Part shown: positions 1 through 64,000 of the stretch, piece after piece
Position numbering within the stretch: the first letter of the stretch is position 1
How the letters are laid out: each line of letters begins with the position of its first letter
From: Rhodospirillaceae bacterium
Lineage (GTDB): Bacteria; Pseudomonadota; Alphaproteobacteria; Dongiales; Dongiaceae
Length of the DNA stretch: 64,000 nt
Assembly: GCA_008012315.1 (NCBI GenBank)
Contig: SSEL01000009.1
Span: 124,001 to 188,000 of the forward strand
Reading direction: 5' to 3'
Position numbers and translations under genes: made by a program
The notes under the pieces: generated by a model
Seen by the model: only the letters and a program-made list of their open reading frames with translations
The model's database searches: none
Told to the model about the DNA's origin: nothing

Positions 1-236
1 TCGTGCTGATCGATAATGTGCCGCGCCTCTCCGCCGATCTGCGCGATCAGGCGCGGCGGTTCATGGTGCTGATCGACGAGCTTTACGAGCACAAGGTCAT
101 GGCCGTGATCGCCGCAGCCGATGCGCCGGAGCGGCTTTATCCAAGCGGCGACGGCGCCTTCGAATTCGAACGGACGGTGTCCCGGCTGAATGAAATGCAG
201 TCGGTTGATTATCTCAGCAGACCGCATTTGACGTGA
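1..236 (+). CDS. zapE: ZapE/AFG1-family cell-division ATPase, C-terminal fragment
   Basis: This is the last 77 codons of a gene that begins before the window; the reading frame is set by codons starting at base 3. The visible end (VLIDNVPRLSADLRDQARRF, then MAVIAAADAPERLYPSG, then FERTVSRLNEMQS) matches the C-terminal part of AFG1-like P-loop ATPases called ZapE, which act at the division site. The Walker motifs lie outside the window. In many alphaproteobacteria zapE is followed by mdh and sucCDAB, and here a decayed mdh and intact sucCDAB follow, which supports the call. Confidence 0.85.
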   Translation, partial: VLIDNVPRLSADLRDQARRFMVLIDELYEHKVMAVIAAADAPERLYPSGDGAFEFERTVSRLNEMQSVDYLSRPHLT

Positions 237-399
237 CGCAGCGGCGGGTAAAATGTGTGTTTTACAAGTTGGCCGCGAGTAACACTTGCTCTTGAGGGAA
301 AATGATAGTATTAACACAACAGCTAGTGTTGTGCGTAATGGGGAAGTGGGCGTTGCCGAAACATGCGGTGGCAATGCGTAACCTGCTCCGGGATGGGTA

Positions 400-925
400 A
401 TGGCACGCACGAAGATAGCGCTGATGAATGCCGGTGGGATCGGCGGATTGTGGCGCTACGGGCAAGCCTCAGGGAGACAGGTGACAAGTTCTGTGTGACG
501 GGGTTCCGGTCGGTCGGATCGACGCTTCCGCTGTGAGCGATCGCGAGTCAGTTCGGAATTTCCCGGTAAAGGAGCTCAGGGGTTCGGCCAAGGAAGATGG
601 CGACGCGCCTTGTGATTAGGGTGATCAATGCGCCAGCCGTCACGTCACCAGTCGAACTTCATGGAATGAACTGGACCGTCAAGATGGGGTTTGCCGCGAT
701 CACACGGCATAAGCGCGATGTCGGGTTCGATGATCGTAAACCACTTGCAAACCAGTTCAGTGTTTATGCTCCGCTGGCCGTCGTCTGATCTGGCGGCGGG
801 TCGGAGTAAAAGGGCTCTATGTCGGCGTGCCGGTGATCGGCGCCAGCGACGTGGAGAAAGTGGTCGAGATCGATTCAAGCAAAGCCTGAAAGGCTCTGTT
901 CAACGGATCGGTCGAGGCCGTTTAG
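400..925 (+). pseudogene. mdh: Decayed malate dehydrogenase (mdh) remnant
   Basis: An ATG at 400 opens MARTKIALMNAGGIGG, which matches the N-terminal NAD-binding loop of bacterial lactate-type malate dehydrogenases (family form MARxKIALIGAGxIGG). The frame then breaks. Near the end, 803-871 reads VKGLYVGVPVIGASDVEK and 890-922 reads KALFNGSVEAV in the same frame, separated by a TGA at 887. Together these match the Mdh C-terminus. Start to last match spans about 525 bp, against roughly 960 bp for an intact gene, so much of the middle is deleted or scrambled. A weak match to the AMVWALQKFSG region may lie near 729-761 in another frame. The position between zapE and sucC is the usual site of mdh in alphaproteobacteria. 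No intact open frame remains. Confidence 0.85.
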
Positions 926-972
926 GGGCCTCATCACTGTGATGGGGAAGCTTCAAAGAGGAGAGAAGCAAA

Positions 973-1176
973 ATGACTGAGACCATCCTGTTGGCCGCCA
1001 AGAAGGCCGCCAAGAAGGCCGCGAAGAAGCCGGCCGCGAAGAAGGCTGCCAAGAAGGTCGCCAAGAAGCCGGCGGCGAAGAAGGCCGCTGCCAAGAAGCC
1101 GGCCGCTAAGAAGGCCGCGAAGAAGCCCGCCGCCAAGAAGAAGTCGGCTGCGAAGAAGAAGACCGCGAAGAGGTAA
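973..1176 (+). CDS. Lysine/alanine-repeat histone H1-like basic protein
   Basis: The 67-residue product is almost entirely Lys, Ala and Pro, built from variants of KKAAKKPAAKKA after a short head (MTETILLA). No enzyme fold is possible. It resembles the C-terminal tail of histone H1 and bacterial H1-like proteins that bind DNA non-specifically, so a nucleoid role is inferred. A good ribosome site (AGAGGAGAG) lies about 8 bases upstream of the ATG. The coding DNA is a degenerate tandem repeat (AAGAAGGCCGCC-type units), which makes slippage and length variation between strains likely. It sits between the mdh remnant and sucC. The basic N-terminal tail of the protein encoded at 8386 has a similar composition. 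Confidence 0.7.
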   Translation: MTETILLAAKKAAKKAAKKPAAKKAAKKVAKKPAAKKAAAKKPAAKKAAKKPAAKKKSAAKKKTAKR

Positions 1177-1522
1177 CATCGCTTTTGCGGTGACTGGCCC
1201 GTCTGTTCTAAATGCGGGTCAGATAAGCGCTTCGCGCAAAGACCGGCGACGGCGACAGCCCTGTCCCCGACCCGGCGGGTTGAAGTTCAATTGGCTTGAA
1301 CCCGCCCTGGAAGGTGATAGAGTACGGCTTGCTGCACCACAGCAAATCGTTGGCTGTCGCTGTCGCCCGCTTTCTTGGAGCGCATTTGATGTCGGTTCCG
1401 GGGCGTTTTTCTGACGTTCCTTCCTTTTTTGTGCTCTTTAAGCTTTTTAGCTGGGCTTTTCAGCGCCCCATGCGATATGCATGCGGGTGCAATTTGCACT
1501 GCAACATTCACGGTAGCCGGGC
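1177..1522 (+). other. Non-coding gap upstream of sucC
   Basis: These 346 bases hold no convincing gene. An imperfect stem-loop is visible with GGCGGGTT (1274-1281) against AACCCGCC (1299-1306); it lacks a T-run and may be a leader structure or a weak terminator. A 13-base palindrome, GTGCAATTTGCAC (1487-1499), lies 24 bases before sucC and could be an operator. The sucC promoter is presumably here, but I cannot place it confidently. Confidence 0.4.
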
Positions 1523-2689
1523 ATGAATATTCACGAGTATCAGGCCAAGGCCCTCCTTGGCAGATTCGGTGTCGCCGTTCCCCAGGGTCATGTGGCCTAT
1601 ACGCCTGAGGAAGCGGTCGACGCAGCGCGCAAGCTTGGCGGATCGGTCTGGGTGGTCAAAGCCCAGATTCACGCCGGCGGACGCGGCAAGGCGGGTGGCG
1701 TCAAAGTCGTCAAATCGATCGATGAGGTGCGCGACGCCGCGCAGAAAATGCTCGGCATGACGCTGGTGACGCACCAGACCGGCCCGCAGGGCCGCCTAGT
1801 GAAGCGCATCTATGTCGAAAGCGGCTGCGACATCAAGCGCGAGCTCTATCTCGGCATGCTGGTGGACCGGGCGACATCGCGGATCACCATCATGGCCTCG
1901 TCGGAAGGCGGCGTGGAGATCGAAGAGGTCGCTGCGACTCATCCGGAAAAGATCATCAAGATCGCCGTCGATCCGGCAACCGGCATCCAGCCCTTCCATG
2001 CCCGTGAAGTTGCTTTCGGCCTCGGCCTCGAAGGCAATCAGATCGGCTCCTGCGTGAAGTTCGTCACCGCGATGTATCGCGCCTTCACCGAGCTCGATTG
2101 CTCGATCGTCGAAATCAATCCGCTGGTGGTGACCGGCGCCGGCGATGTGCTGGCGCTCGATGCCAAGGTGAATTTCGACGACAACGCGCTCTTCCGTCAC
2201 AAGGATGTCGAAGAACTGCGCGATGCCGATGAGGAAGATCCGGCCGAGCTGGAAGCGGCGAAGCACAGTCTCAACTACATCAAGCTCGACGGCAATATCG
2301 GCTGCATGGTGAATGGCGCCGGTCTTGCCATGGCGACGATGGATATCATCAAGCTCTATGGCGGCGCACCGGCGAATTTCCTCGATGTCGGTGGCGGCGC
2401 CACCAAGGAACGCGTCACCACGGCTTTCAAGATCATTCTCAGCGACGCCAATGTCGAAGGGATTCTGGTTAACATCTTCGGCGGCATCATGCGCTGCGAT
2501 GTGATTGCCGAGGGTGTCGTCGCCGCTGCGCGCGAGGTCAGCCTGCACGTGCCGCTGGTGGTGCGCCTCGAAGGCACCAATGTCGATCTGGGTAAGAAGA
2601 TTCTGGCGCAATCCGGCTTGCCGATCCTGTCGGCCGACAATCTGGCCGATGCGGCGGAAAAAGTCGTCAAAGCCGTGAAGGAGGCGTGA
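1523..2689 (+). CDS. sucC: Succinyl-CoA synthetase (ADP-forming) beta subunit
   Basis: SucC pairs with SucD to convert succinyl-CoA, ADP or GDP and phosphate into succinate, CoA and ATP or GTP in the TCA cycle. The 388-residue product is full length for the family. It opens with [20 protein letters not shown], the canonical start of the ATP-grasp domain, and carries [12 protein letters not shown] in the nucleotide-binding region and [10 protein letters not shown] near the C-terminus, which belongs to the CoA-ligase-like domain. The ribosome site is weak. sucD starts 4 bases downstream, so the two are co-transcribed and probably translationally linked. Confidence 0.97.
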
Positions 2690-2693
2690 GGTA

Positions 2694-3569
2694 ATGGCCG
2701 TTCTCGTCAATAAGGACACGAAGGTCATCTGCCAGGGCTTCACCGGTTCGCAAGGTACCTTCCATTCCGAACAAGCAATCGCCTATGGCACCCGCATGGT
2801 TGGCGGCGTCACGCCCGGCAAGGGCGGCACCAAGCATCTGGACCTGCCGGTCTTCGATACGGTCGCCGCGGCCGTTTCCAAGACGGGCGCCAATGCCAGC
2901 GTCATCTATGTGCCGCCGCCCTTCGCGGCCGATGCCATCCTCGAAGCCAGCGAAGCCGGCATCGAGCTGGTGGTTTGCATCACCGAAGGCATCCCGGTGC
3001 TCGACATGGTGCGGGTCAAGCGCGGCCTGTCCGGTTCCAAGACCCGCCTGATCGGCCCGAACTGCCCCGGCATCATCACGCCGGGCGAATGCAAGATCGG
3101 CATCATGCCGGGCCATATCCACAGTCGCGGCAAGATCGGCATCGTCTCGCGCTCCGGCACGCTCACTTATGAAGCGGTGGCGCAGACCACGGCGGCCGGC
3201 CTCGGCCAGACGACCTGCATCGGCATCGGCGGCGATCCGGTCAACGGCACCAATTTCGTCGACTGCCTGGAGCTGTTCCTGGCGGATGACGAAACCCAGG
3301 GCATCGTGATGATCGGCGAAATCGGCGGCAATGCCGAGGAAGACGCCGCCGCCTTCCTGAAGGCGGCAAAGAAGAAAAAGCCGGTGGTCGGCTTCATCGC
3401 CGGCGTCACCGCGCCACCGGGCCGCCGCATGGGCCATGCCGGTGCAATCATCTCCGGCGGCAAGGGCGGTGCCGGCGACAAGATCGAAGCCATGCGCTCG
3501 GCCGGGATCCTGGTGGCGGATTCGCCCGCCAGCCTGGGCAGTACCATGGTCAAGGCAATGGGCAAGTAA
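2694..3569 (+). CDS. sucD: Succinyl-CoA synthetase alpha subunit
   Basis: This is the CoA-binding and phospho-histidine subunit of succinyl-CoA synthetase. The 291 residues include the N-terminal CoA-binding Rossmann fold ([18 protein letters not shown]), GPNCPGII, and [15 protein letters not shown], whose His is the residue phosphorylated during catalysis. The start is the first ATG after sucC, 4 bases past its stop. A 238-base gap separates it from sucA, so sucCD and sucA-sucB-lpd may be separate transcripts. Confidence 0.97.
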
Positions 3570-3807
3570 ACCGGTGCGCCGCGGAAAATTGCCACCCGCT
3601 TATCATGAACGGGGACAGATTTCTGCGGCGTCATACCGGAAGGACGGTTATAAAACGCGGGATGCCGCCGGTCGGGTGCGGCTTCCTGCAGGTAGCTTCG
3701 ATAGCCCCGATGTCCTTTTCGGACGGTGGTTGCCGAGCGCCGGTTTGCCAGGGGTTCTATACGGGCCGCCGCCCGATCGCGGCCTTGGCTGCAGTGAGTG
3801 ATCGAGC

Positions 3808-6666
3808 ATGGATCAGACCAGTTTCCTTTCCGGCCCCAACGCCCCTTTCATCGAAGAACTCTACGCCAAATATCTGGAGAACGCCGCATCGGTCGATCCC
3901 AGCTGGCGCAGCTTTTTCGATGATTTGCGGGACGACGCCACCACCGTCCTGCAGGATATCCGCGGCGCCAGCTGGTCGCCGCGCGAGCGCGCGGTCGAAA
4001 TCGGCGACGGATATGAAGAGGATGGCGCGGCCGAGGATGTCGCCCGGCCGCGGGCGACATTGCGCGATCGCAAGAAAGCCGCCCTCGACAGCTTGCGGGC
4101 GATGATGCTGATCCGCGCCTATCGTGTGCGCGGCCATCTCGAAGCCAATCTCGATCCGCTGGAATTGAAGCCGCGCGGCAAGCATGCGGAACTCGATCCG
4201 CGCACCTATGGCTTCACCGAAGCCGACATGGATCGCGAAATCGTCATCGACAATGCCTTCGGTTACGAGAGCGCCACCCTGCGCCAGATCGTGCATGCGG
4301 TGCGGCAGACCTATTGCGGGTCGATCGGCATCGAATACATGCATATCGAGAATCCCGACCAGAAGAAGTGGCTGCAGATGCGGGTCGAAGGCAGTCGGGC
4401 GCAGCGCGACTTCACCGGTCGCGGCAAGCGCGCCATCCTTGCGCGCCTGACCGCGGCGGAGATGTTCGAGCGCTTCCTCGACAAGAAGTTCACCGGCACC
4501 AAGCGCTTCGGCCTCGATGGCGGCGAAACCACGATCGCGGCGCTGGAACAGGTGATCAAGCGCGGCAGCCAGCTTGGCCTCAAGGAAGTCGTGATCGGCA
4601 TGGCCCATCGCGGCCGCCTGAACGTACTGGCCAATTTCATGAACAAGCCGTTCTCGGCGATCTTCTCGGAATTCCAGGGCAATTCCGCCAATCCGGAAGA
4701 CGTGCAGGGCTCGGCCGACGTCAAATACCATCTCGGCACCTCGGCCGACCGCGAATTCGACGGCCATGTGGTGCATCTCTCGCTGAACGCCAATCCGTCG
4801 CATCTGGAAGCGGTCAATACCGTGGTGCTCGGCAAGGTGCGCGCCAAGCAGCGGCAGCGCGGCGACAAGAACCGCGAGCAGGTCATGGGGCTTCTGATCC
4901 ACGGCGACGCGGCCTTTGCCGGCCAGGGCTTGGTGCCGGAATCGCTCGATCTTTCCGAGTTGAACGGCTATCGGACCGGCGGCACGATCCACTTCATCAT
5001 CAACAACCAGATCGGCTTCACCACCAATCCGGTGGCGTCGCGGTCGGGGCCCTATTGCTCGGACATCGCCAAGGGCGTGCAGGCGCCGATCCTGCATGTC
5101 AATGCCGACGATCCCGAAGCGGTACTGTTCTGCGCCGGCCTTGCCATGGAGTTCCGCCAGGAATTCAAGCGTGACGTCGTCATCGACATGTTCTGCTATC
5201 GCCGCTATGGCCACAATGAAAGCGACGAGCCGGCTTTCACCCAGCCGCTGATGTACCGCAAGATCGCCAACCATCCGACCACCCGGGCGATCTATGCCGA
5301 CAAGCTGGTGCAGGAAGGTGTGCTGAGCCAGGCCGATGTCGATCAGGTCCTGCAGGATTTCCAGCATCACCTGGAGACGGAATTCGAAGGCTCGGCCAAT
5401 TACAAGCCGAACAAGGCCGACTGGCTGGAAGGCGCCTGGGCCGGGCTCGCCATCGCCTCGGGCGATGAGCGCCGCGGCGAAACCTCGATCATGCCCGATG
5501 GTTTGCAGGAGGTCGGCAAGGCGCTGACCACCGTGCCGGCGACCTTCAATGCCAACCGCAAGATCGCCCGCCAGCTCGCCCAGAAGGAAGAGATGTTCAA
5601 GAGCGGCGAGGGGATCGACTGGGCGACCGGCGAAGCCCTGGCTTTCGGCACGCTGCTGAATGAGGGCGTCTATGTCCGCCTCTCTGGCCAGGACTGCAAG
5701 CGCGGCACCTTCTCGCAGCGCCATGCCGTCCTGATCGACCAGGAAAACGAAGCCGAATACACGCCGCTCAACAATATCCGCCCGGGGCAGGCGCATTTCG
5801 AGGTGATCGACAGCCCGCTTTCGGAAGCCGGCGTGCTCGGCTTCGAATACGGCTTCTCGCTGGCGGAGCCGCGCGCTTTGGTGCTGTGGGAAGCGCAATT
5901 CGGCGATTTCGCCAATGGCGCCCAGGTGATCATCGACCAGTTCATTTCCTCGGGCGAAGCCAAGTGGCTGCGCATGTCCGGCCTGGTCATGCTCCTGCCC
6001 CATGGTTACGAGGGCCAGGGACCGGAACACAGCTCGGCCCGTCTCGAGCGCTATCTGCAGGCCTGCGCCGAAGACAATATGCAGGTCGTCAATGCGACCA
6101 CGCCGGCCAATTATTTCCATGTGCTGCGCCGCCAGGTGCACCGGAATTTCCGCAAGCCGCTGATCATGATGACGCCGAAATCGCTGCTGCGTCACAAGCT
6201 CTGTGTCTCGAAGCTCTCGGAATTCGGCCCGGGCACCAGCTTCCATCGCGTGCTGTGGGACGATGCGCCGCTGCAGGACAAGGACATCAAGCGCGTGGTG
6301 CTGTGTTCCGGCAAGGTCTATTACGATCTCTTCGAGGAACGCGAAAAGCGCGGCATCAAGAATATTTATCTGCTGCGCGTCGAGCAGCTCTATCCCTTCC
6401 CGGCGAAGTCGCTGGCGGCCGAATTGAAGCGCTTCCCCAAGGCGGAAGTCGTCTGGTGCCAGGAAGAGCCGAAGAATATGGGCGCCTGGACCTTCGTGAT
6501 GCCGGAAATCGAAGCCGTCATGGAAACCAACGGCCATCGCCAGCCGCGCCTGATCTATGCCGGCCGGCCGGCCGCGGCAGCGCCGGCGACCGGTCTGTTC
6601 CGACGCCATGTGAAAGAACAAGCGACACTGATCGACCAGGCCCTGGGCGTAACCAGCCGGGCCTGA
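3808..6666 (+). CDS. sucA: 2-oxoglutarate dehydrogenase E1 component
   Basis: SucA is the thiamine-diphosphate-dependent E1 of the 2-oxoglutarate dehydrogenase complex. It decarboxylates 2-oxoglutarate and transfers the succinyl group to the lipoyl arms of SucB. The 952-residue length fits the family. The N-terminus (FLSGPNAPFIEELYAKYL) is the E2-interacting segment. MAHRGRLNVLANFMNKP is the conserved His region, and GDAAFAGQG followed by NNQIGFTTNP is the ThDP/Mg-binding motif. The C-terminal transketolase-like domain includes GFEYGFSLAEPRALVLWEAQ. The 238 bases upstream hold no gene and probably include its promoter. An 8-bp perfect stem-loop separates it from sucB. Confidence 0.97.
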   Translation: MDQTSFLSGPNAPFIEELYAKYLENAASVDPSWRSFFDDLRDDATTVLQDIRGASWSPRERAVEIGDGYEEDGAAEDVARPRATLRDRKKAALDSLRAMMLIRAYRVRGHLEANLDPLELKPRGKHAELDPRTYGFTEADMDREIVIDNAFGYESATLRQIVHAVRQTYCGSIGIEYMHIENPDQKKWLQMRVEGSRAQRDFTGRGKRAILARLTAAEMFERFLDKKFTGTKRFGLDGGETTIAALEQVIKRGSQLGLKEVVIGMAHRGRLNVLANFMNKPFSAIFSEFQGNSANPEDVQGSADVKYHLGTSADREFDGHVVHLSLNANPSHLEAVNTVVLGKVRAKQRQRGDKNREQVMGLLIHGDAAFAGQGLVPESLDLSELNGYRTGGTIHFIINNQIGFTTNPVASRSGPYCSDIAKGVQAPILHVNADDPEAVLFCAGLAMEFRQEFKRDVVIDMFCYRRYGHNESDEPAFTQPLMYRKIANHPTTRAIYADKLVQEGVLSQADVDQVLQDFQHHLETEFEGSANYKPNKADWLEGAWAGLAIASGDERRGETSIMPDGLQEVGKALTTVPATFNANRKIARQLAQKEEMFKSGEGIDWATGEALAFGTLLNEGVYVRLSGQDCKRGTFSQRHAVLIDQENEAEYTPLNNIRPGQAHFEVIDSPLSEAGVLGFEYGFSLAEPRALVLWEAQFGDFANGAQVIIDQFISSGEAKWLRMSGLVMLLPHGYEGQGPEHSSARLERYLQACAEDNMQVVNATTPANYFHVLRRQVHRNFRKPLIMMTPKSLLRHKLCVSKLSEFGPGTSFHRVLWDDAPLQDKDIKRVVLCSGKVYYDLFEEREKRGIKNIYLLRVEQLYPFPAKSLAAELKRFPKAEVVWCQEEPKNMGAWTFVMPEIEAVMETNGHRQPRLIYAGRPAAAAPATGLFRRHVKEQATLIDQALGVTSRA

Positions 6667-6711
6667 TCGATCGAGCTGAAACCGCCGGTCTCGGCCGGCA
6701 TCCATCGAAGC

Positions 6712-6731
6712 GCGCATGCCGGAGCATGCGC
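6712..6731 (+). other. Intercistronic stem-loop between sucA and sucB
   Basis: GCGCATGC (6712-6719) pairs perfectly with GCATGCGC (6724-6731) across a CGGA loop. It has no T-run, so it is more likely an mRNA stability or processing element than a terminator. Confidence 0.45.
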
Positions 6732-6752
6732 CGAGGCTGACGAGGTGAAATG

Positions 6753-8375
6753 ATGGCCACGCCTATTGTCGTTCCGGCTCTTGGGGAATCGGTGACGGAA
6801 GCGACGGTTGCGAAGTGGATGAAGCAGGTCGGCGACCAGGTGAAGGTCGACGAAGCGCTGCTGGAACTGGAAACGGACAAGGTGACGCTGGAGGTCTTCG
6901 CGACCGCCAATGGCACCCTGGGTGAAATTGCCGCCCCGGCCGGCGCGACCGTGGCGGTCGGCGCCGTGCTGGGCCAGATCACCGATGGCGCAATTGCCGG
7001 CGGCGAAATTGTCAGCGGCGCCAATGGTGGCGGCGCAACGCCCAAGGCCGCGGCGACAGCCGCCAAAGCAGCCGCCGTGCCGGCGAAAGCATCTGCGGCA
7101 CCGGCTGCCAGTTCGGCAGGCTCGGCGACGCCAATCACCGTTCCGGCCCTCGGCGAATCGGTGACGGAAGCCACCGTGGCCAAATGGAGCAAGAAAGTCG
7201 GCGATGCGGTCAAGGCCGACGAAGCCCTGCTGGAACTGGAGACCGATAAGGTCACGCTTGAAGTTTTCGCGCCCACCAGCGGCACGCTGGGCGAGATCGT
7301 GGCGCCGCAAGGGTCGACCGTCGCGGTCGGTGCGGTTCTCGGCCGGATCACCGATGGCGCCGTCGTCAGCACCAATGGCAGTGGTGCTGCTGCTGCGGCG
7401 GCGCCGGCGGCAACATCGGCACCGGCCGCCAAGGCTGATGATCTCGCGCCGGCGGTCCGCAAGCTGGTCGCTGAAAACAATCTCGATCCGGCGAAGATCA
7501 ACGGAACCGGCAAGGACGGCCGCCTGCTGAAGGAAGATGTCCTGGCTTATCTCGAAAAGCAGAAGAGCGCTCCGGCGGCCCAGCCGGCAGCCCCGGCACA
7601 GCCGGCACCGGTCGCGCGTCCGGCGACGCCGCCGCAGCCGGCAGTCGAACTGCCGCATGTGCCGCGGGCTTTGGGGCCGAATGAAGAACGCGTGCCGATG
7701 TCGCGCCTGCGCCGCCGCATCGCCGAGCGCCTGAAGCAGGCGCAGAACAATGCCGCCATGCTGACCACCTTCAACGAGGTGGATATGGGCGCGGTGATGG
7801 CGTTGCGCGAAAAATACAAGGACGGCTTCGAGAAGCGCCACAAGGTGAAGCTCGGTTTCATGGGCTTCTTCGTGCGCGCCGCCATCCAGGCCTTGAAGGA
7901 AGTGCCGGCGGTCAATGCCGAGATCGACGGCCCGGACATCATCTATAAGAACCATTACGATGTCGGTGTCGCGGTCGGCACCGAGCAGGGCCTGGTCGTG
8001 CCGGTGGTGCGCGATGCCGACAAGATGAGCCTTGCCGAGATCGAACAGCGTATCGCCGAGCTCGGCCGCCGCGCCCGCGACGGCAAGCTCTCGATTGAGG
8101 AGCTGACCGGCGGCACCTTCACCATCTCCAATGGCGGTGTCTATGGCTCGCTGATGTCGACGCCGATCCTCAACCCACCACAATCCGGCATCCTCGGCAT
8201 GCATAAGATCCAGCAGCGGCCCATGGTGGTCGACGGCAAGATCGAGGCGCGGCCGATGATGTATCTGGCGCTCAGCTACGATCACCGCATCATCGACGGC
8301 CGCGAGGCCGTGACCTTCCTGGTGCGTCTGAAGGATTGCCTGGAAGATCCGCAGCGCCTGATCCTGGAGATCTGA
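6753..8375 (+). CDS. sucB: 2-oxoglutarate dehydrogenase E2 (dihydrolipoyl succinyltransferase) with two lipoyl domains
   Basis: SucB is the core of the 2-oxoglutarate dehydrogenase complex. Domains in order are a first lipoyl domain (about 1-78, lipoyl Lys43 in ETDKVTLEV), an Ala-rich linker, a second lipoyl domain (about 124-201, Lys166 in the same motif), another linker, an E1/E3-binding domain ([20 protein letters not shown]), an Ala/Pro linker and the acyltransferase domain ending with DHRIIDG. About 540 residues is longer than the roughly 400 of one-lipoyl SucB because of the extra domain. The two lipoyl domains are nearly identical around the lysine, so the duplication is recent or homogenised. 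I chose the second of two adjacent ATGs (6753) because GAGG lies 7 bases upstream; 6750 is the alternative. Confidence 0.95.
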
Positions 8376-8385
8376 GGGGGAGCTC

Positions 8386-9114
8386 ATGCCGGCTCGTCGT
8401 AAAGCGGCGGCGAAACCGCGCGCAGCCAGGAAGGTCGCGCGCAAACCGGCGGCCCGCAAGGTCGGTATCGCCGCCAAGCCGCGCCCGGTCGCCTATTACA
8501 ACCAGTCCACCGGCTTCACCTGCGGGCCGTCCTCGCTGATGATGGCGATGAACGCGCTCGATTCGAAAGTGAAGATCGCCCGGACGCTGGAACTGCAATT
8601 GTGGCGCGAGGCGACCACCATCTTCATGGGGGCCGGCCATGGCGGCAGCGGCGCGCTGGGCTTAGCGCTGGCGGCCAGGCGGCGCGGCTTTTCGGCCGAA
8701 GTCTGGATGAACAAAGGCGGGGTGTTCCTCTCCGACCGTCTCGATGACAAGGATCGCGTCCAGGTGATGCGCTTGCTGCAGCAGGCCGATCTTGAAGAAG
8801 CGAAGCGCCTGCGCATCCCGGTTCATCGCGGCAATCCCTCGATTGCAGAACTGAAGCAGGCGATGGCGGCGGGTGCCATTCCCATTGTGCTGGTTTCGAC
8901 CAATCTGTTCCATGGCGATGATACGCCGCATTGGGTGGTGGTCAGCGCGATCGGCGACGATGAAATACGGGTGAACGATCCCTGGATCTCGCGCGAATTG
9001 GGGCAGACGGCGCGGCAGCAGACCGGCCGTGCGGTTTCCCATGCCGATTTCAAGCGCATGACGGTCTATGGGCCGAAGAAGGAACGGTCGACCGTCCTGA
9101 TCCGGCGCGGCTGA
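8386..9114 (+). CDS. Peptidase C39-like (papain-fold) protein with basic N-terminal tail
   Basis: The 242-residue protein has a Lys/Arg/Ala/Pro tail (about residues 1-34) followed by a domain resembling C39-like or DUF3335-type cysteine peptidases. Candidate catalytic residues are Cys46 in GFTCGPSSL, His182 in DTPHWVVVSAIG and Asp198 in RVNDPW, the order of a papain-type triad. There is no signal peptide or ABC module, so it should be cytoplasmic and is not a bacteriocin exporter. It starts 10 bases after sucB behind GAGGGGGAG and is followed by lpd, so it is part of the operon. Its substrate is unknown. Maturation or turnover of a complex component is a possibility, not shown. Confidence 0.7.
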   Translation: MPARRKAAAKPRAARKVARKPAARKVGIAAKPRPVAYYNQSTGFTCGPSSLMMAMNALDSKVKIARTLELQLWREATTIFMGAGHGGSGALGLALAARRRGFSAEVWMNKGGVFLSDRLDDKDRVQVMRLLQQADLEEAKRLRIPVHRGNPSIAELKQAMAAGAIPIVLVSTNLFHGDDTPHWVVVSAIGDDEIRVNDPWISRELGQTARQQTGRAVSHADFKRMTVYGPKKERSTVLIRRG

Positions 9115-9161
9115 GGCCGCCCGGTGCGACGGCCGGGAACAGATTGAAGAAGGAGCCGATG

Positions 9162-10565
9162 ATGGCGGAAGACAGTTTCGACGTGGTGGTGATCGGTGGC
9201 GGGCCGGGCGGTTATGTCTGCGCCATCAAGGCGGCACAGCTCGGCCTCAAGACCGCTTGCATCGAGAAGCGCGGCGCGCTTGGCGGCACCTGCCTTAATG
9301 TCGGCTGCATTCCCTCGAAGGCTCTGCTGACCTCATCGCATAAATATGCCGAGGCGGCGCATGACTTTGCAGCCCATGGCATCAAGGTCGGTAAGCTTGA
9401 CCTCGATTTGAAAACGATGATGGATCGCAAGAACAAGGTGGTTGGCGATCTCACCAAAGGCGTCGAGTTCCTCTTCAAGAAGAATAAGGTCACCTATCTG
9501 AAGGGGACCGGCAAGCTGCTGGGTGGCGGCAAGATCGAGGTCAGCGGGGAGAAGGCCCAGGCCGTTTCGGCCAAGAGCATCATCATCGCTACCGGTTCCG
9601 ATGTGACGCCGCTGCCCGGTGTCGCCATCGATGAAAAGCAGATCGTTTCCTCGACCGGCGCCTTGTCCCTGGAGAAAGTGCCGGAGCACCTAGTCGTCAT
9701 TGGCGGCGGGGTGATCGGCCTGGAGATGGGTTCGGTCTGGCTGCGCCTCGGCGCCAAGGTAACGGTGGTCGAATTCCTCGACCGGATCGTGCCGAGCATC
9801 GATACTGAAGTCAGCACCCAGTTCCAGCGCGTCCTGACCAAACAGGGCATGACCTTCAAGCTCGGCACCAAGGTGACCTCAGCGAAGAGTGCCAAAGGCA
9901 AGGTAACGCTCAGCCTGGAACCGGCCAAGGGCGGCGCCAAGGAAGAACTGGTGGCCGATGCGGTGCTGGTGGCGATCGGCCGCAAGCCCTATACCGAAGG
10001 CCTCGGCCTCGACACCGCCGGCGTGGCACTGGATGAGAAAGGCCGCATCAAGACCGATCATCACTTCCAGACCAATGTGCCCGGTATCTATGCGATCGGC
10101 GACGTCATCGCCGGCCCGATGCTGGCCCATAAGGCGGAAGAGGAAGGTGTGGCCATCGCCGAAATGCTGGCCGGCCAGGCCGGCCATGTGAATTACGAGA
10201 CGGTGCCGAATATCGTCTACACTTGGCCGGAACTGGCGAGTGTCGGCAAGAGCGAGGACGAATTGAAGGCGGCCGGTGTCGACTACAAGATCGGCAAGTT
10301 CCCCTTCCTGGCGAATTCCCGCGCCAAGGCCAATGCCGATACCGACGGCCTCGTCAAGCTCATCGCCGATGCCAAGACTGACCGCCTGCTTGGCGCCCAT
10401 GTGCTGGGGCCGGATGCCGGCACGCTTATTCATGAATGCGTCATGGCGATGGAATTCCACGCCTCGGCAGAAGATGTCGCCCGCGCCTTCCATGGCCACC
10501 CGACTTTCAATGAAGCTATCAAGGAAGCGGCTCTGGCGATTTTCAGCAAGGCCATTCATATCTGA
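9162..10565 (+). CDS. lpd: Dihydrolipoamide dehydrogenase (E3)
   Basis: This flavoprotein reoxidises the lipoyl groups of SucB with NAD+. It has the N-terminal FAD-binding motif VVVIGGGPGGYVCA, the redox disulfide Cys44/Cys49 in GGTCLNVGCIPSK, the NAD-binding motif VIGGGVIGLEMG, and the C-terminal interface HAHPTxNE-type segment (AFHGHPTFNEAI) carrying the catalytic His-Glu pair. I chose the ATG at 9162 because AAGGAG ends 6 bases before it. ATG 9159 is only 3 bases from that site, and an in-frame TTG at 9144 has no ribosome site. The gene ends the sucA-sucB operon and is followed by a stem-loop. Confidence 0.96.
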   Translation: MAEDSFDVVVIGGGPGGYVCAIKAAQLGLKTACIEKRGALGGTCLNVGCIPSKALLTSSHKYAEAAHDFAAHGIKVGKLDLDLKTMMDRKNKVVGDLTKGVEFLFKKNKVTYLKGTGKLLGGGKIEVSGEKAQAVSAKSIIIATGSDVTPLPGVAIDEKQIVSSTGALSLEKVPEHLVVIGGGVIGLEMGSVWLRLGAKVTVVEFLDRIVPSIDTEVSTQFQRVLTKQGMTFKLGTKVTSAKSAKGKVTLSLEPAKGGAKEELVADAVLVAIGRKPYTEGLGLDTAGVALDEKGRIKTDHHFQTNVPGIYAIGDVIAGPMLAHKAEEEGVAIAEMLAGQAGHVNYETVPNIVYTWPELASVGKSEDELKAAGVDYKIGKFPFLANSRAKANADTDGLVKLIADAKTDRLLGAHVLGPDAGTLIHECVMAMEFHASAEDVARAFHGHPTFNEAIKEAALAIFSKAIHI

Positions 10566-10576
10566 TTGCGTCACGC

Positions 10577-10602
10577 GATTGCCTGATTTGCGTCAGGCAA
10601 TC
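10577..10602. terminator. Stem-loop between convergent lpd and pip
   Basis: GATTGCCTGA (10577-10586) and TCAGGCAATC (10593-10602) form a perfect 10-bp stem with a TTTGCG loop. It lies just past lpd and overlaps the pip stop codon. There is no clear T-run on either side, so termination is inferred from position between convergent genes. Confidence 0.6.
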
Positions 10603-11569
10603 AGCTGCGTTGTGGCTGCGCGAAGCGATCCGTGGCGGCAATGATGGCATCTTCCATACCCGGATCGCTCACCGAATGGCCGGCTGGTGAAATGATCACA
10701 AGTTCTGCGTCGCGCCAGACCCTGGCCAATTGCCAGGCCGTCACCAGCGGCGCGCCGAGATCGAGACGTCCCTGAATCAGGATGCCTGGAATACCGGCCA
10801 GGCGGCTTGCCTCTTTCAGCAGAATTCCTTCTTCCAGCCAAGCGGCATGGCGAAAGTAATGCGTCACGATGCGGGCCCGCGCGAGCCGGAACTGCGGGTC
10901 CGACCAGCTCGCTGGCGGTTTCGCACGAGGATCGATGGACAGCGAGGCGGCCTCCCAGTCGTGCCAGTCCCGGGCGGCCTTGGCTCGAATAGCAGGATCG
11001 GCATCATTGAGCAGGCGATGATAGGCGGTCACCAGATCGTCCGCTCGCTCGCTTGCTGGCACACCGTCTTGAAAGTGTTCCCATTCTTCCGGGTAAAGTG
11101 GCGCGATACCGCGATAGAGCCAGTCGATCTCGCTCCGGCGTGTCGTCGTCACACCGGCAAGAATGAGGGCTCTTACTTGGACGGGAAGTTGTTCCGCGTA
11201 AGCAAGGGCCAAAGTGCTGCCCCAGGAAACGCCAAATACCAACCAGCGATCGACCTTCAGATGATGGCGCAGGCATAGGATGTCCCGCACCAAGTGATGC
11301 GTGGTGTTGCACGACAGATCGGTCTCGGGTTCGCCCGCATGTGGCAGGCTGCGACCGCAACCACGTTGATCGAAGAGGATAATCCGATAGGCCGTCGGAT
11401 CGAAGAAACGCCGCGCCGTGTCGGTGCAGCCGGAACCTGGTCCGCCATGCAGATAGAGGACCGGATGGCCATCCGGATTGCCGCAAGTCTCCCAATAGAT
11501 TTGCTGATCGTCACCAACCGCGAGAAAGCCGGAATCGTAGGGGGCGATTGGCGGATATAGCTTTGGCAT
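10601..11569 (-). CDS. pip: Proline iminopeptidase (S33 alpha/beta hydrolase)
   Basis: Pip removes N-terminal proline from peptides in the cytoplasm. The 322-residue product has YLHGGPGSGC (oxyanion region typical of S33), FDQRGCGRS, the nucleophile Ser in FGVSWGSTLAL, an acid in IQGRLDLGAP and His in SPAGHSVSDP. The start MPKLYPPIAPYDSG is typical of the family. The ribosome site GGTGAG lies 3 bases before the ATG and is buried in a perfect 8-bp hairpin, which suggests control of translation. The gene is convergent with lpd and upstream transcription would come from the betC direction. Confidence 0.92.
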   Translation of the reverse strand: MPKLYPPIAPYDSGFLAVGDDQQIYWETCGNPDGHPVLYLHGGPGSGCTDTARRFFDPTAYRIILFDQRGCGRSLPHAGEPETDLSCNTTHHLVRDILCLRHHLKVDRWLVFGVSWGSTLALAYAEQLPVQVRALILAGVTTTRRSEIDWLYRGIAPLYPEEWEHFQDGVPASERADDLVTAYHRLLNDADPAIRAKAARDWHDWEAASLSIDPRAKPPASWSDPQFRLARARIVTHYFRHAAWLEEGILLKEASRLAGIPGILIQGRLDLGAPLVTAWQLARVWRDAELVIISPAGHSVSDPGMEDAIIAATDRFAQPQRS

Positions 11570-11572
11570 TAA

Positions 11573-11598
11573 CTCACCATCGGCATGCAGATGGTGAG
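11573..11598 (-). promoter_or_regulatory. Hairpin sequestering the pip ribosome-binding site
   Basis: On the minus-strand mRNA, CTCACCAT pairs perfectly with ATGGTGAG across a 10-base loop. The 3' arm contains the GGTGAG ribosome site of pip, and the ATG follows 3 bases later. The same arm also holds a mini open frame, ATG GTG AGT TAA, whose stop overlaps the pip start as TAATG. Translational control (RNA thermometer, coupling or protein binding) is inferred. Confidence 0.5.
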
Positions 11599-11639
11599 CT
11601 AATCGTGAAAGGCCGGCTGCAGCCAGCCTATAGAACGAC

Positions 11640-11666
11640 AGTCGCCGGCAGCCTCAGCCGGCGACT
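11640..11666 (-). terminator. Stem-loop downstream of betC
   Basis: AGTCGCCGGC (11640-11649) and GCCGGCGACT (11657-11666) make a perfect 10-bp GC-rich stem with a 7-base loop, 17 bases beyond the betC stop. Only a weak T-rich stretch follows on the minus strand. A terminator is the likely role. Confidence 0.6.
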
Positions 11667-11682
11667 GCCTTCCGTGATTTGC

Positions 11683-13221
11683 TTACTCCGCCGCCTTTGG
11701 CATCTCCACATGGGGCAGGCGCGAGCGATATTCGAGATCGTCCAGTACCAGATGGTTGCGCATATAGCTGGTGCTGGCATCGCGCAGCGGCTGATGGTCC
11801 CAACTCGTATGCTTGCCCTGCGACAGCGCCTGATAGACCAGGCGGCGGCGCTGCTGGCTGGCGAGAACCTGTGCATGGAGCGCCGGGACATCCCAGCGCT
11901 GGGCCGCTTCGGCGCGGAAGTCGCTCAGGATCCTGGTATGGGCGGGATCGGCGGCGAGATTGGTTTTCTCCAGCGGATCGGCGGACAGGTCGAACAACTG
12001 ATCCGGATCGGGTGTCGAGCAGACATATTTCCATTGGCCGCGCCGGATCATCAGCACGGGTGCAATGGCACCTTCGCCGCAATATTCGCCGATCACTTCG
12101 TCATGGCCGCCGCTCCGGTTGAGATGCGGCAGCAGCGACCGGCCGTCGATCGGGGCGGCCGGCGCGAACTTGCCGCCATCGGCGGCAATCTCCGCCAGGG
12201 TTGGCAGCAGATCGATCGATGAGGTCGCGGCACTGACACGGCCGCTCTGGAACATGCCGGGGGCCGAGACGATCAGCGGGATGCGGCAGGAATCCTGGAA
12301 CCAGCTCATCTTGTACCAGAGGCCGCGCTCGCCCAGCATATCGCCGTGATCGGCGGTGAAAACGACGATGGTGTTCTGATCGAGGCCGGTTTCCTTCAGC
12401 GCCTGCATCAGGATGCCGACCTGGCTGTCGATATAGGTGATATTGGCGAAATAGGCATGACGGGCGCGGCGCACATGCTCGTCGTGGATCACATAGGCCT
12501 CCATGTCGGAGACATGGCGCAGCCGCGCCGAATGCGGATCGAGCGGCACATCCTCGCGCCGCACCAGCGGCAGGGGGATGTCGTCCTCACGGTAGCGCGC
12601 CATCAGTTCCGGCTGGGCGGCATAGGGGTCGTGCGGATGGGTCCAGGAGACGGTCAGGCAGAAGGGCCGTTCATCGGCGCTGCGCGCCATGTCGTAGAGA
12701 TGGCGGCGCGCCGTATAGGTAACCTCGTCATCGAAATCGAGCTGGTTCGACCGCACGGCGGGCCCCGCCTGCAGGACCGAGAGCATGTTATGATACCAGC
12801 TCGGCCGCACATCGAAATGTTCCCAATCGGGGGTCCAACCGTAATCAGCGGGATAGATGTCGGTGGTCAGCCGTTCCTCGAAGCCATGCAACTGGTCGGG
12901 GCCGCAGAAATGCATCTTGCCGGTCAAGGTGGTGCGATAACCGGCGGCACGGAGATAATGGGCGAAGGTCGGGACGTCGCTGCTGAAATCCGCGGCATTG
13001 TCGAAGGCGCCGATCCGCTTCGGCAGGGCGCCGGCCATCATGGTGAAGCGCGACGGCGCACAAAGCGGGGCATTGGTGTAGAAGCTGTCGAAGGTGACGC
13101 CCTTCTCGGCGAGCGCCGAGAGATGCGGCGCCTGCACCACCTTATGGCCATAGGCCGGCAGATAACTGGCGGCGAGCTGGTCCGCCATGAGGAAAAGAAT
13201 GTTCGGTTTGCGTGTTGCCAT
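11683..13221 (-). CDS. betC: Choline-sulfatase
   Basis: BetC hydrolyses choline-O-sulfate to choline and sulfate, feeding glycine betaine synthesis or carbon and sulfur use. The 512-residue product has NILFLMADQLAASYLPAYG at the N-terminus (metal-binding Asp), the sulfatase signature LCAPSRF whose Cys becomes formylglycine, TGKMHFCGPDQLHGFE, and FTADHGDMLGERG (metal-binding Asp-His). MSWFQDSCRIPLIV is typical of BetC. I placed the start at 13221 (MATRKPNIL) because GGGAGAA lies 9 bases upstream; a longer frame to 13305 has a low-complexity head and no ribosome site. The adjacent divergent LysR regulator supports the substrate call. No betABI genes lie in the window. Confidence 0.93.
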   Translation of the reverse strand: MATRKPNILFLMADQLAASYLPAYGHKVVQAPHLSALAEKGVTFDSFYTNAPLCAPSRFTMMAGALPKRIGAFDNAADFSSDVPTFAHYLRAAGYRTTLTGKMHFCGPDQLHGFEERLTTDIYPADYGWTPDWEHFDVRPSWYHNMLSVLQAGPAVRSNQLDFDDEVTYTARRHLYDMARSADERPFCLTVSWTHPHDPYAAQPELMARYREDDIPLPLVRREDVPLDPHSARLRHVSDMEAYVIHDEHVRRARHAYFANITYIDSQVGILMQALKETGLDQNTIVVFTADHGDMLGERGLWYKMSWFQDSCRIPLIVSAPGMFQSGRVSAATSSIDLLPTLAEIAADGGKFAPAAPIDGRSLLPHLNRSGGHDEVIGEYCGEGAIAPVLMIRRGQWKYVCSTPDPDQLFDLSADPLEKTNLAADPAHTRILSDFRAEAAQRWDVPALHAQVLASQQRRRLVYQALSQGKHTSWDHQPLRDASTSYMRNHLVLDDLEYRSRLPHVEMPKAAE

Positions 13222-13354
13222 GATGGCGGCTTCTCCCAACTGATCCGGCCCTCGGCCCCGCTTATATCCGCGATTTGGGGGCGCTTTACCGGTTTCCTGC
13301 GACAAAGCCTTAATTTATGCTGGAAAGCATCGGTCCGGAACGCGGCCAAGCGAT

Positions 13355-14302
13355 ATGAGTGATATAAGTAAAACAAATATCCCAGGTGGCCTGCCGCCCT
13401 TGGCCGCTTTGCCGGCTTTCGAGGCGGCGGCCCGTTTCGGCAGCTTCAGCAAGGCGGCCCAGCATCTCGGCACCTCGCAACCGGCCATCAGCCAGCAGAT
13501 CCGGCAACTGGAAGCGGCACTGGGCCAGAAACTGTTCCAGCGGCGCTCGCAAGGTGTCGCGCTGACCTCCGCGGGGGAGGAGCTCCGGCAGGCGGTGGAA
13601 ACCGGCTTCCAAGCCTTGCGCCAGGTGACGCAAGCACTGCGGCAGCCGGTGACTCGCGCCGAAATCACCGTCGCGACCGATTTCGCTTTCGCGGCCTATT
13701 GGCTGTTGCCGCGCCTGGAGCGCTTCAAGGCGGTGATGCCGGCGGTCGATGTGCGGATCCTGACGGCCCAGCATGTCCACGACCTGGGGAGCGCCAGCGC
13801 GGATATCGCGATTCTGTTCGGCAAGGCCCCGGCCGCTGGCCGCCGCAATCGCGGCAAGCTTCTTTTCGCGGAAAAGGTTTATCCGGTCTGCGCGCCGACT
13901 TATGGCTGCGGGCCGTTGCGCGGCAAGCCCGACTGGATGGCCGAGGCGGTCCTGCTGCATCTCGACGACATGCCGGCGCCGTCCTCGCCGGACCGCCGCA
14001 GCGAGCGCTGGTTCACCTGGGCCGATTGGCTGCGGGAAGCGCAGTGCGATGAAAAACTGCGCGGCCGGCAACTGCGCTTCAACAATTACACATTGGTGCT
14101 GCAGGCGGCGATCGCCGGCCAGGGACTCGCCTTGGGCTGGGCGCCTTTGGTGGAGCCACTCATCGCGGCGGGGCAACTGCGCCGCGCCCATCATCATGTC
14201 AGCCAATCGCCGCGCGGCTATTTTCTCTCCCGCACCGACCAGCAGAATCCATCGACCGATGCCTTCATCGACTGGCTGCAGCGGGAAGCGGCGGCGCGCT
14301 AG
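13355..14302 (+). CDS. LysR-family regulator of choline-sulfate use
   Basis: The 315-residue product is a standard LysR activator. A winged helix-turn-helix lies at about residues 20-80 (GSFSKAAQHLGTSQPAISQQ, then RQLEAALGQKLFQRR), followed by a periplasmic-binding-fold effector domain. It is transcribed divergently from betC with about 130 bases between the starts, the usual arrangement for a LysR gene and its target, and matches the choline-sulfate regulator type linked to betC. Choline or choline sulfate is the likely inducer by analogy. Its TAG stop lies inside the outer arm of the palindromic repeat at 14299-14435. Confidence 0.85.
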   Translation: MSDISKTNIPGGLPPLAALPAFEAAARFGSFSKAAQHLGTSQPAISQQIRQLEAALGQKLFQRRSQGVALTSAGEELRQAVETGFQALRQVTQALRQPVTRAEITVATDFAFAAYWLLPRLERFKAVMPAVDVRILTAQHVHDLGSASADIAILFGKAPAAGRRNRGKLLFAEKVYPVCAPTYGCGPLRGKPDWMAEAVLLHLDDMPAPSSPDRRSERWFTWADWLREAQCDEKLRGRQLRFNNYTLVLQAAIAGQGLALGWAPLVEPLIAAGQLRRAHHHVSQSPRGYFLSRTDQQNPSTDAFIDWLQREAAAR

Positions 14303-14435
14303 AGCGCGATCGTCTTTGATGGCTGCCTTATGCTTCCATCAAAGACGTGAATCGCCCTCTATCTTATGGATGAGAGGCGGATTCACGTTTTAGACAAATC
14401 GCCAAGCGATTCCGTCTAAAACGATCCGGCTCTAG
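14299..14435. repeat. Composite palindromic repeat, copy 1
   Basis: An outer imperfect inverted repeat (CTAGAGC at 14299 against GCTCTAG ending at 14435, with GATCG/CGATC inside) encloses three hairpins. They are CGTCTTTGATGG (14311-14322) with CCATCAAAGACG (14336-14347), GTGAATC..CCCTCT (14347-14360) with AGAGG..GATTCAC (14373-14386), and GTTTTAGAC (14387-14395) with GTCTAAAAC (14414-14422) around an AATCG/CGATT apex. The segment from about 14351 to 14434 matches the copy at 57151-57237. The outer arms contain the stop codons of both flanking convergent genes. Confidence 0.75.
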
Positions 14436-14917
14436 TCACGGCTGAGTGGCAGGGTCATCCAGTCGAGTTCCTCGATCATCTCGCCGCCGATCCGGTGATA
14501 GAAATCATAGGCCAGGTGATTGGGCTTGAAGACCGACCAGATCAGCCGCGTGGCGCCGCGCCGGCGGGCGAGATCGCCGGCGGCCTGCATCAACCCCTTG
14601 CCGACACCGTGGCGGCGGCCGGCCGGCTCCACCCAAAGGTCGATCACCATCAGCTCGCGACAGGCAAGGTCGCTATTGTAACTGGGACAATGCAGCAGAT
14701 AGCCGACCGCCTCGTCGTTCAACACCGCCAGGAAACCGCCGAAAGCCGGATCCGGCCCAAAGCCATCTTGCAGATAGCGCGCGCGGTTGAATTGATAGTC
14801 GTCGGTATCGCCGAGCGCTTCCAGGTAGTGCCGGAAGTTCAGCGACATGGCGCAGACGGCATCGGCATCGGCCGCCGTGATCGGCCTGATATGAAGTTGT
14901 GTCGGCTTCTCCGACAT
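14432..14917 (-). CDS. GNAT-family N-acetyltransferase
   Basis: The 161-residue product has the GNAT fold. It begins with LHIRPITAADADAVCAM, has the beta-4 strand ELMVIDLWVEP, and carries the acetyl-CoA pyrophosphate loop GRRHGVGKGLMQAAG (Q/RxxGxG/A type). WSVFKPNHLAYDFYHRIGGE near the end is the usual C-terminal GNAT segment. The substrate cannot be told from sequence. I chose ATG 14917 (MSEKPTQL) because AGGGAG lies 6 bases upstream; the frame stays open to 15010. Its TAG stop lies in the right outer arm of the palindromic repeat. Confidence 0.85.
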   Translation of the reverse strand: MSEKPTQLHIRPITAADADAVCAMSLNFRHYLEALGDTDDYQFNRARYLQDGFGPDPAFGGFLAVLNDEAVGYLLHCPSYNSDLACRELMVIDLWVEPAGRRHGVGKGLMQAAGDLARRRGATRLIWSVFKPNHLAYDFYHRIGGEMIEELDWMTLPLSRD

Positions 14918-14991
14918 TTCATGCTCCCTGACAGTGTCTTTCATTGGGGATAGGATCGTCCCCACGATAATTTGCGCCTGATATTCTGCAA

Positions 14992-15990
14992 ATGGCGGCA
15001 GCTTTGTCATTCATGAAACGACCTACGATGTGGGGGCTTGCAATCGGCATCGCCCTTCTGGTCGCCGTCTTTGCGCAGCATGATCCCGGCGCGATCTTCG
15101 CTGCGGTCATCGGCATCGGCTGGGGTGCCTTCGCCATCCTTCCCTGGCGCATCGCTTCGATCTTCAGCAGTGCGGCAGGTTGGGCCTGCCTCTATCGCCG
15201 CGCCGAACGATTGCCTTACTTGCATCTGGTGCAGGGACGCTGGATCAGCGAGGCCGTCAATCACCTGCTCCCCATGGCGCAGATCGGCGGCAATGTGGTC
15301 CGTGGCCGGCTGGCCTATCGGGCAGCGCGATCGCGTCGACCCGGCCTCACCGGCACTGCCGTCGCGGCGATCCTGATTGTCGATATCACTGGCGCCTTGG
15401 CGGCACGGGTGATTCTGGTAGCGGCCGGCTTCCTGCTGCTATGGCAACGGCAGATACTTGGTTTCGCCGGAGCGATGCTCGGCATCGGACTGTCCGTGGT
15501 GCCGCTACTTTTCCTGCTGGCGATCCAGCACCGCCGCCTGCTGTCGGGCGCGGCAGGGTTGTTGCACCGGCCGAAATGGCATCGGCTGCTGCAAGCGGTC
15601 GAGGCCACGGCACAGGATCTGGCAACGCATCTCGTCGCACTCTATCGCCGATGGGTCGCGATGACGCTGGACATCGCCTGGCATGTGATCGCCGGGCTTT
15701 TCCGGGTCGGCGAGACCTGGACGATCCTGCTGCTGCTCGGCCACCCGGTTTCCATTGTCGAGGCGCTGCTGATCGAGGTGATGGCCAGCACGGTGCGCGC
15801 ACTGGCTTTCCTCATTCCCGGCGGGCTCGGCGCCCAGGAAGGCGGCTTTCTGTTGATCTGCCATCTGCTTGGCGTCGCCCCGATCCTGGCCCTGGCCCTG
15901 GCGGTGACGAAGCGGGCGCGCGATGCGGCTTTGGGCCTGCCGGCTTTGCTGGATTGGCTGATTCTGGAACGCCGGATTCGAACTGGCTAG
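14992..15990 (+). CDS. UPF0104/HpnL-type polytopic membrane protein (LPG synthase TM-like)
   Basis: The 332-residue product is very hydrophobic, with about 7-8 predicted membrane segments, for example MWGLAIGIALLVAVFA and residues around ILIVDITGALAARVIL. Conserved polar blocks SEAVNHLLPMAQIGGNVVRG and LAFLIPGGLGAQEGGFL match the membrane domain shared by lysylphosphatidylglycerol synthases and UPF0104/HpnL proteins. No soluble aminoacyl-transferase domain is present. A role in lipid or hopanoid handling is inferred from the family only. Its stop overlaps the xerC stop by 4 bases. ATG 15013 is an alternative start. Confidence 0.75.
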   Translation: MAAALSFMKRPTMWGLAIGIALLVAVFAQHDPGAIFAAVIGIGWGAFAILPWRIASIFSSAAGWACLYRRAERLPYLHLVQGRWISEAVNHLLPMAQIGGNVVRGRLAYRAARSRRPGLTGTAVAAILIVDITGALAARVILVAAGFLLLWQRQILGFAGAMLGIGLSVVPLLFLLAIQHRRLLSGAAGLLHRPKWHRLLQAVEATAQDLATHLVALYRRWVAMTLDIAWHVIAGLFRVGETWTILLLLGHPVSIVEALLIEVMASTVRALAFLIPGGLGAQEGGFLLICHLLGVAPILALALAVTKRARDAALGLPALLDWLILERRIRTG

Positions 15991-16973
15991 CTTTTCGCGC
16001 GTGGATGCGCGGCGTTGTAAACCGCCATCAATTGCGCCGCATCCACCTCGGTATAACGCTGCGTGGTGGAGAGCGAGGCATGGCCGAGCAATTCCTGGAT
16101 CGCGCGCAGATCGCCGCCGCCGGCCAGCAAATGGGTGGCAAAGGAATGCCGCAAGGCATGCGGCGTGGCGGTTTCCGGCAGGCCGAGTGCGGCGCGCAAA
16201 TGCTGCATCGCCCGTTGGATCAGCCGTGGATTGAGCACATCGCCGCGCGCGCCGACAAAAAGCGGATCGCCCGCGCCGCCGCCATAGGGACAGGCGGCGA
16301 GGTAATCGCGAATCGCGTCGCTGACCACCGGCAGGATCGGCACCACGCGCTCCTTGCGGCCCTTGCCGAGGATACGCAGCAAGCCCACACCGTCCTGCGC
16401 CGGCACATCGCCACGGGTGAGGGAGAGCGCTTCGCTGATGCGCAGGCCGCAGCCATAGAGCAGTGTGAGGACGGCGATATCGCGCTTGCCGATCCAGCTT
16501 TCATGTTGCTGGTCGCCGATGGCGGAGACAGCTTCCATCGCTTCCGGAGCGGTCAAGGGCTTGGGTAGGCTGCGCGGCAATTTGGGCGTGCGCAAGGCGG
16601 TCAGGCTGGTCTGGTCGATCAGGCCGCGCTTGATGGCCAGCCGGTAGAAGCTTTTGACCGCGCTCAAGGCCCGGGCCGTGGAACTGGCCTGCAAGCCGCG
16701 CGTCGACCGCCGGGCCATCCAGGCGCGAAAATCGGCGCGGCCAAGCGCTGCGATCCGGGCGAGATCCGGCTGCGCGCCGAGATGGCCGGTGATGAAGCCG
16801 AGAAAATCGGCGAAGTCGCGGCGATAAGCATCCACCGTCAAATCCGCAGCGCGGCGCTCATCGCCGAGCCAGGCAAGCCAGATGGCAATGGCTTTCTTCA
16901 GGTCGGCCGCGACGTCGAAGCCCGCGGCAGCTTCCTCACCAGAGGGAACGGCGAGGTCCGATTGCCCCGCCAT
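15987..16973 (-). CDS. xerC: Tyrosine site-specific recombinase XerC
   Basis: XerC acts with XerD at dif to resolve chromosome dimers. The 328-residue product has the N-terminal SAM-like core-binding domain (TVDAYRRDFADFLGFI) and the catalytic domain with Arg in CGLRISEALSL, Lys in LGKGRKERVVP, His-x-x-Arg in HALRHSFATHLL, His in LGHASLSTTQRY and the Tyr nucleophile in the same block. The frame extends far upstream only as an out-of-frame shadow of the DUF484 gene. I chose MAGQSDL at 16973; MAGPAASL at 17021 is possible and would overlap DUF484. The DUF484 neighbour supports xerC over xerD. Confidence 0.9.
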   Translation of the reverse strand: MAGQSDLAVPSGEEAAAGFDVAADLKKAIAIWLAWLGDERRAADLTVDAYRRDFADFLGFITGHLGAQPDLARIAALGRADFRAWMARRSTRGLQASSTARALSAVKSFYRLAIKRGLIDQTSLTALRTPKLPRSLPKPLTAPEAMEAVSAIGDQQHESWIGKRDIAVLTLLYGCGLRISEALSLTRGDVPAQDGVGLLRILGKGRKERVVPILPVVSDAIRDYLAACPYGGGAGDPLFVGARGDVLNPRLIQRAMQHLRAALGLPETATPHALRHSFATHLLAGGGDLRAIQELLGHASLSTTQRYTEVDAAQLMAVYNAAHPRAKS

Positions 16974-16996
16974 CTTCCTGTTCGCCGCCTTCTTGT

Positions 16997-17737
16997 TCAA
17001 GGATGCGGCAGGTCCAGCCATGCGCGGATTCCGAATTCGATGATCTTGCCGAGAAAGCCCAGCAATTCGGTTGCCTGGCCGGGATGGAAATAGCCGGGAT
17101 GGCGGGTGCCGAAAGCGACCAGACCATGCGGCGCGGCGGAGCTTATATGCAGGCGCAGCAGCGCATCGGACCGCACCATATCGGCGCAACCGGCGAAGAT
17201 CTCCGGATCGCCGTCGATATCGTCCCGCAGCAGGATATCGCGATTCTTGCCCATGATGCGATCGACCGCGCCGCGTTCCAGGATCAGCACGCCATCCACC
17301 GCCGGCCGGTTGAAGCTGAGATCGGTCATCTCGATGCAAAGATTGACCACATCGACATCCAGCATCAGCACCAGGTCGCCGGTGACGATTTCGATGAACT
17401 GCTCGAAGGTTTCCGCTTCCAGCAGTGCGAGCGATGCCTGATGGATGCGTTCCTGGGTGTTCAGGTTGTCCCGGCTGTTGGCGATGATCTCATCCTGGTC
17501 GGCGCGCAGCCGCGCCACATCGCGGCGCAGCTTTTCCACCATCGCCTGCTGCAGATCGACCACCGTTCCGCCCTGATGGCGCGCGGGCGCATCCTGCAGA
17601 TCCAGCAATTCCGGATGCCGCAGCAGGAAATCGGGATGCCGCCGCAGATAGGCGATGACCTGCGCCGCCGTCGGCAAATTGCCGGCGGCCTTCTTGGTGT
17701 TTTGGCCGCCCGCGGCCGTATCGCCCTTATCTACCAT
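16997..17737 (-). CDS. DUF484 (GAF-like) family protein
   Basis: The 246-residue product has AAQVIAYLRRHPDFLLRHPE, the DUF484 N-terminal signature, a central coiled-coil helix (VEKLRRDVARLRADQDEII) and a C-terminal GAF-like domain ending in PGYFHPGQATELLGFLGKII. The biochemical role of the family is not known; it is repeatedly found directly upstream of xerC, as here. The start ATG at 17737 has an in-frame acidic/Gly-rich lead of about 20 residues. Confidence 0.85.
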   Translation of the reverse strand: MVDKGDTAAGGQNTKKAAGNLPTAAQVIAYLRRHPDFLLRHPELLDLQDAPARHQGGTVVDLQQAMVEKLRRDVARLRADQDEIIANSRDNLNTQERIHQASLALLEAETFEQFIEIVTGDLVLMLDVDVVNLCIEMTDLSFNRPAVDGVLILERGAVDRIMGKNRDILLRDDIDGDPEIFAGCADMVRSDALLRLHISSAAPHGLVAFGTRHPGYFHPGQATELLGFLGKIIEFGIRAWLDLPHP

Positions 17738-17800
17738 AACAGGTGTCTACCATCTCGTATCGTCCGCAATCTGATCGTCACAGCATCATCATTATCATCA

Positions 17801-17968
17801 TTAGAGAATCGATTGCGCCGTCTTGGCCCAATCGGCGATATGACCAGCAACCGCCGCGACCAGCGCCTGAGTCTCGAAATCCGGATAGGTATTATAGATC
17901 TGCACCACATCGGCAATCAGTTGCAAGCCGTCCGTGCCCAGATCGGCCGTATCGATGAAGAACTTCAT
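17801..17968 (-). pseudogene. fsa: Internally deleted transaldolase / fructose-6-phosphate aldolase remnant
   Basis: The 55-codon frame begins MKFFIDTAD, the exact start of bacterial transaldolase/FSA-like (TalC) proteins. It jumps to GTDGLQLIADVVQIYNTYPD, which matches the IGxDGMELIADIRQIYDNY segment near residue 150 of the family, and then to ADWAKTAQSIL, the family C-terminus (FLADWKKTGQSI). An intact protein has about 217 residues, so two in-frame deletions removed about three quarters of the gene, including the Schiff-base lysine region. The start, frame and stop remain intact. Many alphaproteobacteria have an intact copy between priA and DUF484, which is this position. Confidence 0.85.
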
Positions 17969-18248
17969 GATTCTGTCCGTCCCTGACGCGATATCCGGCG
18001 ATCTGTCCCGATTGTTGCGTGATGGCGACAAAGCCTGCACTCGGTTAAAGTGCCGCTTTGCGAGATCCGATGGCGATGACTCAAGCCGGCGGATCGCAGC
18101 AGTCGAATCAACCGCAGCCGAGTCTAGCCCATGCCGGCGGAAATCGCCAGTTCGTCACCCGATCTTCCTGACGCCGTCGCTTCAATGCCACGGGGCCATG
18201 GGTACATGGCGGCTTTGCGCGATGGATCGATCGATGTCGGGTGACGCC

Positions 18249-20486
18249 ATGATCGCCGAGCCGTTTCTGATCGAGCCGGCCGCTGATAGCGATCAGCGTG
18301 TCGGCATCCTGCTGCCCTTGCCTTTGGGTGGCACGCCGGGAGGTATTTACGATTATCGCTGCCCGGCGAATCTTGCGTTGCAGCCGGGCGATTTCGTCGA
18401 GGTGCCGCTCGGCAAGCGCAGCCTGATCGGCGTGGTCTGGCAGGCGGGCAGCGGCGATATCGCGGCAAGCCGCCTGAAGGATGTGATCGCGCGGCTCGAT
18501 GTGCCGCCGATGCCGGACGTGACGCGGCGCTTCGTCGATTGGGTGTCGTCCTACTGCATGGCGGCGCCGGGTGCGGTGCTGCGGATGGCAATGAGCGTTT
18601 CGGATGCCTTCCAGCCGCCGCGCTCCTTGACCACCTGGCGTTGCAGCGCGACGGCACCGTCTTCCACGGAAAAATTGAGTCCGCAGCGGCAGCGCGTGCT
18701 GGCGGTATTGCGCGAGCGGCCGCCGATGCAAGCGACCGACTTGGCCAAGGAAGCCGGCGTCAGCGCCGGTGTCATCCGCCAGATGGCGGAGCGCAGCCTG
18801 ATCGAGTCAGTGGCAATGCCGTTACCGGCGCCCTTCGGTGAACCGGATCAATCGCGGCAAGGACCCGCTTTGTCGCCGGAGCAGCAACATGCCGCCGACC
18901 GCTTGAGCGAGGCCGTGCGGGCCGGCAGCTATAGCGCCACGCTGCTGGATGGCGTCACCGGCTCAGGCAAGACGGAGGTTTATTTCGAAGCGATCGCCGC
19001 CTGTCTCGCGCAGGGCAAGCAGGCGCTGGTACTGCTGCCGGAAATCGCACTTGGCGCACAGTGGCTGCGCCGATTCGAGGCACGCTTCGGCGCCTTGCCG
19101 GCGCAGTGGCATTCGGAACTGACCGGGCTTGAGCGCCGTCTCACCTGGCGTGCGGTGCTGCATGGCAAGGCGAAGGTGGTGGTCGGTGCACGCTCGGCCC
19201 TGTTTTTGCCTTATCCCGATCTCGGCCTGATCATTGTCGATGAGGAGCATGAAGCGGCCTTCAAGCAGGAAGACGGTGTCATCTACCAGGCGCGCGACAT
19301 GGCGGTGGTGCGGGCGCATCTCGGGCAGATACCGGTCGCTCTTGCTTCGGCGACGCCGTCGCTGGAAAGCCTCACCAATGTCGAGAGCGGTAAATATCGC
19401 GCCCTGCATCTGCCGGATCGTCATGGCGGCGCGCAATTGCCCAGCATGCATTTGATCGACCTGCGGCGCGACAAGCCAATGCGGTCCAGCTGGCTCTCGC
19501 CCACCTTGCTGACGGCGTTGGAACGGGCCCTGGCGGCCGGTGAGCAGGCCCTGCTGTTTCTCAATCGCCGGGGCTATGCGCCGCTGACTTTGTGCCGCGA
19601 TTGCGGCCATCGCCTGCAATGTCCGCATTGTACCGCCTGGCTGGTGGAGCATCGCTTTCACCAACGGCTGCAATGCCATCATTGCGGCTTCAGCACGCAG
19701 ATGCCGTCGAGTTGCACCAATTGCGGATCGACGGGCGGTTTCGCCGCCTGCGGTCCCGGCGTCGAACGTGTGGCAGAAGAAGCGGCGATGCGCTTTCCCG
19801 ACGCGCGGCGCCTGATCCTCACCAGCGATACGGTGACCGGCCCGGCCAAGGCGGCCGAACTGGTGCGTGCCATCCAGGACCGCGAGATCGACCTCATCAT
19901 CGGCACCCAGATCATCGCCAAGGGACATCACTTTCCGGATCTCACTTTGGTCGGTGTGGTCGACGCCGATCTCGGCCTCAATGGCGGCGACCTGCGTGCG
20001 GCCGAGCGGACCTTCCAGCTGCTGCACCAGGTGGCGGGGCGCGCCGGCCGCGGCAGCAAGCCGGGCCAGGTCTATCTGCAGACTTACGACCCCGACCGGC
20101 CGGTGATGCAGGCCTTGGCTTCGGGCGACCGGGAAGGGTTCCTGGCGGCCGAGGCCGATGACCGCGCGATGGTCGGCATGCCGCCTTTCGGCCGGCTGGC
20201 CGCCGTCATCGTGGCTGGCAGCCAGGAAGCGGCGGTGGAAGATCTCTGCCGAGAGCTGGCGCGCAGCGTGCCGCAGATCGACGGCGTCAGCATCCTGGGA
20301 CCGGCGCCGGCACCCTTGGCCGTTTTGCGTGGTCGCCATCGGCGGCGTTTTCTGGTGAAATGTCGGCGCGATGTGGCGCCGCAGGCGGTGCTGCGCCGTT
20401 GGTTGGACGGCAAGGGGCTGGAGGGCAAGGGACGCAAGGGCGACCCGGCCATCCAGGTCGATATCGATCCTTACAGTTTCATGTGA
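18249..20486 (+). CDS. priA: Primosomal replication protein N' (PriA helicase)
   Basis: PriA reloads the replisome at stalled forks. After the N-terminal DNA-binding domain (VGILLPLPLGGTPGGIYDY) come the helicase motifs: Walker A GVTGSGKTEVYFEAI, DEEH box IVDEEHEAAFKQEDG, GTQIIAKGHHFP and QVAGRAGRGSKPGQV. Eight cysteines of the two zinc sites are visible between CRDCGHRLQCPHC and CTNCGS. I chose ATG 18249 (MIAEPFLIEP), giving 745 residues; ATG 18234 (MSGDAM) is equally open, and the frame extends to 17934 without support. It is divergent from the fsa remnant. Confidence 0.92.
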   Translation: MIAEPFLIEPAADSDQRVGILLPLPLGGTPGGIYDYRCPANLALQPGDFVEVPLGKRSLIGVVWQAGSGDIAASRLKDVIARLDVPPMPDVTRRFVDWVSSYCMAAPGAVLRMAMSVSDAFQPPRSLTTWRCSATAPSSTEKLSPQRQRVLAVLRERPPMQATDLAKEAGVSAGVIRQMAERSLIESVAMPLPAPFGEPDQSRQGPALSPEQQHAADRLSEAVRAGSYSATLLDGVTGSGKTEVYFEAIAACLAQGKQALVLLPEIALGAQWLRRFEARFGALPAQWHSELTGLERRLTWRAVLHGKAKVVVGARSALFLPYPDLGLIIVDEEHEAAFKQEDGVIYQARDMAVVRAHLGQIPVALASATPSLESLTNVESGKYRALHLPDRHGGAQLPSMHLIDLRRDKPMRSSWLSPTLLTALERALAAGEQALLFLNRRGYAPLTLCRDCGHRLQCPHCTAWLVEHRFHQRLQCHHCGFSTQMPSSCTNCGSTGGFAACGPGVERVAEEAAMRFPDARRLILTSDTVTGPAKAAELVRAIQDREIDLIIGTQIIAKGHHFPDLTLVGVVDADLGLNGGDLRAAERTFQLLHQVAGRAGRGSKPGQVYLQTYDPDRPVMQALASGDREGFLAAEADDRAMVGMPPFGRLAAVIVAGSQEAAVEDLCRELARSVPQIDGVSILGPAPAPLAVLRGRHRRRFLVKCRRDVAPQAVLRRWLDGKGLEGKGRKGDPAIQVDIDPYSFM

Positions 20487-20490
20487 GCGG

Positions 20491-21345
20491 ATGATGCGCG
20501 AGGCGGAGCAGGAGCAGCGACAGCCGGATGTATCGGTGATCATCGCCGCCTTTCAGGCGCGGGATTTCATCGACACGGCGCTCGCCAGCGTGCTCGCGCA
20601 GCAGCATCAGGATTTCGAAATCGTGGTGGCGCCGGACGAGCCGGATGATTACCAATCCCTGGCGCAGCGCGACCCGCGCATCCGCGTGCTCGCACCGGTC
20701 GCCGTGCCGACCGGGCCGGCAAAAGCGCGGAACCGGGCCACGGCGGCGGCGCGCGGCCGCTTCATCGCCGTGCTCGATGCCGATGATTGCTGGTCGCCGA
20801 ACTACCTGTCGCGCCTGCTGCCGCTGGCGGAACGTCACGGCACGGCTTACGGCCGTACCGCCATCAGCGATTGGCAGGGGCGGGAATTGCGGTCGATCCC
20901 GGCCCGCGACCATCAGGCGACGATCGGCTTCCACGAATTCGCCGCCGCCTATGGCTCGCTGCACGGCGTGACGCGGCTTGATCCCGGCCGGCAATGGCAG
21001 GATCTGCTGGCGGAGGACGTGCTCTACGATCTGGAAAGCCTGGCGCTGGCCGGCGGGGCGGCACCTTACGCATCGGATGCGGTCTATACGTTGCGGATAC
21101 GACCGCAATCGCTGTCCCATAGCGACCATTTTATCCAGCGCATCGATGCCGGCTATGAGCAGTTGATCGGCCTCATTCGCGGCGGCGCGACGGCGATCGC
21201 CAAGCCGCATTTCGAACCCGCGGCCGCCGTCTTCCATTCCTGGCAGCAGATGAATGCCAAGTTCGCCGCCGCCTGGCAGGCGGACCGCTCGATTGAATTC
21301 CATGCCTTCGTTGCCGGATCGGCTGGCGCGCCCGCCGTCGAATAG
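20491..21345 (+). CDS. Family 2 glycosyltransferase (GT-A fold)
   Basis: The 284-residue product starts with the GT2 nucleotide-sugar fold: PDVSVIIAAFQARDFIDTAL, then RNRATAAARGRFIAVLDADD, where the DxD-like metal site is LDADDCW. The acceptor half is not diagnostic. It starts 4 bases after the priA stop, so it may be read through from priA, although no functional link is evident. ATG 20491 and 20494 are both possible. There are no membrane segments. Confidence 0.8.
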   Translation: MMREAEQEQRQPDVSVIIAAFQARDFIDTALASVLAQQHQDFEIVVAPDEPDDYQSLAQRDPRIRVLAPVAVPTGPAKARNRATAAARGRFIAVLDADDCWSPNYLSRLLPLAERHGTAYGRTAISDWQGRELRSIPARDHQATIGFHEFAAAYGSLHGVTRLDPGRQWQDLLAEDVLYDLESLALAGGAAPYASDAVYTLRIRPQSLSHSDHFIQRIDAGYEQLIGLIRGGATAIAKPHFEPAAAVFHSWQQMNAKFAAAWQADRSIEFHAFVAGSAGAPAVE

Positions 21346-21422
21346 CCCGCCATCGACCAGGTTGCGTCAGTTTATATGTTCTCTTATTGTTCCTGGCATC
21401 GGTTTCGGCGAGGGGATGCGGC

Positions 21423-22100
21423 GTGGCGATTCAGCTTTATCTTGGTCCCTTGAGCCTGTTTTCCCGCAAGGTGGAGATCGCGTTGCAGGAAAAAGGCTTG
21501 GCTTTCGAGCGCATCCGCGTGCCGTTCAGCCAAGAGCGGGGCTATGAGCCGCGCCATCCGGCCGTCCTGGCTTCTAATCCGAAACGCCAAGTGCCGGTGC
21601 TGGTCGATGGCGACCTGACGCTTTTCGATTCGACAGTGATCTTCGAATACCTTGAGGATGCTTATCCCCGGCCGGCACTATACCCGGCCGGCGCCAAAGT
21701 CCGGGCGGATTGCCGGCTGTTGGAGCTGACCGCGGATGAGATCCTGTTCGCACCGGTGCGGAACCTGCTTTACCGGACCGAACCCGCCCATCCCGACGCA
21801 ACACGGCAATTGGAGCGAGAGCAAGCGGGGCTGCGGGCCGAATCAGCGATTCGCGATCAGTTGTCGGACCTGGATAAGCGGCTGGCCGGGCATGATTTTT
21901 TCTGCGGTGACTTGTCCGTTGCCGATATCGGTCTTTTCATGACGGTGCTCTTTGTCCGGCGTCTGGGCGGCCCGGCTTTGACAGATTTTCAACACCTCGC
22001 CGCCTGGTATGCGCGGCTTCTGCAGCGCCCAGCTTTCGGCATGGTCGCTACCGATATCGCCGCTGCTGACAGAAAGCTTTCTCCCGCATTGCACCGCTGA
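21423..22100 (+). CDS. Glutathione S-transferase
   Basis: The 225-residue product has a thioredoxin-like N-terminal domain (LYLGPLSLFSRKVEIALQEKG, KRQVPVLVDGDLTLFDSTVI, where the Pro and the Glu/Asp-Ser loop bind glutathione) and an all-helical C-terminal domain with LSVADIGLFM. I chose GTG 21423 because AGGGGA lies about 7 bases before it and the protein then begins at the first beta strand. The frame extends only to a TTG at 21387. The substrate is unknown. Confidence 0.85.
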   Translation: MAIQLYLGPLSLFSRKVEIALQEKGLAFERIRVPFSQERGYEPRHPAVLASNPKRQVPVLVDGDLTLFDSTVIFEYLEDAYPRPALYPAGAKVRADCRLLELTADEILFAPVRNLLYRTEPAHPDATRQLEREQAGLRAESAIRDQLSDLDKRLAGHDFFCGDLSVADIGLFMTVLFVRRLGGPALTDFQHLAAWYARLLQRPAFGMVATDIAAADRKLSPALHR

Positions 22101-22262
22101 TAGCGTTAACCACCTGCGCGGCTGCAACCGGACAAGGAAGCCGGTCCAGCGAAAGCCCATGGGACGCCTCGTCGCAGGCCATGCCACAGGCTTGTACGGG
22201 CCCGCTTTTTTTTGATGTTTACGATTATATTTCAATCCGTTAATGCTGCCCGCGCGGTGCTG

Positions 22263-22291
22263 TTGCAGACCCTGACAGGTTATGTTACACA
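22263..22291 (+). promoter_or_regulatory. Candidate atp operon promoter
   Basis: TTGCAG (22263-22268) and TACACA (22286-22291) are separated by 17 bases, a plausible sigma-70 pair about 130 bases before atpH. The match is moderate only. Confidence 0.35.
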
Positions 22292-22334
22292 CCGCACGCC
22301 TTTCACGCCTTCAAAGGGCTGTGCAGGGCTGTCC

Positions 22335-22384
22335 TGACGATCGTCTGAGGGGGCGAAAGTCAGGAAAGTTAAGACGATCAGTCA
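22335..22384 (+). promoter_or_regulatory. Stem-loop in the atp mRNA leader
   Basis: TGACGATCGTCT (22335-22346) pairs with AGACGATCAGTCA (22372-22384), a 12-bp stem with one bulged base and a 25-base purine-rich loop. It ends 37 bases before the atpH start. A role in translation or mRNA stability is inferred. Confidence 0.5.
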
Positions 22385-22421
22385 TCGTTTATCCGAAGAC
22401 AACCAGGGACGGGGGCAGAAA

Positions 22422-24511
<2,090 letters not shown>

Positions 24512-24570
24512 GTCGGCATCGGTATCGCTGAGACGGCAGAACGTAACGAAGGCATTGGGAAGGGTGAGGG

Positions 24571-25455
24571 ATGCCAAACCTCAAGGATCTAAAGGTCCGC
24601 ATCAACAGCGTTAAGTCGACGCAGAAGATCACCTCCGCCATGAAGATGGTGGCGGCGGCGAAGCTGCGTCGCGCGCAGGAGCAGGCGGAAGCCGCCCGCC
24701 CCTATGCGGAGCGGATGGAACGCGTGCTCGGTTCGCTGGCCGCGTCGATGGCGGGGATCGAAGGCGCACCGGCATTGCTGGCCGGCACCGGCAAGGACCA
24801 GGTGCATCTGGTGGTCGTGATGACCTCGGATCGCGGCCTGTGCGGCGGTTTCAACGGCTCGATCGTGCGCGGTGCCAGGAAGCATATCCGCGACCTGAAA
24901 TCCGCCGGCAAGAGCGTGAAGATTCTTTCCGTCGGCCGCAAGGGCAGCGATCAGCTGCGCCGCGAATTCGCCGGTGACATGATCGGCACGATCGAAGACG
25001 TGGGCAAACCGCGCCTCAGCTTCGAGGCGGCGGAAAAGATCGCCTCGCGGGTTCGTCACATGTTCGATCATGGCGAATTCGACATCTGTACGGTGATCTA
25101 CAACAAATTCAAATCGGCGATCAGCCAGATCGTTACCTATCAGCAGCTCATTCCCTTCTCGGTCGGCGGTGCCGCCAATGAGAATGCGGATGCGCAGCTG
25201 GCGCAGTACGAATACGAGCCTGATGAAGGCGCCATCCTCGCCGATCTGCTGCCGCGCAATATCGGCATGCAGGTCTATCGTGCGCTGCTGGAGAATGCCG
25301 CCAGCGAACAGGGCGCGCGCATGACGGCGATGGACAATGCGACCCGCAATGCGGGTGAAATGATCAACAAGCTGACCATTACGTACAACCGGACACGTCA
25401 GGCCAATATCACCAAGGAGCTGATCGAGATCATCTCCGGTGCGGAAGCGGTTTGA
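24571..25455 (+). CDS. atpG: ATP synthase gamma subunit
   Basis: AtpG is the rotating central shaft. The 294 residues begin [20 protein letters not shown], followed by [16 protein letters not shown], and end [20 protein letters not shown], the two coiled-coil helices that enter the alpha-beta hexamer. [12 protein letters not shown] is the conserved central motif. GGTGAGG precedes the ATG. Confidence 0.98.
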
Positions 25456-25458
25456 TAA

Positions 25459-26910
<1,452 letters not shown>

Positions 26911-26928
26911 CAGGCTACATCGACCGAG

Positions 26929-26990
26929 ACCGGCGTCGCAGGCGCGGCGCCGGTACGGATTTGAAGAAGACGATCCGCGGATCGCCGCGG
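26929..26990 (+). other. Two intercistronic stem-loops between atpD and atpC
   Basis: ACCGGCG (26929-26935) pairs with CGCCGGT (26948-26954), and CCGCGG (26975-26980) with CCGCGG (26985-26990) across ATCG. Neither has a long T-run. They may attenuate or stabilise the transcript and set the level of epsilon relative to beta. Confidence 0.45.
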
Positions 26991-27007
26991 TTTAAGAAGG
27001 GTGAAAC

Positions 27008-27424
27008 ATGGCGGATCAGGTGCGTTTCGAGCTCGTCTCGCCGGAGCGTCTGGAACTGGCGACCGATGTTGAGATGGTCGTGGTGCCGGGCGTCGAAGGT
27101 GATTTCGGCGTGCTGCCGGGCCATATGCCACTGATTTCGACCATCCGTCCCGGTGTCATTGCGGTGTTCCGCGACGGCAAGGTGGCGGAACGGATTTTCG
27201 TCGAAGGCGGTTTCGCCGAGGTGACGCCGGAAAGCTGCACGGTCCTGGCGGAACATGCCAAGCCGGTCGCCGAGCTTGACCAGGCGAAGGCGGCGCAGGC
27301 TGTCCAGGATGCCAAGGAAGACGTCGAGGACGCGAAGGACGACGAGACCCGGCAGGAAGCCAGCAAAGCGCTGGAAGTCGCCGAGGCCCGCCTGGCGGCC
27401 GCCGCGGAACCGTCGCCGTACTGA
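27008..27424 (+). CDS. atpC: ATP synthase epsilon subunit
   Basis: AtpC modulates ATP hydrolysis by F1. The 138 residues begin VRFELVSPERLELATDVEMV and include VVPGVEGDFGVLPGHMPLIS, the beta-sandwich signature, followed by a C-terminal helical region rich in Glu, Asp and Ala. AAGAAGG lies 10 bases before the ATG. It is the last gene of the operon and a strong terminator follows. Confidence 0.96.
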   Translation: MADQVRFELVSPERLELATDVEMVVVPGVEGDFGVLPGHMPLISTIRPGVIAVFRDGKVAERIFVEGGFAEVTPESCTVLAEHAKPVAELDQAKAAQAVQDAKEDVEDAKDDETRQEASKALEVAEARLAAAAEPSPY

Positions 27425-27441
27425 GGTGTTAATTAAAGCGG

Positions 27442-27483
27442 CGCGGCCTGTAGTCGGCAGCGACTCGGCCGCGTTGTTTTTTT
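27442..27483 (+). terminator. Rho-independent terminator of the atp operon
   Basis: CGCGGCC (27442-27448) pairs with GGCCGCG (27467-27473), with an inner AGTCG/CGACT stem around a GCAG loop, followed by TTGTTTTTTT. This is a textbook intrinsic terminator 18 bases after atpC. Confidence 0.92.
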
Positions 27484-27742
27484 GATGACGCCGTCAGCTT
27501 GTCGTTAATGAACTGATGGCAGATCGAGGGCGTGGGCCGGAATGCACATATTGCAATGCTCTGGCGCAAGTCGATCAGCATATATATCCGGGGTTGCGGC
27601 GGCGATTGTCATCGTCTTGTCAAGTTGCCGTCCCTGACCTAGTCTCCTTGGGACCGGCCCAGGCAGATCGGGGATCGCGGGATTACGGGTCGCACCTGGG
27701 GTAAGCCCGGCAAAGTCAACCAATTAACGTATCTACAGCCGC
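27484..27742 (+). other. Non-coding region between the atp terminator and the ferritin-like gene
   Basis: No gene or clear promoter motif is visible here. It must contain the promoter of the ferritin-like gene because the atp terminator stops read-through. Confidence 0.4.
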
Positions 27743-28558
27743 ATGAGTCACTGGACGCTCGAACAGATTCCCTGGTCGTCGTTCGACCGCAGCAAGATCG
27801 ATCCTGATCTGGTCAAGGTCGTCAAGGCAGCCGCCATGGTGGAGTACAATGGTGGCGACTATGCGACTTACCTTTGCGCGGTCTTCAATGATGACCCGAC
27901 CTTTCAGCGCGTCATCCGCGCCTGGTCGGTCGAAGAGGTGCAGCATGGTGCCGCCTTGGCACAATGGGCCAAGCTGGCCGATGCTGATTTCGATTTCGAT
28001 ATCTGCTTCGCCCGGTTCACCGAGGGCTATCAATTTCCGCTCGATGTAACGTCCTCCATTCGCGGCTCGCGCGCCGGCGAATTGGTGGCGCGCTGTATCG
28101 TCGAGACCGGTACGTCGTCCTATTACACGGCGCTGATGGAAGCGACCGACGAGCCGGTGCTGAAGGAAATCTGCCGCAACATCGCAGCCGATGAGCTGCG
28201 GCATTACAAGCTGTTCTACAGCCATTTGAAACGCTACCTGGAGCGGGACGGGATCGGTTCGTGGCAGCGCGTCAAGATCGCGCTCAGCCGCATCACCGAA
28301 TCGGAAGACGATGAACTGGCTTATGCCTATTACGCGGCCAATCATCCGGACGAAGCCTATGAGCGCCGGCGTTTCACGCGGGCCTATGCCCGGCGCGCCT
28401 ATCGCTATTACCAGCGCCGCCATATCGAGCGGGCGATGGCGATGATCCTGAAGGCGACCGGCCTCAACCCGACCGGGCGGCTCAACCGCTGGCTGACCAA
28501 TCTCGGTTTCTGGTTCCTGGCCTCGCGGGCCCGGCGGCTTGCCGCCGCCGACGCATAG
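27743..28558 (+). CDS. Ferritin-like domain protein (di-iron carboxylate fold)
   Basis: The 271-residue product is helical with paired metal-binding motifs of the ferritin/rubrerythrin/desaturase superfamily: an early Glu near AAAMVEYNGG, EEVQHG, then VETGTSSYYTAL and DELRHYKLFY. These give two E(x)n-ExxH-type halves of a four-helix di-iron site. A very basic, Tyr/Arg-rich segment (residues about 205-240) follows and is not part of the core. The reaction is unknown; a small oxygenase/desaturase-like or iron-handling role is possible. Confidence 0.7.
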   Translation: MSHWTLEQIPWSSFDRSKIDPDLVKVVKAAAMVEYNGGDYATYLCAVFNDDPTFQRVIRAWSVEEVQHGAALAQWAKLADADFDFDICFARFTEGYQFPLDVTSSIRGSRAGELVARCIVETGTSSYYTALMEATDEPVLKEICRNIAADELRHYKLFYSHLKRYLERDGIGSWQRVKIALSRITESEDDELAYAYYAANHPDEAYERRRFTRAYARRAYRYYQRRHIERAMAMILKATGLNPTGRLNRWLTNLGFWFLASRARRLAAADA

Positions 28559-28581
28559 ACCCGGGTCTCAACCGGCTTTTC

Positions 28582-29229
28582 TCATCCCAGCTTGAGCTTC
28601 TGGATGCTTGGCCGCCGTCGCATCCCTTCCCACCAGCTTGCCAGGCGGCGGTGTTGCGCCAGGAGGTCCCGGCCCTCGGTCGCCTGGACGACATATCCGA
28701 TCATCGGCACGGCATGCAGATCGGCGAGGCTGAGGGCCGTGCCGACCAGCCATTGATCGTTTGCCATCAGGTCTTCGATGGCCGTCAGGCAACGCGCTGC
28801 TTTTGGCAGCGCCGCCTGCAAGCGCACCTCGTCGGTTGCCCGGCCTTCCCGGGGCGCGGAAACGCGTTCGACATAGATGTCCCAGACCAGGGTCCGGTAG
28901 GCATAATTGTCGAGGATGCCGGTCATCTGGTTGAGGCGGGCCCGGGCCTCAGGTGTCGTCGGCTGCAAAGCAGGGCCGGCGAAAGCCTCATCGATATAGC
29001 GCTCGATGGCACCGCTTTCATAGAGCTCGAAGCTGCCATGCCGGAAACTGGGAATGCGGCCGAATGGATGGCGCCGCAGATGGTCGTCCGGCACGCCGCC
29101 TTCGGCGAAGACATCGATCTCGACCAGCTCATAGGCAACGCCCTTTTCCGCCAGCGCCAATCGCACAGCGCGCACATAAACGCTATAGGCCGCGCCGTAA
29201 ACGATCGGCAGGTCGGTGTCATGCGCCAT
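28582..29229 (-). CDS. Glutathione S-transferase
   Basis: The 215-residue product has a GST N-terminal thioredoxin fold (PIVYGAAYSVYVRAVRLALA, FGRIPSFRHGSFELYESGAI with the cis-Pro and Glu-Ser loop) and a helical C-domain with LSLADLHAVPM. The start at 29229 (MAHDTDLPIVYG) has AGGGGGG about 9 bases upstream; the frame stays open further upstream only as a shadow of the DUF599 gene. It is 13 bases from the DUF599 stop, so they may form an operon. Confidence 0.85.
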   Translation of the reverse strand: MAHDTDLPIVYGAAYSVYVRAVRLALAEKGVAYELVEIDVFAEGGVPDDHLRRHPFGRIPSFRHGSFELYESGAIERYIDEAFAGPALQPTTPEARARLNQMTGILDNYAYRTLVWDIYVERVSAPREGRATDEVRLQAALPKAARCLTAIEDLMANDQWLVGTALSLADLHAVPMIGYVVQATEGRDLLAQHRRLASWWEGMRRRPSIQKLKLG

Positions 29230-29242
29230 GGCGGGAACCCCC

Positions 29243-29986
29243 CTAGTTGTTGCCGCGGTCATTGCCCCTGTCGTTGCCTGTGTCGTCATCTGGGGGATTG
29301 AGCTCCATATAGCGCCGGATGGCACGGACGCTATGGGATATCGCCTGGCGGCGCAGCAGCACCAGCAGGACCAGGATGATGGCCGCGAGAAAGGCGATCG
29401 CGCTGCTGAGCCAGGCCAGCCAGGCCAGGGCAAAGTAATAGCAGCGGATGCCGGCGCCGAAACTGGCAAGCGCGCTGCTATAGACGATAGCGACCTGATC
29501 GGCCATTTCCCCGCGATGCGGATGTTCGTCCTTGGCCAGCGGCGCCGCGCCGATCAAGGCGCAACAGTAATTGTACTGTCGCAAGGCCCAGGTGAAACGG
29601 AAGAAGCCGTAGACGAAGATGGCGATCAACCCCACGAGCTTGAGCTGGAACGCATCCGTCGAGCTTGGCGTGACGAAAAACCAGCTGCTGATCACCCGGT
29701 AGGCATCGGTGGTCTTGCCGAGCAAACCGAGCAGGCCGGCGATGACCAGGATCGTGGCGGAACTGAAAAAGGAGATCGACGCGACGGTATGGCCGGTCAA
29801 GGCGGAATCGACGATCCGGTCCGGCCGGTCCATCATTCGCTGCATCCAACTGCGCCGGACTTGATGCAGCACCGAATTGAGGTTGCCGCCGCCGGTCAGC
29901 AGCCGGGCAATGTACCCGTAGCCGAAGAAGATCAGCAGAAAAACCGCCAGGCTGAACCAGTCGAGCGGCGCAAAGTCGGTAGTCAT
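29243..29986 (-). CDS. DUF599 family membrane protein
   Basis: The 247-residue product has four hydrophobic segments (for example FSLAVFLLIFFGYGYIARLL and AIAFLAAIILVLLVLL) and the family core FVTPSSTDAFQLKLVGLIAI, FVYGFFRFTWALRQYNYC. The family function is unknown. The extreme C-terminus ends in a short Asn-Asp-Arg-Gly tandem repeat, encoded by repeated CGGTCATTGCC-type units near 29260, which may vary in length between strains. Confidence 0.8.
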   Translation of the reverse strand: MTTDFAPLDWFSLAVFLLIFFGYGYIARLLTGGGNLNSVLHQVRRSWMQRMMDRPDRIVDSALTGHTVASISFFSSATILVIAGLLGLLGKTTDAYRVISSWFFVTPSSTDAFQLKLVGLIAIFVYGFFRFTWALRQYNYCCALIGAAPLAKDEHPHRGEMADQVAIVYSSALASFGAGIRCYYFALAWLAWLSSAIAFLAAIILVLLVLLRRQAISHSVRAIRRYMELNPPDDDTGNDRGNDRGNN

Positions 29987-30039
29987 TTCAGCTCATTCCA
30001 CGCCGCGTCGATCAGGCGTCTGATGACGGCCGATTTGCG

Positions 30040-30399
30040 TCAGGAATCCCGCTTGAACTGCCGGCTGAGGCATTGTTCGAAGAAGTCATAGATCTGGGGA
30101 TCCATCTGTTCGAATTTCAGCGCGACTTCCCGCGTCTGGGTATCATGCCGGATGACACGGGCGGGCAGGCGCAGATGGACATCGGCCTGACCGTCCTTGG
30201 CCTTGATCTCCGCCGTGATGACGCTGTCTTCCGTCAATTCGCCGACAAAATCGGAAATCAGCAGGCCGCCCAGCGACCAGTTGACGCTGGAGCAGATGAT
30301 GCCGTTCAAGTCCACCGTAAAGACCGGCAGCAGCAGCCGCTTGTCCTTACGCTTTTCGGGGCCGCGCACCTGTCGGTACCCCATTGTGTATGAAGACAT
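30040..30399 (-). CDS. PilZ-domain c-di-GMP-binding protein
   Basis: The 119-residue single-domain protein has both c-di-GMP motifs of PilZ: the RxxxR box (EKRKDKRLLLP) and the N/DxSxxG box (VNWSLGGLLIS). It has no output domain, so it probably acts by binding a partner. It could respond to the EAL phosphodiesterase encoded at 47803, but no direct link is shown. The RBS region is not obvious. Confidence 0.85.
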   Translation of the reverse strand: MSSYTMGYRQVRGPEKRKDKRLLLPVFTVDLNGIICSSVNWSLGGLLISDFVGELTEDSVITAEIKAKDGQADVHLRLPARVIRHDTQTREVALKFEQMDPQIYDFFEQCLSRQFKRDS

Positions 30400-30471
30400 T
30401 AGTCGTGCTCCCCTGCATCCGAGGGCCCACTGTAACAGATGCTCGCCGGTCCGTCTGTAGCGCCGGGGCCG

Positions 30472-32193
30472 TCAGAAGCTGCTATCGAGGACATGGCCAT
30501 CGGAAGCGGCGACGGCGCTGGCCGGCCAGATCGCGACCCAATGATCCCGGGCGACCCCGCGATAGATCGGCAGGGCCGGCAAGCGAATCGGACTGCCGTC
30601 GAAATAGGTCAGGATGGCCCCGCCCGGATGCCGGTCCGCCCAGAGCCAGGCCTGTTGCGGGGTCTCCACCACATCGGGCGCTTTCAAGAGACGGCCCTGG
30701 AAATCGAATTCGCCGCGGTAATCGCCATAGATGGCGATCGGCTGGCCGGCCTGCTGCATGGTCTGCAGCCGGCTGGCGACCGGCGTCAGGTCGAAAAACT
30801 GCGCCAGATTGGTGGGAAATTCGATGTTGAGGCAGGTCATCAGCAGGCTCGGCAGCAAGGCGACCTGCAGCGTGCGCAGCAACTGCTGGCGTGGCGAGAT
30901 CTGCGCCAGGATATAGCCGGCGATGAGCAGGATCAGTCCCGAGGTGAGCCCCATCCCGCCGAGCCAGATCGGCAAGGACACACCGAACAGCCAGCGCCAG
31001 ACGACGTCGAGATGGGCGGTCGGGATGATGTTCATCAAGAAGAAGATCAGCCCGATCAGCAAGGCGAGGAAACCCGGCACCACGCCGTGGAAGTCGCGAG
31101 CCTTGATTTCCTGTGTCGCCAACAGCCGCGCGCCGATCAGGCAAAGCGGTGCCGCAACCGGCAGCAGGCCCTGCAATTCCCAGCCGCCGACGAGGCCGGC
31201 GATGATGGCGGCCACCAGATAGGCGGTGCCCAGCCGCAGGCCGGTGCCGATCTGGTCGCGCAATGAGCGATTGAGCGCCCGCCACAAGGTCTTCCAGCAG
31301 ATCCAGGGGTAAAGCATCACCGGGAAGAAGAGCAGGCTCCAGGCTTCCCGGCGCGACGCTTCGGTGGCGGGGTCCAGCCAGCCATTGCCGAACGAAATCC
31401 AGTGATCCAGCGATCCCAGCATGTCGAGCCAGACCAACGCCATGATGGCGGCCGGCAAGGAGGCGAAAACGATTTCCCGCCACCATCGTCCGAGGACGCG
31501 CAACCCCTCGGGGCGCGCGGTGCCGCCGCTATTGGCGGAACTGCCGGGGTCGAGAAGCGGTGCCAGCGCACCGGTGACCGGCAATGTCAGCCAGGCGGCC
31601 CAGCCGGCCGCCATGATGATGCCGGTCTGCAGCACGATCAGGACCAGCAAATGGAGGAAGCGCTGGCTTCCCGACAGCGGCAGTGTCCACAGGCGCGCCA
31701 TGAGGATGAAGCCCGCCAAGGTCATCGGCAGAATCAGCATCTCCGGCACGATCATCGAGAGGGTGATGACGAAACCACCCAGGCCGATCAGCAGGATGCG
31801 CGCGAAATGCACCGTGCTGCGCCGATGCGGCCAGAGGGTCAGCGCTGCCGGCCGCATCAGCCAGATCGTTATCAGGCCGGCGAAAGGCGAGAGCAGGCGC
31901 GGCCACCATTCATTGACATCGGTCCAATGCCAGCCGGCGAGGATCAGCCAGAGCTGAAGCGGCGGAATCTGCGGGGTGGGCAGTTCATTGCGCAAGGGCT
32001 GCCAGACATCATTGCTCCACATATGCCAGGCGGAAGCCAGGGTTTCCAATTCCAGCGGTGCCGTCGGCGGTCGCAGATAAAGCGATGTGATCGTGACAAT
32101 GGCCCACAGCACATAGGGGGCAATCTGGCCGGTCCGGCGCAGGCCGAGCGGCAGATCGGTCGGCTTGGCGATGATCTGTGTGCTCTCGCTCAT
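30472..32193 (-). CDS. ArnT/GT39-like integral membrane glycosyltransferase
   Basis: The 573-residue product has about 11-12 membrane segments and a periplasmic C-terminal domain (YGDYRGEFDFQGRLLKAPDV, then IYRGVARDHWVAIWP), the plan of ArnT and other GT-C enzymes that transfer sugars from polyprenyl phosphate to lipid A or protein. The usual N-terminal acidic pair is represented only by LELETLASAWHMW, so the catalytic residues are diverged. The start at 32193 is MSESTQIIAK; the frame stays open upstream inside the GST gene. It lies 14 bases after the GST stop, in the same orientation. Confidence 0.65.
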   Translation of the reverse strand: MSESTQIIAKPTDLPLGLRRTGQIAPYVLWAIVTITSLYLRPPTAPLELETLASAWHMWSNDVWQPLRNELPTPQIPPLQLWLILAGWHWTDVNEWWPRLLSPFAGLITIWLMRPAALTLWPHRRSTVHFARILLIGLGGFVITLSMIVPEMLILPMTLAGFILMARLWTLPLSGSQRFLHLLVLIVLQTGIIMAAGWAAWLTLPVTGALAPLLDPGSSANSGGTARPEGLRVLGRWWREIVFASLPAAIMALVWLDMLGSLDHWISFGNGWLDPATEASRREAWSLLFFPVMLYPWICWKTLWRALNRSLRDQIGTGLRLGTAYLVAAIIAGLVGGWELQGLLPVAAPLCLIGARLLATQEIKARDFHGVVPGFLALLIGLIFFLMNIIPTAHLDVVWRWLFGVSLPIWLGGMGLTSGLILLIAGYILAQISPRQQLLRTLQVALLPSLLMTCLNIEFPTNLAQFFDLTPVASRLQTMQQAGQPIAIYGDYRGEFDFQGRLLKAPDVVETPQQAWLWADRHPGGAILTYFDGSPIRLPALPIYRGVARDHWVAIWPASAVAASDGHVLDSSF

Positions 32194-32207
32194 GCCGTTA
32201 TCGCCCG

Positions 32208-32879
32208 TCAACGAGGTTGCCCGAAGATATCGAAATCGATGACGGCCGTTTCCGCCGCCGCGGCCGCTTCCCAGGCCTTGAAGGCCGGCCAATCCAGGAT
32301 CGCCGCCATATAGGCGGCACCAACCTCTTCCAGGGTCACGCCATAGGTGCGGAAACGGCTGACCACGGGCACATACATGGCATCGGCGATGGTGAAGCTG
32401 CCGAACAGGAAGGGGCCGTCCATGCGGCGGCCGAAACCCTGCCGGGCCTGGCGCCAGATATCACCGATCCGGGTGATATCATCGGCGGCGAGATGAGCGC
32501 GGGATTGCGCCCGGCGGTCCGACCTGACATCCATCGGCAGGTTCTCGCGCAAACGGGCAAAACCGGCATGCATTTCATGGGCGATCGATCTGGCATGGGC
32601 GCGTAGCGCAGGATCGCTCGGCCATAGCCCGGCCCCGGGCGCCAGCTCCGCCAGATATTCGCAGATCGCCAGGCTTTCCCAGATGACGACGTGACCGTGA
32701 TGCAGGACGGGAACCCTGCCGGCCGGCGACAAGGCGAGGAAGCGCGCCTTGCTGTCGGGTTGCCGCAAGGGCGAGACGATCTCGCGGAAGGGCAATCCCG
32801 AATGCTGTAGAACCAGCCAGGGCCGCATTGACCAGGATGAATAGTTCTTGTTGCCGATATAAAGCGTCAACTCGTTCAC
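32208..32879 (-). CDS. Glutathione S-transferase (YfcF-like)
   Basis: The 223-residue product begins ELTLYIGNKNYSSWSMRPWL, a strong match to the YfcF-type GST N-terminus whose Ser-Ser-Trp-Ser segment holds the catalytic serine. GRVPVLHHGHVVIWESLAI carries the cis-Pro and Glu-Ser glutathione site, and FTIADAMYVPVVSRF is in the helical domain. The probable start is GTG 32879; no in-frame ATG is close to the first strand, and an ATG at 32966 would add an unsupported 29-residue lead. Confidence 0.85.
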   Translation of the reverse strand: MNELTLYIGNKNYSSWSMRPWLVLQHSGLPFREIVSPLRQPDSKARFLALSPAGRVPVLHHGHVVIWESLAICEYLAELAPGAGLWPSDPALRAHARSIAHEMHAGFARLRENLPMDVRSDRRAQSRAHLAADDITRIGDIWRQARQGFGRRMDGPFLFGSFTIADAMYVPVVSRFRTYGVTLEEVGAAYMAAILDWPAFKAWEAAAAAETAVIDFDIFGQPR

Positions 32880-33134
32880 GGATTGGGCTTTCGTTATCTG
32901 CCATCCTTCATGCCGGATAATCCTTGCAGATGGATGGCTATTTTTAGCATGTGACCCAGCCGTCAACTAAGCCCCAAAGTTTCAGGCGGCGATTGCCCGG
33001 CGAAGAGTAGATTTGACATGACCGGCGGCGCGATTTTGCGTACAGATTCAGACCCCGTTGCGGCTACAATCCGCCACGGAAACCGGCGCGGATGCCGCCG
33101 ATTCTGTCGCAATGCTGTCTTAGGAGTTGCCATC
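32880..33134 (+). other. Divergent intergenic region upstream of the M17 aminopeptidase
   Basis: A TTGACA at 33013-33018 could be a -35 box, but the best downstream -10 lies at an unusual distance, so I do not call a promoter. The region separates the minus-strand GST from the plus-strand aminopeptidase. Confidence 0.3.
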
Positions 33135-34595
33135 TTGCCCGACCATCTCGTCGACCGCGCCGCCAATGCCGTGGTCATCACGCCGATTCGCGCCGCCCGC
33201 CTGGGTGATTGGCTGAAGGCGCAGCCGGGAAGCGTGCAGCGGTGGGTCAAGAGCGTCGATTTCCAGGCCAAGCCAGGCAGTATCTGTCTCGTTCCGGCAG
33301 GCGACGGCAAGATCGAGCGCATCCTGCTCGGCGTCGAGGAGGGCCAGGATCGCTGGTCGTCGGCCGTCCTGCCGACGGCTCTGCCGGCCGGCGCCTATCA
33401 GCTCGATGCCGAAGCCGGTTTCGATGCCACGGCCTTTGCCTTCGGCTGGGCGGTGGGCGGCTATCGGTTCGAGCGTTACAAAGCGGCGGATAAGGCACTC
33501 GCCCGCCTGGTCTGGCCGCAAGGCGCCGACCGGGCATTGGTGACGCGGCTGGCCAAGGCGCTCTTCCTCGGCCGCGACATGATCAACACCCCGGCCAGCG
33601 ATATGGGGCCGGCCGAACTGGCCGGCGCCGTCAAGGCCGTCGCCAAGGCCCATAAGGCGAAGATTCGCGAAATCGTCGGCGACGATCTCCTCAAGCAGAA
33701 TTATCCCACCATTCATATGGTGGGCCGCGCCAGCAGCCGGGCGCCGCGCCTCATCGACCTGCGCTGGGGCAACGAAGGGCCGAAGCTGACTTTGGTCGGC
33801 AAGGGTGTCTGTTTCGATACCGGTGGCCTGGACCTGAAGGGCGGCAGCTATATGCGGCTGATGAAGAAGGACATGGGCGGCGCGGCGCTGATGCTGGCTT
33901 TGGCCCAGGCGATCATGGATGCCAAACTGAAGGTGCGGCTGCGCCTGCTGGTGCCGGCGGTGGAAAACAGCGTCTCCGGCAATGCGATGCGGCCGTTGGA
34001 TGTGGTCAAGACGCGCAAGGGGATCACGGTCGAAATCGGCGATACCGATGCCGAAGGGCGGCTGATCCTGTGCGATGCCCTGGCCGAGGCGGAGAATGAC
34101 AAGCCCGACCTGATCATCGATGCCGCCACCTTGACCGGCGCAGCGCGGGTTGCCCTGGGCACCGAGATGCCAGCCCTGTTCGCCACCGATGACGACCTTG
34201 CCGATGCGCTGCTGCTGCAGGGGCGCGGCCAGGACGATCAGCTCTGGCGCCTGCCGCTGAACAAATCCTACCGGCGCATGCTGGACAGCAAGGTCGCCGA
34301 TATCAACAACTGCTCCGAAAGCGGCTATGCCGGCGCCATCACGGCGGCGCTCTATCTGCAGGAATTCCTGACGCCCGGCACCAAGTGGATGCATATCGAC
34401 ACGATGGGCTGGAATGTGAGCAACCGGCCCGGCCGTCCCGAGGGCGGCGAGGCGCTGGGTCTCCGGGCGCTTTACGCCTTCATCGCCGACTGGTCGAAGC
34501 CCAAGGCCAAGGGGGCGGCCAAGATCATCGCCAAGACACCGGTGCCGCGCCCAGCACCGCGCAAGCCCCAAACCTCGCGCTTGCGCCGTCGCTGA
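33135..34595 (+). CDS. Leucyl aminopeptidase, M17 family
   Basis: This is a two-metal cytosolic aminopeptidase of about 486 residues. The catalytic domain shows GKGVCFDTGGLDLKGG (metal Lys and Asp), MKKDMGGAALML, the M17 signature as DTDAEGRLILCDAL (Asn of NTDAEGR replaced by Asp) and DAATLTGAARVALG. The start is TTG 33135: TAGGAG lies 8 bases upstream and the protein then begins MPDHLVDRAANAVV. The longer frame to ATG 33018 has no ribosome site. The C-terminus carries an unusual basic tail (KAKGAAKIIAKTPVPRP and onward, ending LRRR). Confidence 0.9.
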   Translation: MPDHLVDRAANAVVITPIRAARLGDWLKAQPGSVQRWVKSVDFQAKPGSICLVPAGDGKIERILLGVEEGQDRWSSAVLPTALPAGAYQLDAEAGFDATAFAFGWAVGGYRFERYKAADKALARLVWPQGADRALVTRLAKALFLGRDMINTPASDMGPAELAGAVKAVAKAHKAKIREIVGDDLLKQNYPTIHMVGRASSRAPRLIDLRWGNEGPKLTLVGKGVCFDTGGLDLKGGSYMRLMKKDMGGAALMLALAQAIMDAKLKVRLRLLVPAVENSVSGNAMRPLDVVKTRKGITVEIGDTDAEGRLILCDALAEAENDKPDLIIDAATLTGAARVALGTEMPALFATDDDLADALLLQGRGQDDQLWRLPLNKSYRRMLDSKVADINNCSESGYAGAITAALYLQEFLTPGTKWMHIDTMGWNVSNRPGRPEGGEALGLRALYAFIADWSKPKAKGAAKIIAKTPVPRPAPRKPQTSRLRRR

Positions 34596-34651
34596 GCGTC
34601 ACGGCGCCGCCTGACCGCCGGCCTCGCACTTCGTTCAATCACACACTCATT

Positions 34652-34731
34652 TGTCACCCGGACTCGATCCGGGGGCCATCGGTGAGGCCGGGTGCGGTTG
34701 TTATGGATCCCGGATCAAGCCCCGGATGACA
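34652..34731. repeat. REP-like palindromic element
   Basis: The left arm GTCACCCGGACTCGATCCGGG starts at 34653 and the right arm GGATCCCGGATCAAGCCCCGG starts at 34705, ending with ATGACA at 34731. The arms are near-complementary (GTCATCCGGGGCTTGATCCGGG type). This resembles palindromic intergenic repeats common in alphaproteobacteria. It lies between the convergent M17 gene and ghrA and may also stop transcription. Confidence 0.65.
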
Positions 34732-34801
34732 GCCTGTTTGTGGTTAGCGCCCTGCGCGGCCGGCAATTTCGCCAAGCTTTATCCGGCCAGACAATCGTGG
34801 A

Positions 34802-35752
34802 TCAATAGCCGGCTTGCCGGTCGACCAGATGGCGCAAGGGCTGGCCGGCTTCGAAATCCAGGATCTGCTGCCGGATCGCCAGCACGGCAGCACCTGCTTC
34901 GGTCATGCTGGCATTGTGCGGCGTGATGAAGAGGCGCTTCTGCTGCCAGAAGGGGTGATTGGGCGGCAGCGGTTCGGTCTGGAAGACGTCGAGCGTGGCG
35001 GAGCCGATCTGGCCGTCCTGCAGGGCGGCGAGAAAATCCGCTTCATTGAGCTGGGCACCGCGACCGGCATTGATGAGGGCCGCGCCGCGCGGCAAATGCG
35101 CGAAGAGATCAGCGTTCAGCAGGCCACGGGTTTCCACCGTCAGCGGCAGCAGGCAGACCAGGATATCGCAACCCTTGAGGAACGCCGGCAGCTCCTCAGC
35201 GCCGGCGAAGCTCTCCACATTGCGCAGCGATTTGCGATTGCGGCTCCAGCCGCGCAGCTTGAACTTGAAATCGGCCAATCGTTCAGCCGCCGCCGCGCCG
35301 ATCTCACCCAGCCCCATGATGCCGACGGCGCGGTCCCAGGGCGCAGGATAGCTGTGATCCAGCCAGACGCCGTTCGCTTGCGCCTCTTCCAGCTCCCAGA
35401 CCCGACGGTGATGGTAGAGCACCTGCCAGAGCACATATTCCACCATGCCCTTGGTCAGCCCCTGTTCCACCATGCGTACGATTGGCAGATGGGCGGGGAT
35501 GGTTGCATCGGCGAGGATGCCGTCGACCCCGGCGCCAAGCCCAAACACAACCTGCAGATTGGGCAGGGCCGCCAATTCGCCGGGCTTTGGCCGCCAGGCC
35601 AGGCAATAGCGGATGCTGGCAGGATCGGCCGCCGCCTCCTCGGGGGACGCAATGGCGATCTCCGGCGCCTTCTCCGCGAAGACCGAGCGCCAGGAGGGAT
35701 TGCGGTCGTAGATGCCAGCAAAATGAAGCCGCCGGTTCGATGTCGTCGTCAT
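34802..35752 (-). CDS. ghrA: Glyoxylate/hydroxypyruvate reductase A-type 2-hydroxyacid dehydrogenase
   Basis: The 316-residue product has the GhrA form: VVFGLGAGVDGIL, the Rossmann motif GIMGLGEIGAAAAERLA, and the catalytic Arg in INAGRGAQL, Glu in FQTEPLPPNHPFW and His in FITPHNASM. It reduces glyoxylate or hydroxypyruvate with NAD(P)H by family analogy. Its ATG overlaps the stop of the yejF-like gene by 4 bases, so it is translationally coupled to the ABC importer; a link between the imported substrate and 2-keto-acid metabolism is possible but unproven. Confidence 0.85.
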   Translation of the reverse strand: MTTTSNRRLHFAGIYDRNPSWRSVFAEKAPEIAIASPEEAAADPASIRYCLAWRPKPGELAALPNLQVVFGLGAGVDGILADATIPAHLPIVRMVEQGLTKGMVEYVLWQVLYHHRRVWELEEAQANGVWLDHSYPAPWDRAVGIMGLGEIGAAAAERLADFKFKLRGWSRNRKSLRNVESFAGAEELPAFLKGCDILVCLLPLTVETRGLLNADLFAHLPRGAALINAGRGAQLNEADFLAALQDGQIGSATLDVFQTEPLPPNHPFWQQKRLFITPHNASMTEAGAAVLAIRQQILDFEAGQPLRHLVDRQAGY

Positions 35753-37401
35753 TGTTGCACTGTTTCCTGATGCGCCACCCGATGCTGCAACGCCGCTGCC
35801 AGCAGGGCCTTGGTGTAATCTTGTTGCGGGTGATCGAAGATCTGATCGACCGCGCCGGTTTCAACGATCTCGCCGGCGCGCATGACCAGGACCCGGTCGC
35901 TCATGGCCCGCACCACGCGCAGGTCGTGGCTGATGAAGAGATAAGCAAGATCGTGGTGCCGCTGCAAGTCGCGCAGCAGATCGACGATCTGCGCCTGGAC
36001 CGACATGTCGAGCGCCGAGGTCGGCTCGTCCAGCATGACCAGGCGCGGCTTCAGGATCAAGGCACGGGCGATGGAAATGCGCTGCCGCTGGCCGCCGGAA
36101 AATTCATGCGGATAACGATGCCGGCTTTCGGGATCGAGCCCCACTTCGCGCAGGGCCTCGATCACCGCCGCCTCGCGATCGGCGGGCGTCGCAGCAAGAT
36201 CATGCACCTGCAATCCCTCGGCGACGATCTCGCCGACCGAGAGACGTGGCGAGAGGGCGCCATAGGGATCCTGGAACACGACCTGCATCTCGCGCCGCAA
36301 CGGCCGCATGCCGCGCTTGCCGAGGCCATCGATCCGCTGGTTGTCGAAGCGGATCTCGCCGGAACTGCGGATGAGCCGCAGCAAAGCGAGCCCCAATGTC
36401 GTTTTTCCGGAGCCGGATTCGCCGACGATGCCGAGCGTCTCGCCGGCGCGCAATTGCAGATCGGCCCGTTCCACCGCATGAATATGGTCGACGACGCGGC
36501 GGAAGACACCCTTCTTGATGGGGAACCAGATCTTGACGTCGGTGGCGGTGAGCAATTCGGGTGCCGATTCCGCAACCGGCTCCTTGCGGCCGCGCGGCTC
36601 GGCGGCCAGGAGCTGCCGGCTGTAGGGATGCTGCGGCGCGCGGAAGAGATTCTCCGTCGCGCTGGCCTCGACAATGCGCCCGGCCTGCATGACGCAGACC
36701 CGATCGGCCATCTTGCGCACGATGCCGAGATCGTGGCTGATCAGCAGCAGGGCCATGCCGAGCCGCGCCTGCAAGTCCTGTAGTAAAGCGAGGATCTGGG
36801 CCTGCACGGTGACATCGACGGCTGTGGTCGGCTCGTCGGCAATCAGCAGATCCGGTTCGTTGGCGAGTGCCATGGCGATCATCACGCGCTGGCGCTGGCC
36901 GCCCGATAACTCATGGGGAAAGGATTGCAGGCGCCGTTCGGCATCGGTAATGCCGACCAGTTTCAACAGCTCGACTGCCCGCTTGTGCGCGGCGTTGCGG
37001 TTTGCTGATGCGCCATTGGCGGCGCGATGCAGCGTCAACATCTCGACGATCTGCCGGCCGATACGGTGCAGCGGATTGAGGCTGGTCATCGGCTCCTGGA
37101 AAATCATGCCGATGCGATTGCCGCGGACGCGCCGCAAGGTTGCGGCCGGTGCTGTCAGCAGCTCCTGGCCTTGCAGCCGGACACTGCCGCTGGGATGGCT
37201 GGCGACAGGATAAGGCAGCAGTTTCAGGATCGAGAGTGCCGTCACCGATTTGCCGGAGCCGGATTCGCCGACCAGCGCCAGGGTCTCGCCGCGATGGATG
37301 GTGAAGCTCACCTGCTCGACCACGGTCTTGCCACCGAAGGCGACCGAGAGGTTGTCGACTTCCAGCAGCGGCTGCGAGCTATTTTTTGTCTCTCCGGTCA
37401 T
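35749..37401 (-). CDS. yejF: Peptide/microcin C-type ABC importer, duplicated ATPase subunit
   Basis: The 550-residue product carries two ABC modules in one chain, the YejF/DppDF fusion form. Each has a Walker A (GESGSGKSVTAL, GESGSGKTTLGL), an ABC signature (LSGGQRQRVMIA, FSGGQRQRISIA) and a Walker B (LLIADEPTTAVD, LVMLDEPTSALD). It powers the permeases encoded by the two overlapping genes upstream. It overlaps yejE and ghrA by 4 bases each. Confidence 0.92.
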   Translation of the reverse strand: MTGETKNSSQPLLEVDNLSVAFGGKTVVEQVSFTIHRGETLALVGESGSGKSVTALSILKLLPYPVASHPSGSVRLQGQELLTAPAATLRRVRGNRIGMIFQEPMTSLNPLHRIGRQIVEMLTLHRAANGASANRNAAHKRAVELLKLVGITDAERRLQSFPHELSGGQRQRVMIAMALANEPDLLIADEPTTAVDVTVQAQILALLQDLQARLGMALLLISHDLGIVRKMADRVCVMQAGRIVEASATENLFRAPQHPYSRQLLAAEPRGRKEPVAESAPELLTATDVKIWFPIKKGVFRRVVDHIHAVERADLQLRAGETLGIVGESGSGKTTLGLALLRLIRSSGEIRFDNQRIDGLGKRGMRPLRREMQVVFQDPYGALSPRLSVGEIVAEGLQVHDLAATPADREAAVIEALREVGLDPESRHRYPHEFSGGQRQRISIARALILKPRLVMLDEPTSALDMSVQAQIVDLLRDLQRHHDLAYLFISHDLRVVRAMSDRVLVMRAGEIVETGAVDQIFDHPQQDYTKALLAAALQHRVAHQETVQQ

Positions 37402-38468
37402 GCCGATGTCTTCCTTGGATCGAAGGCATCGCGCACCGCCTCGCCGATGAAGATCAGCAAGGTGAGCATCAGGCCAATGACGATGAAGCCGGCGATGCCG
37501 AGCCAGGGTGCCTGCAGATTCTGCTTCGCCTGGCTCAAGAGATCGCCGAGCGAGGGCGAACCGACCGGCAAGCCAAGGCCGAGGAAATCGAGCGCCGTCA
37601 GGGTGGTCACCGATCCGGCCAGGGTGAAGGGCAGATAAGCGAGCGTCGCCACCAAAGCATTGGGCAGGATATGCTTCAGGATGATGCGGCCATCCCCCAT
37701 GCCGAGCGCGCGGGCGGCGCGCACATATTCGAGATTGCGGGCCCGCAGGAATTCGGCGCGCACATAGGGCACCGGCCAGGTCCAGGTCATCAGTAGCATG
37801 ATGCCGAGCAAGGTCCAGAAGCCCGGCACGATGACGCTGGCGAGGATCATCAGGATATAAAGCGTCGGCAGGCCACCCCAGATTTCCAGGAAGCGCTGGA
37901 ACAAGAGGTCGAGCCAGCCGCCGAAATAACCCTGGATTGCCCCGGCGATGACGCCGATTGCCGTGCTGACCGCCGTCAGCAGCAGGCCGAACAGGACGGA
38001 GATACGGAAGCCATAGATGACCCGCGCCATGACATCGCGTGCCTGGTCATCGGTCCCCAGCCAGTTGATGCTGTCGGGCGGCGAGGGCGCCGCGCCGGGC
38101 AGGTCGGTGATGACGGTATCGTAGCTGAAGGGAATCATCGGCCAGATCATCCAGCCCTTTGCGTTGATCGCCCGTTGCAGCGAGGGATCGCGATAATCGG
38201 CATTGGTCTGGAAGCTGCCGCCGAAGGTGGTCTCGGGATAATCCTTGAGCACCGGCGAATAGAACGCGCCGTCATAGCTGATCAGGATCGGCCGGTCATT
38301 GGCGATGAATTCCGCGACCAGGCTGACGCCGAACAGCAGCAGGAAGAAGACCAGGGCGATATAGCCGCGCTCGTTGTTGCGGAAGGCCATCAGGCGGCGC
38401 CGGTTGAGCGGGCTGAGCCAGGATTTCTTCGCGTTCGCCGCCGACTTGAGATGCTGGCGCTCGCTCAT
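37398..38468 (-). CDS. yejE: Peptide ABC importer inner-membrane permease YejE
   Basis: The 356-residue permease has an N-terminal membrane helix ([19 protein letters not shown]), a long periplasmic loop, and a DppC/OppC-type core with [20 protein letters not shown], the EAA-loop region [20 protein letters not shown] and [19 protein letters not shown]. It pairs with YejB. The gene overlaps both neighbours by 4 bases. Confidence 0.92.
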
Positions 38469-39550
38469 GTCTCGCGCGCCTCGAAATCGATCCGGGGATC
38501 GACCAGCATATAGGTGATGTCACCGACGAGCTGGGTGAACATGCCGAACAGGGTGAAGATGAAGAGGGTGCCGAAGACGATCGGATAGTCGCGGTTGAGA
38601 ACCGCCTCATAACCGAGCAGGCCAAGCCCATCGAGCGAGAAGATGATCTCGATCAGGACCGAACTGGTGAAAAGGATGCCGATCAGAGAGCCGGGAAAGC
38701 CGGCGATGACGATCAGCATCGCATTACGGAAGACATGGCCGTAAAGGATGCGGTTCTCGGTCAATCCCTTGGCGCGGGCCGTCGTCACATATTGCTGATT
38801 GATCTGATCGATGAAGGAATTCTTGGTCAGCATGGTGAGGCCGGCGAAACTGCCGATCACCATGGCCGTCACCGGCAGCACCATATGCCAGAGATAATCG
38901 GTGACCTTGTGCCACAGGTTTAGTTTGTGCCAGTTGGCGGAGACCAGGCCGCGCAAGGGGAACCAATCGAGATAGCTGCCGCCGGCGAAGACGACGACCA
39001 GCAGGATGGCGAACAGGAAGCTTGGGATGGCGGCGCCGACGATCAGGGAAATGCTGGTCCAGACATCGAAATGGGCACCGTCCCGCACCGCCTTGGCGAC
39101 ACCGAGCGGGACGGAGATCAGATAGACCAGCAGCGTCGTCCAGAGACCGAGCGAGATCGATACCGGCATCTTGCTGACGATGAGGTGGATCACGCTGCCG
39201 CCCTTGAACCAGCTCCGGCCGAAATCGAAGGACAGGTAGTTTTTCATCATCATCCAGAAACGTTCCGGCGCCGGCTTGTCGAAGCCGTACATCCGCTCGA
39301 TTTCCTTGATGAAGCGCGGATCGAGGCCGCGGGCCCCGCGATACTGGCTGTTGGCGTTGGAAAGCTGGATCGTCTCGCCGCCGGCGCTGGTGATATTCGC
39401 CGTGGCGCTGGTGGCGGTGCCTTTCAACTGGGCGATGGTCTGCTCCACCGGGCCGCCGGGGGCGAATTGTACGATGACGAAATTGATCAGCATGATGCCG
39501 AACAAGGTCGGGATCATCAGCAGCAGGCGCCGGATCAGGTAAGCGATCAT
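38465..39550 (-). CDS. yejB: Peptide ABC importer inner-membrane permease YejB
   Basis: The 361-residue DppB/OppB-type permease begins [20 protein letters not shown], followed by [17 protein letters not shown], the typical start. It has a YejB-type periplasmic insert (about residues 45-100) and the loop [20 protein letters not shown] that contacts the ATPase. A 55-base gap separates it from yejA. Confidence 0.92.
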
Positions 39551-39605
39551 CGGCGGCCTCGCGCGGCAATGGGTGTCGGCATGGCGTGATGCATGTCGCG
39601 CGGCA

Positions 39606-41684
39606 TCACTTCTTCCGGCCCAGCCGGCCTAGGACGAAGCCGACCACGACACCGATCAGCGCGCCATAGATCGGCGTCTGGCCGCGATCCTGGCTGGGTG
39701 CCGGCGTTGCGGCGGGCGTGTCGGCTTTCGGTGCTTCCGTTTTCTGCTGCGCATCGTTTTTCTGCTGTGAGGCGTCGCCGCCAGAGACTTTCGCCTGTTC
39801 CTGCTGCGCCTGCTCGATCGCATGGGATTGCTTCAGGTTGGCGACTTTGGCCGGGTCGATCCACCAGGAATCCCGGCCGATCCCATAGGCCGGGTCGGGC
39901 CGCCTGGCGGGCTGGCCGAATTTGTCCCAATAGGCGATGCGGGTAACCTTGCTGACCCAATGAGGCACCATGTAGAAGCCCCATTGCAGCACGCGGTCTA
40001 GTGCGCGGGTGGCCGTCACGACATCATGATGGGTCGGCGCCGTGACCAGTTTTTCGATCAGCGCATCCACCACCGGATCGCGGACCCCCATCAGGTTGCT
40101 GCTATTGGGTTCATTGGCGCTCTGCGAGCCGAAATAATCGCGCTGCTCATTGCCGGGCGACAGCGACTGGCCGATGCGAATCACCGTCATGTCGAAATCG
40201 AAATTCTTGGTGCGATTGTCGTATTGCGCCGTATCCACCGACCGGATGGTCGCATCGATGCCGATGCGCTTCAAATTCTGCACGAAAGGCAAGGCGACCC
40301 GCTCGAAGGTCGGGCCGTTGAGCAGAATTTCGAATTGCAGCCGCTGCCCGTCATGTTCGCGCTTGCCGTTGACGATCGGCCAGCCGGCGGCATCCAGCAA
40401 TTTCGCCGCCTTGTCGAGATTGGCGCGGGCATCGCCGGAACCGTCGGTCTTCGGCGGTTGGTATTCCTGGGTGAAAACCTCGTCGGGAATTTTGCCGCGG
40501 AACGGTTCCAGCAGCTTCAACTCTTCGGGCGAGGGCAGGCCGGTTGCCGCCAGTTCGGAATTGTCGAAATAACTGCGGTTGCGGCTATAGGCGCCGTAGA
40601 ACAGCGTCTTGTTCGACCATTCGAAATCCAGCGCATAGATGATCGCTTCGCGGACATGGCGATCGGCGAAGATGGCGCGGCGGGTGTTGAAGGCGAAACC
40701 CTGGAAGCCATAGGGCGTTGCGTCAGGCGCTTCCTCGCGCTTGATCTGGCCGTTCCTGACCGCCGGGATGTCGTAGCCGGTCGCCCAGTTCTTGGCGATA
40801 TTCTCCTGCCGGAAATCGACGGCACCGGATTTGAACGCCTGAAAGGCGATGGTGGGATCGCGATAATAGTCGTAGCGGATGGTATCGATGTTATCGCGGC
40901 CGATATTGATCGGCAGATCCTTACCCCAATAATCCGACACGCGCTGCAAGGTGATGGAGCGGCCCATCTCGTAGCTCAGGACCTTATAGGGGCCGCTGCC
41001 GATCGGCGGTTCCGGCAGCGGATCCTCGAGGTTCCGCTTCTCCCAGATATGCTTCGGCATCACCGTCAACTGCCCCATGATGATCGGCAGTTCGCGGTTA
41101 TTGCCGTCGACGAAGCTGAATTTGACGCGGTGCTTGTCCAGTGCTTCCGCCTTGGTGACATTGCCGTAATAGAAGCGATAAACCGGTGGCCCCTTCTCTT
41201 TCAGGACATTGAAGGAGAAAACCACATCATCCGCGGTCAGCGGTTGGCCGTCCTGCCAGCGCGCTTCAGGCCGCAGATTAAAGATGATCCAGGTCTTGTC
41301 CTTCGCTAGTTCCATCGATTCGGCGAGCAGGCCATAGCCGGACTGGACATCGTCATCGGGGCTGGCGGTGAGGGTTTCGAAGACGCCGGGCATCTGGGCC
41401 GCGGTGCCCCGGATGGTGAAGGGATTGAAGTTGTCGAAGGTTGCGCCGTCGCCCTGGCCGGTCACCGCATAGGTCGCGCTGCCACCTTTCGGCGCGTTCG
41501 GGTCGACGTAATCGAGATGCTTGAAATCGGGGCCGTATTTCGGCTGGTCGAGGAAGGTCAGGGCATGAAGCTTCTGCCCGTCTTCGGCAAAACCGGGATG
41601 CGCGGTGGCGACCGAAACGGCCAGAAACAGGAAGCCAAGAAGCGTTCTGCAGGTCTTTCCGGAACCGATCAAGCCACGTCGCAT
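39606..41684 (-). CDS. yejA: YejA-type periplasmic solute-binding protein with a C-terminal membrane anchor
   Basis: This 692-residue member of the DppA/OppA-like binding proteins supplies the yejBEF importer. It has a Sec signal peptide ([20 protein letters not shown]) and the family core (LNPLxP-like [40 protein letters not shown]). YejA is usually about 600 residues. The extra C-terminus is a charged, Gln/Ala/Pro-rich linker (about residues 618-670) followed by [20 protein letters not shown], a glycine-rich membrane helix with a positive end. This would tether the protein to the inner membrane. The ribosome site is weak. Confidence 0.88.
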
Positions 41685-41778
41685 AAGCTATCCAATGCTG
41701 CCTAACTGTTGGGCGGGCAGTGTAACGGAAGGTTTACGGAAATGGAAAGCGAACAGCCGTGAAGACGGGGCCTGTGGC

Positions 41779-42591
41779 TCAGTCCTGCAGCAGCGGCAGG
41801 GTCTCGGCATGCACGCGGCGATCGCCGCAGGCCAGGACCCTGTCGCCGGAATGCCGGGTCAATGGCTCGCCTTGCCAATTGGTGATGACGCCGCCCGCAC
41901 CCTGGATGATCGGCGCCAGCGCCAGAAAGTCGTAGATACCGAGATTGGCCTCGATCACCACATCGATGAAGCCGGTGGCGACCATGCCGTATTGATAGCA
42001 GTCGCCGCCATAAGTGGTCGTTTTCGCCCGGTGACGAACCGATTCGAATTTGTCGAAGGACGGCCGGTCCGGGAAGGCCAGCGGCGAAACGGTCGAGAGA
42101 TAGGCGGCCGACAGGGTAGCGCAGGGGCGGGCGGTGCAGGTCTCGCCATTCAGCGTGGTGGCCCGGCCGGCGGCGCCGATCCAGCGGTCGCGCAGCACCG
42201 GCATGTCGATGATGCCCATGATCGGGTGGTCGCGGTGGAGCAGCGAAATCAGCGTGCCATAGAGCGGCCGGCCGGTGACGAAGGCCTTGGTGCCGTCGAG
42301 CGGGTCGAGGACCCAGACATAATCGGCGTCGCCGCGCTCGGTGCCGAATTCCTCGCCGACGATGCCATGCGCCGGAAAGGCCTCGGCGATCATCTTGCGC
42401 AGGGTCGATTCGCATTCCCGGTCGGCCTGCGTGACCGGTGTTTCGTCCGGTTTGTCGATGATGGCGACTTTGCGCCGGTAGTAATTGCGCAGGATCGTCC
42501 CGCTGGCATCGGCCAGACGGTCGGCCAGGCTGATGAAAGCCTGGTCGACCGGTGTCTGGTTCTCGCGATCCGTCGGGACGCTGCTTGCCAT
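41779..42591 (-). CDS. hisN: Inositol monophosphatase-family phosphatase, HisN-type histidinol-phosphatase
   Basis: The 270-residue product has the metal-binding motifs of the family: GIVGEEFGTERG, VWVLDPLDGTKAFVTGRP and GIYDFLALAPIIQGAG (WDxxA form with Tyr for Trp). The compact C-terminus and GRPLYGTLISLL favour the HisN subgroup, which makes histidinol in actinobacteria and many alphaproteobacteria, over SuhB or CysQ. I chose ATG 42591 (MASSVPTD); the frame is open to 42663. It lies 10 bases after the cytochrome c stop and may be co-transcribed. Confidence 0.8.
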   Translation of the reverse strand: MASSVPTDRENQTPVDQAFISLADRLADASGTILRNYYRRKVAIIDKPDETPVTQADRECESTLRKMIAEAFPAHGIVGEEFGTERGDADYVWVLDPLDGTKAFVTGRPLYGTLISLLHRDHPIMGIIDMPVLRDRWIGAAGRATTLNGETCTARPCATLSAAYLSTVSPLAFPDRPSFDKFESVRHRAKTTTYGGDCYQYGMVATGFIDVVIEANLGIYDFLALAPIIQGAGGVITNWQGEPLTRHSGDRVLACGDRRVHAETLPLLQD

Positions 42592-42601
42592 GAACTGCAG
42601 C

Positions 42602-43624
42602 TTATTTCGGCAGTTCGGGCGGATTGTCGTTCTGATCACGCAGCCAGCGCAGCAGGGCCGCACGATCTTCCGGCTTCTTCAGGCCGGCGAAGGTCATCTT
42701 GGTGCCCGGCGCGAAATCCTTCGGGCTGTAGATGAAGTGATCGAGCGATTCGAAATCCCAGGGCTTGCCGAGCTTCTTGATGGCATCGGAATAAGCGAAG
42801 CCTTCATGGCTGCCGGCCTCGCGACCGATGACGCTCCAGAGATCCGGACCGATCTTGTTCGGGCCGCCCTTGGCGAAGGTGTGGCAGGTCAGGCACTTCT
42901 TGGAGATGGCCTCGCCCTTGGCCGGGTCGGCCGCGGCGATCATCGACAGCGAGGGCTGGAAGCCGCTGGCTTCACCGCTACTGGCCGCGGGCGCTGCGGC
43001 ATTCGATTCCGGCTTCGGCGCTTCCGCCGCCGGCTTGGCAGCCGCTTCCTGGCCCTTCTTATACTGGTCTTCCGCCGCCTGGATATCGGCGTCGCTGGGC
43101 AGCGGCGCCGGGCTGTCCGACTTGGTGCGGATGAAGGCGATCACATTGGCGCGGTCCTCGGCCTTCGGCAGGCCCGGGAAGGTCATCTTGGTGCCCGGCG
43201 CATATTGCTTCGGATTGGCGATGAAATGATTGATCATTTCATAGGTCCAGGGCTTGCCGATGGCCTTGATGGCGTCGGAATAAGCGAAGCCTTCATGGCT
43301 GCCGGCCTGGCGGCCGATGACGCCCCAGAGATCCGGGCCGACCTTGTTCGGACCGCCCTTTTCGAAGGTGTGGCAGGTCATGCACTTCTTGGCGATGGCT
43401 TCGCCCTTGGCCGGATCGGCGCTGGCCAGCAACTTGCTGATCGGCTCGATGGCGGCCGGTGCGGCGGCTGGCGCCGGCGCAGCGCCACCTTCTTCACCGC
43501 CGGCGCCCTCTTGTGCGCCATGTTCAGGCTTGTAGATCGCGTTGGAGACGATGCCGACACCCAGGGTCAAAATACCCCCGACCAGAATGGCGGCTGCGAT
43601 CTTGTTCATTTCCAGTGATGACAT
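42602..43624 (-). CDS. Membrane-anchored tandem class I cytochrome c (diheme)
   Basis: The 340-residue product has an uncleaved N-terminal helix (IAAAILVGGILTLGVGIVSN), an Ala/Pro/Glu linker and two cytochrome c domains joined by a second Ala-rich linker. Domain 1 carries CMTCHTF and the Met ligand in GTKMTFPGL; domain 2 carries CLTCHTF and GTKMTFAGL. Between them VGPDLWGVIGRQAGSHEGFA and IGPDLWSVIGREAGSHEGFA show the close relation of the domains. It resembles CycM-type cytochromes that pass electrons from the bc1 complex to oxidases, but with the heme domain doubled. GAGGGA precedes ATG 43624 by 8 bases; ATG 43609 (MNKI) is an alternative. Confidence 0.92.
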   Translation of the reverse strand: MSSLEMNKIAAAILVGGILTLGVGIVSNAIYKPEHGAQEGAGGEEGGAAPAPAAAPAAIEPISKLLASADPAKGEAIAKKCMTCHTFEKGGPNKVGPDLWGVIGRQAGSHEGFAYSDAIKAIGKPWTYEMINHFIANPKQYAPGTKMTFPGLPKAEDRANVIAFIRTKSDSPAPLPSDADIQAAEDQYKKGQEAAAKPAAEAPKPESNAAAPAASSGEASGFQPSLSMIAAADPAKGEAISKKCLTCHTFAKGGPNKIGPDLWSVIGREAGSHEGFAYSDAIKKLGKPWDFESLDHFIYSPKDFAPGTKMTFAGLKKPEDRAALLRWLRDQNDNPPELPK

Positions 43625-44074
43625 TCGTGCAATCCCTCGGCCACTTTCGACGATCGGATCCCGATAGCGCGTGCCTGCCAGCTATTCCGGTAAAACAGGT
43701 GGAAGAAACAGACAGACCGGCGCAATCCCCTAGCAGACCGCCGTGATTTCGGCTCGGAATTTAGCGGCTTTGACCGCCGCTGTCCAATGGCCGGTGCCGT
43801 TAAAACGCGCGCGCCGAGGGCCGGCGTAAGAGGCCGGCCGGGAGGCAGCTGAAACGGGTATCGGCACGGCCGGACGCAAGCAATCGGGCGATTTTCCCGT
43901 CCCGGCGCGCTGCGTGCGAAGGGGTTGGTGGATTTTCCCGCCTTCGCGGCATAATGTCGCGCCCGACCGGTGGCGGGTCATGGAAGCAGGGCGGAAGGTT
44001 AATCTCTTTCTCTCGTCTCCCCGTCCTTGCCCGCCAGGGAAACATAACGTTAAGCGACATTCCAGGTTTTCAGC
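43625..44074. other. Divergent intergenic region between cytochrome c and kdsB
   Basis: These 450 bases contain no frame I can support; a 260-base open frame on the minus strand near 43800-44060 has no ribosome site or recognisable product. The region should hold promoters for both flanking genes. A CATAAT at 43951-43956 could be a kdsB -10. A short GCCGG inverted repeat lies near 43820. Confidence 0.35.
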
Positions 44075-44845
44075 ATGAGCGCCATTTCGCCCATCGTCCT
44101 CATCCCGGCCCGTCTCGGCTCGACCCGGCTGCCCGATAAGCCTTTGGCCGATATCGACGGGCAGCCGATGATCGTTCAGGTCTGGCGCCGCGCCATGGAG
44201 GCTGAGATCGGCCCGGTCTATGTGGCTGCGGCCGAACCCGCGATCGTCGAGGCCGTCCGCGCCGCCGGCGGACAGGCCGTCCTGACCGATCCCGACCATC
44301 CCTCGGGATCCGACCGTATATTCGAGGCCTTGGGCCATATCGATCCGGTCGGCCGCCATGACGTCGTGGTCAATGTGCAGGGCGATCTGCCGACCATCGA
44401 CCCCGCCTTGATCCGGCGCTCGCTGGTGCCCCTGGAAGACCCGTCGGTGGATATCGCCACCCTGGCGGTGTCGATCACCCGGGAGGAAGAGCGCCATGAT
44501 CCGAATGTGGTGAAGGCGGTGGCGGCCTTCGCGCCGGGCCGCGATGTCGCCCGGGCGCTCTATTTCAGCCGGTCCACGGTGCCGGCCAATGAGGGGCCGC
44601 ATTACCATCATATCGGGCTCTACGCTTATCGCCGCTCGGCGCTGACGCAATTCGTCGCCTTGCCGCCCGGCGTGCTGGAGCGGCGCGAAAAGCTTGAGCA
44701 ATTGCGGGCGCTGGAAGCCGGCATGCGGATCGATGTGGCACTCGTTGACACGCTTCCGCTCGGTGTCGATACTCCGGCCGATCTCGAACGCGCCAGGGCG
44801 ATTCTGAAGGACAGGGCGATCCTGCGGGAACAGCAACGATCCTGA
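44075..44845 (+). CDS. kdsB: 3-deoxy-manno-octulosonate (Kdo) cytidylyltransferase
   Basis: KdsB activates Kdo with CTP to CMP-Kdo for lipopolysaccharide inner core. The 256 residues include the nucleotide loop [28 protein letters not shown]-type [27 protein letters not shown] and [23 protein letters not shown] is a family signature. It shows that the organism makes a Kdo-containing LPS. Confidence 0.95.
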
Positions 44846-44917
44846 TCGATCCATCGCCATCTCGCAGATGGACCATCAGTCTGTGGGATCCGGCGCAACA
44901 GACCAAACGGAGTAAAC

Positions 44918-45772
44918 GTGGCCAGCACGACAGACAACATCATCGCCTTCCAGGGTGTTCCGGGCGCCTATTCCGATCTGGCGTGCCGCGCGGCCTTTCC
45001 GTCGATGACGACGCTGCCTCGTGAAAGCTTCGAAGATGCCTTCGCGGCGGTGCATGCCGGTGCCGCGAGGTTGGCGATGATCCCGATCGAGAATTCCCTG
45101 GCCGGCCGTGTCGCCGATATCCATCATCTGCTGCCGGAATCGGGACTGCATATCATCGGCGAGCACTTTCAGCGGGTGAATCACAATCTGCTGGCGCCCA
45201 AGGGTGCCACCTTGGCCAATCTCAAGACCGTCGCCAGCCATGTCCAGGCCCTGTCGCAATGCCGCAAGGCGATTCGCGAACTGGGCCTGACGCCGGTGGT
45301 GCACGCCGATACGGCGGGAGCGGCGGCGCAGGTTGCGGCGCAAGGTGATCCGACCGCCGGTGCCATCGCCTCATCCCTGGCGGCGGAGATCCATGGCCTC
45401 GATGTCCTGAAATCCGATATCGAAGATGCCGATCACAACACGACCCGCATGGTGGTGATGAGCCGCGAGCCGATCGATCCCGATCCGGCCAAGGGGCCGG
45501 TGATCACCAGTTTCGTCTTCCGCGTGCGGTCGGTGCCGGCGGCGCTGTACAAGGCGCTGGGGGGCTTTGCCACCAACGGCATCAATATTACCAAGCTGGA
45601 GAGCTATCTGCTGGACGGCAATTTCACGGTGGCCCAGTTCTATGCCGATATCATGGGGCATCCAGATCAACGTCCGGTCCGCCTGGCGCTGGAAGAATTG
45701 AGCTTCTTCTCGCGCGAGGTCCGCATCCTCGGCGTCTATCCTGCCAATCCGTTCCGCGATCAGCAGGCATAA
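44918..45772 (+). CDS. pheA: Prephenate dehydratase
   Basis: PheA converts prephenate to phenylpyruvate in phenylalanine synthesis. The 284 residues hold the dehydratase domain (IAFQGVPGAYSDLACRAAFP, IPIENSLAGRVADIH, and the catalytic Thr-Arg in HNTTRMVVM) and a C-terminal ACT domain (TSFVFRVRSVPAALYKALGG, NITKLESYLLDG) for phenylalanine feedback. No chorismate mutase domain is fused. The start is GTG 44918, with GGAG 5 bases upstream. It lies 72 bases after kdsB. Confidence 0.94.
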   Translation: MASTTDNIIAFQGVPGAYSDLACRAAFPSMTTLPRESFEDAFAAVHAGAARLAMIPIENSLAGRVADIHHLLPESGLHIIGEHFQRVNHNLLAPKGATLANLKTVASHVQALSQCRKAIRELGLTPVVHADTAGAAAQVAAQGDPTAGAIASSLAAEIHGLDVLKSDIEDADHNTTRMVVMSREPIDPDPAKGPVITSFVFRVRSVPAALYKALGGFATNGINITKLESYLLDGNFTVAQFYADIMGHPDQRPVRLALEELSFFSREVRILGVYPANPFRDQQA

Positions 45773-45961
45773 GGCCGACCGGAAAGGGGGCAACCGGGCG
45801 GCGAATCCGCATAGCTGTTCACGCAAATTCGATTGCGTCACAGCCCGATAAAGCCCTGGCGTTTCGCGGAACTCTTACCCATCTTTATTGCTAGGTCATT
45901 TACTGTCGCCAGAGGGCGGCCAATGCTGCCGGTGCGCCAAGCGCTGCCGGGGAGGTGAGAC

Positions 45962-46096
45962 ATGCGAGTGCCGGCAAAAATAAGACGATTGATCGCCAAG
46001 ATCGGAGATGCAGTCAGCTCGCTGCTGACGCCGATTTCCCTTCCCACGCCCAAAGCCGTCCCGGTACGTGTCCGCCGCCGCGACGGCTACCGTTAA
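45962..46096 (+). CDS. Small basic protein, 44 residues, unknown
   Basis: ATG 45962 follows a very strong ribosome site (GGGGAGGTGAGAC) and opens a 44-codon frame starting MRVPAKIRRLIAKIGDAVSS and ending VRVRRRDGYR. It has an amphipathic basic N-terminal helix, a Pro-rich middle and an Arg-rich tail. No family is recognised. It overlaps the end of nudC by 4 bases tail-to-tail. The ribosome site and lack of alternatives make translation likely. Confidence 0.5.
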   Translation: MRVPAKIRRLIAKIGDAVSSLLTPISLPTPKAVPVRVRRRDGYR

Positions 46097-47037
46097 TCCT
46101 CCAGCCAGTCCTCGATCAGACGCCGCGAGATTGAATCTGCGCGCGGCAGCCGGAAATGATCGTCGTCGGGCGACCGCCGGAGTTCGTCCTTCGTTAGCCA
46201 GCGGGCGCTTTCAAGTTCCGTCGGATCGAGGGAAAAGTCGCTATGGGTAGCTTCCGCGGTGAAACCCAGCATCAGCGATGACGGGAAGGGCCAGGGCTGG
46301 GACGCGAAATATCGGATGTTTCCGATATGAAGGCTTGCTTCTTCATAAGTTTCCCGCGCCACCGCGGCCTCGAGGGTTTCCCCGGTTTCGACGAATCCAG
46401 CGAGAACGGAATGCATGCCGGGCGACCAGTTGGATTGCCGCGCCAGGAGAATGCGTTCGCCGTATCGCGGATGATGATGGGTGATGCGCATGATGACGGC
46501 CGGATCCAGCCGGGGAAAATGCTGCAGCGCGCAGGACGGATTGGTGCACCGCCGCTGATGACCGGCTGCCTCGGTTGCCGTGGGTGAGCCGCAGCGCCCG
46601 CAAAACCGATGGCGTTCGTGCCAATGTGAAAGGCCGCGGGCATAAGCCATCAGCGCACCGTCGCGCTGGGGCGTCACCTGGCCGATGCTCCGTAAATCGA
46701 CGAATTCACCGAGTCCCGTGACGGCGTCCTCGCTCAGGTCGGAAATATCGAGGGCGAAATAGGTCGCCTCGCTGGTGCGGCCCAGCAGAATGACGTCCGT
46801 TTGCGTCCTGATCAAATCTCGGTGATCGAGCAAAGACAGAAAATGGGCGCGCGGTATTTCCGCGTTCACCACAAGATTACGGCCCCGCCAGACGAGATGC
46901 AGCAAGCTATAGGGGTCTTGCAGACGCTCGACAAGCCAAGCAGTATCTTGGCGAATCGTCGCGCAGCGGTCGAAATCACCGGTTGCATAAAAGCCGAGTG
47001 CGTGAAAATTGACACCGCTATCTGAACTGTCGATCAT
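46093..47037 (-). CDS. nudC: NAD(H) pyrophosphatase / NAD-cap decapping Nudix enzyme
   Basis: The 314 residues have the NudC plan: an N-terminal domain, a zinc ribbon (CGRCGSP, then CTNPSC), and the Nudix domain with GFVETGETLEAAVARETYEE followed by the NudC-specific SQPWPFPSSLMLGF, which selects NAD(H). The Nudix box ends EEASL, with Ser where Gly is usual. The enzyme splits NADH and can remove NAD caps from RNA. It is convergent with the small ORF and divergent from the downstream DUF6134-type gene. Confidence 0.92.
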   Translation of the reverse strand: MIDSSDSGVNFHALGFYATGDFDRCATIRQDTAWLVERLQDPYSLLHLVWRGRNLVVNAEIPRAHFLSLLDHRDLIRTQTDVILLGRTSEATYFALDISDLSEDAVTGLGEFVDLRSIGQVTPQRDGALMAYARGLSHWHERHRFCGRCGSPTATEAAGHQRRCTNPSCALQHFPRLDPAVIMRITHHHPRYGERILLARQSNWSPGMHSVLAGFVETGETLEAAVARETYEEASLHIGNIRYFASQPWPFPSSLMLGFTAEATHSDFSLDPTELESARWLTKDELRRSPDDDHFRLPRADSISRRLIEDWLED

Positions 47038-47125
47038 TTTGCCCAGTCAATCATTTGCCAAGCCGCCTTGCGACAACCTTTCTTGCGGCGCATACCGCAA
47101 TAACTGTCGGGATTCGGAGTTGTTG

Positions 47126-47827
47126 ATGATCCAAAGCCTGAGCGCCGTCAACCGGCTCATGATCCGCACCGCCGGCTGCCTGCTGGCCATCGTCCTCTTT
47201 TTCGGCAGCTTTGCCAGCAGCGATGCCGAAGCGATCACCGCCTCGGATGCACCGTCCGGCACCTTCATCTATCAGGTGATGCGCGGCGGCCAGGTCATCG
47301 GCGAACAGCGCCTTACCTTCGATCGGCGCGGCGATGATCTCACCGTCATCACCGATGCCAAGATCGATGTCAAACTACTCGGCCTCAGTCTTTATGACTT
47401 CGATCAACATGTGGAAGAGGTCTGGCAGGAAGGCAAGATGGTGTCCTTCAGTTCGGTTGCCGATGATGATGGCCAGGACAAGAAGGCGGATATGGCCCAA
47501 TCGGGCGAGAAGCTGACCGGGACCTATAACGGCAAGAAGCGGGAAGCGCCTCTCGGCATCTATCCCAGCAGTTTCTGGAATGCCGATTCGGTCAAGCAGA
47601 CACAGATCATCGATACCTCCCGCGCCAAGATCCGCGCGGTCACCATCAAGGACAAGGGGGCCGTGACCGTGAAACTGCCTTACGGCAATGTCAAAGCCCG
47701 GCATTACACCGTCGAGGGCGATATGCAGCGGGAACTTTGGTATGACGAGAATGGCGTGCTGGTGGCCGGCGAGCTGACCGCGAAAGACGGCTCGACGGTA
47801 CGTCAGGAACTGCTGCGCGCGCCCTGA
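47126..47827 (+). CDS. Secreted DUF6134/DUF3108-like protein
   Basis: The 233-residue product has a signal peptide (MIRTAGCLLAIVLFFGSFAS, ending near SSDAEA) and then a beta-rich domain: FIYQVMRGGQVIGEQRLTFD, then IDVKLLGLSLYDFDQHVEEV and YPSSFWNADSVKQTQIID. This pattern fits DUF6134, a periplasmic family of unknown function. GGAG lies 6 bases before ATG 47126. Its 3' end overlaps the convergent EAL gene by 25 bases. Confidence 0.7.
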   Translation: MIQSLSAVNRLMIRTAGCLLAIVLFFGSFASSDAEAITASDAPSGTFIYQVMRGGQVIGEQRLTFDRRGDDLTVITDAKIDVKLLGLSLYDFDQHVEEVWQEGKMVSFSSVADDDGQDKKADMAQSGEKLTGTYNGKKREAPLGIYPSSFWNADSVKQTQIIDTSRAKIRAVTIKDKGAVTVKLPYGNVKARHYTVEGDMQRELWYDENGVLVAGELTAKDGSTVRQELLRAP

Positions 47828-49950
47828 TCACTCGGGTCGGCAGGATGATAAAGGCCATCGGCCAGCAACATATCCTGCACCGCGCTGGCCGGGATCGGCC
47901 GGCTGAACAGATAGCCCTGGCCGAGATCGCAGCCCAATCCTTTCAGCAATTCCATATGTGAACTGCGTTCGATGCCTTCGGCCACCACTTCAAGCCGCAG
48001 CAGGTGGCCAAGCTCGATGATCAGTCGAGCCATTTCCAGGTTGCGCGCCGCATCGGTCAGCGGCCGAATGAAGGATTGATCGATTTTCAAGCTGTCGATC
48101 GGCAGGCGATGCAGATGCGAGAGCGACGAATAGCCGGTGCCGAAATCATCGATCGAGATACGGAAGCCGATATGGCGCAGTTTCTCAATCACACGAATGG
48201 CGGCGTCGGGATTGTGCATGACCGAACTTTCGGTCAGTTCCAGCTTGATCTGCCGCGGATCGGCACCGGTCTGATCCAAAATCCAGCTGACTTCACTGAC
48301 CAGATGGGGATGCGCCATCTGCAGCGCCGAGAGATTGACGGCGACGAAAAGATCGGCCGAAGGCGCCAAAGCGCGCCAGGCGACCAGTTGCTCGCAGGCG
48401 CGCCGCAGCACCGTCTGGCCGAGTGGCACGATCAATCCCGACCATTCGGCAATGGGGATGAAATCGGCCGGGCTGATCAGGCCGCGCGTCGGATGCGACC
48501 AGCGGGCGAGAGCTTCGAAGCCGGCCAGCTTGCCGTCCTGCATCTGTATGATCGGCTGATAAGCCAGCCACAATTCATCGCCATTCTGCAACGCGCGGCG
48601 CAAGTCGCCTTCGATCTCATGCCGCAGCATCAAGGCGGTGCGGATGCTGGGGTCGAAGAAAACCGGTCCGCGATGATCGCTGCTATCGGCCTCCAGGGCG
48701 GCGATCTCGGCATCTTCCACCAGATCGCCGATATCGGCTTCACTGTCATTCATGCTGGCAACGCCGATTCGCGTGCGCAAGGTGACCTGGCGCCGACCGA
48801 AAGCAATCGGCTGTTCGCAGATCGTGTGGATGCGGTCGGTTACTTCGCTGACGACATGGGGCGCCCGGTTGCGCAGCACCAGCATGAAATCCGAGGTGCC
48901 GAGATGCGCCAGCCAAAGATTGCTGTCGCTGCTGAGGCGGGTGGCGAAGAGGATCAGGATCTGCTCGGCGATATCGACGCCGAAGGTGCTGCGCAGGATC
49001 TTGAAATCCGCCACCTGAACGCAGATCAGGGTGATGTCGCGGGTCTGCGTGATCAGGCTTTGCAGATGCTGCCGCAGATTGGCTTCGTTGGGCAGGCCGC
49101 TCTCGCTGTGGTGATAGGCGAGCTGCTTCAGATGCTGTTCGTATTCTTGCTGCCGCGTGGCGTCACGCCACAGGCAGATCGTACCACCCCCTTCCAGCAT
49201 GCGCTGCTCAAGTGACAGCCATCCACCCGCCGCGAGACGGAGTTTCAGGTCAAGCTCCTGCGGCGCCGAACCGGCGGTATGGCGGAGCAGGCGCTCGGCG
49301 CAATCCGTTTCCAGGGAACCGGCTATTTCCCTGAGATGATCCGCGTAACTGTTGCGCGACCGGCAATAGGCTTCCACCACCGGAAAGAAGCGCGTGTAGA
49401 TTTCATTGTTACTGACGAAGGACTGGTTGGCATCGAAAAGCACATAGCCGATGCCGATGCTGCCCAGGGTCTTCTTGATATCGAAATGTCCCAGCCGTGC
49501 CACATGGCTGGCGGTGATATCCTGCCAGATACGTGCCCAGCCGCCCCGTGCCAGGCGCAACACACGGCAGCGCAGCCAGCCACGCCCCGGCACGAAGACG
49601 GTATAGTCGGTGCCGTCCTGGCGCAGGCCGCTCAGCGAGGACTGGATCACGGTTTCCAGCTCAGCCTTGCCGCGATCCGGCAAGGCGAGGCTGTAGAAGT
49701 GGCGAATGCCTTCTTCCAGCCGGCGGCCGGGCTGCAAATGCCCGGCGAGTTCCGGAAAAAGCCGCAACATCGCTGCGTTACAGCGAATCAGCCTGTCATC
49801 GGCGTCGTAAATCGCCAGGCTGCTGCCGTCAGTCTCGCAAAAGCGCCAGAGCAACCCGGTTTCAGCGAGGTCGCGCTCGCGCAGATCGATATCGGCGATA
49901 TCCGTCCTCCGCACGGTTTTAGCTTCCAAATTGCTAGCAAGAGGCGCCAC
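47803..49950 (-). CDS. PAS-PAS-(degenerate GGDEF)-EAL cyclic-di-GMP phosphodiesterase
   Basis: The 715-residue product has two PAS-like sensor domains (about 30-140 and 150-265; LAIYDADDRLIRCNAAMLRL), a GGDEF domain whose signature is replaced by LGTSDF, and a C-terminal EAL domain. The EAL residues are in place: FEALARW, LELTESSVM, ISIDDFGTGYSSLSHLH, LKIDQSFI and VVAEGIE. It should therefore degrade c-di-GMP, with the GGDEF half a regulatory site. No membrane segment is seen. It is convergent with and overlaps the DUF6134-type gene. The PilZ protein encoded at 30040 is a possible target. Confidence 0.9.
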   Translation of the reverse strand: MAPLASNLEAKTVRRTDIADIDLRERDLAETGLLWRFCETDGSSLAIYDADDRLIRCNAAMLRLFPELAGHLQPGRRLEEGIRHFYSLALPDRGKAELETVIQSSLSGLRQDGTDYTVFVPGRGWLRCRVLRLARGGWARIWQDITASHVARLGHFDIKKTLGSIGIGYVLFDANQSFVSNNEIYTRFFPVVEAYCRSRNSYADHLREIAGSLETDCAERLLRHTAGSAPQELDLKLRLAAGGWLSLEQRMLEGGGTICLWRDATRQQEYEQHLKQLAYHHSESGLPNEANLRQHLQSLITQTRDITLICVQVADFKILRSTFGVDIAEQILILFATRLSSDSNLWLAHLGTSDFMLVLRNRAPHVVSEVTDRIHTICEQPIAFGRRQVTLRTRIGVASMNDSEADIGDLVEDAEIAALEADSSDHRGPVFFDPSIRTALMLRHEIEGDLRRALQNGDELWLAYQPIIQMQDGKLAGFEALARWSHPTRGLISPADFIPIAEWSGLIVPLGQTVLRRACEQLVAWRALAPSADLFVAVNLSALQMAHPHLVSEVSWILDQTGADPRQIKLELTESSVMHNPDAAIRVIEKLRHIGFRISIDDFGTGYSSLSHLHRLPIDSLKIDQSFIRPLTDAARNLEMARLIIELGHLLRLEVVAEGIERSSHMELLKGLGCDLGQGYLFSRPIPASAVQDMLLADGLYHPADPSDQGARSSS

Positions 49951-50012
49951 GCGTAACCTATGATCTTAAAATGTAAGGCTTTTCCGAGCCAAAAAAAGGC
50001 CGAAGGATACAG

Positions 50013-50043
50013 TTGCATAGTGATCGTAAAATATTGGTATAAT
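50013..50043 (+). promoter_or_regulatory. Promoter of the SRP RNA gene
   Basis: A perfect TATAAT lies at 50038-50043, with TTGCAT at 50013-50018 (19-base spacer). The expected start falls at about 50050, exactly at the first G of the SRP RNA stem. Confidence 0.65.
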
Positions 50044-50047
50044 GGCT

Positions 50048-50148
50048 GCGGGAGGTTGGCGGCGGACGGGCGTCTCGCCAACCCGGTCAGGTCCGGAAGG
50101 AAGCAGCCGTAACGAGTTTCGCGCTCGGGTCGTTGTCCAGCCTCCCAC
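50048..50148 (+). ncRNA. ffs: Signal recognition particle RNA (4.5S type)
   Basis: GGGAGGTTGG (50050-50059) pairs with CCAGCCTCCC (50137-50146), closing a long hairpin. The conserved domain IV reads GGTCAGGTCCGGAAGGAAGC at 50085-50104, followed by AGCCGTAACGAG. This binds Ffh to form the signal recognition particle. It lies directly upstream of dnaX, the usual place in alphaproteobacteria. Confidence 0.95.
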
Positions 50149-50232
50149 CCGTTTCCGCGCTGTTGGCATGCGCCGGAAATGCAGGGCACGGCCCGCTTGG
50201 CAGCAATTATCCGACATTCAGATCGACCGCGT

Positions 50233-52188
50233 ATGACCGAGCCGACTTCCATCTCCGAGACAGAAGCGGCCCAGCTTCCTGCCGCGCCGACCGCGGAGGC
50301 TGAAAAAGCTGGCGACGGCGTCTATCGCGTCCTGGCGCGAAAATACCGGCCGAGCGATTTCACCACCATGATCGGCCAGGAAGCCCTGGTCCGCACCCTG
50401 ACCAATGCGATCGCCCAGGGGCGGCTGGCGCATGGCTTCATGCTGACCGGCGTGCGTGGGGTCGGCAAGACGACCACGGCCCGCATCCTGGCCCGCTGTT
50501 TCAATTGCGTCGGGCCGGACGGCACCGGCGGGCCGACCGCCAATCCCTGCGGCGTCTGCGACAATTGCCGCGCCATCGCCGAAGACCGGCATGTCGACGT
50601 CATCGAGATGGATGCCGCCAGCCGGACCGGTATCGACGACATCCGCGAGCTGATCGACGGCGTCCGCTATCGTCCGGTCAGCGCCCGCTACAAGGTCTAT
50701 ATCGTCGACGAAGTTCACATGCTCTCGGAAAAGGCGTTCAATGCCTTGCTGAAGACGCTGGAAGAGCCGCCGGCCCATGTGAAATTCATCTTCGCCACGA
50801 CGGAAATCCGCAAGGTGCCGGTGACGGTGCTCTCGCGCTGCCAGCGTTTCGATCTGCGGCGTGTCGAGGCGGAAGACCTGGCCGCTCATTTTGCCGGCAT
50901 CGCCGCACGCGAAGGCGCGAAAATCACCCCGGCTGCCTTGGCCTTGATCGGCCGAGCCGCCGACGGTTCGGTGCGTGACGGGCTGTCGCTGCTGGATCAG
51001 GCCATTGCGCTCAGTGATGGCGAGATCACCGATGTCGAAATCCGCGACATGCTGGGCCTGGCCGACCGCACGCAGCTTTTCGATCTTTATGACCGCATCA
51101 TGCGCGGCGATATCGCCGCCGCTTTGGCGCAATTGGCCGCCATGTATCATGGCGGCGCCGATCCGGTGGTGGTGATCCAGGACCTGCTCGACCTGACCCA
51201 TTGGCTGACCCGGGCCAAGATCACGCCCGATGTGCTGAACCAGCCGGCCACGCCGGAAGCCGAGCGCCAGCAGGGCAGCGCGCTGGCCGCCAATCTCTCG
51301 GTGCCGATGCTGGGCCGGACCTGGCAGATGCTGCTCAAAGGCCTGACCGAGGTGCAGCAGGCGCCGCAGCCGCTGGCCGCGGCGGAAATGGTGCTGATCC
51401 GCCTGACCCATGCCGCCAATCTGCCGACGCCGGGCGAGCTGGTGAAGCAGGTGACGGAAAATGGCGGTCCGACGGCAGGTGCCGGGCGCCCGATATCGCC
51501 ATCCGGCGGCCCCGGCGGCGGTTCTGGCGGCGCGCCGAATGGCGGCGGCATGGCCATGGCGGCCGGTGGTGGTGCGATGGCCGCGCCACGCGTCCTGGTC
51601 AACCCGTCGCCGCAGCCGAGCAGCCGGCCAAGCGCGGCGCTAGCGAGCGCCGCTCCGGGGACAGCGGAGCTGCCGCAACCGCAGAGTTTTGCCGAGGTCG
51701 TGGCGCTGTTCAGCATGCGGCGGGAAGCGATCCTGCATGCGCATCTGCAGAAAGACGTGCATCTGGTGCGTTTCGAGGCCGGCCGCATCGAATTCCGGCC
51801 GAGCGAGACGGCGCCGCGCGACCTCGCCAGCCGCCTGCAGGCCAGGCTCGGCGAATGGACCGGCAAACGCTGGATGATCAGCGTCTCCGGCGACCAGGGA
51901 CAGGCGACGCTGAAGGAACAGGCAATCGCCAAGGCCGCAGCGGCCAAGGCCGAGGCAGCGGAACATCCGCTGGTGAAAGCCGTATTGCAGGCCTGGCCCG
52001 GTGCGGCGATCGAGGAAGTGCGCGACTTGACCGCCGGCATCGCAGGCGATAAGCCGGCTGCCGCCCCGGCGCCGGCGACCGCCGAAACCGAAGATGCGCC
52101 GGAGCTGGATGCCGATTATCCGCTTGAAGCGGATGCGGCGCTCGACGGCTTTGCCGGCATGGATGGATTAGGAGACGACGAGACATGA
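50233..52188 (+). CDS. dnaX: DNA polymerase III tau/gamma subunit
   Basis: DnaX is the clamp-loader ATPase. The 651 residues begin with a short acidic lead, then [20 protein letters not shown], the P-loop [18 protein letters not shown], the zinc Cys cluster (NPCGVCDNC with an upstream Cys), the DEVH box [17 protein letters not shown] and the Arg finger LSRCQRFD. A Gly/Ala/Pro-rich linker (about 430-500) joins the tau domains. I chose ATG 50233 (MTEPTSIS). It overlaps ybaB by 4 bases. Confidence 0.95.
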
Positions 52189-52508
52189 AAAATCTCGGCC
52201 AGATGATGAAACAGGCGCAGCAGATGCAATCCAAGATGGCGGAGATGCAGGCGGCGCTGGAACAGGCCGAAGTGACGGGCCAGTCGGGTGGCGGCATGGT
52301 CAGTATCACCATGACGGCCAAGGGCGATCCGCGCCGCGTCAAGATCGACCCCAAGCTCGCCGATCCGGCCGAGGTCGAAATGCTGGAGGATCTCATCGCG
52401 GCGGCGCTGAAGGATGCCCGCGCCAAGGCCGATGCCCATGTCAGCGAGGAAATGTCGAAGCTGACCGGTGGCCTGCCGCTGCCGCCCGGTTTCAAGCTGC
52501 CGTTCTGA
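52185..52508 (+). CDS. YbaB/EbfC nucleoid-associated protein
   Basis: The 107-residue product opens [20 protein letters not shown] and carries [20 protein letters not shown], the YbaB dimer core. It is a DNA-binding nucleoid protein. It overlaps the dnaX stop (ATGA) and precedes recR, the conserved dnaX-ybaB-recR operon. Confidence 0.95.
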
Positions 52509-52542
52509 CGCTGCGTCACGACGCTGCCCGCCGGATGCCTAG

Positions 52543-53136
52543 ATGGCCGTCAACGATATCGATCGCCTGATCCAGATCTTGTCCCGCCTCCCGGGCCTTG
52601 GGCCGCGCTCGGCGCGGCGTGCCGTGCTGTTCCTGATCAAGAAACGGGAATCGCTGCTGCTGCCCCTCATTCAGGCGATGCAGGATGTCGCCGGCTCGAT
52701 CAGGCCCTGCTCGGTCTGCGGCAATCTCGACGACCAGGACCCCTGCGCGGTCTGCAAGGACGATCGCCGCGATGGCGCCAGCATCTGCGTCGTCACCGAT
52801 GTCGCCGATCTCTGGGCGCTGGAGCGCACGGCGGCCTATCGCGGGCGCTATCACGTGCTGGGGGGGGTGCTCTCGGCGCTGGATGGAATCGGGCCGGAAC
52901 AGCTCAATCTCGCATCGCTTTACCGCCGCGTCGAGGACGGCGAGGTCAAGGAAGTGATCCTGGCTTTGGGCGCCACGGTGGATGGCCAGACCACGGCGCA
53001 TTACGTCAGCGACCGGTTGCAGGGCTTCAATGTCACAGTGTCCCGCCTCGCCCATGGCGTGCCGGTGGGGGGCGAGCTGGATTATCTCGACGATGGCACC
53101 CTGATCCAGGCTTTGCGGGCGCGCAGCCGGCTCTGA
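52543..53136 (+). CDS. recR: Recombination mediator RecR
   Basis: RecR acts with RecO and RecF to load RecA at gaps. The 197 residues contain the helix-hairpin-helix [16 protein letters not shown], the zinc finger [16 protein letters not shown], and the Toprim domain [15 protein letters not shown], followed by [16 protein letters not shown]. The Toprim Glu seen in VVE of many RecR proteins is Thr here. It starts 34 bases after ybaB. Confidence 0.95.
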
Positions 53137-53256
53137 GCTGTTTTCACCTCGCGCTGAATTGTGACGGCCACGCCATATTTTCACGTGCGCTTCGTCATAG
53201 TTTTTCCGCAATTGCGCGTTCAATATGCGCTGTCGAGTTTCATTTCGGGAGCGGAT

Positions 53257-54696
53257 ATGCGATCCAACTTTCTCGCCGCCACGGCGCTGATCTCCGGCCT
53301 CGCTGTTGCGGGACTGGCCGGCGGTACGGCATCGGCCGACGAAACCGCGGTCACGCCGGAGCAGCAGACCTCGGTTGCCGTCACCATCTACAACAACGAT
53401 CTGGCGCTGATCCGCGACAGCCGCAAGGTGACCCTGGCCCAGGGCGAGAATGACCTGGCCTTCATCGACGTGTCCGGTGGCATGCGGCCGGAAACGGCGC
53501 TGCTGACGGCGAAGGATGCACAGCTTTCGGTGATCGAGCAGAATTTCGATTTCGACCTGCTGACCTCGCAGAAGATCCTGGAAAAATCCGTCGGCCAGAA
53601 GATCCGTGTCATCCGCACCAATCCCGAGACCGGCGCAGATACATCGGAAGATGCGACGGTGCTCAGCGTCGCCGATGGCAGCGTGGTGCTGCAGATCGGC
53701 GACCGGATCGAAACGGCGGCGCCCGGCCGCCTGGCCTTCAGCGCCGTCCCGGCCAATCTGCGGGCGCGGCCGACTCTCGTTGTGAAACTGAACAGCCCGC
53801 AGGCCGGTGAGGTGCCGGTGGTGCTCTCTTATCTCAGCCGCGGCCTGTCCTGGTCGGCGGATTATGTCGCCGAACTGACCCCCGATGAGAAGACCATCAA
53901 TCTCAACGGCTGGGTGACGCTGACCAATCAGAGCGGTATCACCTATAAGGATGCCAAGCTGCAATTGGTCGCCGGCAACGTCAACCAGGTGCAGCAGGAA
54001 TTCGCCCGCCCGCTCAACATGTCGGCGGCGGCGACCGACATGATGCCGGCGCCGAAAATGCGCGAGCAGGCTGCTTTCGAATATCATCTCTACAGCCTCG
54101 ATCGCCCGACCACGATCAAGGAGAACCAGACCAAGCAGGTCGCCTTGCTGGATGCCGCCGGCATTCCCGTGACCAAGACCTATCTGTTCGAGAACCTGTC
54201 CCAGCGCTACGGCAGCTATTTCGACCGCAACGCCGCCGATCCGAAGCGGGTCAATGCCAGCGTCCGGGTGAAATTCGACAATACCGAAGCAGCGAAACTC
54301 GGCATGCCGCTGCCCCAGGGCACGATGCGGGTCTATAAGGCGGATGATACGGGCGAGGCGATCTTCGTCGGCGAAGATCACATCGACCATACGCCGAAGA
54401 ACGAACATGTCGATCTGACGCTGGGCGAGGCATTCGACATCACCGCCCGGGCGAAGCAGGTAAGCTTCGAGAAGATCAGCGACAAGGTCTATGAATCGTC
54501 CTACGAGATCGAGTTGAAGAATGCGAAGAAGGAGGCGATCACCGCCACCTTGCGCGAAGTCCTGCCGGGCCAGTGGAAGATGCTGGACGAATCCGCCAAG
54601 CATGAACAGGTGAATGCCCAGACGGCGCAATGGCAGGTCCAGGTGCCGGCCGAGGGCAGCGCCAAGCTGACTTATAAGGTACGCATCTCGATGTAA
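53257..54696 (+). CDS. Secreted DUF4139-domain protein
   Basis: The 479-residue product has a clear signal peptide (LISGLAVAGLAGGTASADE). The mature part begins VAVTIYNNDLALIRDSRKV, followed by AQGENDLAFIDVSGGMRPETA, and contains LSYLSRGLSWSADYVAEL and VTLTNQSGITYKDAKLQLVAG, the DUF4139 core. The function is unknown; a periplasmic or surface beta-protein is likely. GGGAG precedes ATG 53257. The frame is open to 53161 without support. Confidence 0.82.
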   Translation: MRSNFLAATALISGLAVAGLAGGTASADETAVTPEQQTSVAVTIYNNDLALIRDSRKVTLAQGENDLAFIDVSGGMRPETALLTAKDAQLSVIEQNFDFDLLTSQKILEKSVGQKIRVIRTNPETGADTSEDATVLSVADGSVVLQIGDRIETAAPGRLAFSAVPANLRARPTLVVKLNSPQAGEVPVVLSYLSRGLSWSADYVAELTPDEKTINLNGWVTLTNQSGITYKDAKLQLVAGNVNQVQQEFARPLNMSAAATDMMPAPKMREQAAFEYHLYSLDRPTTIKENQTKQVALLDAAGIPVTKTYLFENLSQRYGSYFDRNAADPKRVNASVRVKFDNTEAAKLGMPLPQGTMRVYKADDTGEAIFVGEDHIDHTPKNEHVDLTLGEAFDITARAKQVSFEKISDKVYESSYEIELKNAKKEAITATLREVLPGQWKMLDESAKHEQVNAQTAQWQVQVPAEGSAKLTYKVRISM

Positions 54697-54727
54697 AAGC
54701 GGTCAGTCTGCATTGCAGGCTTCGCCC

Positions 54728-55480
54728 ATGCGTACAGGCTCGAAACAAGTAATTTACTTCGGTTGCGCCTTTTTGACTTTACTCGCCTCAGGATGTGCAA
54801 CGCCGCCGCCTTTGGATGACGCAAAGTTAAACGAAGTGAGGCTTGCAACACTGGAGGATAAAAGGAAAAAAGCATCGGCAGAGAGTGAATATCAACGAGC
54901 GATATTCGGTGGCGCTACTGTTCCAGATCAAGGCAAAGTAGTCGTCTTCGGCAAGGATGATTATGATGCTTATTTGGCGTACGTCCGGGCTCATGAAACG
55001 AGCCTTGCCCTTGATTCCATAATTAGGCAGACCAAATGGCCATGGCCCGTACTGTATATCTCGTTTTTTACCAAGCAGCGGCTTGTTGAATACGAGTCCG
55101 GCACGGAACCCGATGCGGTAGTGTATTCCTGCGATGAAGCGGATATTAACAATATCGGCAATAGCGCTCCAGGCAGGTTATTATGGCATGGTCATATTGT
55201 TGCCGACTGGGTTGCGCCACAAATAGATGCGGCCTCGAATAGCGGCGCTGAGCCCCAAGAATTTGAAGTTATCTTTCCCTACATGCTCTCCAAGCGACGC
55301 CAAATCGAGAGTGGTGTCATTGAGGTTGAGCTAATGATGCCAGAAGGCGATTTATGTCTTGCCGTAAGGCGAATTGGCTATCCCACCTTCTACGGGCGGC
55401 CCTTAAGAATTCCAGGACAAATGGTGAGAAATGTCCTTCGAGTGGTTCCCCTTAAAATGCGGAGCAACGTCACAAAGTGA
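54728..55480 (+). CDS. AT-rich orphan lipoprotein
   Basis: The 250-residue product has an N-terminal hydrophobic segment ending in the lipobox LASGC at about residue 22, so it should be a lipoprotein. The rest matches no family I recognise; it contains RQTKWPWPVLYISFFTKQRL and IVADWVAPQIDAA. By eye the gene is clearly AT-richer than its neighbours and uses codons such as AAA, ATA and TTA that are rare elsewhere in the window, which suggests recent transfer. It lies between DUF4139 and a strong inverted repeat. A TTG at 54713 is a less likely start. Confidence 0.65.
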   Translation: MRTGSKQVIYFGCAFLTLLASGCATPPPLDDAKLNEVRLATLEDKRKKASAESEYQRAIFGGATVPDQGKVVVFGKDDYDAYLAYVRAHETSLALDSIIRQTKWPWPVLYISFFTKQRLVEYESGTEPDAVVYSCDEADINNIGNSAPGRLLWHGHIVADWVAPQIDAASNSGAEPQEFEVIFPYMLSKRRQIESGVIEVELMMPEGDLCLAVRRIGYPTFYGRPLRIPGQMVRNVLRVVPLKMRSNVTK

Positions 55481-55512
55481 GGCATGATCGCTTCAACTTG
55501 TTAGGCTTTGGC

Positions 55513-55528
55513 CGCCTTTCAAAAGGCG
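55513..55528 (+). terminator. Short hairpin after the lipoprotein gene
   Basis: CGCCTTT (55513-55519) and AAAGGCG (55522-55528) pair around CA, followed by CTTCTTGATT. It is a weak terminator candidate. Confidence 0.4.
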
Positions 55529-55548
55529 CTTCTTGATTAAAGCTGCTA

Positions 55549-55594
55549 ATGAATTGGGCAGGATAAAGGTGTCCCTCTATCCTGCCCAATTCAT
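55549..55594. terminator. Long inverted repeat between convergent genes
   Basis: ATGAATTGGGCAGGATA (55549-55565) and TATCCTGCCCAATTCAT (55578-55594) are a perfect 17-bp inverted repeat with a 12-base loop. Position between the lipoprotein and the aminotransferase stop suggests a bidirectional terminator. The unusual length and perfection also fit a small palindromic insertion. Confidence 0.6.
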
Positions 55595-55613
55595 GTAATC
55601 CTAACGACTATAG

Positions 55614-57047
55614 CTAATTCTTCATGAAGCCTCCGGCCTTGAGGTCTTTCATCGTCGCTTCGATCGACTGGCGCAGGATGCCGACCAGTTCATCGACCTG
55701 GGCGCGGGTCAGGACCAGCGGCGGGGAGATGATGTTGAGGGCGCCGATCGGCCGGACGATGAGGCCAAGGCGTTCGCAATGATCGGCGATCCGCTTGCCG
55801 ATATTGACCTCGTCGGGGAACAGCTCCTTGGTCGCCGGATCGGCCACGTTCTCCACGCACATCATGAAATGGTGGCCGCGGACATCGCCGACGATCGGCA
55901 GGTCGCGGAGCGTGTTCAACTGCTCTGTCAGATAGGGGCCGACTTCGCGCACATGGCCGCAGAGATCCTCGCGCTCCATCAGCTCGATATTCGCCAGGCC
56001 CGCCGCGCAGGCGATGGGATGGCCGGAATAGGTATAGCCGTTGGTGAACCAGCCATCCGGATCCGGTGCGCTGATCACCTCATGCATCGCATCGGAATAG
56101 ATGCAGGCGCCGAGCGGCTGGTAGCCGGAGGTTAGGCCCTTGGCGCAGATGATGATATCCGGCTCGATGCCGAAGACATCCTGCGAGGCGAAGAAATGGC
56201 CCAAGCGGCCGAAGCCGGTCACGACCTCGTCCGAGACATAGATCACGTCGAGCTTGCGGCACAGTTCCAGGGTCTTCTTGTGATAGCCTTTGGGCGGGAC
56301 GATCACGCCGCCGGCACCCAGCACCGGCTCGGCGAAGAAGGCCGCCACTTTATCGGCGCCCAGCTCCAGGATCTTCGCTTCCAGTTCGGCAACGAGCTGG
56401 TCGCAGAAGGCTTCCTCGCTCATGCCCTCCGGCCGGCGATAGACATTCGGCGAGGAGACGTGATGCACGAAATCGGTGATGAAATGCAGGTTGGGGCTGC
56501 GATCGGCCGGCTTGCCGCTCATCGACCCGGTCAGATAGGTGCTGCCGTGATAGCCGTCGCGGCGGCAGATCACATGCACCTTGTCGCGCTTGCCGCGCCG
56601 GCTCTGGTAATACTGGATCAGGCGGACGGCGGTGTCGTTGGCGGTCGAGCCGCCGCAGGTGAAGAAGACGTGATTGAGGCTGCCCGGCGCCAGTTCCGCC
56701 AGCTTCGCCGCCAGTTCCGCCGCCGGAATATTGGTGGTGTCGACGAAGGGGTTGAAATAAGCGAGCTGCAGCGCCTGGCGGCTGATCGCATCGGCGATCT
56801 CGCGCCGGCCATAGCCGATATTGACGCACCACAGGCCGCCGATGCCGTCGAGATAGCGCTTGCCCGAGGCGTCATAGACATAGGCGCCGTCGGCCGCGGC
56901 CATGATCAGCGAGCCGTCTTTCTTGAAACTGTCGAAATGGGTCCAGGGATGCAGGAAATGATCCTGGTCCTTGCGCCAGATCTCCTGGACATCATTGCGG
57001 TTCAACGCCTGAAAGCCGGTTGCCGGCACCGCTGCTGAGGCGGTCAT
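55614..57047 (-). CDS. Class III omega-aminotransferase (putrescine/beta-alanine:pyruvate type)
   Basis: The 477-residue PLP enzyme has HPWTHFDSFKKDGSLIMAAA and DGIGGLWCVNIGYGRREI at the N-terminus, the PLP pocket CGGSTANDTAVRL, SDEVVTGFGRLG and the PLP lysine in IICAKGLTSGYQPLGA. The pattern fits SpuC-like or omega-amino acid:pyruvate aminotransferases rather than GabT; the amine substrate is uncertain. AGGAGG lies 5 bases before ATG 57047. A perfect TTATAAATTTATAA palindrome and a divergent TetR gene upstream suggest control by that regulator. Confidence 0.85.
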   Translation of the reverse strand: MTASAAVPATGFQALNRNDVQEIWRKDQDHFLHPWTHFDSFKKDGSLIMAAADGAYVYDASGKRYLDGIGGLWCVNIGYGRREIADAISRQALQLAYFNPFVDTTNIPAAELAAKLAELAPGSLNHVFFTCGGSTANDTAVRLIQYYQSRRGKRDKVHVICRRDGYHGSTYLTGSMSGKPADRSPNLHFITDFVHHVSSPNVYRRPEGMSEEAFCDQLVAELEAKILELGADKVAAFFAEPVLGAGGVIVPPKGYHKKTLELCRKLDVIYVSDEVVTGFGRLGHFFASQDVFGIEPDIIICAKGLTSGYQPLGACIYSDAMHEVISAPDPDGWFTNGYTYSGHPIACAAGLANIELMEREDLCGHVREVGPYLTEQLNTLRDLPIVGDVRGHHFMMCVENVADPATKELFPDEVNIGKRIADHCERLGLIVRPIGALNIISPPLVLTRAQVDELVGILRQSIEATMKDLKAGGFMKN

Positions 57048-57081
57048 GGGATCCTCCAAGATTGGGTCTTTTCAAGAATGG

Positions 57082-57095
57082 TTATAAATTTATAA
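57082..57095. promoter_or_regulatory. Palindrome upstream of the aminotransferase, candidate TetR operator
   Basis: TTATAAATTTATAA is a perfect 14-base palindrome 35 bases before the aminotransferase ATG, flanked by ATGG on both sides as partial dyads. It overlaps the likely promoter region. Binding by the divergent TetR protein is inferred. Confidence 0.45.
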
Positions 57096-57150
57096 TGGTT
57101 TCAAAATTCCTCGGCAAGCGCTTCTTTTGAGGACTTGCAGGCCTGTGGGG

Positions 57151-57237
57151 GATCGCCCTCTATTTTGTTGAATAGAGGCGGATTCAGATCACAAATGCAG
57201 TCGCTTCAGCGATTGCACTTGTGATCATCCGGCTCTA
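57151..57237. repeat. Composite palindromic repeat, copy 2
   Basis: CCTCTATT (57157-57164) pairs with AATAGAGG (57171-57178), followed by a 40-base near-palindrome (57187-57226) with arms GATCACAA and TTGTGATC and a TCGC/GCGA apex, and ending ATCCGGCTCTA. The flanks match copy 1 at 14351-14434 (TCGCCCTCTAT, GAGGCGGATTCA, ATCCGGCTCTA) but the large hairpin arms have a different sequence. Confidence 0.75.
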
Positions 57238-57291
57238 ATGGTGACGCAGGCCGTGGGAAATGGCGAATCGCATGAGGGTGCCGGCAACGAT

Positions 57292-57933
57292 ATGAGCGGG
57301 TTGCGCGATCAACAGAAGAAAAAGCGGCGCGAGGCCATCCTGGCCGCCAGTGCCGGCCTGTTCGGCAAGCAGGGTTATGCCGCCACCAGCATGGAAGAGA
57401 TCGCCACGGCGGCGGAGTTGTCGGTTGGAACCCTCTACAACTACTTCAAGTCCAAGGGCGACATCACGCTGGCACTCTATCGCGCCGATCTTGAAATGGT
57501 GCGCAAGGCGAGCGAGGCCGTGATCCTCGAACCCTCGGTCGATCCGGTGAAGGCGATCATCAAATTGATGGAAGCCGATCTCAACACCACGCCCGATTAT
57601 CTCGACGGCAATGCCTGGCAGGAACTGCTGGTGGCGGCCTTTACCAGCCCCTCATCCAGCATGGCGGTGGAATGGGAAGGCGGCGATCTGATGCGGGTCG
57701 ATCTCTTCAGCCGACTGCTCGGCGCCTTGCAGGAGCGCGGCCATATCGGCGAACAGGCGGATATCCGTAGCGTCGCCGAAGTTCTGGGCGCGCTCAGCCT
57801 GACCTATTTCATGCATTGGCTGGTCAATCTGAAAGCCGGCCGTATCGACCAGGATAGCTGCCCGATCGCCGGCCCCACCAAACGCATGCTGACCCGCCAG
57901 GTGAAGCAGTTGGTGGCGGGGATGGTGGCGTAA
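57292..57933 (+). CDS. TetR-family transcriptional regulator
   Basis: The 213-residue product has a TetR N-terminal helix-turn-helix (ATSMEEIATAAELSVGTLYN, then YFKSKGDITLALYRADLEM) and a helical ligand domain. I chose ATG 57292 (MSGLRDQQKKKRREAIL), the usual TetR head; ATG 57238 would add 18 residues and start at the end of the palindromic repeat. It is divergent from the aminotransferase, which is the likely target. Confidence 0.85.
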   Translation: MSGLRDQQKKKRREAILAASAGLFGKQGYAATSMEEIATAAELSVGTLYNYFKSKGDITLALYRADLEMVRKASEAVILEPSVDPVKAIIKLMEADLNTTPDYLDGNAWQELLVAAFTSPSSSMAVEWEGGDLMRVDLFSRLLGALQERGHIGEQADIRSVAEVLGALSLTYFMHWLVNLKAGRIDQDSCPIAGPTKRMLTRQVKQLVAGMVA

Positions 57934-57949
57934 TTCTTGTTGTGACGGC

Positions 57950-58424
57950 CTAATGGACGAGCCGGCAGGTCATCAGCGCCAGAAAACTGAAGAGCGTGTC
58001 GTCGTCGTTTAGAGGAATGCGGTAACACGCCATCGCTTTGAGATGCTGGATCGAAAATGCAGCCAGTTCCCAGGCGATTTCGTCGTCGACGTCTTTCATC
58101 CTCGACGGTAAAAAGCGCCAGCCCGGTAATATCCTTTAATTCGCGCAACGCGCAGGCGCGATGGCGTAATGCCGGCACGACGGATTCGTTACTCCAGGCC
58201 CATTTCCAGGTGGATGATCGTGTGGAGAAACTGCCGATATCGATGATATCTGCCTCGACACCCAATCTCCCATCGCTCTTGAAAAACTGTAATGTCGCGC
58301 TCTCCTGGTCGAAGTGCCAGCGCTCTATCAGCCCCTGCCTTGAGTATTTACTGAGCAGCTTCTGCTTCTCGTGCAACTCGTCTATGGCGCGCTCACGGAA
58401 AGCGTCGAACTGCTTTTCGTTCAT
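57950..58424 (-). pseudogene. Frameshifted DUF6882-like gene
   Basis: From 58424 the frame reads MNEKQFDAFRERAIDELHEK through STWKWAWSNESVVPALRHRA and TGLALFTVEDE, a DUF6882-like protein. It then runs into an Arg-rich stretch that is out of phase. Shifting one base at the AAA run (58094-58096 on the + strand) restores EIAWELAAFSIQHLKAMACY, then LMTCRLVH and a stop at 57950-57952. One extra A is therefore the lesion. Without repair the frame continues to 57804 through the TetR gene. It could be a real mutation, programmed slippage or a sequencing error. Confidence 0.75.
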
Positions 58425-58876
58425 TGCCGGTCCGATTGCTCGACTTTCAAGATCGTCCCGTCGACGCCGGTCACCGTGACGGCACTGCCGGCCGGCATAT
58501 CGGCACCCTCGACCCGCCAGACGGTGTCGTTGATGCGGGCGGTGCCACGGCCATTGACGATCGGCTCAGTCAGGGAGACGGTGCGGCCGACCAATTGGGC
58601 GCCGCGCTGATTGAGCGTCGTCGTCTGGGTGGCGCGCATCAGGCGCCGGCCGAGGCGCTGCCAGGCGATGATGCTGATGATCGCCAGCACGGCGAAGATC
58701 AGGATCTCCGCTTCCCAGCCGAGACCCGGCAGGACCAGCGCGACCAGGCCGGTCACCACCGCAGCACCCGCCAGCCAGATGAAGAAGAAACCGGGGGCGA
58801 CGATCTCGATGATGGCGAGCAGCGCCGCCAGGATCCACCAATGCCAGAAGGCGATATGCGACAGAAACTCGATCAT
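58421..58876 (-). CDS. NfeD-family membrane protein
   Basis: The 151-residue product has two to three membrane segments (WHWWILAALLAIIEIVAPGF, GLVALVLPG and an IFAVLAIISIIAW segment) and a C-terminal OB-fold (GRTVSLTEPIVNGRGTARIN, DTVWRVEGADMPAGSAVTV). Short NfeD proteins work with SPFH/stomatin proteins, and the SPFH gene lies 20 bases upstream in the same operon. Its stop overlaps the start of the frameshifted gene by 4 bases. Confidence 0.92.
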   Translation of the reverse strand: MIEFLSHIAFWHWWILAALLAIIEIVAPGFFFIWLAGAAVVTGLVALVLPGLGWEAEILIFAVLAIISIIAWQRLGRRLMRATQTTTLNQRGAQLVGRTVSLTEPIVNGRGTARINDTVWRVEGADMPAGSAVTVTGVDGTILKVEQSDRQ

Positions 58877-58896
58877 GATTTTGATCCGATCGAGCT

Positions 58897-59859
58897 TCAG
58901 CTATTCGGCACGCGCGGCACGCTGCCGCCGCGGCTGGCGGTCTGCTGCGTCATCGCCTGTTTCGCCAGTTCGGCGATGCCGCCGATGGCGCCGATCACAT
59001 TGGCCGCTTCCAGCGGCATCATGATGATCTTCTGATTGGGCGCCGAGGCGACCTGCTGCAAAGCCTCGACATATTTGGTGCCGAGGAAGTAGTTGATCGC
59101 CTGGACATCGCCCTTGGAGATCGCTTCCGACACGACCTGCGTTGCCTTGGCTTCAGCCTCGGCCGAGCGCTCGCGGGCCTCCGCTTCGCGGAAGGCGGCT
59201 TCGCGGCGGCCCTCGGCTTCCAGGATGGCGGATTGCTTCTCGCCTTCGGCACGCAGGATGGCCGCCTGGCGCAGACCTTCGGCCTCCAGGATGTTGGCGC
59301 GCTTGTCGCGTTCCGCTTTCATCTGCCGGGCCATGGATTCCACCAGGTCGCGGGGCGGGGCGATATCCTTGATCTCGATGCGGGTCACCTTGACGCCCCA
59401 GGTGCTGGTGGCGTCATCGACCACATGCAGCAATTGCGTGTTGATGCGGTCGCGCTGCGACAGCAATTCGTCGAGATCCATCGAGCCCATGACCGTCCGG
59501 ATATTGGTCATGGTCAGGTTGAGGATGGCGTTTTCCAGGTTGTTCACTTCATAGGAGGCCTTGGCGGCATCGAGCACCTGATAGAAGACGACGCCGTCGA
59601 CACTGACCATGGCGTTGTCCTTGGTGATGATCTCCTGGGTCGGGACGTCCAGTACCGATTCCATCATATTGATGCGCGCGCCGATGCGGTCGATGAAGGG
59701 CACGATGAAGGCGAGGCCGGGGCGCAATGTGTGGGTGTAGCGGCCGAAACGTTCCACTGTCCATTCGCGGCCCTGGGGCACTGATTTAACCGCCATGAAG
59801 ACGGTCAGAAGTACCAATACGAGAATCGCCAGCGCGAAAATGCCAAAGCCGCTCAACAT
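58897..59859 (-). CDS. SPFH/band 7 (QmcA/stomatin-like) membrane protein
   Basis: The 320-residue product has an N-terminal anchor ([20 protein letters not shown]), the band 7 domain ([40 protein letters not shown]) and a long Ala/Glu/Arg coiled coil with [20 protein letters not shown]. These scaffold membrane microdomains and partner NfeD. GAGGGGTGG precedes ATG 59859; the frame extends upstream to 59937 without support. Confidence 0.93.
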
Positions 59860-59996
59860 GTCCACCCCTCTTGTCGCGGTTATTACCGTCCCAGCCTCAT
59901 TGTTTACACCATTTGGCGATCGCCCGCCCGATTGCAAGTAACAGATCGGCGGTAGACCATTTTTACACGTTTTTGGTTTGGTGCGACCTTGGGGGG

Positions 59997-60029
59997 CAAG
60001 GTATCGACAAGCTTCAAGGTATCGCCAAG
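59997..60029. repeat. Short tandem repeat beside the MBL gene stop
   Basis: CAAGGTATCGACAAG (59997-60011) and CAAGGTATCGCCAAG (60015-60029) are direct repeats with an 18-base period and one difference, ending at the MBL gene stop codon. Confidence 0.5.
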
Positions 60030-60920
60030 TTAGAGCGAATCCAGCGGCAGCTTGAGATAGCGGCGGCCATTGGCTTCCGGGACCGGCAGCAGGCCGGCGC
60101 GGATATTCACCTGGATCGCCGGCAGCAGCAGATCGGGCACCGACAATGTGCGGTCGCGGGCTTCGCGCATGGCGATGAAGTCCGCCTCAGTAACGCCGTC
60201 ATGAATGTGAATATTGCCGGCCCGTTGCTCGGTAACGGTGGTTTCCCAGGCAGGCTCACGGCCGCCGGGCTGGTAATCGTGGCACATGAAAAGCCGCGTC
60301 GCCGGCGGCAGGGCGAGGACGCGGCGGATCGACCGGTAGAGTTGGCGCGCATCGCCGCCGGGAAAGTCGCAGCGGGCGGTGCCGTAATCCGGCATGAACA
60401 GCGTATCGCCGACAAAAGCGGCATCGCCGATCACATAGGTGACGCAAGCCGGCGTATGGCCGGGCGTGTGCAGGACGATACCGTCGATCCCGCCAAGGCC
60501 GATGGCATCGCCGTCATGAAACAGATGATCAAACGGCGCACCATTGGCTTCGGTCATATCGCTGAGGTTGAAGAGGTGCCCGAAATGGCGTTGCGTCAGC
60601 CCGATCTCGGCGCCGATCGCAATCTGGCCGCCCTGGCGGTGCTTGATATAGGCGCCGGCCGAAAGATGATCGGCATGGGCATGGGTTTCCAGGATCCAAT
60701 CCAGGCGATAGGCGCGGGCGGCAATGAAAGCCAGAAGCAGATCCGCCGTGTCGGTGCCGGTGCGCCCTGATTTCGGATCGAAGTCCAGCACCGGATCGAT
60801 GACGGCGCAACGCGCCGCCTGGCGATCGGCGACGACATAACTGACGGTCTTGGTCGGCTGGTGAAAAAACGGCGTTACTTCCGGCTGCACCGCTTCCGAC
60901 TGCTCCGATTCCGCGTGCAT
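60030..60920 (-). CDS. MBL-fold hydrolase (persulfide dioxygenase/BlH-like)
   Basis: The 296-residue product has the metallo-beta-lactamase motifs [27 protein letters not shown], the bridging Asp in [15 protein letters not shown] and a late His in [25 protein letters not shown] and [20 protein letters not shown] are shared with ETHE1-like persulfide dioxygenases and the BlH subgroup tied to sulfide responses. No rhodanese domain or BigR-type regulator lies nearby, so the substrate is uncertain. AAAGGAG lies 9 bases before ATG 60920. Confidence 0.82.
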
Positions 60921-61060
60921 CGTCCCGGCTCCTTTGCCGCTGTGATCCTGACGGCGCACTGTAGCACAGCCTTCATGCCGATGTGGCGAGACGATGCGGT
61001 GCCGTGATGGCGATCACCCCCGACTATTTTCACTCCTGACTATTTTCCCGTCAGCAGGAA

Positions 61061-62299
61061 TCATCCGCGCGACAGGGCCTGCGCCTCCGCGCCGAGGCCG
61101 GTGGGAAAGTCCGTGGCGCCGTTGGCTGCATCGCCCAGTTCCAGCTCGGTGATTTCGCTACCCCGGCGGGTGATCTTTTCGGTCGAGATGCGGATCTTGC
61201 GGAGATCTTCCGCGCCCTGGTCGTAGTGTTTCTGTAGCTGCCCGACGCGGTCGTCCAGGCGTTCGACATCCTTCACCATCTCGGCGATCTTGGCCTGGAG
61301 CACATGCGCCTGCTCGCGCATCCGGACATCCTTCAGGACCGCCCGGATCGTGGTCAGCGTCGCCATCAGCGTCGTCGGCGAGACGATCCAGACCCGCAGC
61401 CGGGCCGCTTCCTCGACCAGGCCGGCGAAATTGGCGTGCAATTCGGCATAGACCGCTTCCGATGGCAGGAACATCAGCGCCGATTCCGCCGTCTCGCCCG
61501 GCACGATGTATTTCTCGGCGATGGCGCGCATATGGGTGCGGATCGCCGTCGAGAAATCCCGGCGCGCCACGACCTGGGTGGCGTCGTCGCGGGCATCGCG
61601 CAAGGCGCGGAAGGCTTCCAGCGGGAATTTCGCGTCGACCGCGATGGAACCCGGCGGATTCGGCAGTTTCAACAGGCAATCGACCCGTTTGCCATCGCCC
61701 AAAGCGGCCTGGAATTCATAATGCGCCGGCGGCAAAGCCGATTGCACGATGTCCTGCAACTGGATTTCACCGAAGGCGCCGCGTGCCTGCTTGTTGGAAA
61801 GAACGTTCTGTAGATCGACCACCTGGGAGGAGAGGTCGGTGATGTTCTTCTGCGCGACGTCGATCGCCGCCAGTCTTTCACGAAGATCGGTCAGCGTCTG
61901 GGTGGTGATGGTGGTGCTTTCCTGCAAGCGGTCGCTGACCCGGTGCGACAAAGCGGAGAGGCGCTCGTCCAGGGCGGTTGTCAGGGCCCGTTCCTGCAGT
62001 TGCAGCCGTTCCGCCAGACCGGTCTGGGTGGCTGCTTGCATGGCTGCCTGGGCGCTGGCCAATTGCTGGATCTGGCCCGCGAGTTGGGTCAGCCGGGCAT
62101 CCGCTGCTGCCGCCTGCTGCAAGGCGGCCTGCTGTGCCGCCGCTTGCTCGGCTGCCAGTTGCTCGACCACCGCCGGATTGGCGGCATTGCCGGTGCCGCG
62201 CCGGAGCAGCACCGCCAGGATCGCGACCAGAAGGATGGCCAGACCTGCAAGAATCGCAGCCAGGAGCAGGGTGGAAGAGTCCAACTGTGTGAAATTCAT
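61061..62299 (-). CDS. rmuC: DNA recombination protein RmuC
   Basis: The 412-residue product has an N-terminal membrane helix (LLLAAILAGLAILLVAILAV), an Ala/Gln-rich coiled coil (about 45-140) and the RmuC nuclease-like domain: ARGAFGEIQLQDIVQSALPP, DCLLKLPNPPGSIAVDAKFP, FLPSEAVYAELHANF and RVWIVSPTTLMATL. It limits inversions at short inverted repeats in other bacteria. ATG 62299 (MNFTQLD) follows GGAAA; the frame upstream is a shadow of def. It is divergent from def. Confidence 0.9.
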   Translation of the reverse strand: MNFTQLDSSTLLLAAILAGLAILLVAILAVLLRRGTGNAANPAVVEQLAAEQAAAQQAALQQAAAADARLTQLAGQIQQLASAQAAMQAATQTGLAERLQLQERALTTALDERLSALSHRVSDRLQESTTITTQTLTDLRERLAAIDVAQKNITDLSSQVVDLQNVLSNKQARGAFGEIQLQDIVQSALPPAHYEFQAALGDGKRVDCLLKLPNPPGSIAVDAKFPLEAFRALRDARDDATQVVARRDFSTAIRTHMRAIAEKYIVPGETAESALMFLPSEAVYAELHANFAGLVEEAARLRVWIVSPTTLMATLTTIRAVLKDVRMREQAHVLQAKIAEMVKDVERLDDRVGQLQKHYDQGAEDLRKIRISTEKITRRGSEITELELGDAANGATDFPTGLGAEAQALSRG

Positions 62300-62404
62300 G
62301 CACTTTTTCCAGAAAGAGGCCGCTATCGACTCGGCCTGAAAACGAGGTCTCTCGCTTGACGATACAAGGGGAAAACCATAGGTAAAGCCGAAAGGATATT
62401 TGCC

Positions 62405-62956
62405 ATGGCCCTGCTGCCCATTTTGACCGCGCCGGATCCCCGGCTGAAAAAGACCGCCAAGCCCGTCGCCGCCGTCGATGACGCGGTGCGCAAGCTGATG
62501 GATGACATGCTGGAGACGATGTACAAGGCGCCCGGTATCGGCCTTGCAGCGCCCCAGGTCGGCGCCCTGCAACGGGTGATCGTGCTGGATATCGCGCGCG
62601 AGGATGAGCCGCCGCAGCCGTTGCGCATGGCCAATCCGGAGCTGACCTGGGTTTCGGATGATGACGCGGTCTATAACGAGGGCTGCCTCAGCGTGCCCGA
62701 CCACTATGCCGATGTGGCCCGCCCGGCCGCGATCAAGGTCCGCTATCTCGACGAAAAGAACGAAGCCCGGGAACTGGAGGCGGATGGGTTGCTGGCCACC
62801 TGCATCCAGCACGAGATCGATCATCTCGACGGCATTCTCTTCATCGACCACCTGACGGCATTGAAGCGCAACATCATCCTGCGGAAGTTGCTGAAGGCGA
62901 AGAAAAGTGGTGGCGACAAGGCCGGGGAACCGGCCGGCGTCACCGGCGGTTTCTGA
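62405..62956 (+). CDS. def: Peptide deformylase
   Basis: Def removes the formyl group from new proteins. The 183 residues contain the three metal motifs GIGLAAPQVG, EGCLSVP and QHEIDHLDG, where Cys, two His and the catalytic Glu lie. The C-terminal tail is short and Gly-rich. fmt starts 68 bases downstream, the usual def-fmt pair. Confidence 0.97.
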   Translation: MALLPILTAPDPRLKKTAKPVAAVDDAVRKLMDDMLETMYKAPGIGLAAPQVGALQRVIVLDIAREDEPPQPLRMANPELTWVSDDDAVYNEGCLSVPDHYADVARPAAIKVRYLDEKNEARELEADGLLATCIQHEIDHLDGILFIDHLTALKRNIILRKLLKAKKSGGDKAGEPAGVTGGF

Positions 62957-63024
62957 CGGGCAGGTCCTGGCCGCCTGACGGATGCAGACCGACAGATGCA
63001 GATGCCTGTTGCGAGGGAGCGATG

Positions 63025-63996
63025 ATGGAAACCGGATCCGGGACCGACAGGCAGAAGCTGCGGATCGTGTTCATGGGCACGCCGGATTTCGCCGCCGTCG
63101 CTTTGCAGGCGCTGATCGCCGCCGGCCATGATATCGTCGCCGTCTATAGCCAGCCGCCGCGCCCGGCCGGACGCGGCCAGCAATTGCAGCCGAGCCCCGT
63201 TCATGCTTTGGCCGAGGGCCGGCGCCTGCCGGTGCTGACGCCGGTATCGTTGCGCGCGCCGGAAGCGGTGGCGGCTTTCGCAGCCCATCACGCGGATGTC
63301 GCCGTGGTGGTCGCCTATGGCCTGCTGCTGCCGAAGGCCATCCTCGATCTGCCGCGCTACGGCTGCCTCAACATCCATGCCTCTTTGCTGCCGCGCTGGC
63401 GCGGCGCGGCGCCGATCCAGCGGGCGATCGCGGCCGGTGATGCGCGCAGCGGTGTCTCGATCATGCAGATGGAAGCCGGGCTCGATACCGGTCCGGTTCT
63501 GCTGGTGGATGACTTGCCGATCACCGACAAGACAACGGCGGAGACCCTGCACGATTCGCTTGCCGAAATGGGGGCGCGCCTCATCCTGGATGTTTTGGAA
63601 AGATTGCCGAAAAGCGATCTCAAGCCGGTGCCGCAACCGGTGGATGGCGTTACCTATGCGGCGAAGCTGAGCCGGGCTGACAGCCAGCTCGATTGGCGCC
63701 GTCCCGCCGAGGAATTGGAGCGCGCCATCCGCGCCTTCACGCCCTGGCCGGGCGCGGTGATGGATTTCGGCAGCGAGAAGATCAAGGTGCTGGCCGCGCA
63801 GGTGGTCAAGCTCGATAAAGCGTCCTCCGTCCCGGGCGCCATCATCGATGATGATCTCACCATCGCTTGCGGCCATGATGCGCTCAGGCCGCTGATCGTT
63901 CAGCGGCCGGGCAAGAAGCCGATGCCCGTCGCGGAGATGCTGCGCGGATTCCAACTACCGCCCGGCCGGCTCTTGCCGCTGCCGGCCGCCGCCTGA
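63025..63996 (+). CDS. fmt: Methionyl-tRNA formyltransferase
   Basis: Fmt formylates initiator Met-tRNA using formyl-tetrahydrofolate. The 323 residues hold RIVFMGTPDFAAVALQALIA, the catalytic region NIHASLLPRWRGAAPIQRAI with Asn-x-His and the later Asp in QMEAGLDTGPVLL, and a C-terminal OB domain. Of two adjacent ATGs, 63025 is better placed, 5 bases after GGGAG; 63022 is the alternative. The stop TGA is just inside the window. Confidence 0.96.
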   Translation: METGSGTDRQKLRIVFMGTPDFAAVALQALIAAGHDIVAVYSQPPRPAGRGQQLQPSPVHALAEGRRLPVLTPVSLRAPEAVAAFAAHHADVAVVVAYGLLLPKAILDLPRYGCLNIHASLLPRWRGAAPIQRAIAAGDARSGVSIMQMEAGLDTGPVLLVDDLPITDKTTAETLHDSLAEMGARLILDVLERLPKSDLKPVPQPVDGVTYAAKLSRADSQLDWRRPAEELERAIRAFTPWPGAVMDFGSEKIKVLAAQVVKLDKASSVPGAIIDDDLTIACGHDALRPLIVQRPGKKPMPVAEMLRGFQLPPGRLLPLPAAA

Positions 63997-64000
63997 TCGC

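Follow-up and report, generated by a model that had tools for sequence, protein, structure and literature searches.

Gene organization of the locus

The window (the whole stretch of DNA analysed, 64,000 nt) carries near its start a cluster of TCA cycle genes. In the bacterial family concerned the genes are arranged in the order of sdhA-sdhB-ORF-zapE-mdh-sucC-sucD-sucA, with some variation upstream of zapE among the relatives carrying the locus, and the same order is found here except for an intact mdh. An intact TIGR01763 Mdh scoring over the cut-off is encoded in 15 of 16 family relatives, the exception being a genome that is 68% complete. The mdh-sucCDAB operon with the alphaproteobacterial Mdh (TIGR01763) has been described for Sinorhizobium meliloti (PMC4960864) and in Rhizobiales regulons (PMC4052901). 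The locus studied here has the same position and gene order and a relic recognizable over the full gene length, but its mdh is a pseudogene. The features are as follows:

1..236, + strand: 3' end of zapE (tblastn synteny, 55-77% identity to zapE of relatives)
237..399, + strand: zapE-mdh intergenic region with a promoter-like segment (TTGCTC...TAGTAT)
400..971, + strand: mdh pseudogene, alphaproteobacterial TIGR01763 type, with both ends kept, about 390 nt gone from the middle, several frame changes and an in-frame stop
654..779, + strand: internal segment of the relic that is best recognizable (Mdh residues 196-237), heavily eroded
803..971, + strand: 3' end of the relic, its best preserved part (tblastn and DNA identity), holding the ribosome-binding site AAGAGGAGAG of the small ORF
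973..1176, + strand: lysine/alanine-rich small ORF, 67 aa, with no match in Pfam or NCBIfam
1243..1378, + strand: conserved long stem and three-way junction, lying 3' of the small ORF and 5' of sucC (independent folds), a candidate terminator or leader RNA
1523..2689, + strand: sucC, succinyl-CoA ligase beta subunit, intact
2694-3569: sucD, 3' of sucC
3808-6666: sucA, 3' of sucD
6750-8375: 2-oxoglutarate dehydrogenase E2, 3' of sucA
9144-10565: dihydrolipoyl dehydrogenase, 3' of the E2 gene

The genes zapE, sucC, sucD and sucA flanking the relic are all intact. A small bacterial SRP RNA at window 50050-50149 is the only hit in the window to reach the Rfam gathering score.

Extent and decay of the mdh relic

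Fifteen Mdh proteins of the family were used as tblastn queries against the window, and three clear Mdh pieces were detected in three different frames: an N-terminal match at 400-447 in frame 1 (12/16 residues, MARTKIALMNAGGIGG), a piece at 803-928 in frame 2 reading GVKGLYVGVPVIGASDVEKVVEIDSSKA*KALFNGSVEAV*G (E of about 1e-10 alone and 5e-13 at best when joined with the next piece), and a C-terminal match at 924-971 in frame 3 (13/16 residues, RGLITVMGKLQRGEKQ). The stretch 654-779 gives a fourth, weaker match. Because nucleotide alignment of the whole region put the 5' portion of the relic in the wrong place, the relic was aligned at protein level with frameshifts allowed; this frameshift-aware alignment placed Mdh residues 1-321 over 400-971 with scores of 276-288, whereas 60 shuffles scored no higher than 56 and 30 random segments of the window no higher than 62. 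Placement at about 518-653 varies with the reference protein and is unreliable. The initial annotation had described an mdh decayed between zapE and sucC at 400-925 and had suggested this translated search: the fragments that it quoted are present together with frameshifts and stops, and its start at 400 stands, whereas both tblastn and the alignment carry the 3' limit to 971. The relic on the + strand, lying between the end of zapE (236) and the start of sucC (1523), thus measures 572 nt vs 963 nt for the mdh of relatives, a net loss of about 390 nt. It is homologous over the full Mdh length at a conserved locus and is the ancestral gene, not an insertion. Neither a second copy of the relic nor an intact version of the same DNA was found elsewhere in its own genome.

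Against the TIGR01763 profile the relic scores 20.6 bits (cut-off 351.85), with one TGA and one TAG. There is no continuous reading frame, and stops fall within the best preserved part. Mdh residues from about 44 to 195 are mostly deleted or unrecognizable, and the motifs IPRKPGMSRDD, LDSARFR and GGHGD, which contain the catalytic arginines, aspartate and histidine, are absent from the aligned relic in the frameshift-aware alignment. The segment 654-779 has 66% DNA identity to the two nearest genera vs 81% between those genera, and its mismatches by codon position (11/41, 14/42 and 17/40) are nearly even; the corresponding rates for the relatives are 0.156, 0.066 and 0.359. Substitution in the middle of the relic is thus near-neutral. 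Judged from the sequence, the relic derives from the TIGR01763 family with loss of functional membership, and we classify 400-971 as a unitary pseudogene of the ancestral alphaproteobacterial mdh.

A malate dehydrogenase of another subfamily on contig C53

The initial annotation had further concluded that a core TCA step was lost from this locus, leaving the cell to keep mdh elsewhere, to use a malate:quinone oxidoreductase or to run an altered cycle, and it had proposed a whole-genome search with Mdh and Mqo profiles. The loss from the locus was confirmed, the ancestral mdh being dead and no further TIGR01763 gene being found in the genome; the next match to that profile is a gene on contig C53 at 76 bits, a cross-match. 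The protein encoded by this gene, the only Ldh_1_C protein in the genome, scores 556.1 bits against NF003916 (cut-off 271) and 479.5 bits against TIGR01759 (cut-off 345.65), and by these scores is a full-length, intact and probably NAD-type malate dehydrogenase of the PRK05442/TIGR01759 type, as the first of the three alternatives had it. It is close to structurally solved bacterial MDHs, aligns end to end with one of them, 3d5t, and retains RPR...MERRDLL, LDHNR and GNHSPTM, which we take to be its catalytic motifs from knowledge of the superfamily. Compared with the known PRK05442/TIGR01759 enzymes (3d5t, 1b8p, 1bmd and cytoplasmic 4mdh), it is a full-length member far over the curated cut-offs; it differs in that its gene is away from the TCA operon and that the protein falls in an alphaproteobacterial group near Burkholderiaceae in the tree. 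No gene neighbourhood beyond mdh itself was found in common between the C53 gene and other carriers.

Two further candidates were considered. Mqo (PF06039) gave no match in the genome, with positive controls in E. coli and C. glutamicum, and a malate:quinone oxidoreductase was rejected as the replacement. An Ldh_2 protein on contig C8 is unlikely to be the main malate dehydrogenase, as it is under the cut-off of every NCBIfam model that it matched.

The assembly consists of 93 contigs and has stated values of 100 for completeness and 3.71 for contamination; a functional mdh copy could lie in an assembly gap, though at this completeness that is improbable. C53, 34 kb long, is assigned to the genome by its composition. 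GC content is 0.632 for C53 and 0.625 for the window, and the tetranucleotide correlation between the two is 0.905, compared with 0.912 between the window halves and 0.78-0.89 for family relatives; by composition C53 fits as part of this genome.

Phylogeny and frequency of the replacement

In a tree of 85 sequences with arbitrary root, the C53 protein groups with those of L028 (a MAG labelled Alphaproteobacteria), Azorhizobium, Aquabacter, Aureimonas and others, with support of 100/99. Its closest PRK05442 relatives outside the genome have 88% and 81-84% identity. The L028 genome has no TIGR01763 match over cut-off. The family relative G004 has both MDH types, as does Azorhizobium, the expected intermediate state. 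The PRK05442 copy of G004 is not sister to the C53 copy in the tree, so simple inheritance of the C53-type gene from the common ancestor of the family is improbable. The PRK05442-type mdh has likely spread horizontally among alphaproteobacteria, with either direction possible.

Among 389 genomes sampled from the class (completeness >=95%), TIGR01763 is over cut-off in 315 and PRK05442 in 16; half of the latter (8/16) carry both types and the other eight, from four families, the PRK05442 type alone. The genome analysed here is the sole mdh loss in its family among the relatives searched, which all belong to other genera of the family. No mdh relic was recognized 5' of sucC in the PRK05442-only genomes G055, G061, three Aureimonas, G071 and G072. 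Replacement by the PRK05442 type is uncommon yet recurrent, ordinary in kind and rare in frequency, and no published report of a replacement of TIGR01763 by PRK05442 was found among the papers covered by a literature search. Horizontal transfer of cytosolic-type MDH has been discussed for eukaryotes (PMC4224347); in that gene displacement, as here, one function is served by two subfamilies and one replaces the other, the difference being that here a remnant of the displaced gene persists at its site. In another genome, a PRK05442-type Mdh match with one internal TGA lies at G403:C1:598055-599026; that genome also encodes a TIGR01763 Mdh, perhaps the opposite outcome with the second enzyme lost.

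Conserved elements around the relic

The intergenic region 237-399 shows no excess decay, with 76.5% identity to the two nearest genera vs 76.3% between those genera; no sigma-70 site was found in it by consensus scan. The corresponding values are 81.0 vs 78.1 for the structured element and 83.8 vs 82.5 for sucC. The last 48 nt of the relic, its best-kept part, are 91% identical to the relatives vs 99% among the relatives; the small ORF has its ribosome-binding site there. Loss of mdh appears to be confined to the coding part, and we infer that the ends of the relic have been kept by selection.

A small ORF of 29-88 aa is found directly 3' of mdh in 15/15 family relatives, in most of which its start overlaps the mdh stop, mostly by 4 nt; no comparable ORF was seen 3' of mdh in 19 loci from other families. 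When 16 family sequences of the stem element were folded independently, the predicted energies were -64 to -80 kcal/mol, with a long closing stem and mostly two inner hairpins. Across 11 sequences the 15 pairs of the closing helix are formed in 100% of cells, although 10/15 pairs are invariant. The element occurs in one place per genome, at the mdh-sucC locus only, and its model gives weak matches at this position in more distant genera of the family. It has no Rfam match, and in several genomes a T-run lies 3' of it; it could serve sucC as a terminator or leader RNA.

Interpretation

Very probably, the ancestral operon mdh decayed once a second MDH of the PRK05442/TIGR01759 subfamily, now on C53, had been gained or kept. 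An ancestor with both genes would have had two enzymes for one reaction, which would make the operon copy dispensable and open to decay via deletions and frameshifts, with the remainder of the locus (upstream region, small ORF, stem element and sucCDAB) staying. The order of events would then be gain first and loss second, and the C53 enzyme presumably carries the TCA flux. Since an intact MDH of another type is encoded elsewhere in the genome, the TCA cycle is probably complete.

It is very unlikely that C53 is a contaminant and that the cell, without an NAD-malate dehydrogenase, runs an altered or broken cycle or relies on another enzyme such as the Ldh_2 protein of C8. The contamination estimate, the fragmentary assembly and the existence of that protein speak for such a scenario, but the composition of C53 matches the window as well as the window halves match each other, the identities to the closest outside PRK05442 relatives point to no known laboratory contaminant, and the C8 protein stays below cut-off. 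There is no sign of a missing TCA step in the cell, and the altered cycle of the initial annotation is unlikely. Misassembly or sequencing error over a truly intact mdh is harder still to credit, and we consider it extremely improbable: the assembly is a draft, but the indels are several and the lost nucleotides are missing at several places, ruling out a simple base-call error, substitutions are spread over all codon positions in 654-779, and the genes on either side are intact.

Some present use of the remnant, as a short peptide or as a leader RNA for the downstream small ORF, seems improbable, if less so. It would agree with the undecayed upstream region and with the well-kept last 48 nt and their ribosome-binding site; against it, the middle evolves near neutrally, no single reading frame is kept, constraint seems limited to the ends, and even in the last 48 nt conservation is lower here than among the relatives (0.91 vs 0.99). 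Displacement of the operon mdh by the C53 enzyme offers a clean case of a core TCA enzyme replaced by another subfamily with its relic still in place, and a caution that one locus is insufficient to call the TCA cycle broken.

The decayed and kept segments separate the coding function of mdh from control elements that are maybe still needed for sucCDAB. As a tentative proposal, with the odds somewhat against it, the mdh-sucC stretch in this family might hold an undescribed control unit in which a lysine-rich small protein, translated from the mdh end, is combined with an RNA structure 5' of sucC; survival of the promoter region and of the 3' end of the dead gene might then reflect selection acting on this unit. 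Of the features at this locus, the relic is perhaps less worthy of further attention than the small ORF and the structured element. Within the stem element, TGCTGCACCACAGCA at window 1330-1344 is invariant in 11 sequences, in both arms and the loop, and could be a regulator operator or a hairpin.

Follow-up and report, generated by a model that had tools for sequence, protein, structure and literature searches.

The suc operon and its additional gene

The window analysed here – a stretch of DNA of 64,000 nucleotides – carries a suc operon made up of textbook enzymes, all encoded on the plus strand. These are sucC (1523–2689) and sucD (2694–3569), for succinyl-CoA synthetase beta and alpha, both named by translation and the former without a family search; sucA (3808–6666), for E1 of 2-oxoglutarate dehydrogenase (ODH), with matches to PF16078, PF00676, PF02779 and PF16870; sucB (6750–8375), for E2 (PF00364 in two stretches, PF02817 and PF00198); and lpd (9159–10565), for E3, dihydrolipoyl dehydrogenase (PF07992 and PF02852).

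Between sucB and lpd lies a further gene, an open reading frame of 242 amino acids (8386–9114, plus strand) that starts with ATG and encodes a stand-alone papain-fold cysteine enzyme of the DUF3335 family. Its start follows the sucB stop codon after 10 bases, and its own stop precedes the likely lpd start – an ATG at 9159 or 9162 behind the motif GAAGGAG, preferred on sequence grounds to a TTG at 9144 – by 44–47 bases. The DUF3335 gene in the ODH operon is thus a real observation, and the original prediction, made from the sequence alone, was right about the papain fold, the operon position and the tight spacing. A promoter scan of positions 1200–11700 returned one promoter-like site, located on the minus strand inside the DUF3335 gene, with 1.9 such sites expected by chance.

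The window's SucB, a protein of 541 amino acids, has two lipoyl domains according to Pfam. The remaining SucB copies of the order look single-lipoyl: in 14 of 15 the match to the window protein starts at residues 117–129, and in the fifteenth (L064) the alignment is to the first lipoyl domain only.

Elsewhere in the window we find a sulfatase with a choline-sulfatase C-terminal domain (11683–13305, minus strand), adjoined by a LysR-type regulator named by translation (13355–14302, plus strand); a generic GNAT gene (14432–15010, minus strand), homologues of which, in 10 of the 15 other loci of the order, sit close to the suc operon in the opposite orientation; and a tyrosine recombinase (15987–17339, minus strand; PF00589 and PF02899) whose sequence reads as XerC/XerD-like. 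At gathering thresholds, the sole Rfam match across the window is a bacterial small SRP RNA (RF00169; 50050–50149, plus strand, 58.9 bits), far from the suc operon.

Family and predicted fold

The protein encoded at 8386–9114 scores 227.8 bits with PF11814 (DUF3335, Peptidase_C39-like; cut-off 25, E 1.2e-67), and the match, which runs over residues 36–239 and profile positions 2–205/206, covers the full domain. Other families of this fold score far lower: Peptidase_C39 (PF03412) reaches 15.2 bits, below its cut-off of 22, and phytochelatin synthase (PF05023) a weak 13.7 bits, below 24.9, while Peptidase_C39_2 (PF13529), at 28.4 bits, exceeds its cut-off of 24, with its best stretch confined to residues 35–64. 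The sole NCBIfam match, to the PA2778 family cysteine peptidases (NF033920), is far below its cut-off (12.9 against 150). The earlier description of the protein as C39-like is apt for the fold, the family itself being DUF3335.

No GNAT family was matched in this protein by Pfam, and a basic tail of 37 residues is all that precedes the DUF3335 domain. PADLOC gave no defence-system match for the window protein, for one GNAT–DUF3335 fusion or for one RLAN ligase. Among solved structures the only sequence match was to PilN (E 0.77), which we took as chance.

An AlphaFold model, built with the window protein and 20 relatives as input, has a mean pLDDT of 81.6, with residues 3–28 below 50. When the chains that Foldseek ranked highest were compared with the model by VIA-align, the top match was the PeiR endoisopeptidase (Z 16.4–16.5, 2.4 Å over 147 residues, 19–20% identity), followed by an entry titled P210 CD lyase (Z 15.5), the C39 domains of PCAT1 (Z 15.3) and ComA (about 15), and the phytochelatin synthase Alr0975 (Z 14.2–14.9, the highest value being that of the acyl-enzyme form). 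Foldseek's own ranking places phytochelatin synthase first (E 3.5e-5). These comparisons speak for the families represented in the structure list.

Active site and basic tail

The catalytic set proposed in the original prediction is intact. Its members are Cys46, the predicted nucleophile (codon 8521–8523), His182, the predicted base (8929–8931), and Asp198, the predicted third member (8977–8979), all on the plus strand. Across an alignment of 77 rows – 16 from the order, 57 from fusion proteins and four from other stand-alone proteins – the cysteine and the histidine are present in every row. Position 198 is Asp in 16 of 16 rows of the order, Asp in 46 and Glu in 11 of the fusions, and Asp in two, Glu in one and Asn in one of the other stand-alone rows. 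All three residues are likewise invariant in the 21 rows of alignment A1.

Eight positions – G82, H110, L115, D135, H176, N197, W200 and E233 – distinguish the stand-alone proteins of this group from the fusions: at each, one residue is shared by 16 or more of the 18 members of the former and by no more than 11 of the 57 latter; some rows of the order are short at the front, leaving the counts for residues 38 and 40 incomplete. H176, N197 and W200 lie near catalytic residues in sequence, and their predominance in the group fits an altered substrate, a change that we infer for the enzyme of the order.

The basic tail was also rightly noted. It is N-terminal (residues 1–37; 8386–8496, plus strand), contains 13 Lys or Arg residues and neither Asp nor Glu, and is mostly disordered in the model. 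At least eight Lys or Arg residues are found in the tails of 14 of the 16 copies of the order; two genomes (G002 and G005) encode a protein without a basic tail, and both the sequence and the length of the tail vary among copies. Binding of nucleic acid through the tail, which had been suggested, finds no support in this pattern.

Conservation within the order

The sample of the window's order consisted of 17 genomes from one family, distributed over seven genera. A single DUF3335 copy is present in 16 of them, among these all 15 with a completeness of at least 90% and a contamination of at most 5%, and all 16 carriers, from seven genera, have it at the sucB–lpd junction. The complete series sucC–sucD–sucA–sucB–DUF3335–lpd can be read in 14 of the 15 other loci, the fifteenth ending inside sucD. 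The seventeenth genome (G012), in which no DUF3335 match was found, is 68% complete; its best lpd piece comprises residues 358–467 only and halts at the end of a contig of 5898 bases, from which it follows that the sucB–lpd site is absent from its assembly. A homologue of the GNAT gene at 14432–15010 also adjoins this cut lpd. A survey of sucB–lpd loci, as the original prediction proposed, hence gives the opposite of a site that is empty in all relatives.

The spacing is variable but short: judged by the candidate start closest to the DUF3335 domain or by one a little upstream, the position of the gene ranges from an overlap of 40 bases with sucB to a gap of 38 bases, and in one locus (L068) the sucB and DUF3335 matches are about 33 bases apart. 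By a simple Nei–Gojobori method applied to seven congeneric pairs of the order, dN/dS is 0.06–0.35 for DUF3335, against 0.03–0.19 for sucB, 0.05–0.24 for lpd and 0.03–0.07 for sucD. Retention at one site across seven genera, together with dN/dS values that point to purifying selection, argues for more than chance. The protein nevertheless diverges faster than its neighbours, with 46–58% identity to the window copy compared with about 63–80% for the SucB and Lpd matches. The window genes behind lpd (encoding an alpha/beta-hydrolase, a LysR-type and an LPG-synthase-like protein) gave no match above 60 bits in the other 15 stretches of the order.

For the same 16 genomes, the DUF3335 tree shares 10 of 13 splits with a tree of SucA and Lpd combined, and the three discordant splits include values of 99 on the DUF3335 side and 98 on the SucA and Lpd side. 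Vertical inheritance is thereby shown mainly, though not wholly.

Did E1, E2 or E3 acquire matching features? When rows from the order were aligned with rows from outside it, no insertion specific to the order was found in SucA (16 order and 18 outside rows), SucB (15 and 26 rows, with the order row L068 dropped and L145 and L152 lacking a full reading) or Lpd (16 and 16 rows, with the short L139 and L141 dropped). Residues specific to the order and above the thresholds number nine in SucA – one of them a start-methionine artefact – one in SucB and one in Lpd, as raw counts without a shuffle control. We rejected a processing site specific to the order in these three proteins.

DUF3335 outside the order

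A search with the SucB catalytic part matched 52 of 57 genomes of the class, and the best 30 of these 52 loci – two from the order and 28 others – were analysed as the match plus up to 1500 bases per side. DUF3335 was found in none of the 28 stretches from outside the order. In 18 of them lpd lies on the same stretch, the matches being no more than 160 bases apart in 16 cases, 340 in one and 1100 in one; in the remaining 10 it lies outside the stretch.

DUF3335 itself is not confined to the order. In a sample of 385 genomes of the class, 35 carry it, five from the order and 30 from elsewhere, and in 26 of these 30 it forms the C-terminal half of a GNAT–DUF3335 fusion adjoining a gene for an RLAN/RimK-like ATP-grasp ligase. 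The exceptions are G178, G194, G065 and G304, the match in the last being below the cut-off. The RLAN ligase is present in 27 of the 30 carriers; the same search returned it in none of the 17 genomes of the order, with the built-in controls silent and the class search serving as positive control. In G194, a protein of 665 amino acids with two DUF3335 stretches (L081:5728–7722) is accompanied by a separate single-domain copy.

A sample of 398 genomes of the phylum contained 58 with DUF3335, and the frames listed are at least 361 amino acids long, barring two members of the order and one cut by a contig end; such lengths fit GNAT–DUF3335 fusions. In 19 of 19 loci from 18 Thalassospira genomes and one Rhodospirillales MAG (L003–L021), the GNAT–DUF3335 gene faces the RLAN gene, and a GNAT match occurs at the facing RLAN gene in 18, the exception (L021) being cut. 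In the Thalassospira-type loci (L003–L020 and L087), the RLAN ligase gene bears a GNAT domain of its own, as assigned by Pfam for L087, and the two genes stand tail to tail. The available portion of PMC10318531, which cites Iyer et al. 2009, likewise describes frequent fusion of DUF3335 members to GNAT domains. Within the portions of the literature available, our search found neither a substrate assigned to DUF3335 nor anything on a DUF3335 gene in an ODH operon.

The generic GNAT gene at 14432–15010 was considered as the lost half of such a fusion and rejected: against a profile of 45 GNAT domains taken from the class loci it scored 23.1 bits over a partial domain, and in NCBIfam it gave only matches below the cut-off, to assorted acetyltransferases.

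In a quick tree of 77 DUF3335 domains with SH-aLRT values (two further loci yielded no domain), the 16 copies of the order and two stand-alone copies from another family of the class (f35) form one group with a value of 99, beside the fusion lineages. The fork joining the f35 pair to 14 of the 16 copies of the order carries 93 and is unstarred, and the tree program flagged a meeting of long branches where the order and f35 join. Stand-alone DUF3335 occurs in two of 16 f35 genomes, both with an uninterrupted sucA–sucB–lpd series and the DUF3335 gene away from the ODH genes; the link between this enzyme and the ODH operon is hence not universal. In one of them (G178) it directly precedes a creatininase-family gene; both copies have in their neighbourhood an open reading frame that, from its translation, reads as acyl-CoA-synthetase-like.

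Proposed origin and possible role

We propose, with a probability of roughly 0.72, that the gene encodes a competent DUF3335 enzyme, derived from a ligase-associated module, that has become a stable member of the ODH operon throughout the order. The product would be a papain-fold cysteine peptidase or amidase, as its conserved active site suggests. Its ancestors would have been the C-terminal halves of GNAT–DUF3335 fusions encoded beside an RLAN/RimK-like ATP-grasp ligase, where DUF3335 probably did the removal or trimming in a peptide-tagging module – a writer and eraser idea borrowed from RimK and RimB as presented in the accessible text of PMC12239564. Both the descent from the ligase-linked fusion and the direction of change, from fusion to stand-alone protein, are inferred, the latter from the tree, in which the pattern itself is plain. 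At or near the base of the order, one DUF3335 domain would have lost its GNAT half and its ligase, gained a basic flexible N-terminal tail in most lineages and, after a single capture by the ODH operon, become fixed between sucB and lpd.

What the enzyme does there is a more tentative matter. Produced together with E1, E2 and E3, it would most likely target an amide or thioester of the ODH complex – an acyl or peptide moiety carried by E2 or E1, for example – through an acyl-enzyme at Cys46; drawing on the genetic linkage, we favour this reading at somewhat less than even odds. The stronger version, in which the protein is a dedicated accessory of ODH throughout the order, acting on the complex's own amide or thioester chemistry (candidates being lipoyl-lysine or succinyl-lysine amides and S-succinyl-dihydrolipoyl groups on E2) as an eraser that controls flux at a branch point of the tricarboxylic acid (TCA) cycle, we consider doubtful.

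The main rival to action on the complex, which we take seriously without giving it even odds, is a cytoplasmic peptidase or amidase with a substrate unrelated to ODH, inserted once into a strong and rarely rearranged housekeeping operon. It is favoured by the f35 pair, which belongs to the same group yet lies elsewhere in its genomes, by the remainder of the suc operon, which is equally frozen in the order, and by the lack of co-evolved insertions in the alignments of E1, E2 and E3; the linkage to sucB and lpd may then be inherited inertia. Set against this are the retention of one site by 16 of 16 carriers in seven genera, where the gene overlaps sucB or follows it closely, and the contrast with the unmatched genes behind lpd. 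The basic tail, with its eight or more Lys or Arg residues in 14 of 16 copies, could make the protein a nucleic-acid-binding regulator with a histone-like extension, which is very improbable given the two copies that lack a basic tail, the variability of the others and a catalytic domain that is the conserved part of the protein.

The family's usual neighbour, a RimK-like ATP-grasp ligase, raises the alternative that the enzyme erases a peptide or amino-acid tag that some other cellular ligase has attached to ODH, much as RimB strips from RpsF the glutamates that RimK adds, according to the part of PMC12239564 at hand. One genome of the order (G002) does contain an open frame of 320 amino acids that matches RimK over its length with 87.6 bits. 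However, the RLAN ligase is missing from all 17 genomes searched, and the RimK-family matches in genomes other than G002 appear, from frame length and partial coverage, to be mostly glutathione synthetase-like or carbamoyl-phosphate synthase-like, which makes the alternative unlikely. A transpeptidase resembling phytochelatin synthase, which would synthesise or cleave a small thiol peptide (glutathione, for instance) and be expressed with ODH for redox reasons, would agree with the predicted structure's fold match to Alr0975 and with the weak PF05023 score, yet that score falls below the cut-off and VIA-align rates the C39 and PeiR matches at least as highly; we regard it as quite unlikely.

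That an entire order has retained an extra enzyme whose active residues are intact suggests an ODH processing or editing step that had gone unrecognised, and, if the fullest version were true, a cysteine 'eraser' from a peptide-tagging module would set flux at a branch point of the TCA cycle. At the least, the locus gives a way towards finding a substrate for DUF3335, a family with none assigned in the papers found. The enzyme of the order is tractable in this respect, having neither an RLAN ligase nor a fused domain, and few candidate substrates in its operon.

Comparison with known systems

The closest known arrangement is the GNAT–DUF3335/RLAN module, with which the gene of the order shares the catalytic domain, the cysteine, the histidine and, for the most part, the aspartate. 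It differs from the module in having a basic tail instead of the GNAT half, in the other residues found near its active site, in its ODH operon context, and in that no RLAN ligase was found in the 17 genomes of the order.

Among the more distant systems, the C39 domain of PCAT1 and ComA (PF03412) has the same fold (Z about 15) and the same Cys–His–Asp set, whereas the window protein scores below the PF03412 cut-off and has no transporter domain. The pseudomurein endoisopeptidase PeiR is the best fold match to the predicted structure but belongs to a separate sequence family and acts on a cell-wall substrate; for its relatives PeiW and PeiP, the available part of PMC10318531 describes cleavage of an epsilon-isopeptide bond. 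With the phytochelatin synthase Alr0975 (PF05023) the fold is alike, although the sequence score stays below the cut-off. The RimB/RimK pair of Pseudomonas, finally, resembles only the supposed ancestral module, in that a peptidase is paired with a RimK-type ligase (PMC12239564, from the text accessible); RimB is an unrelated, aspartic, retropepsin-like protease rather than a papain-fold enzyme, and no RLAN ligase was found in the genomes of the window's order.
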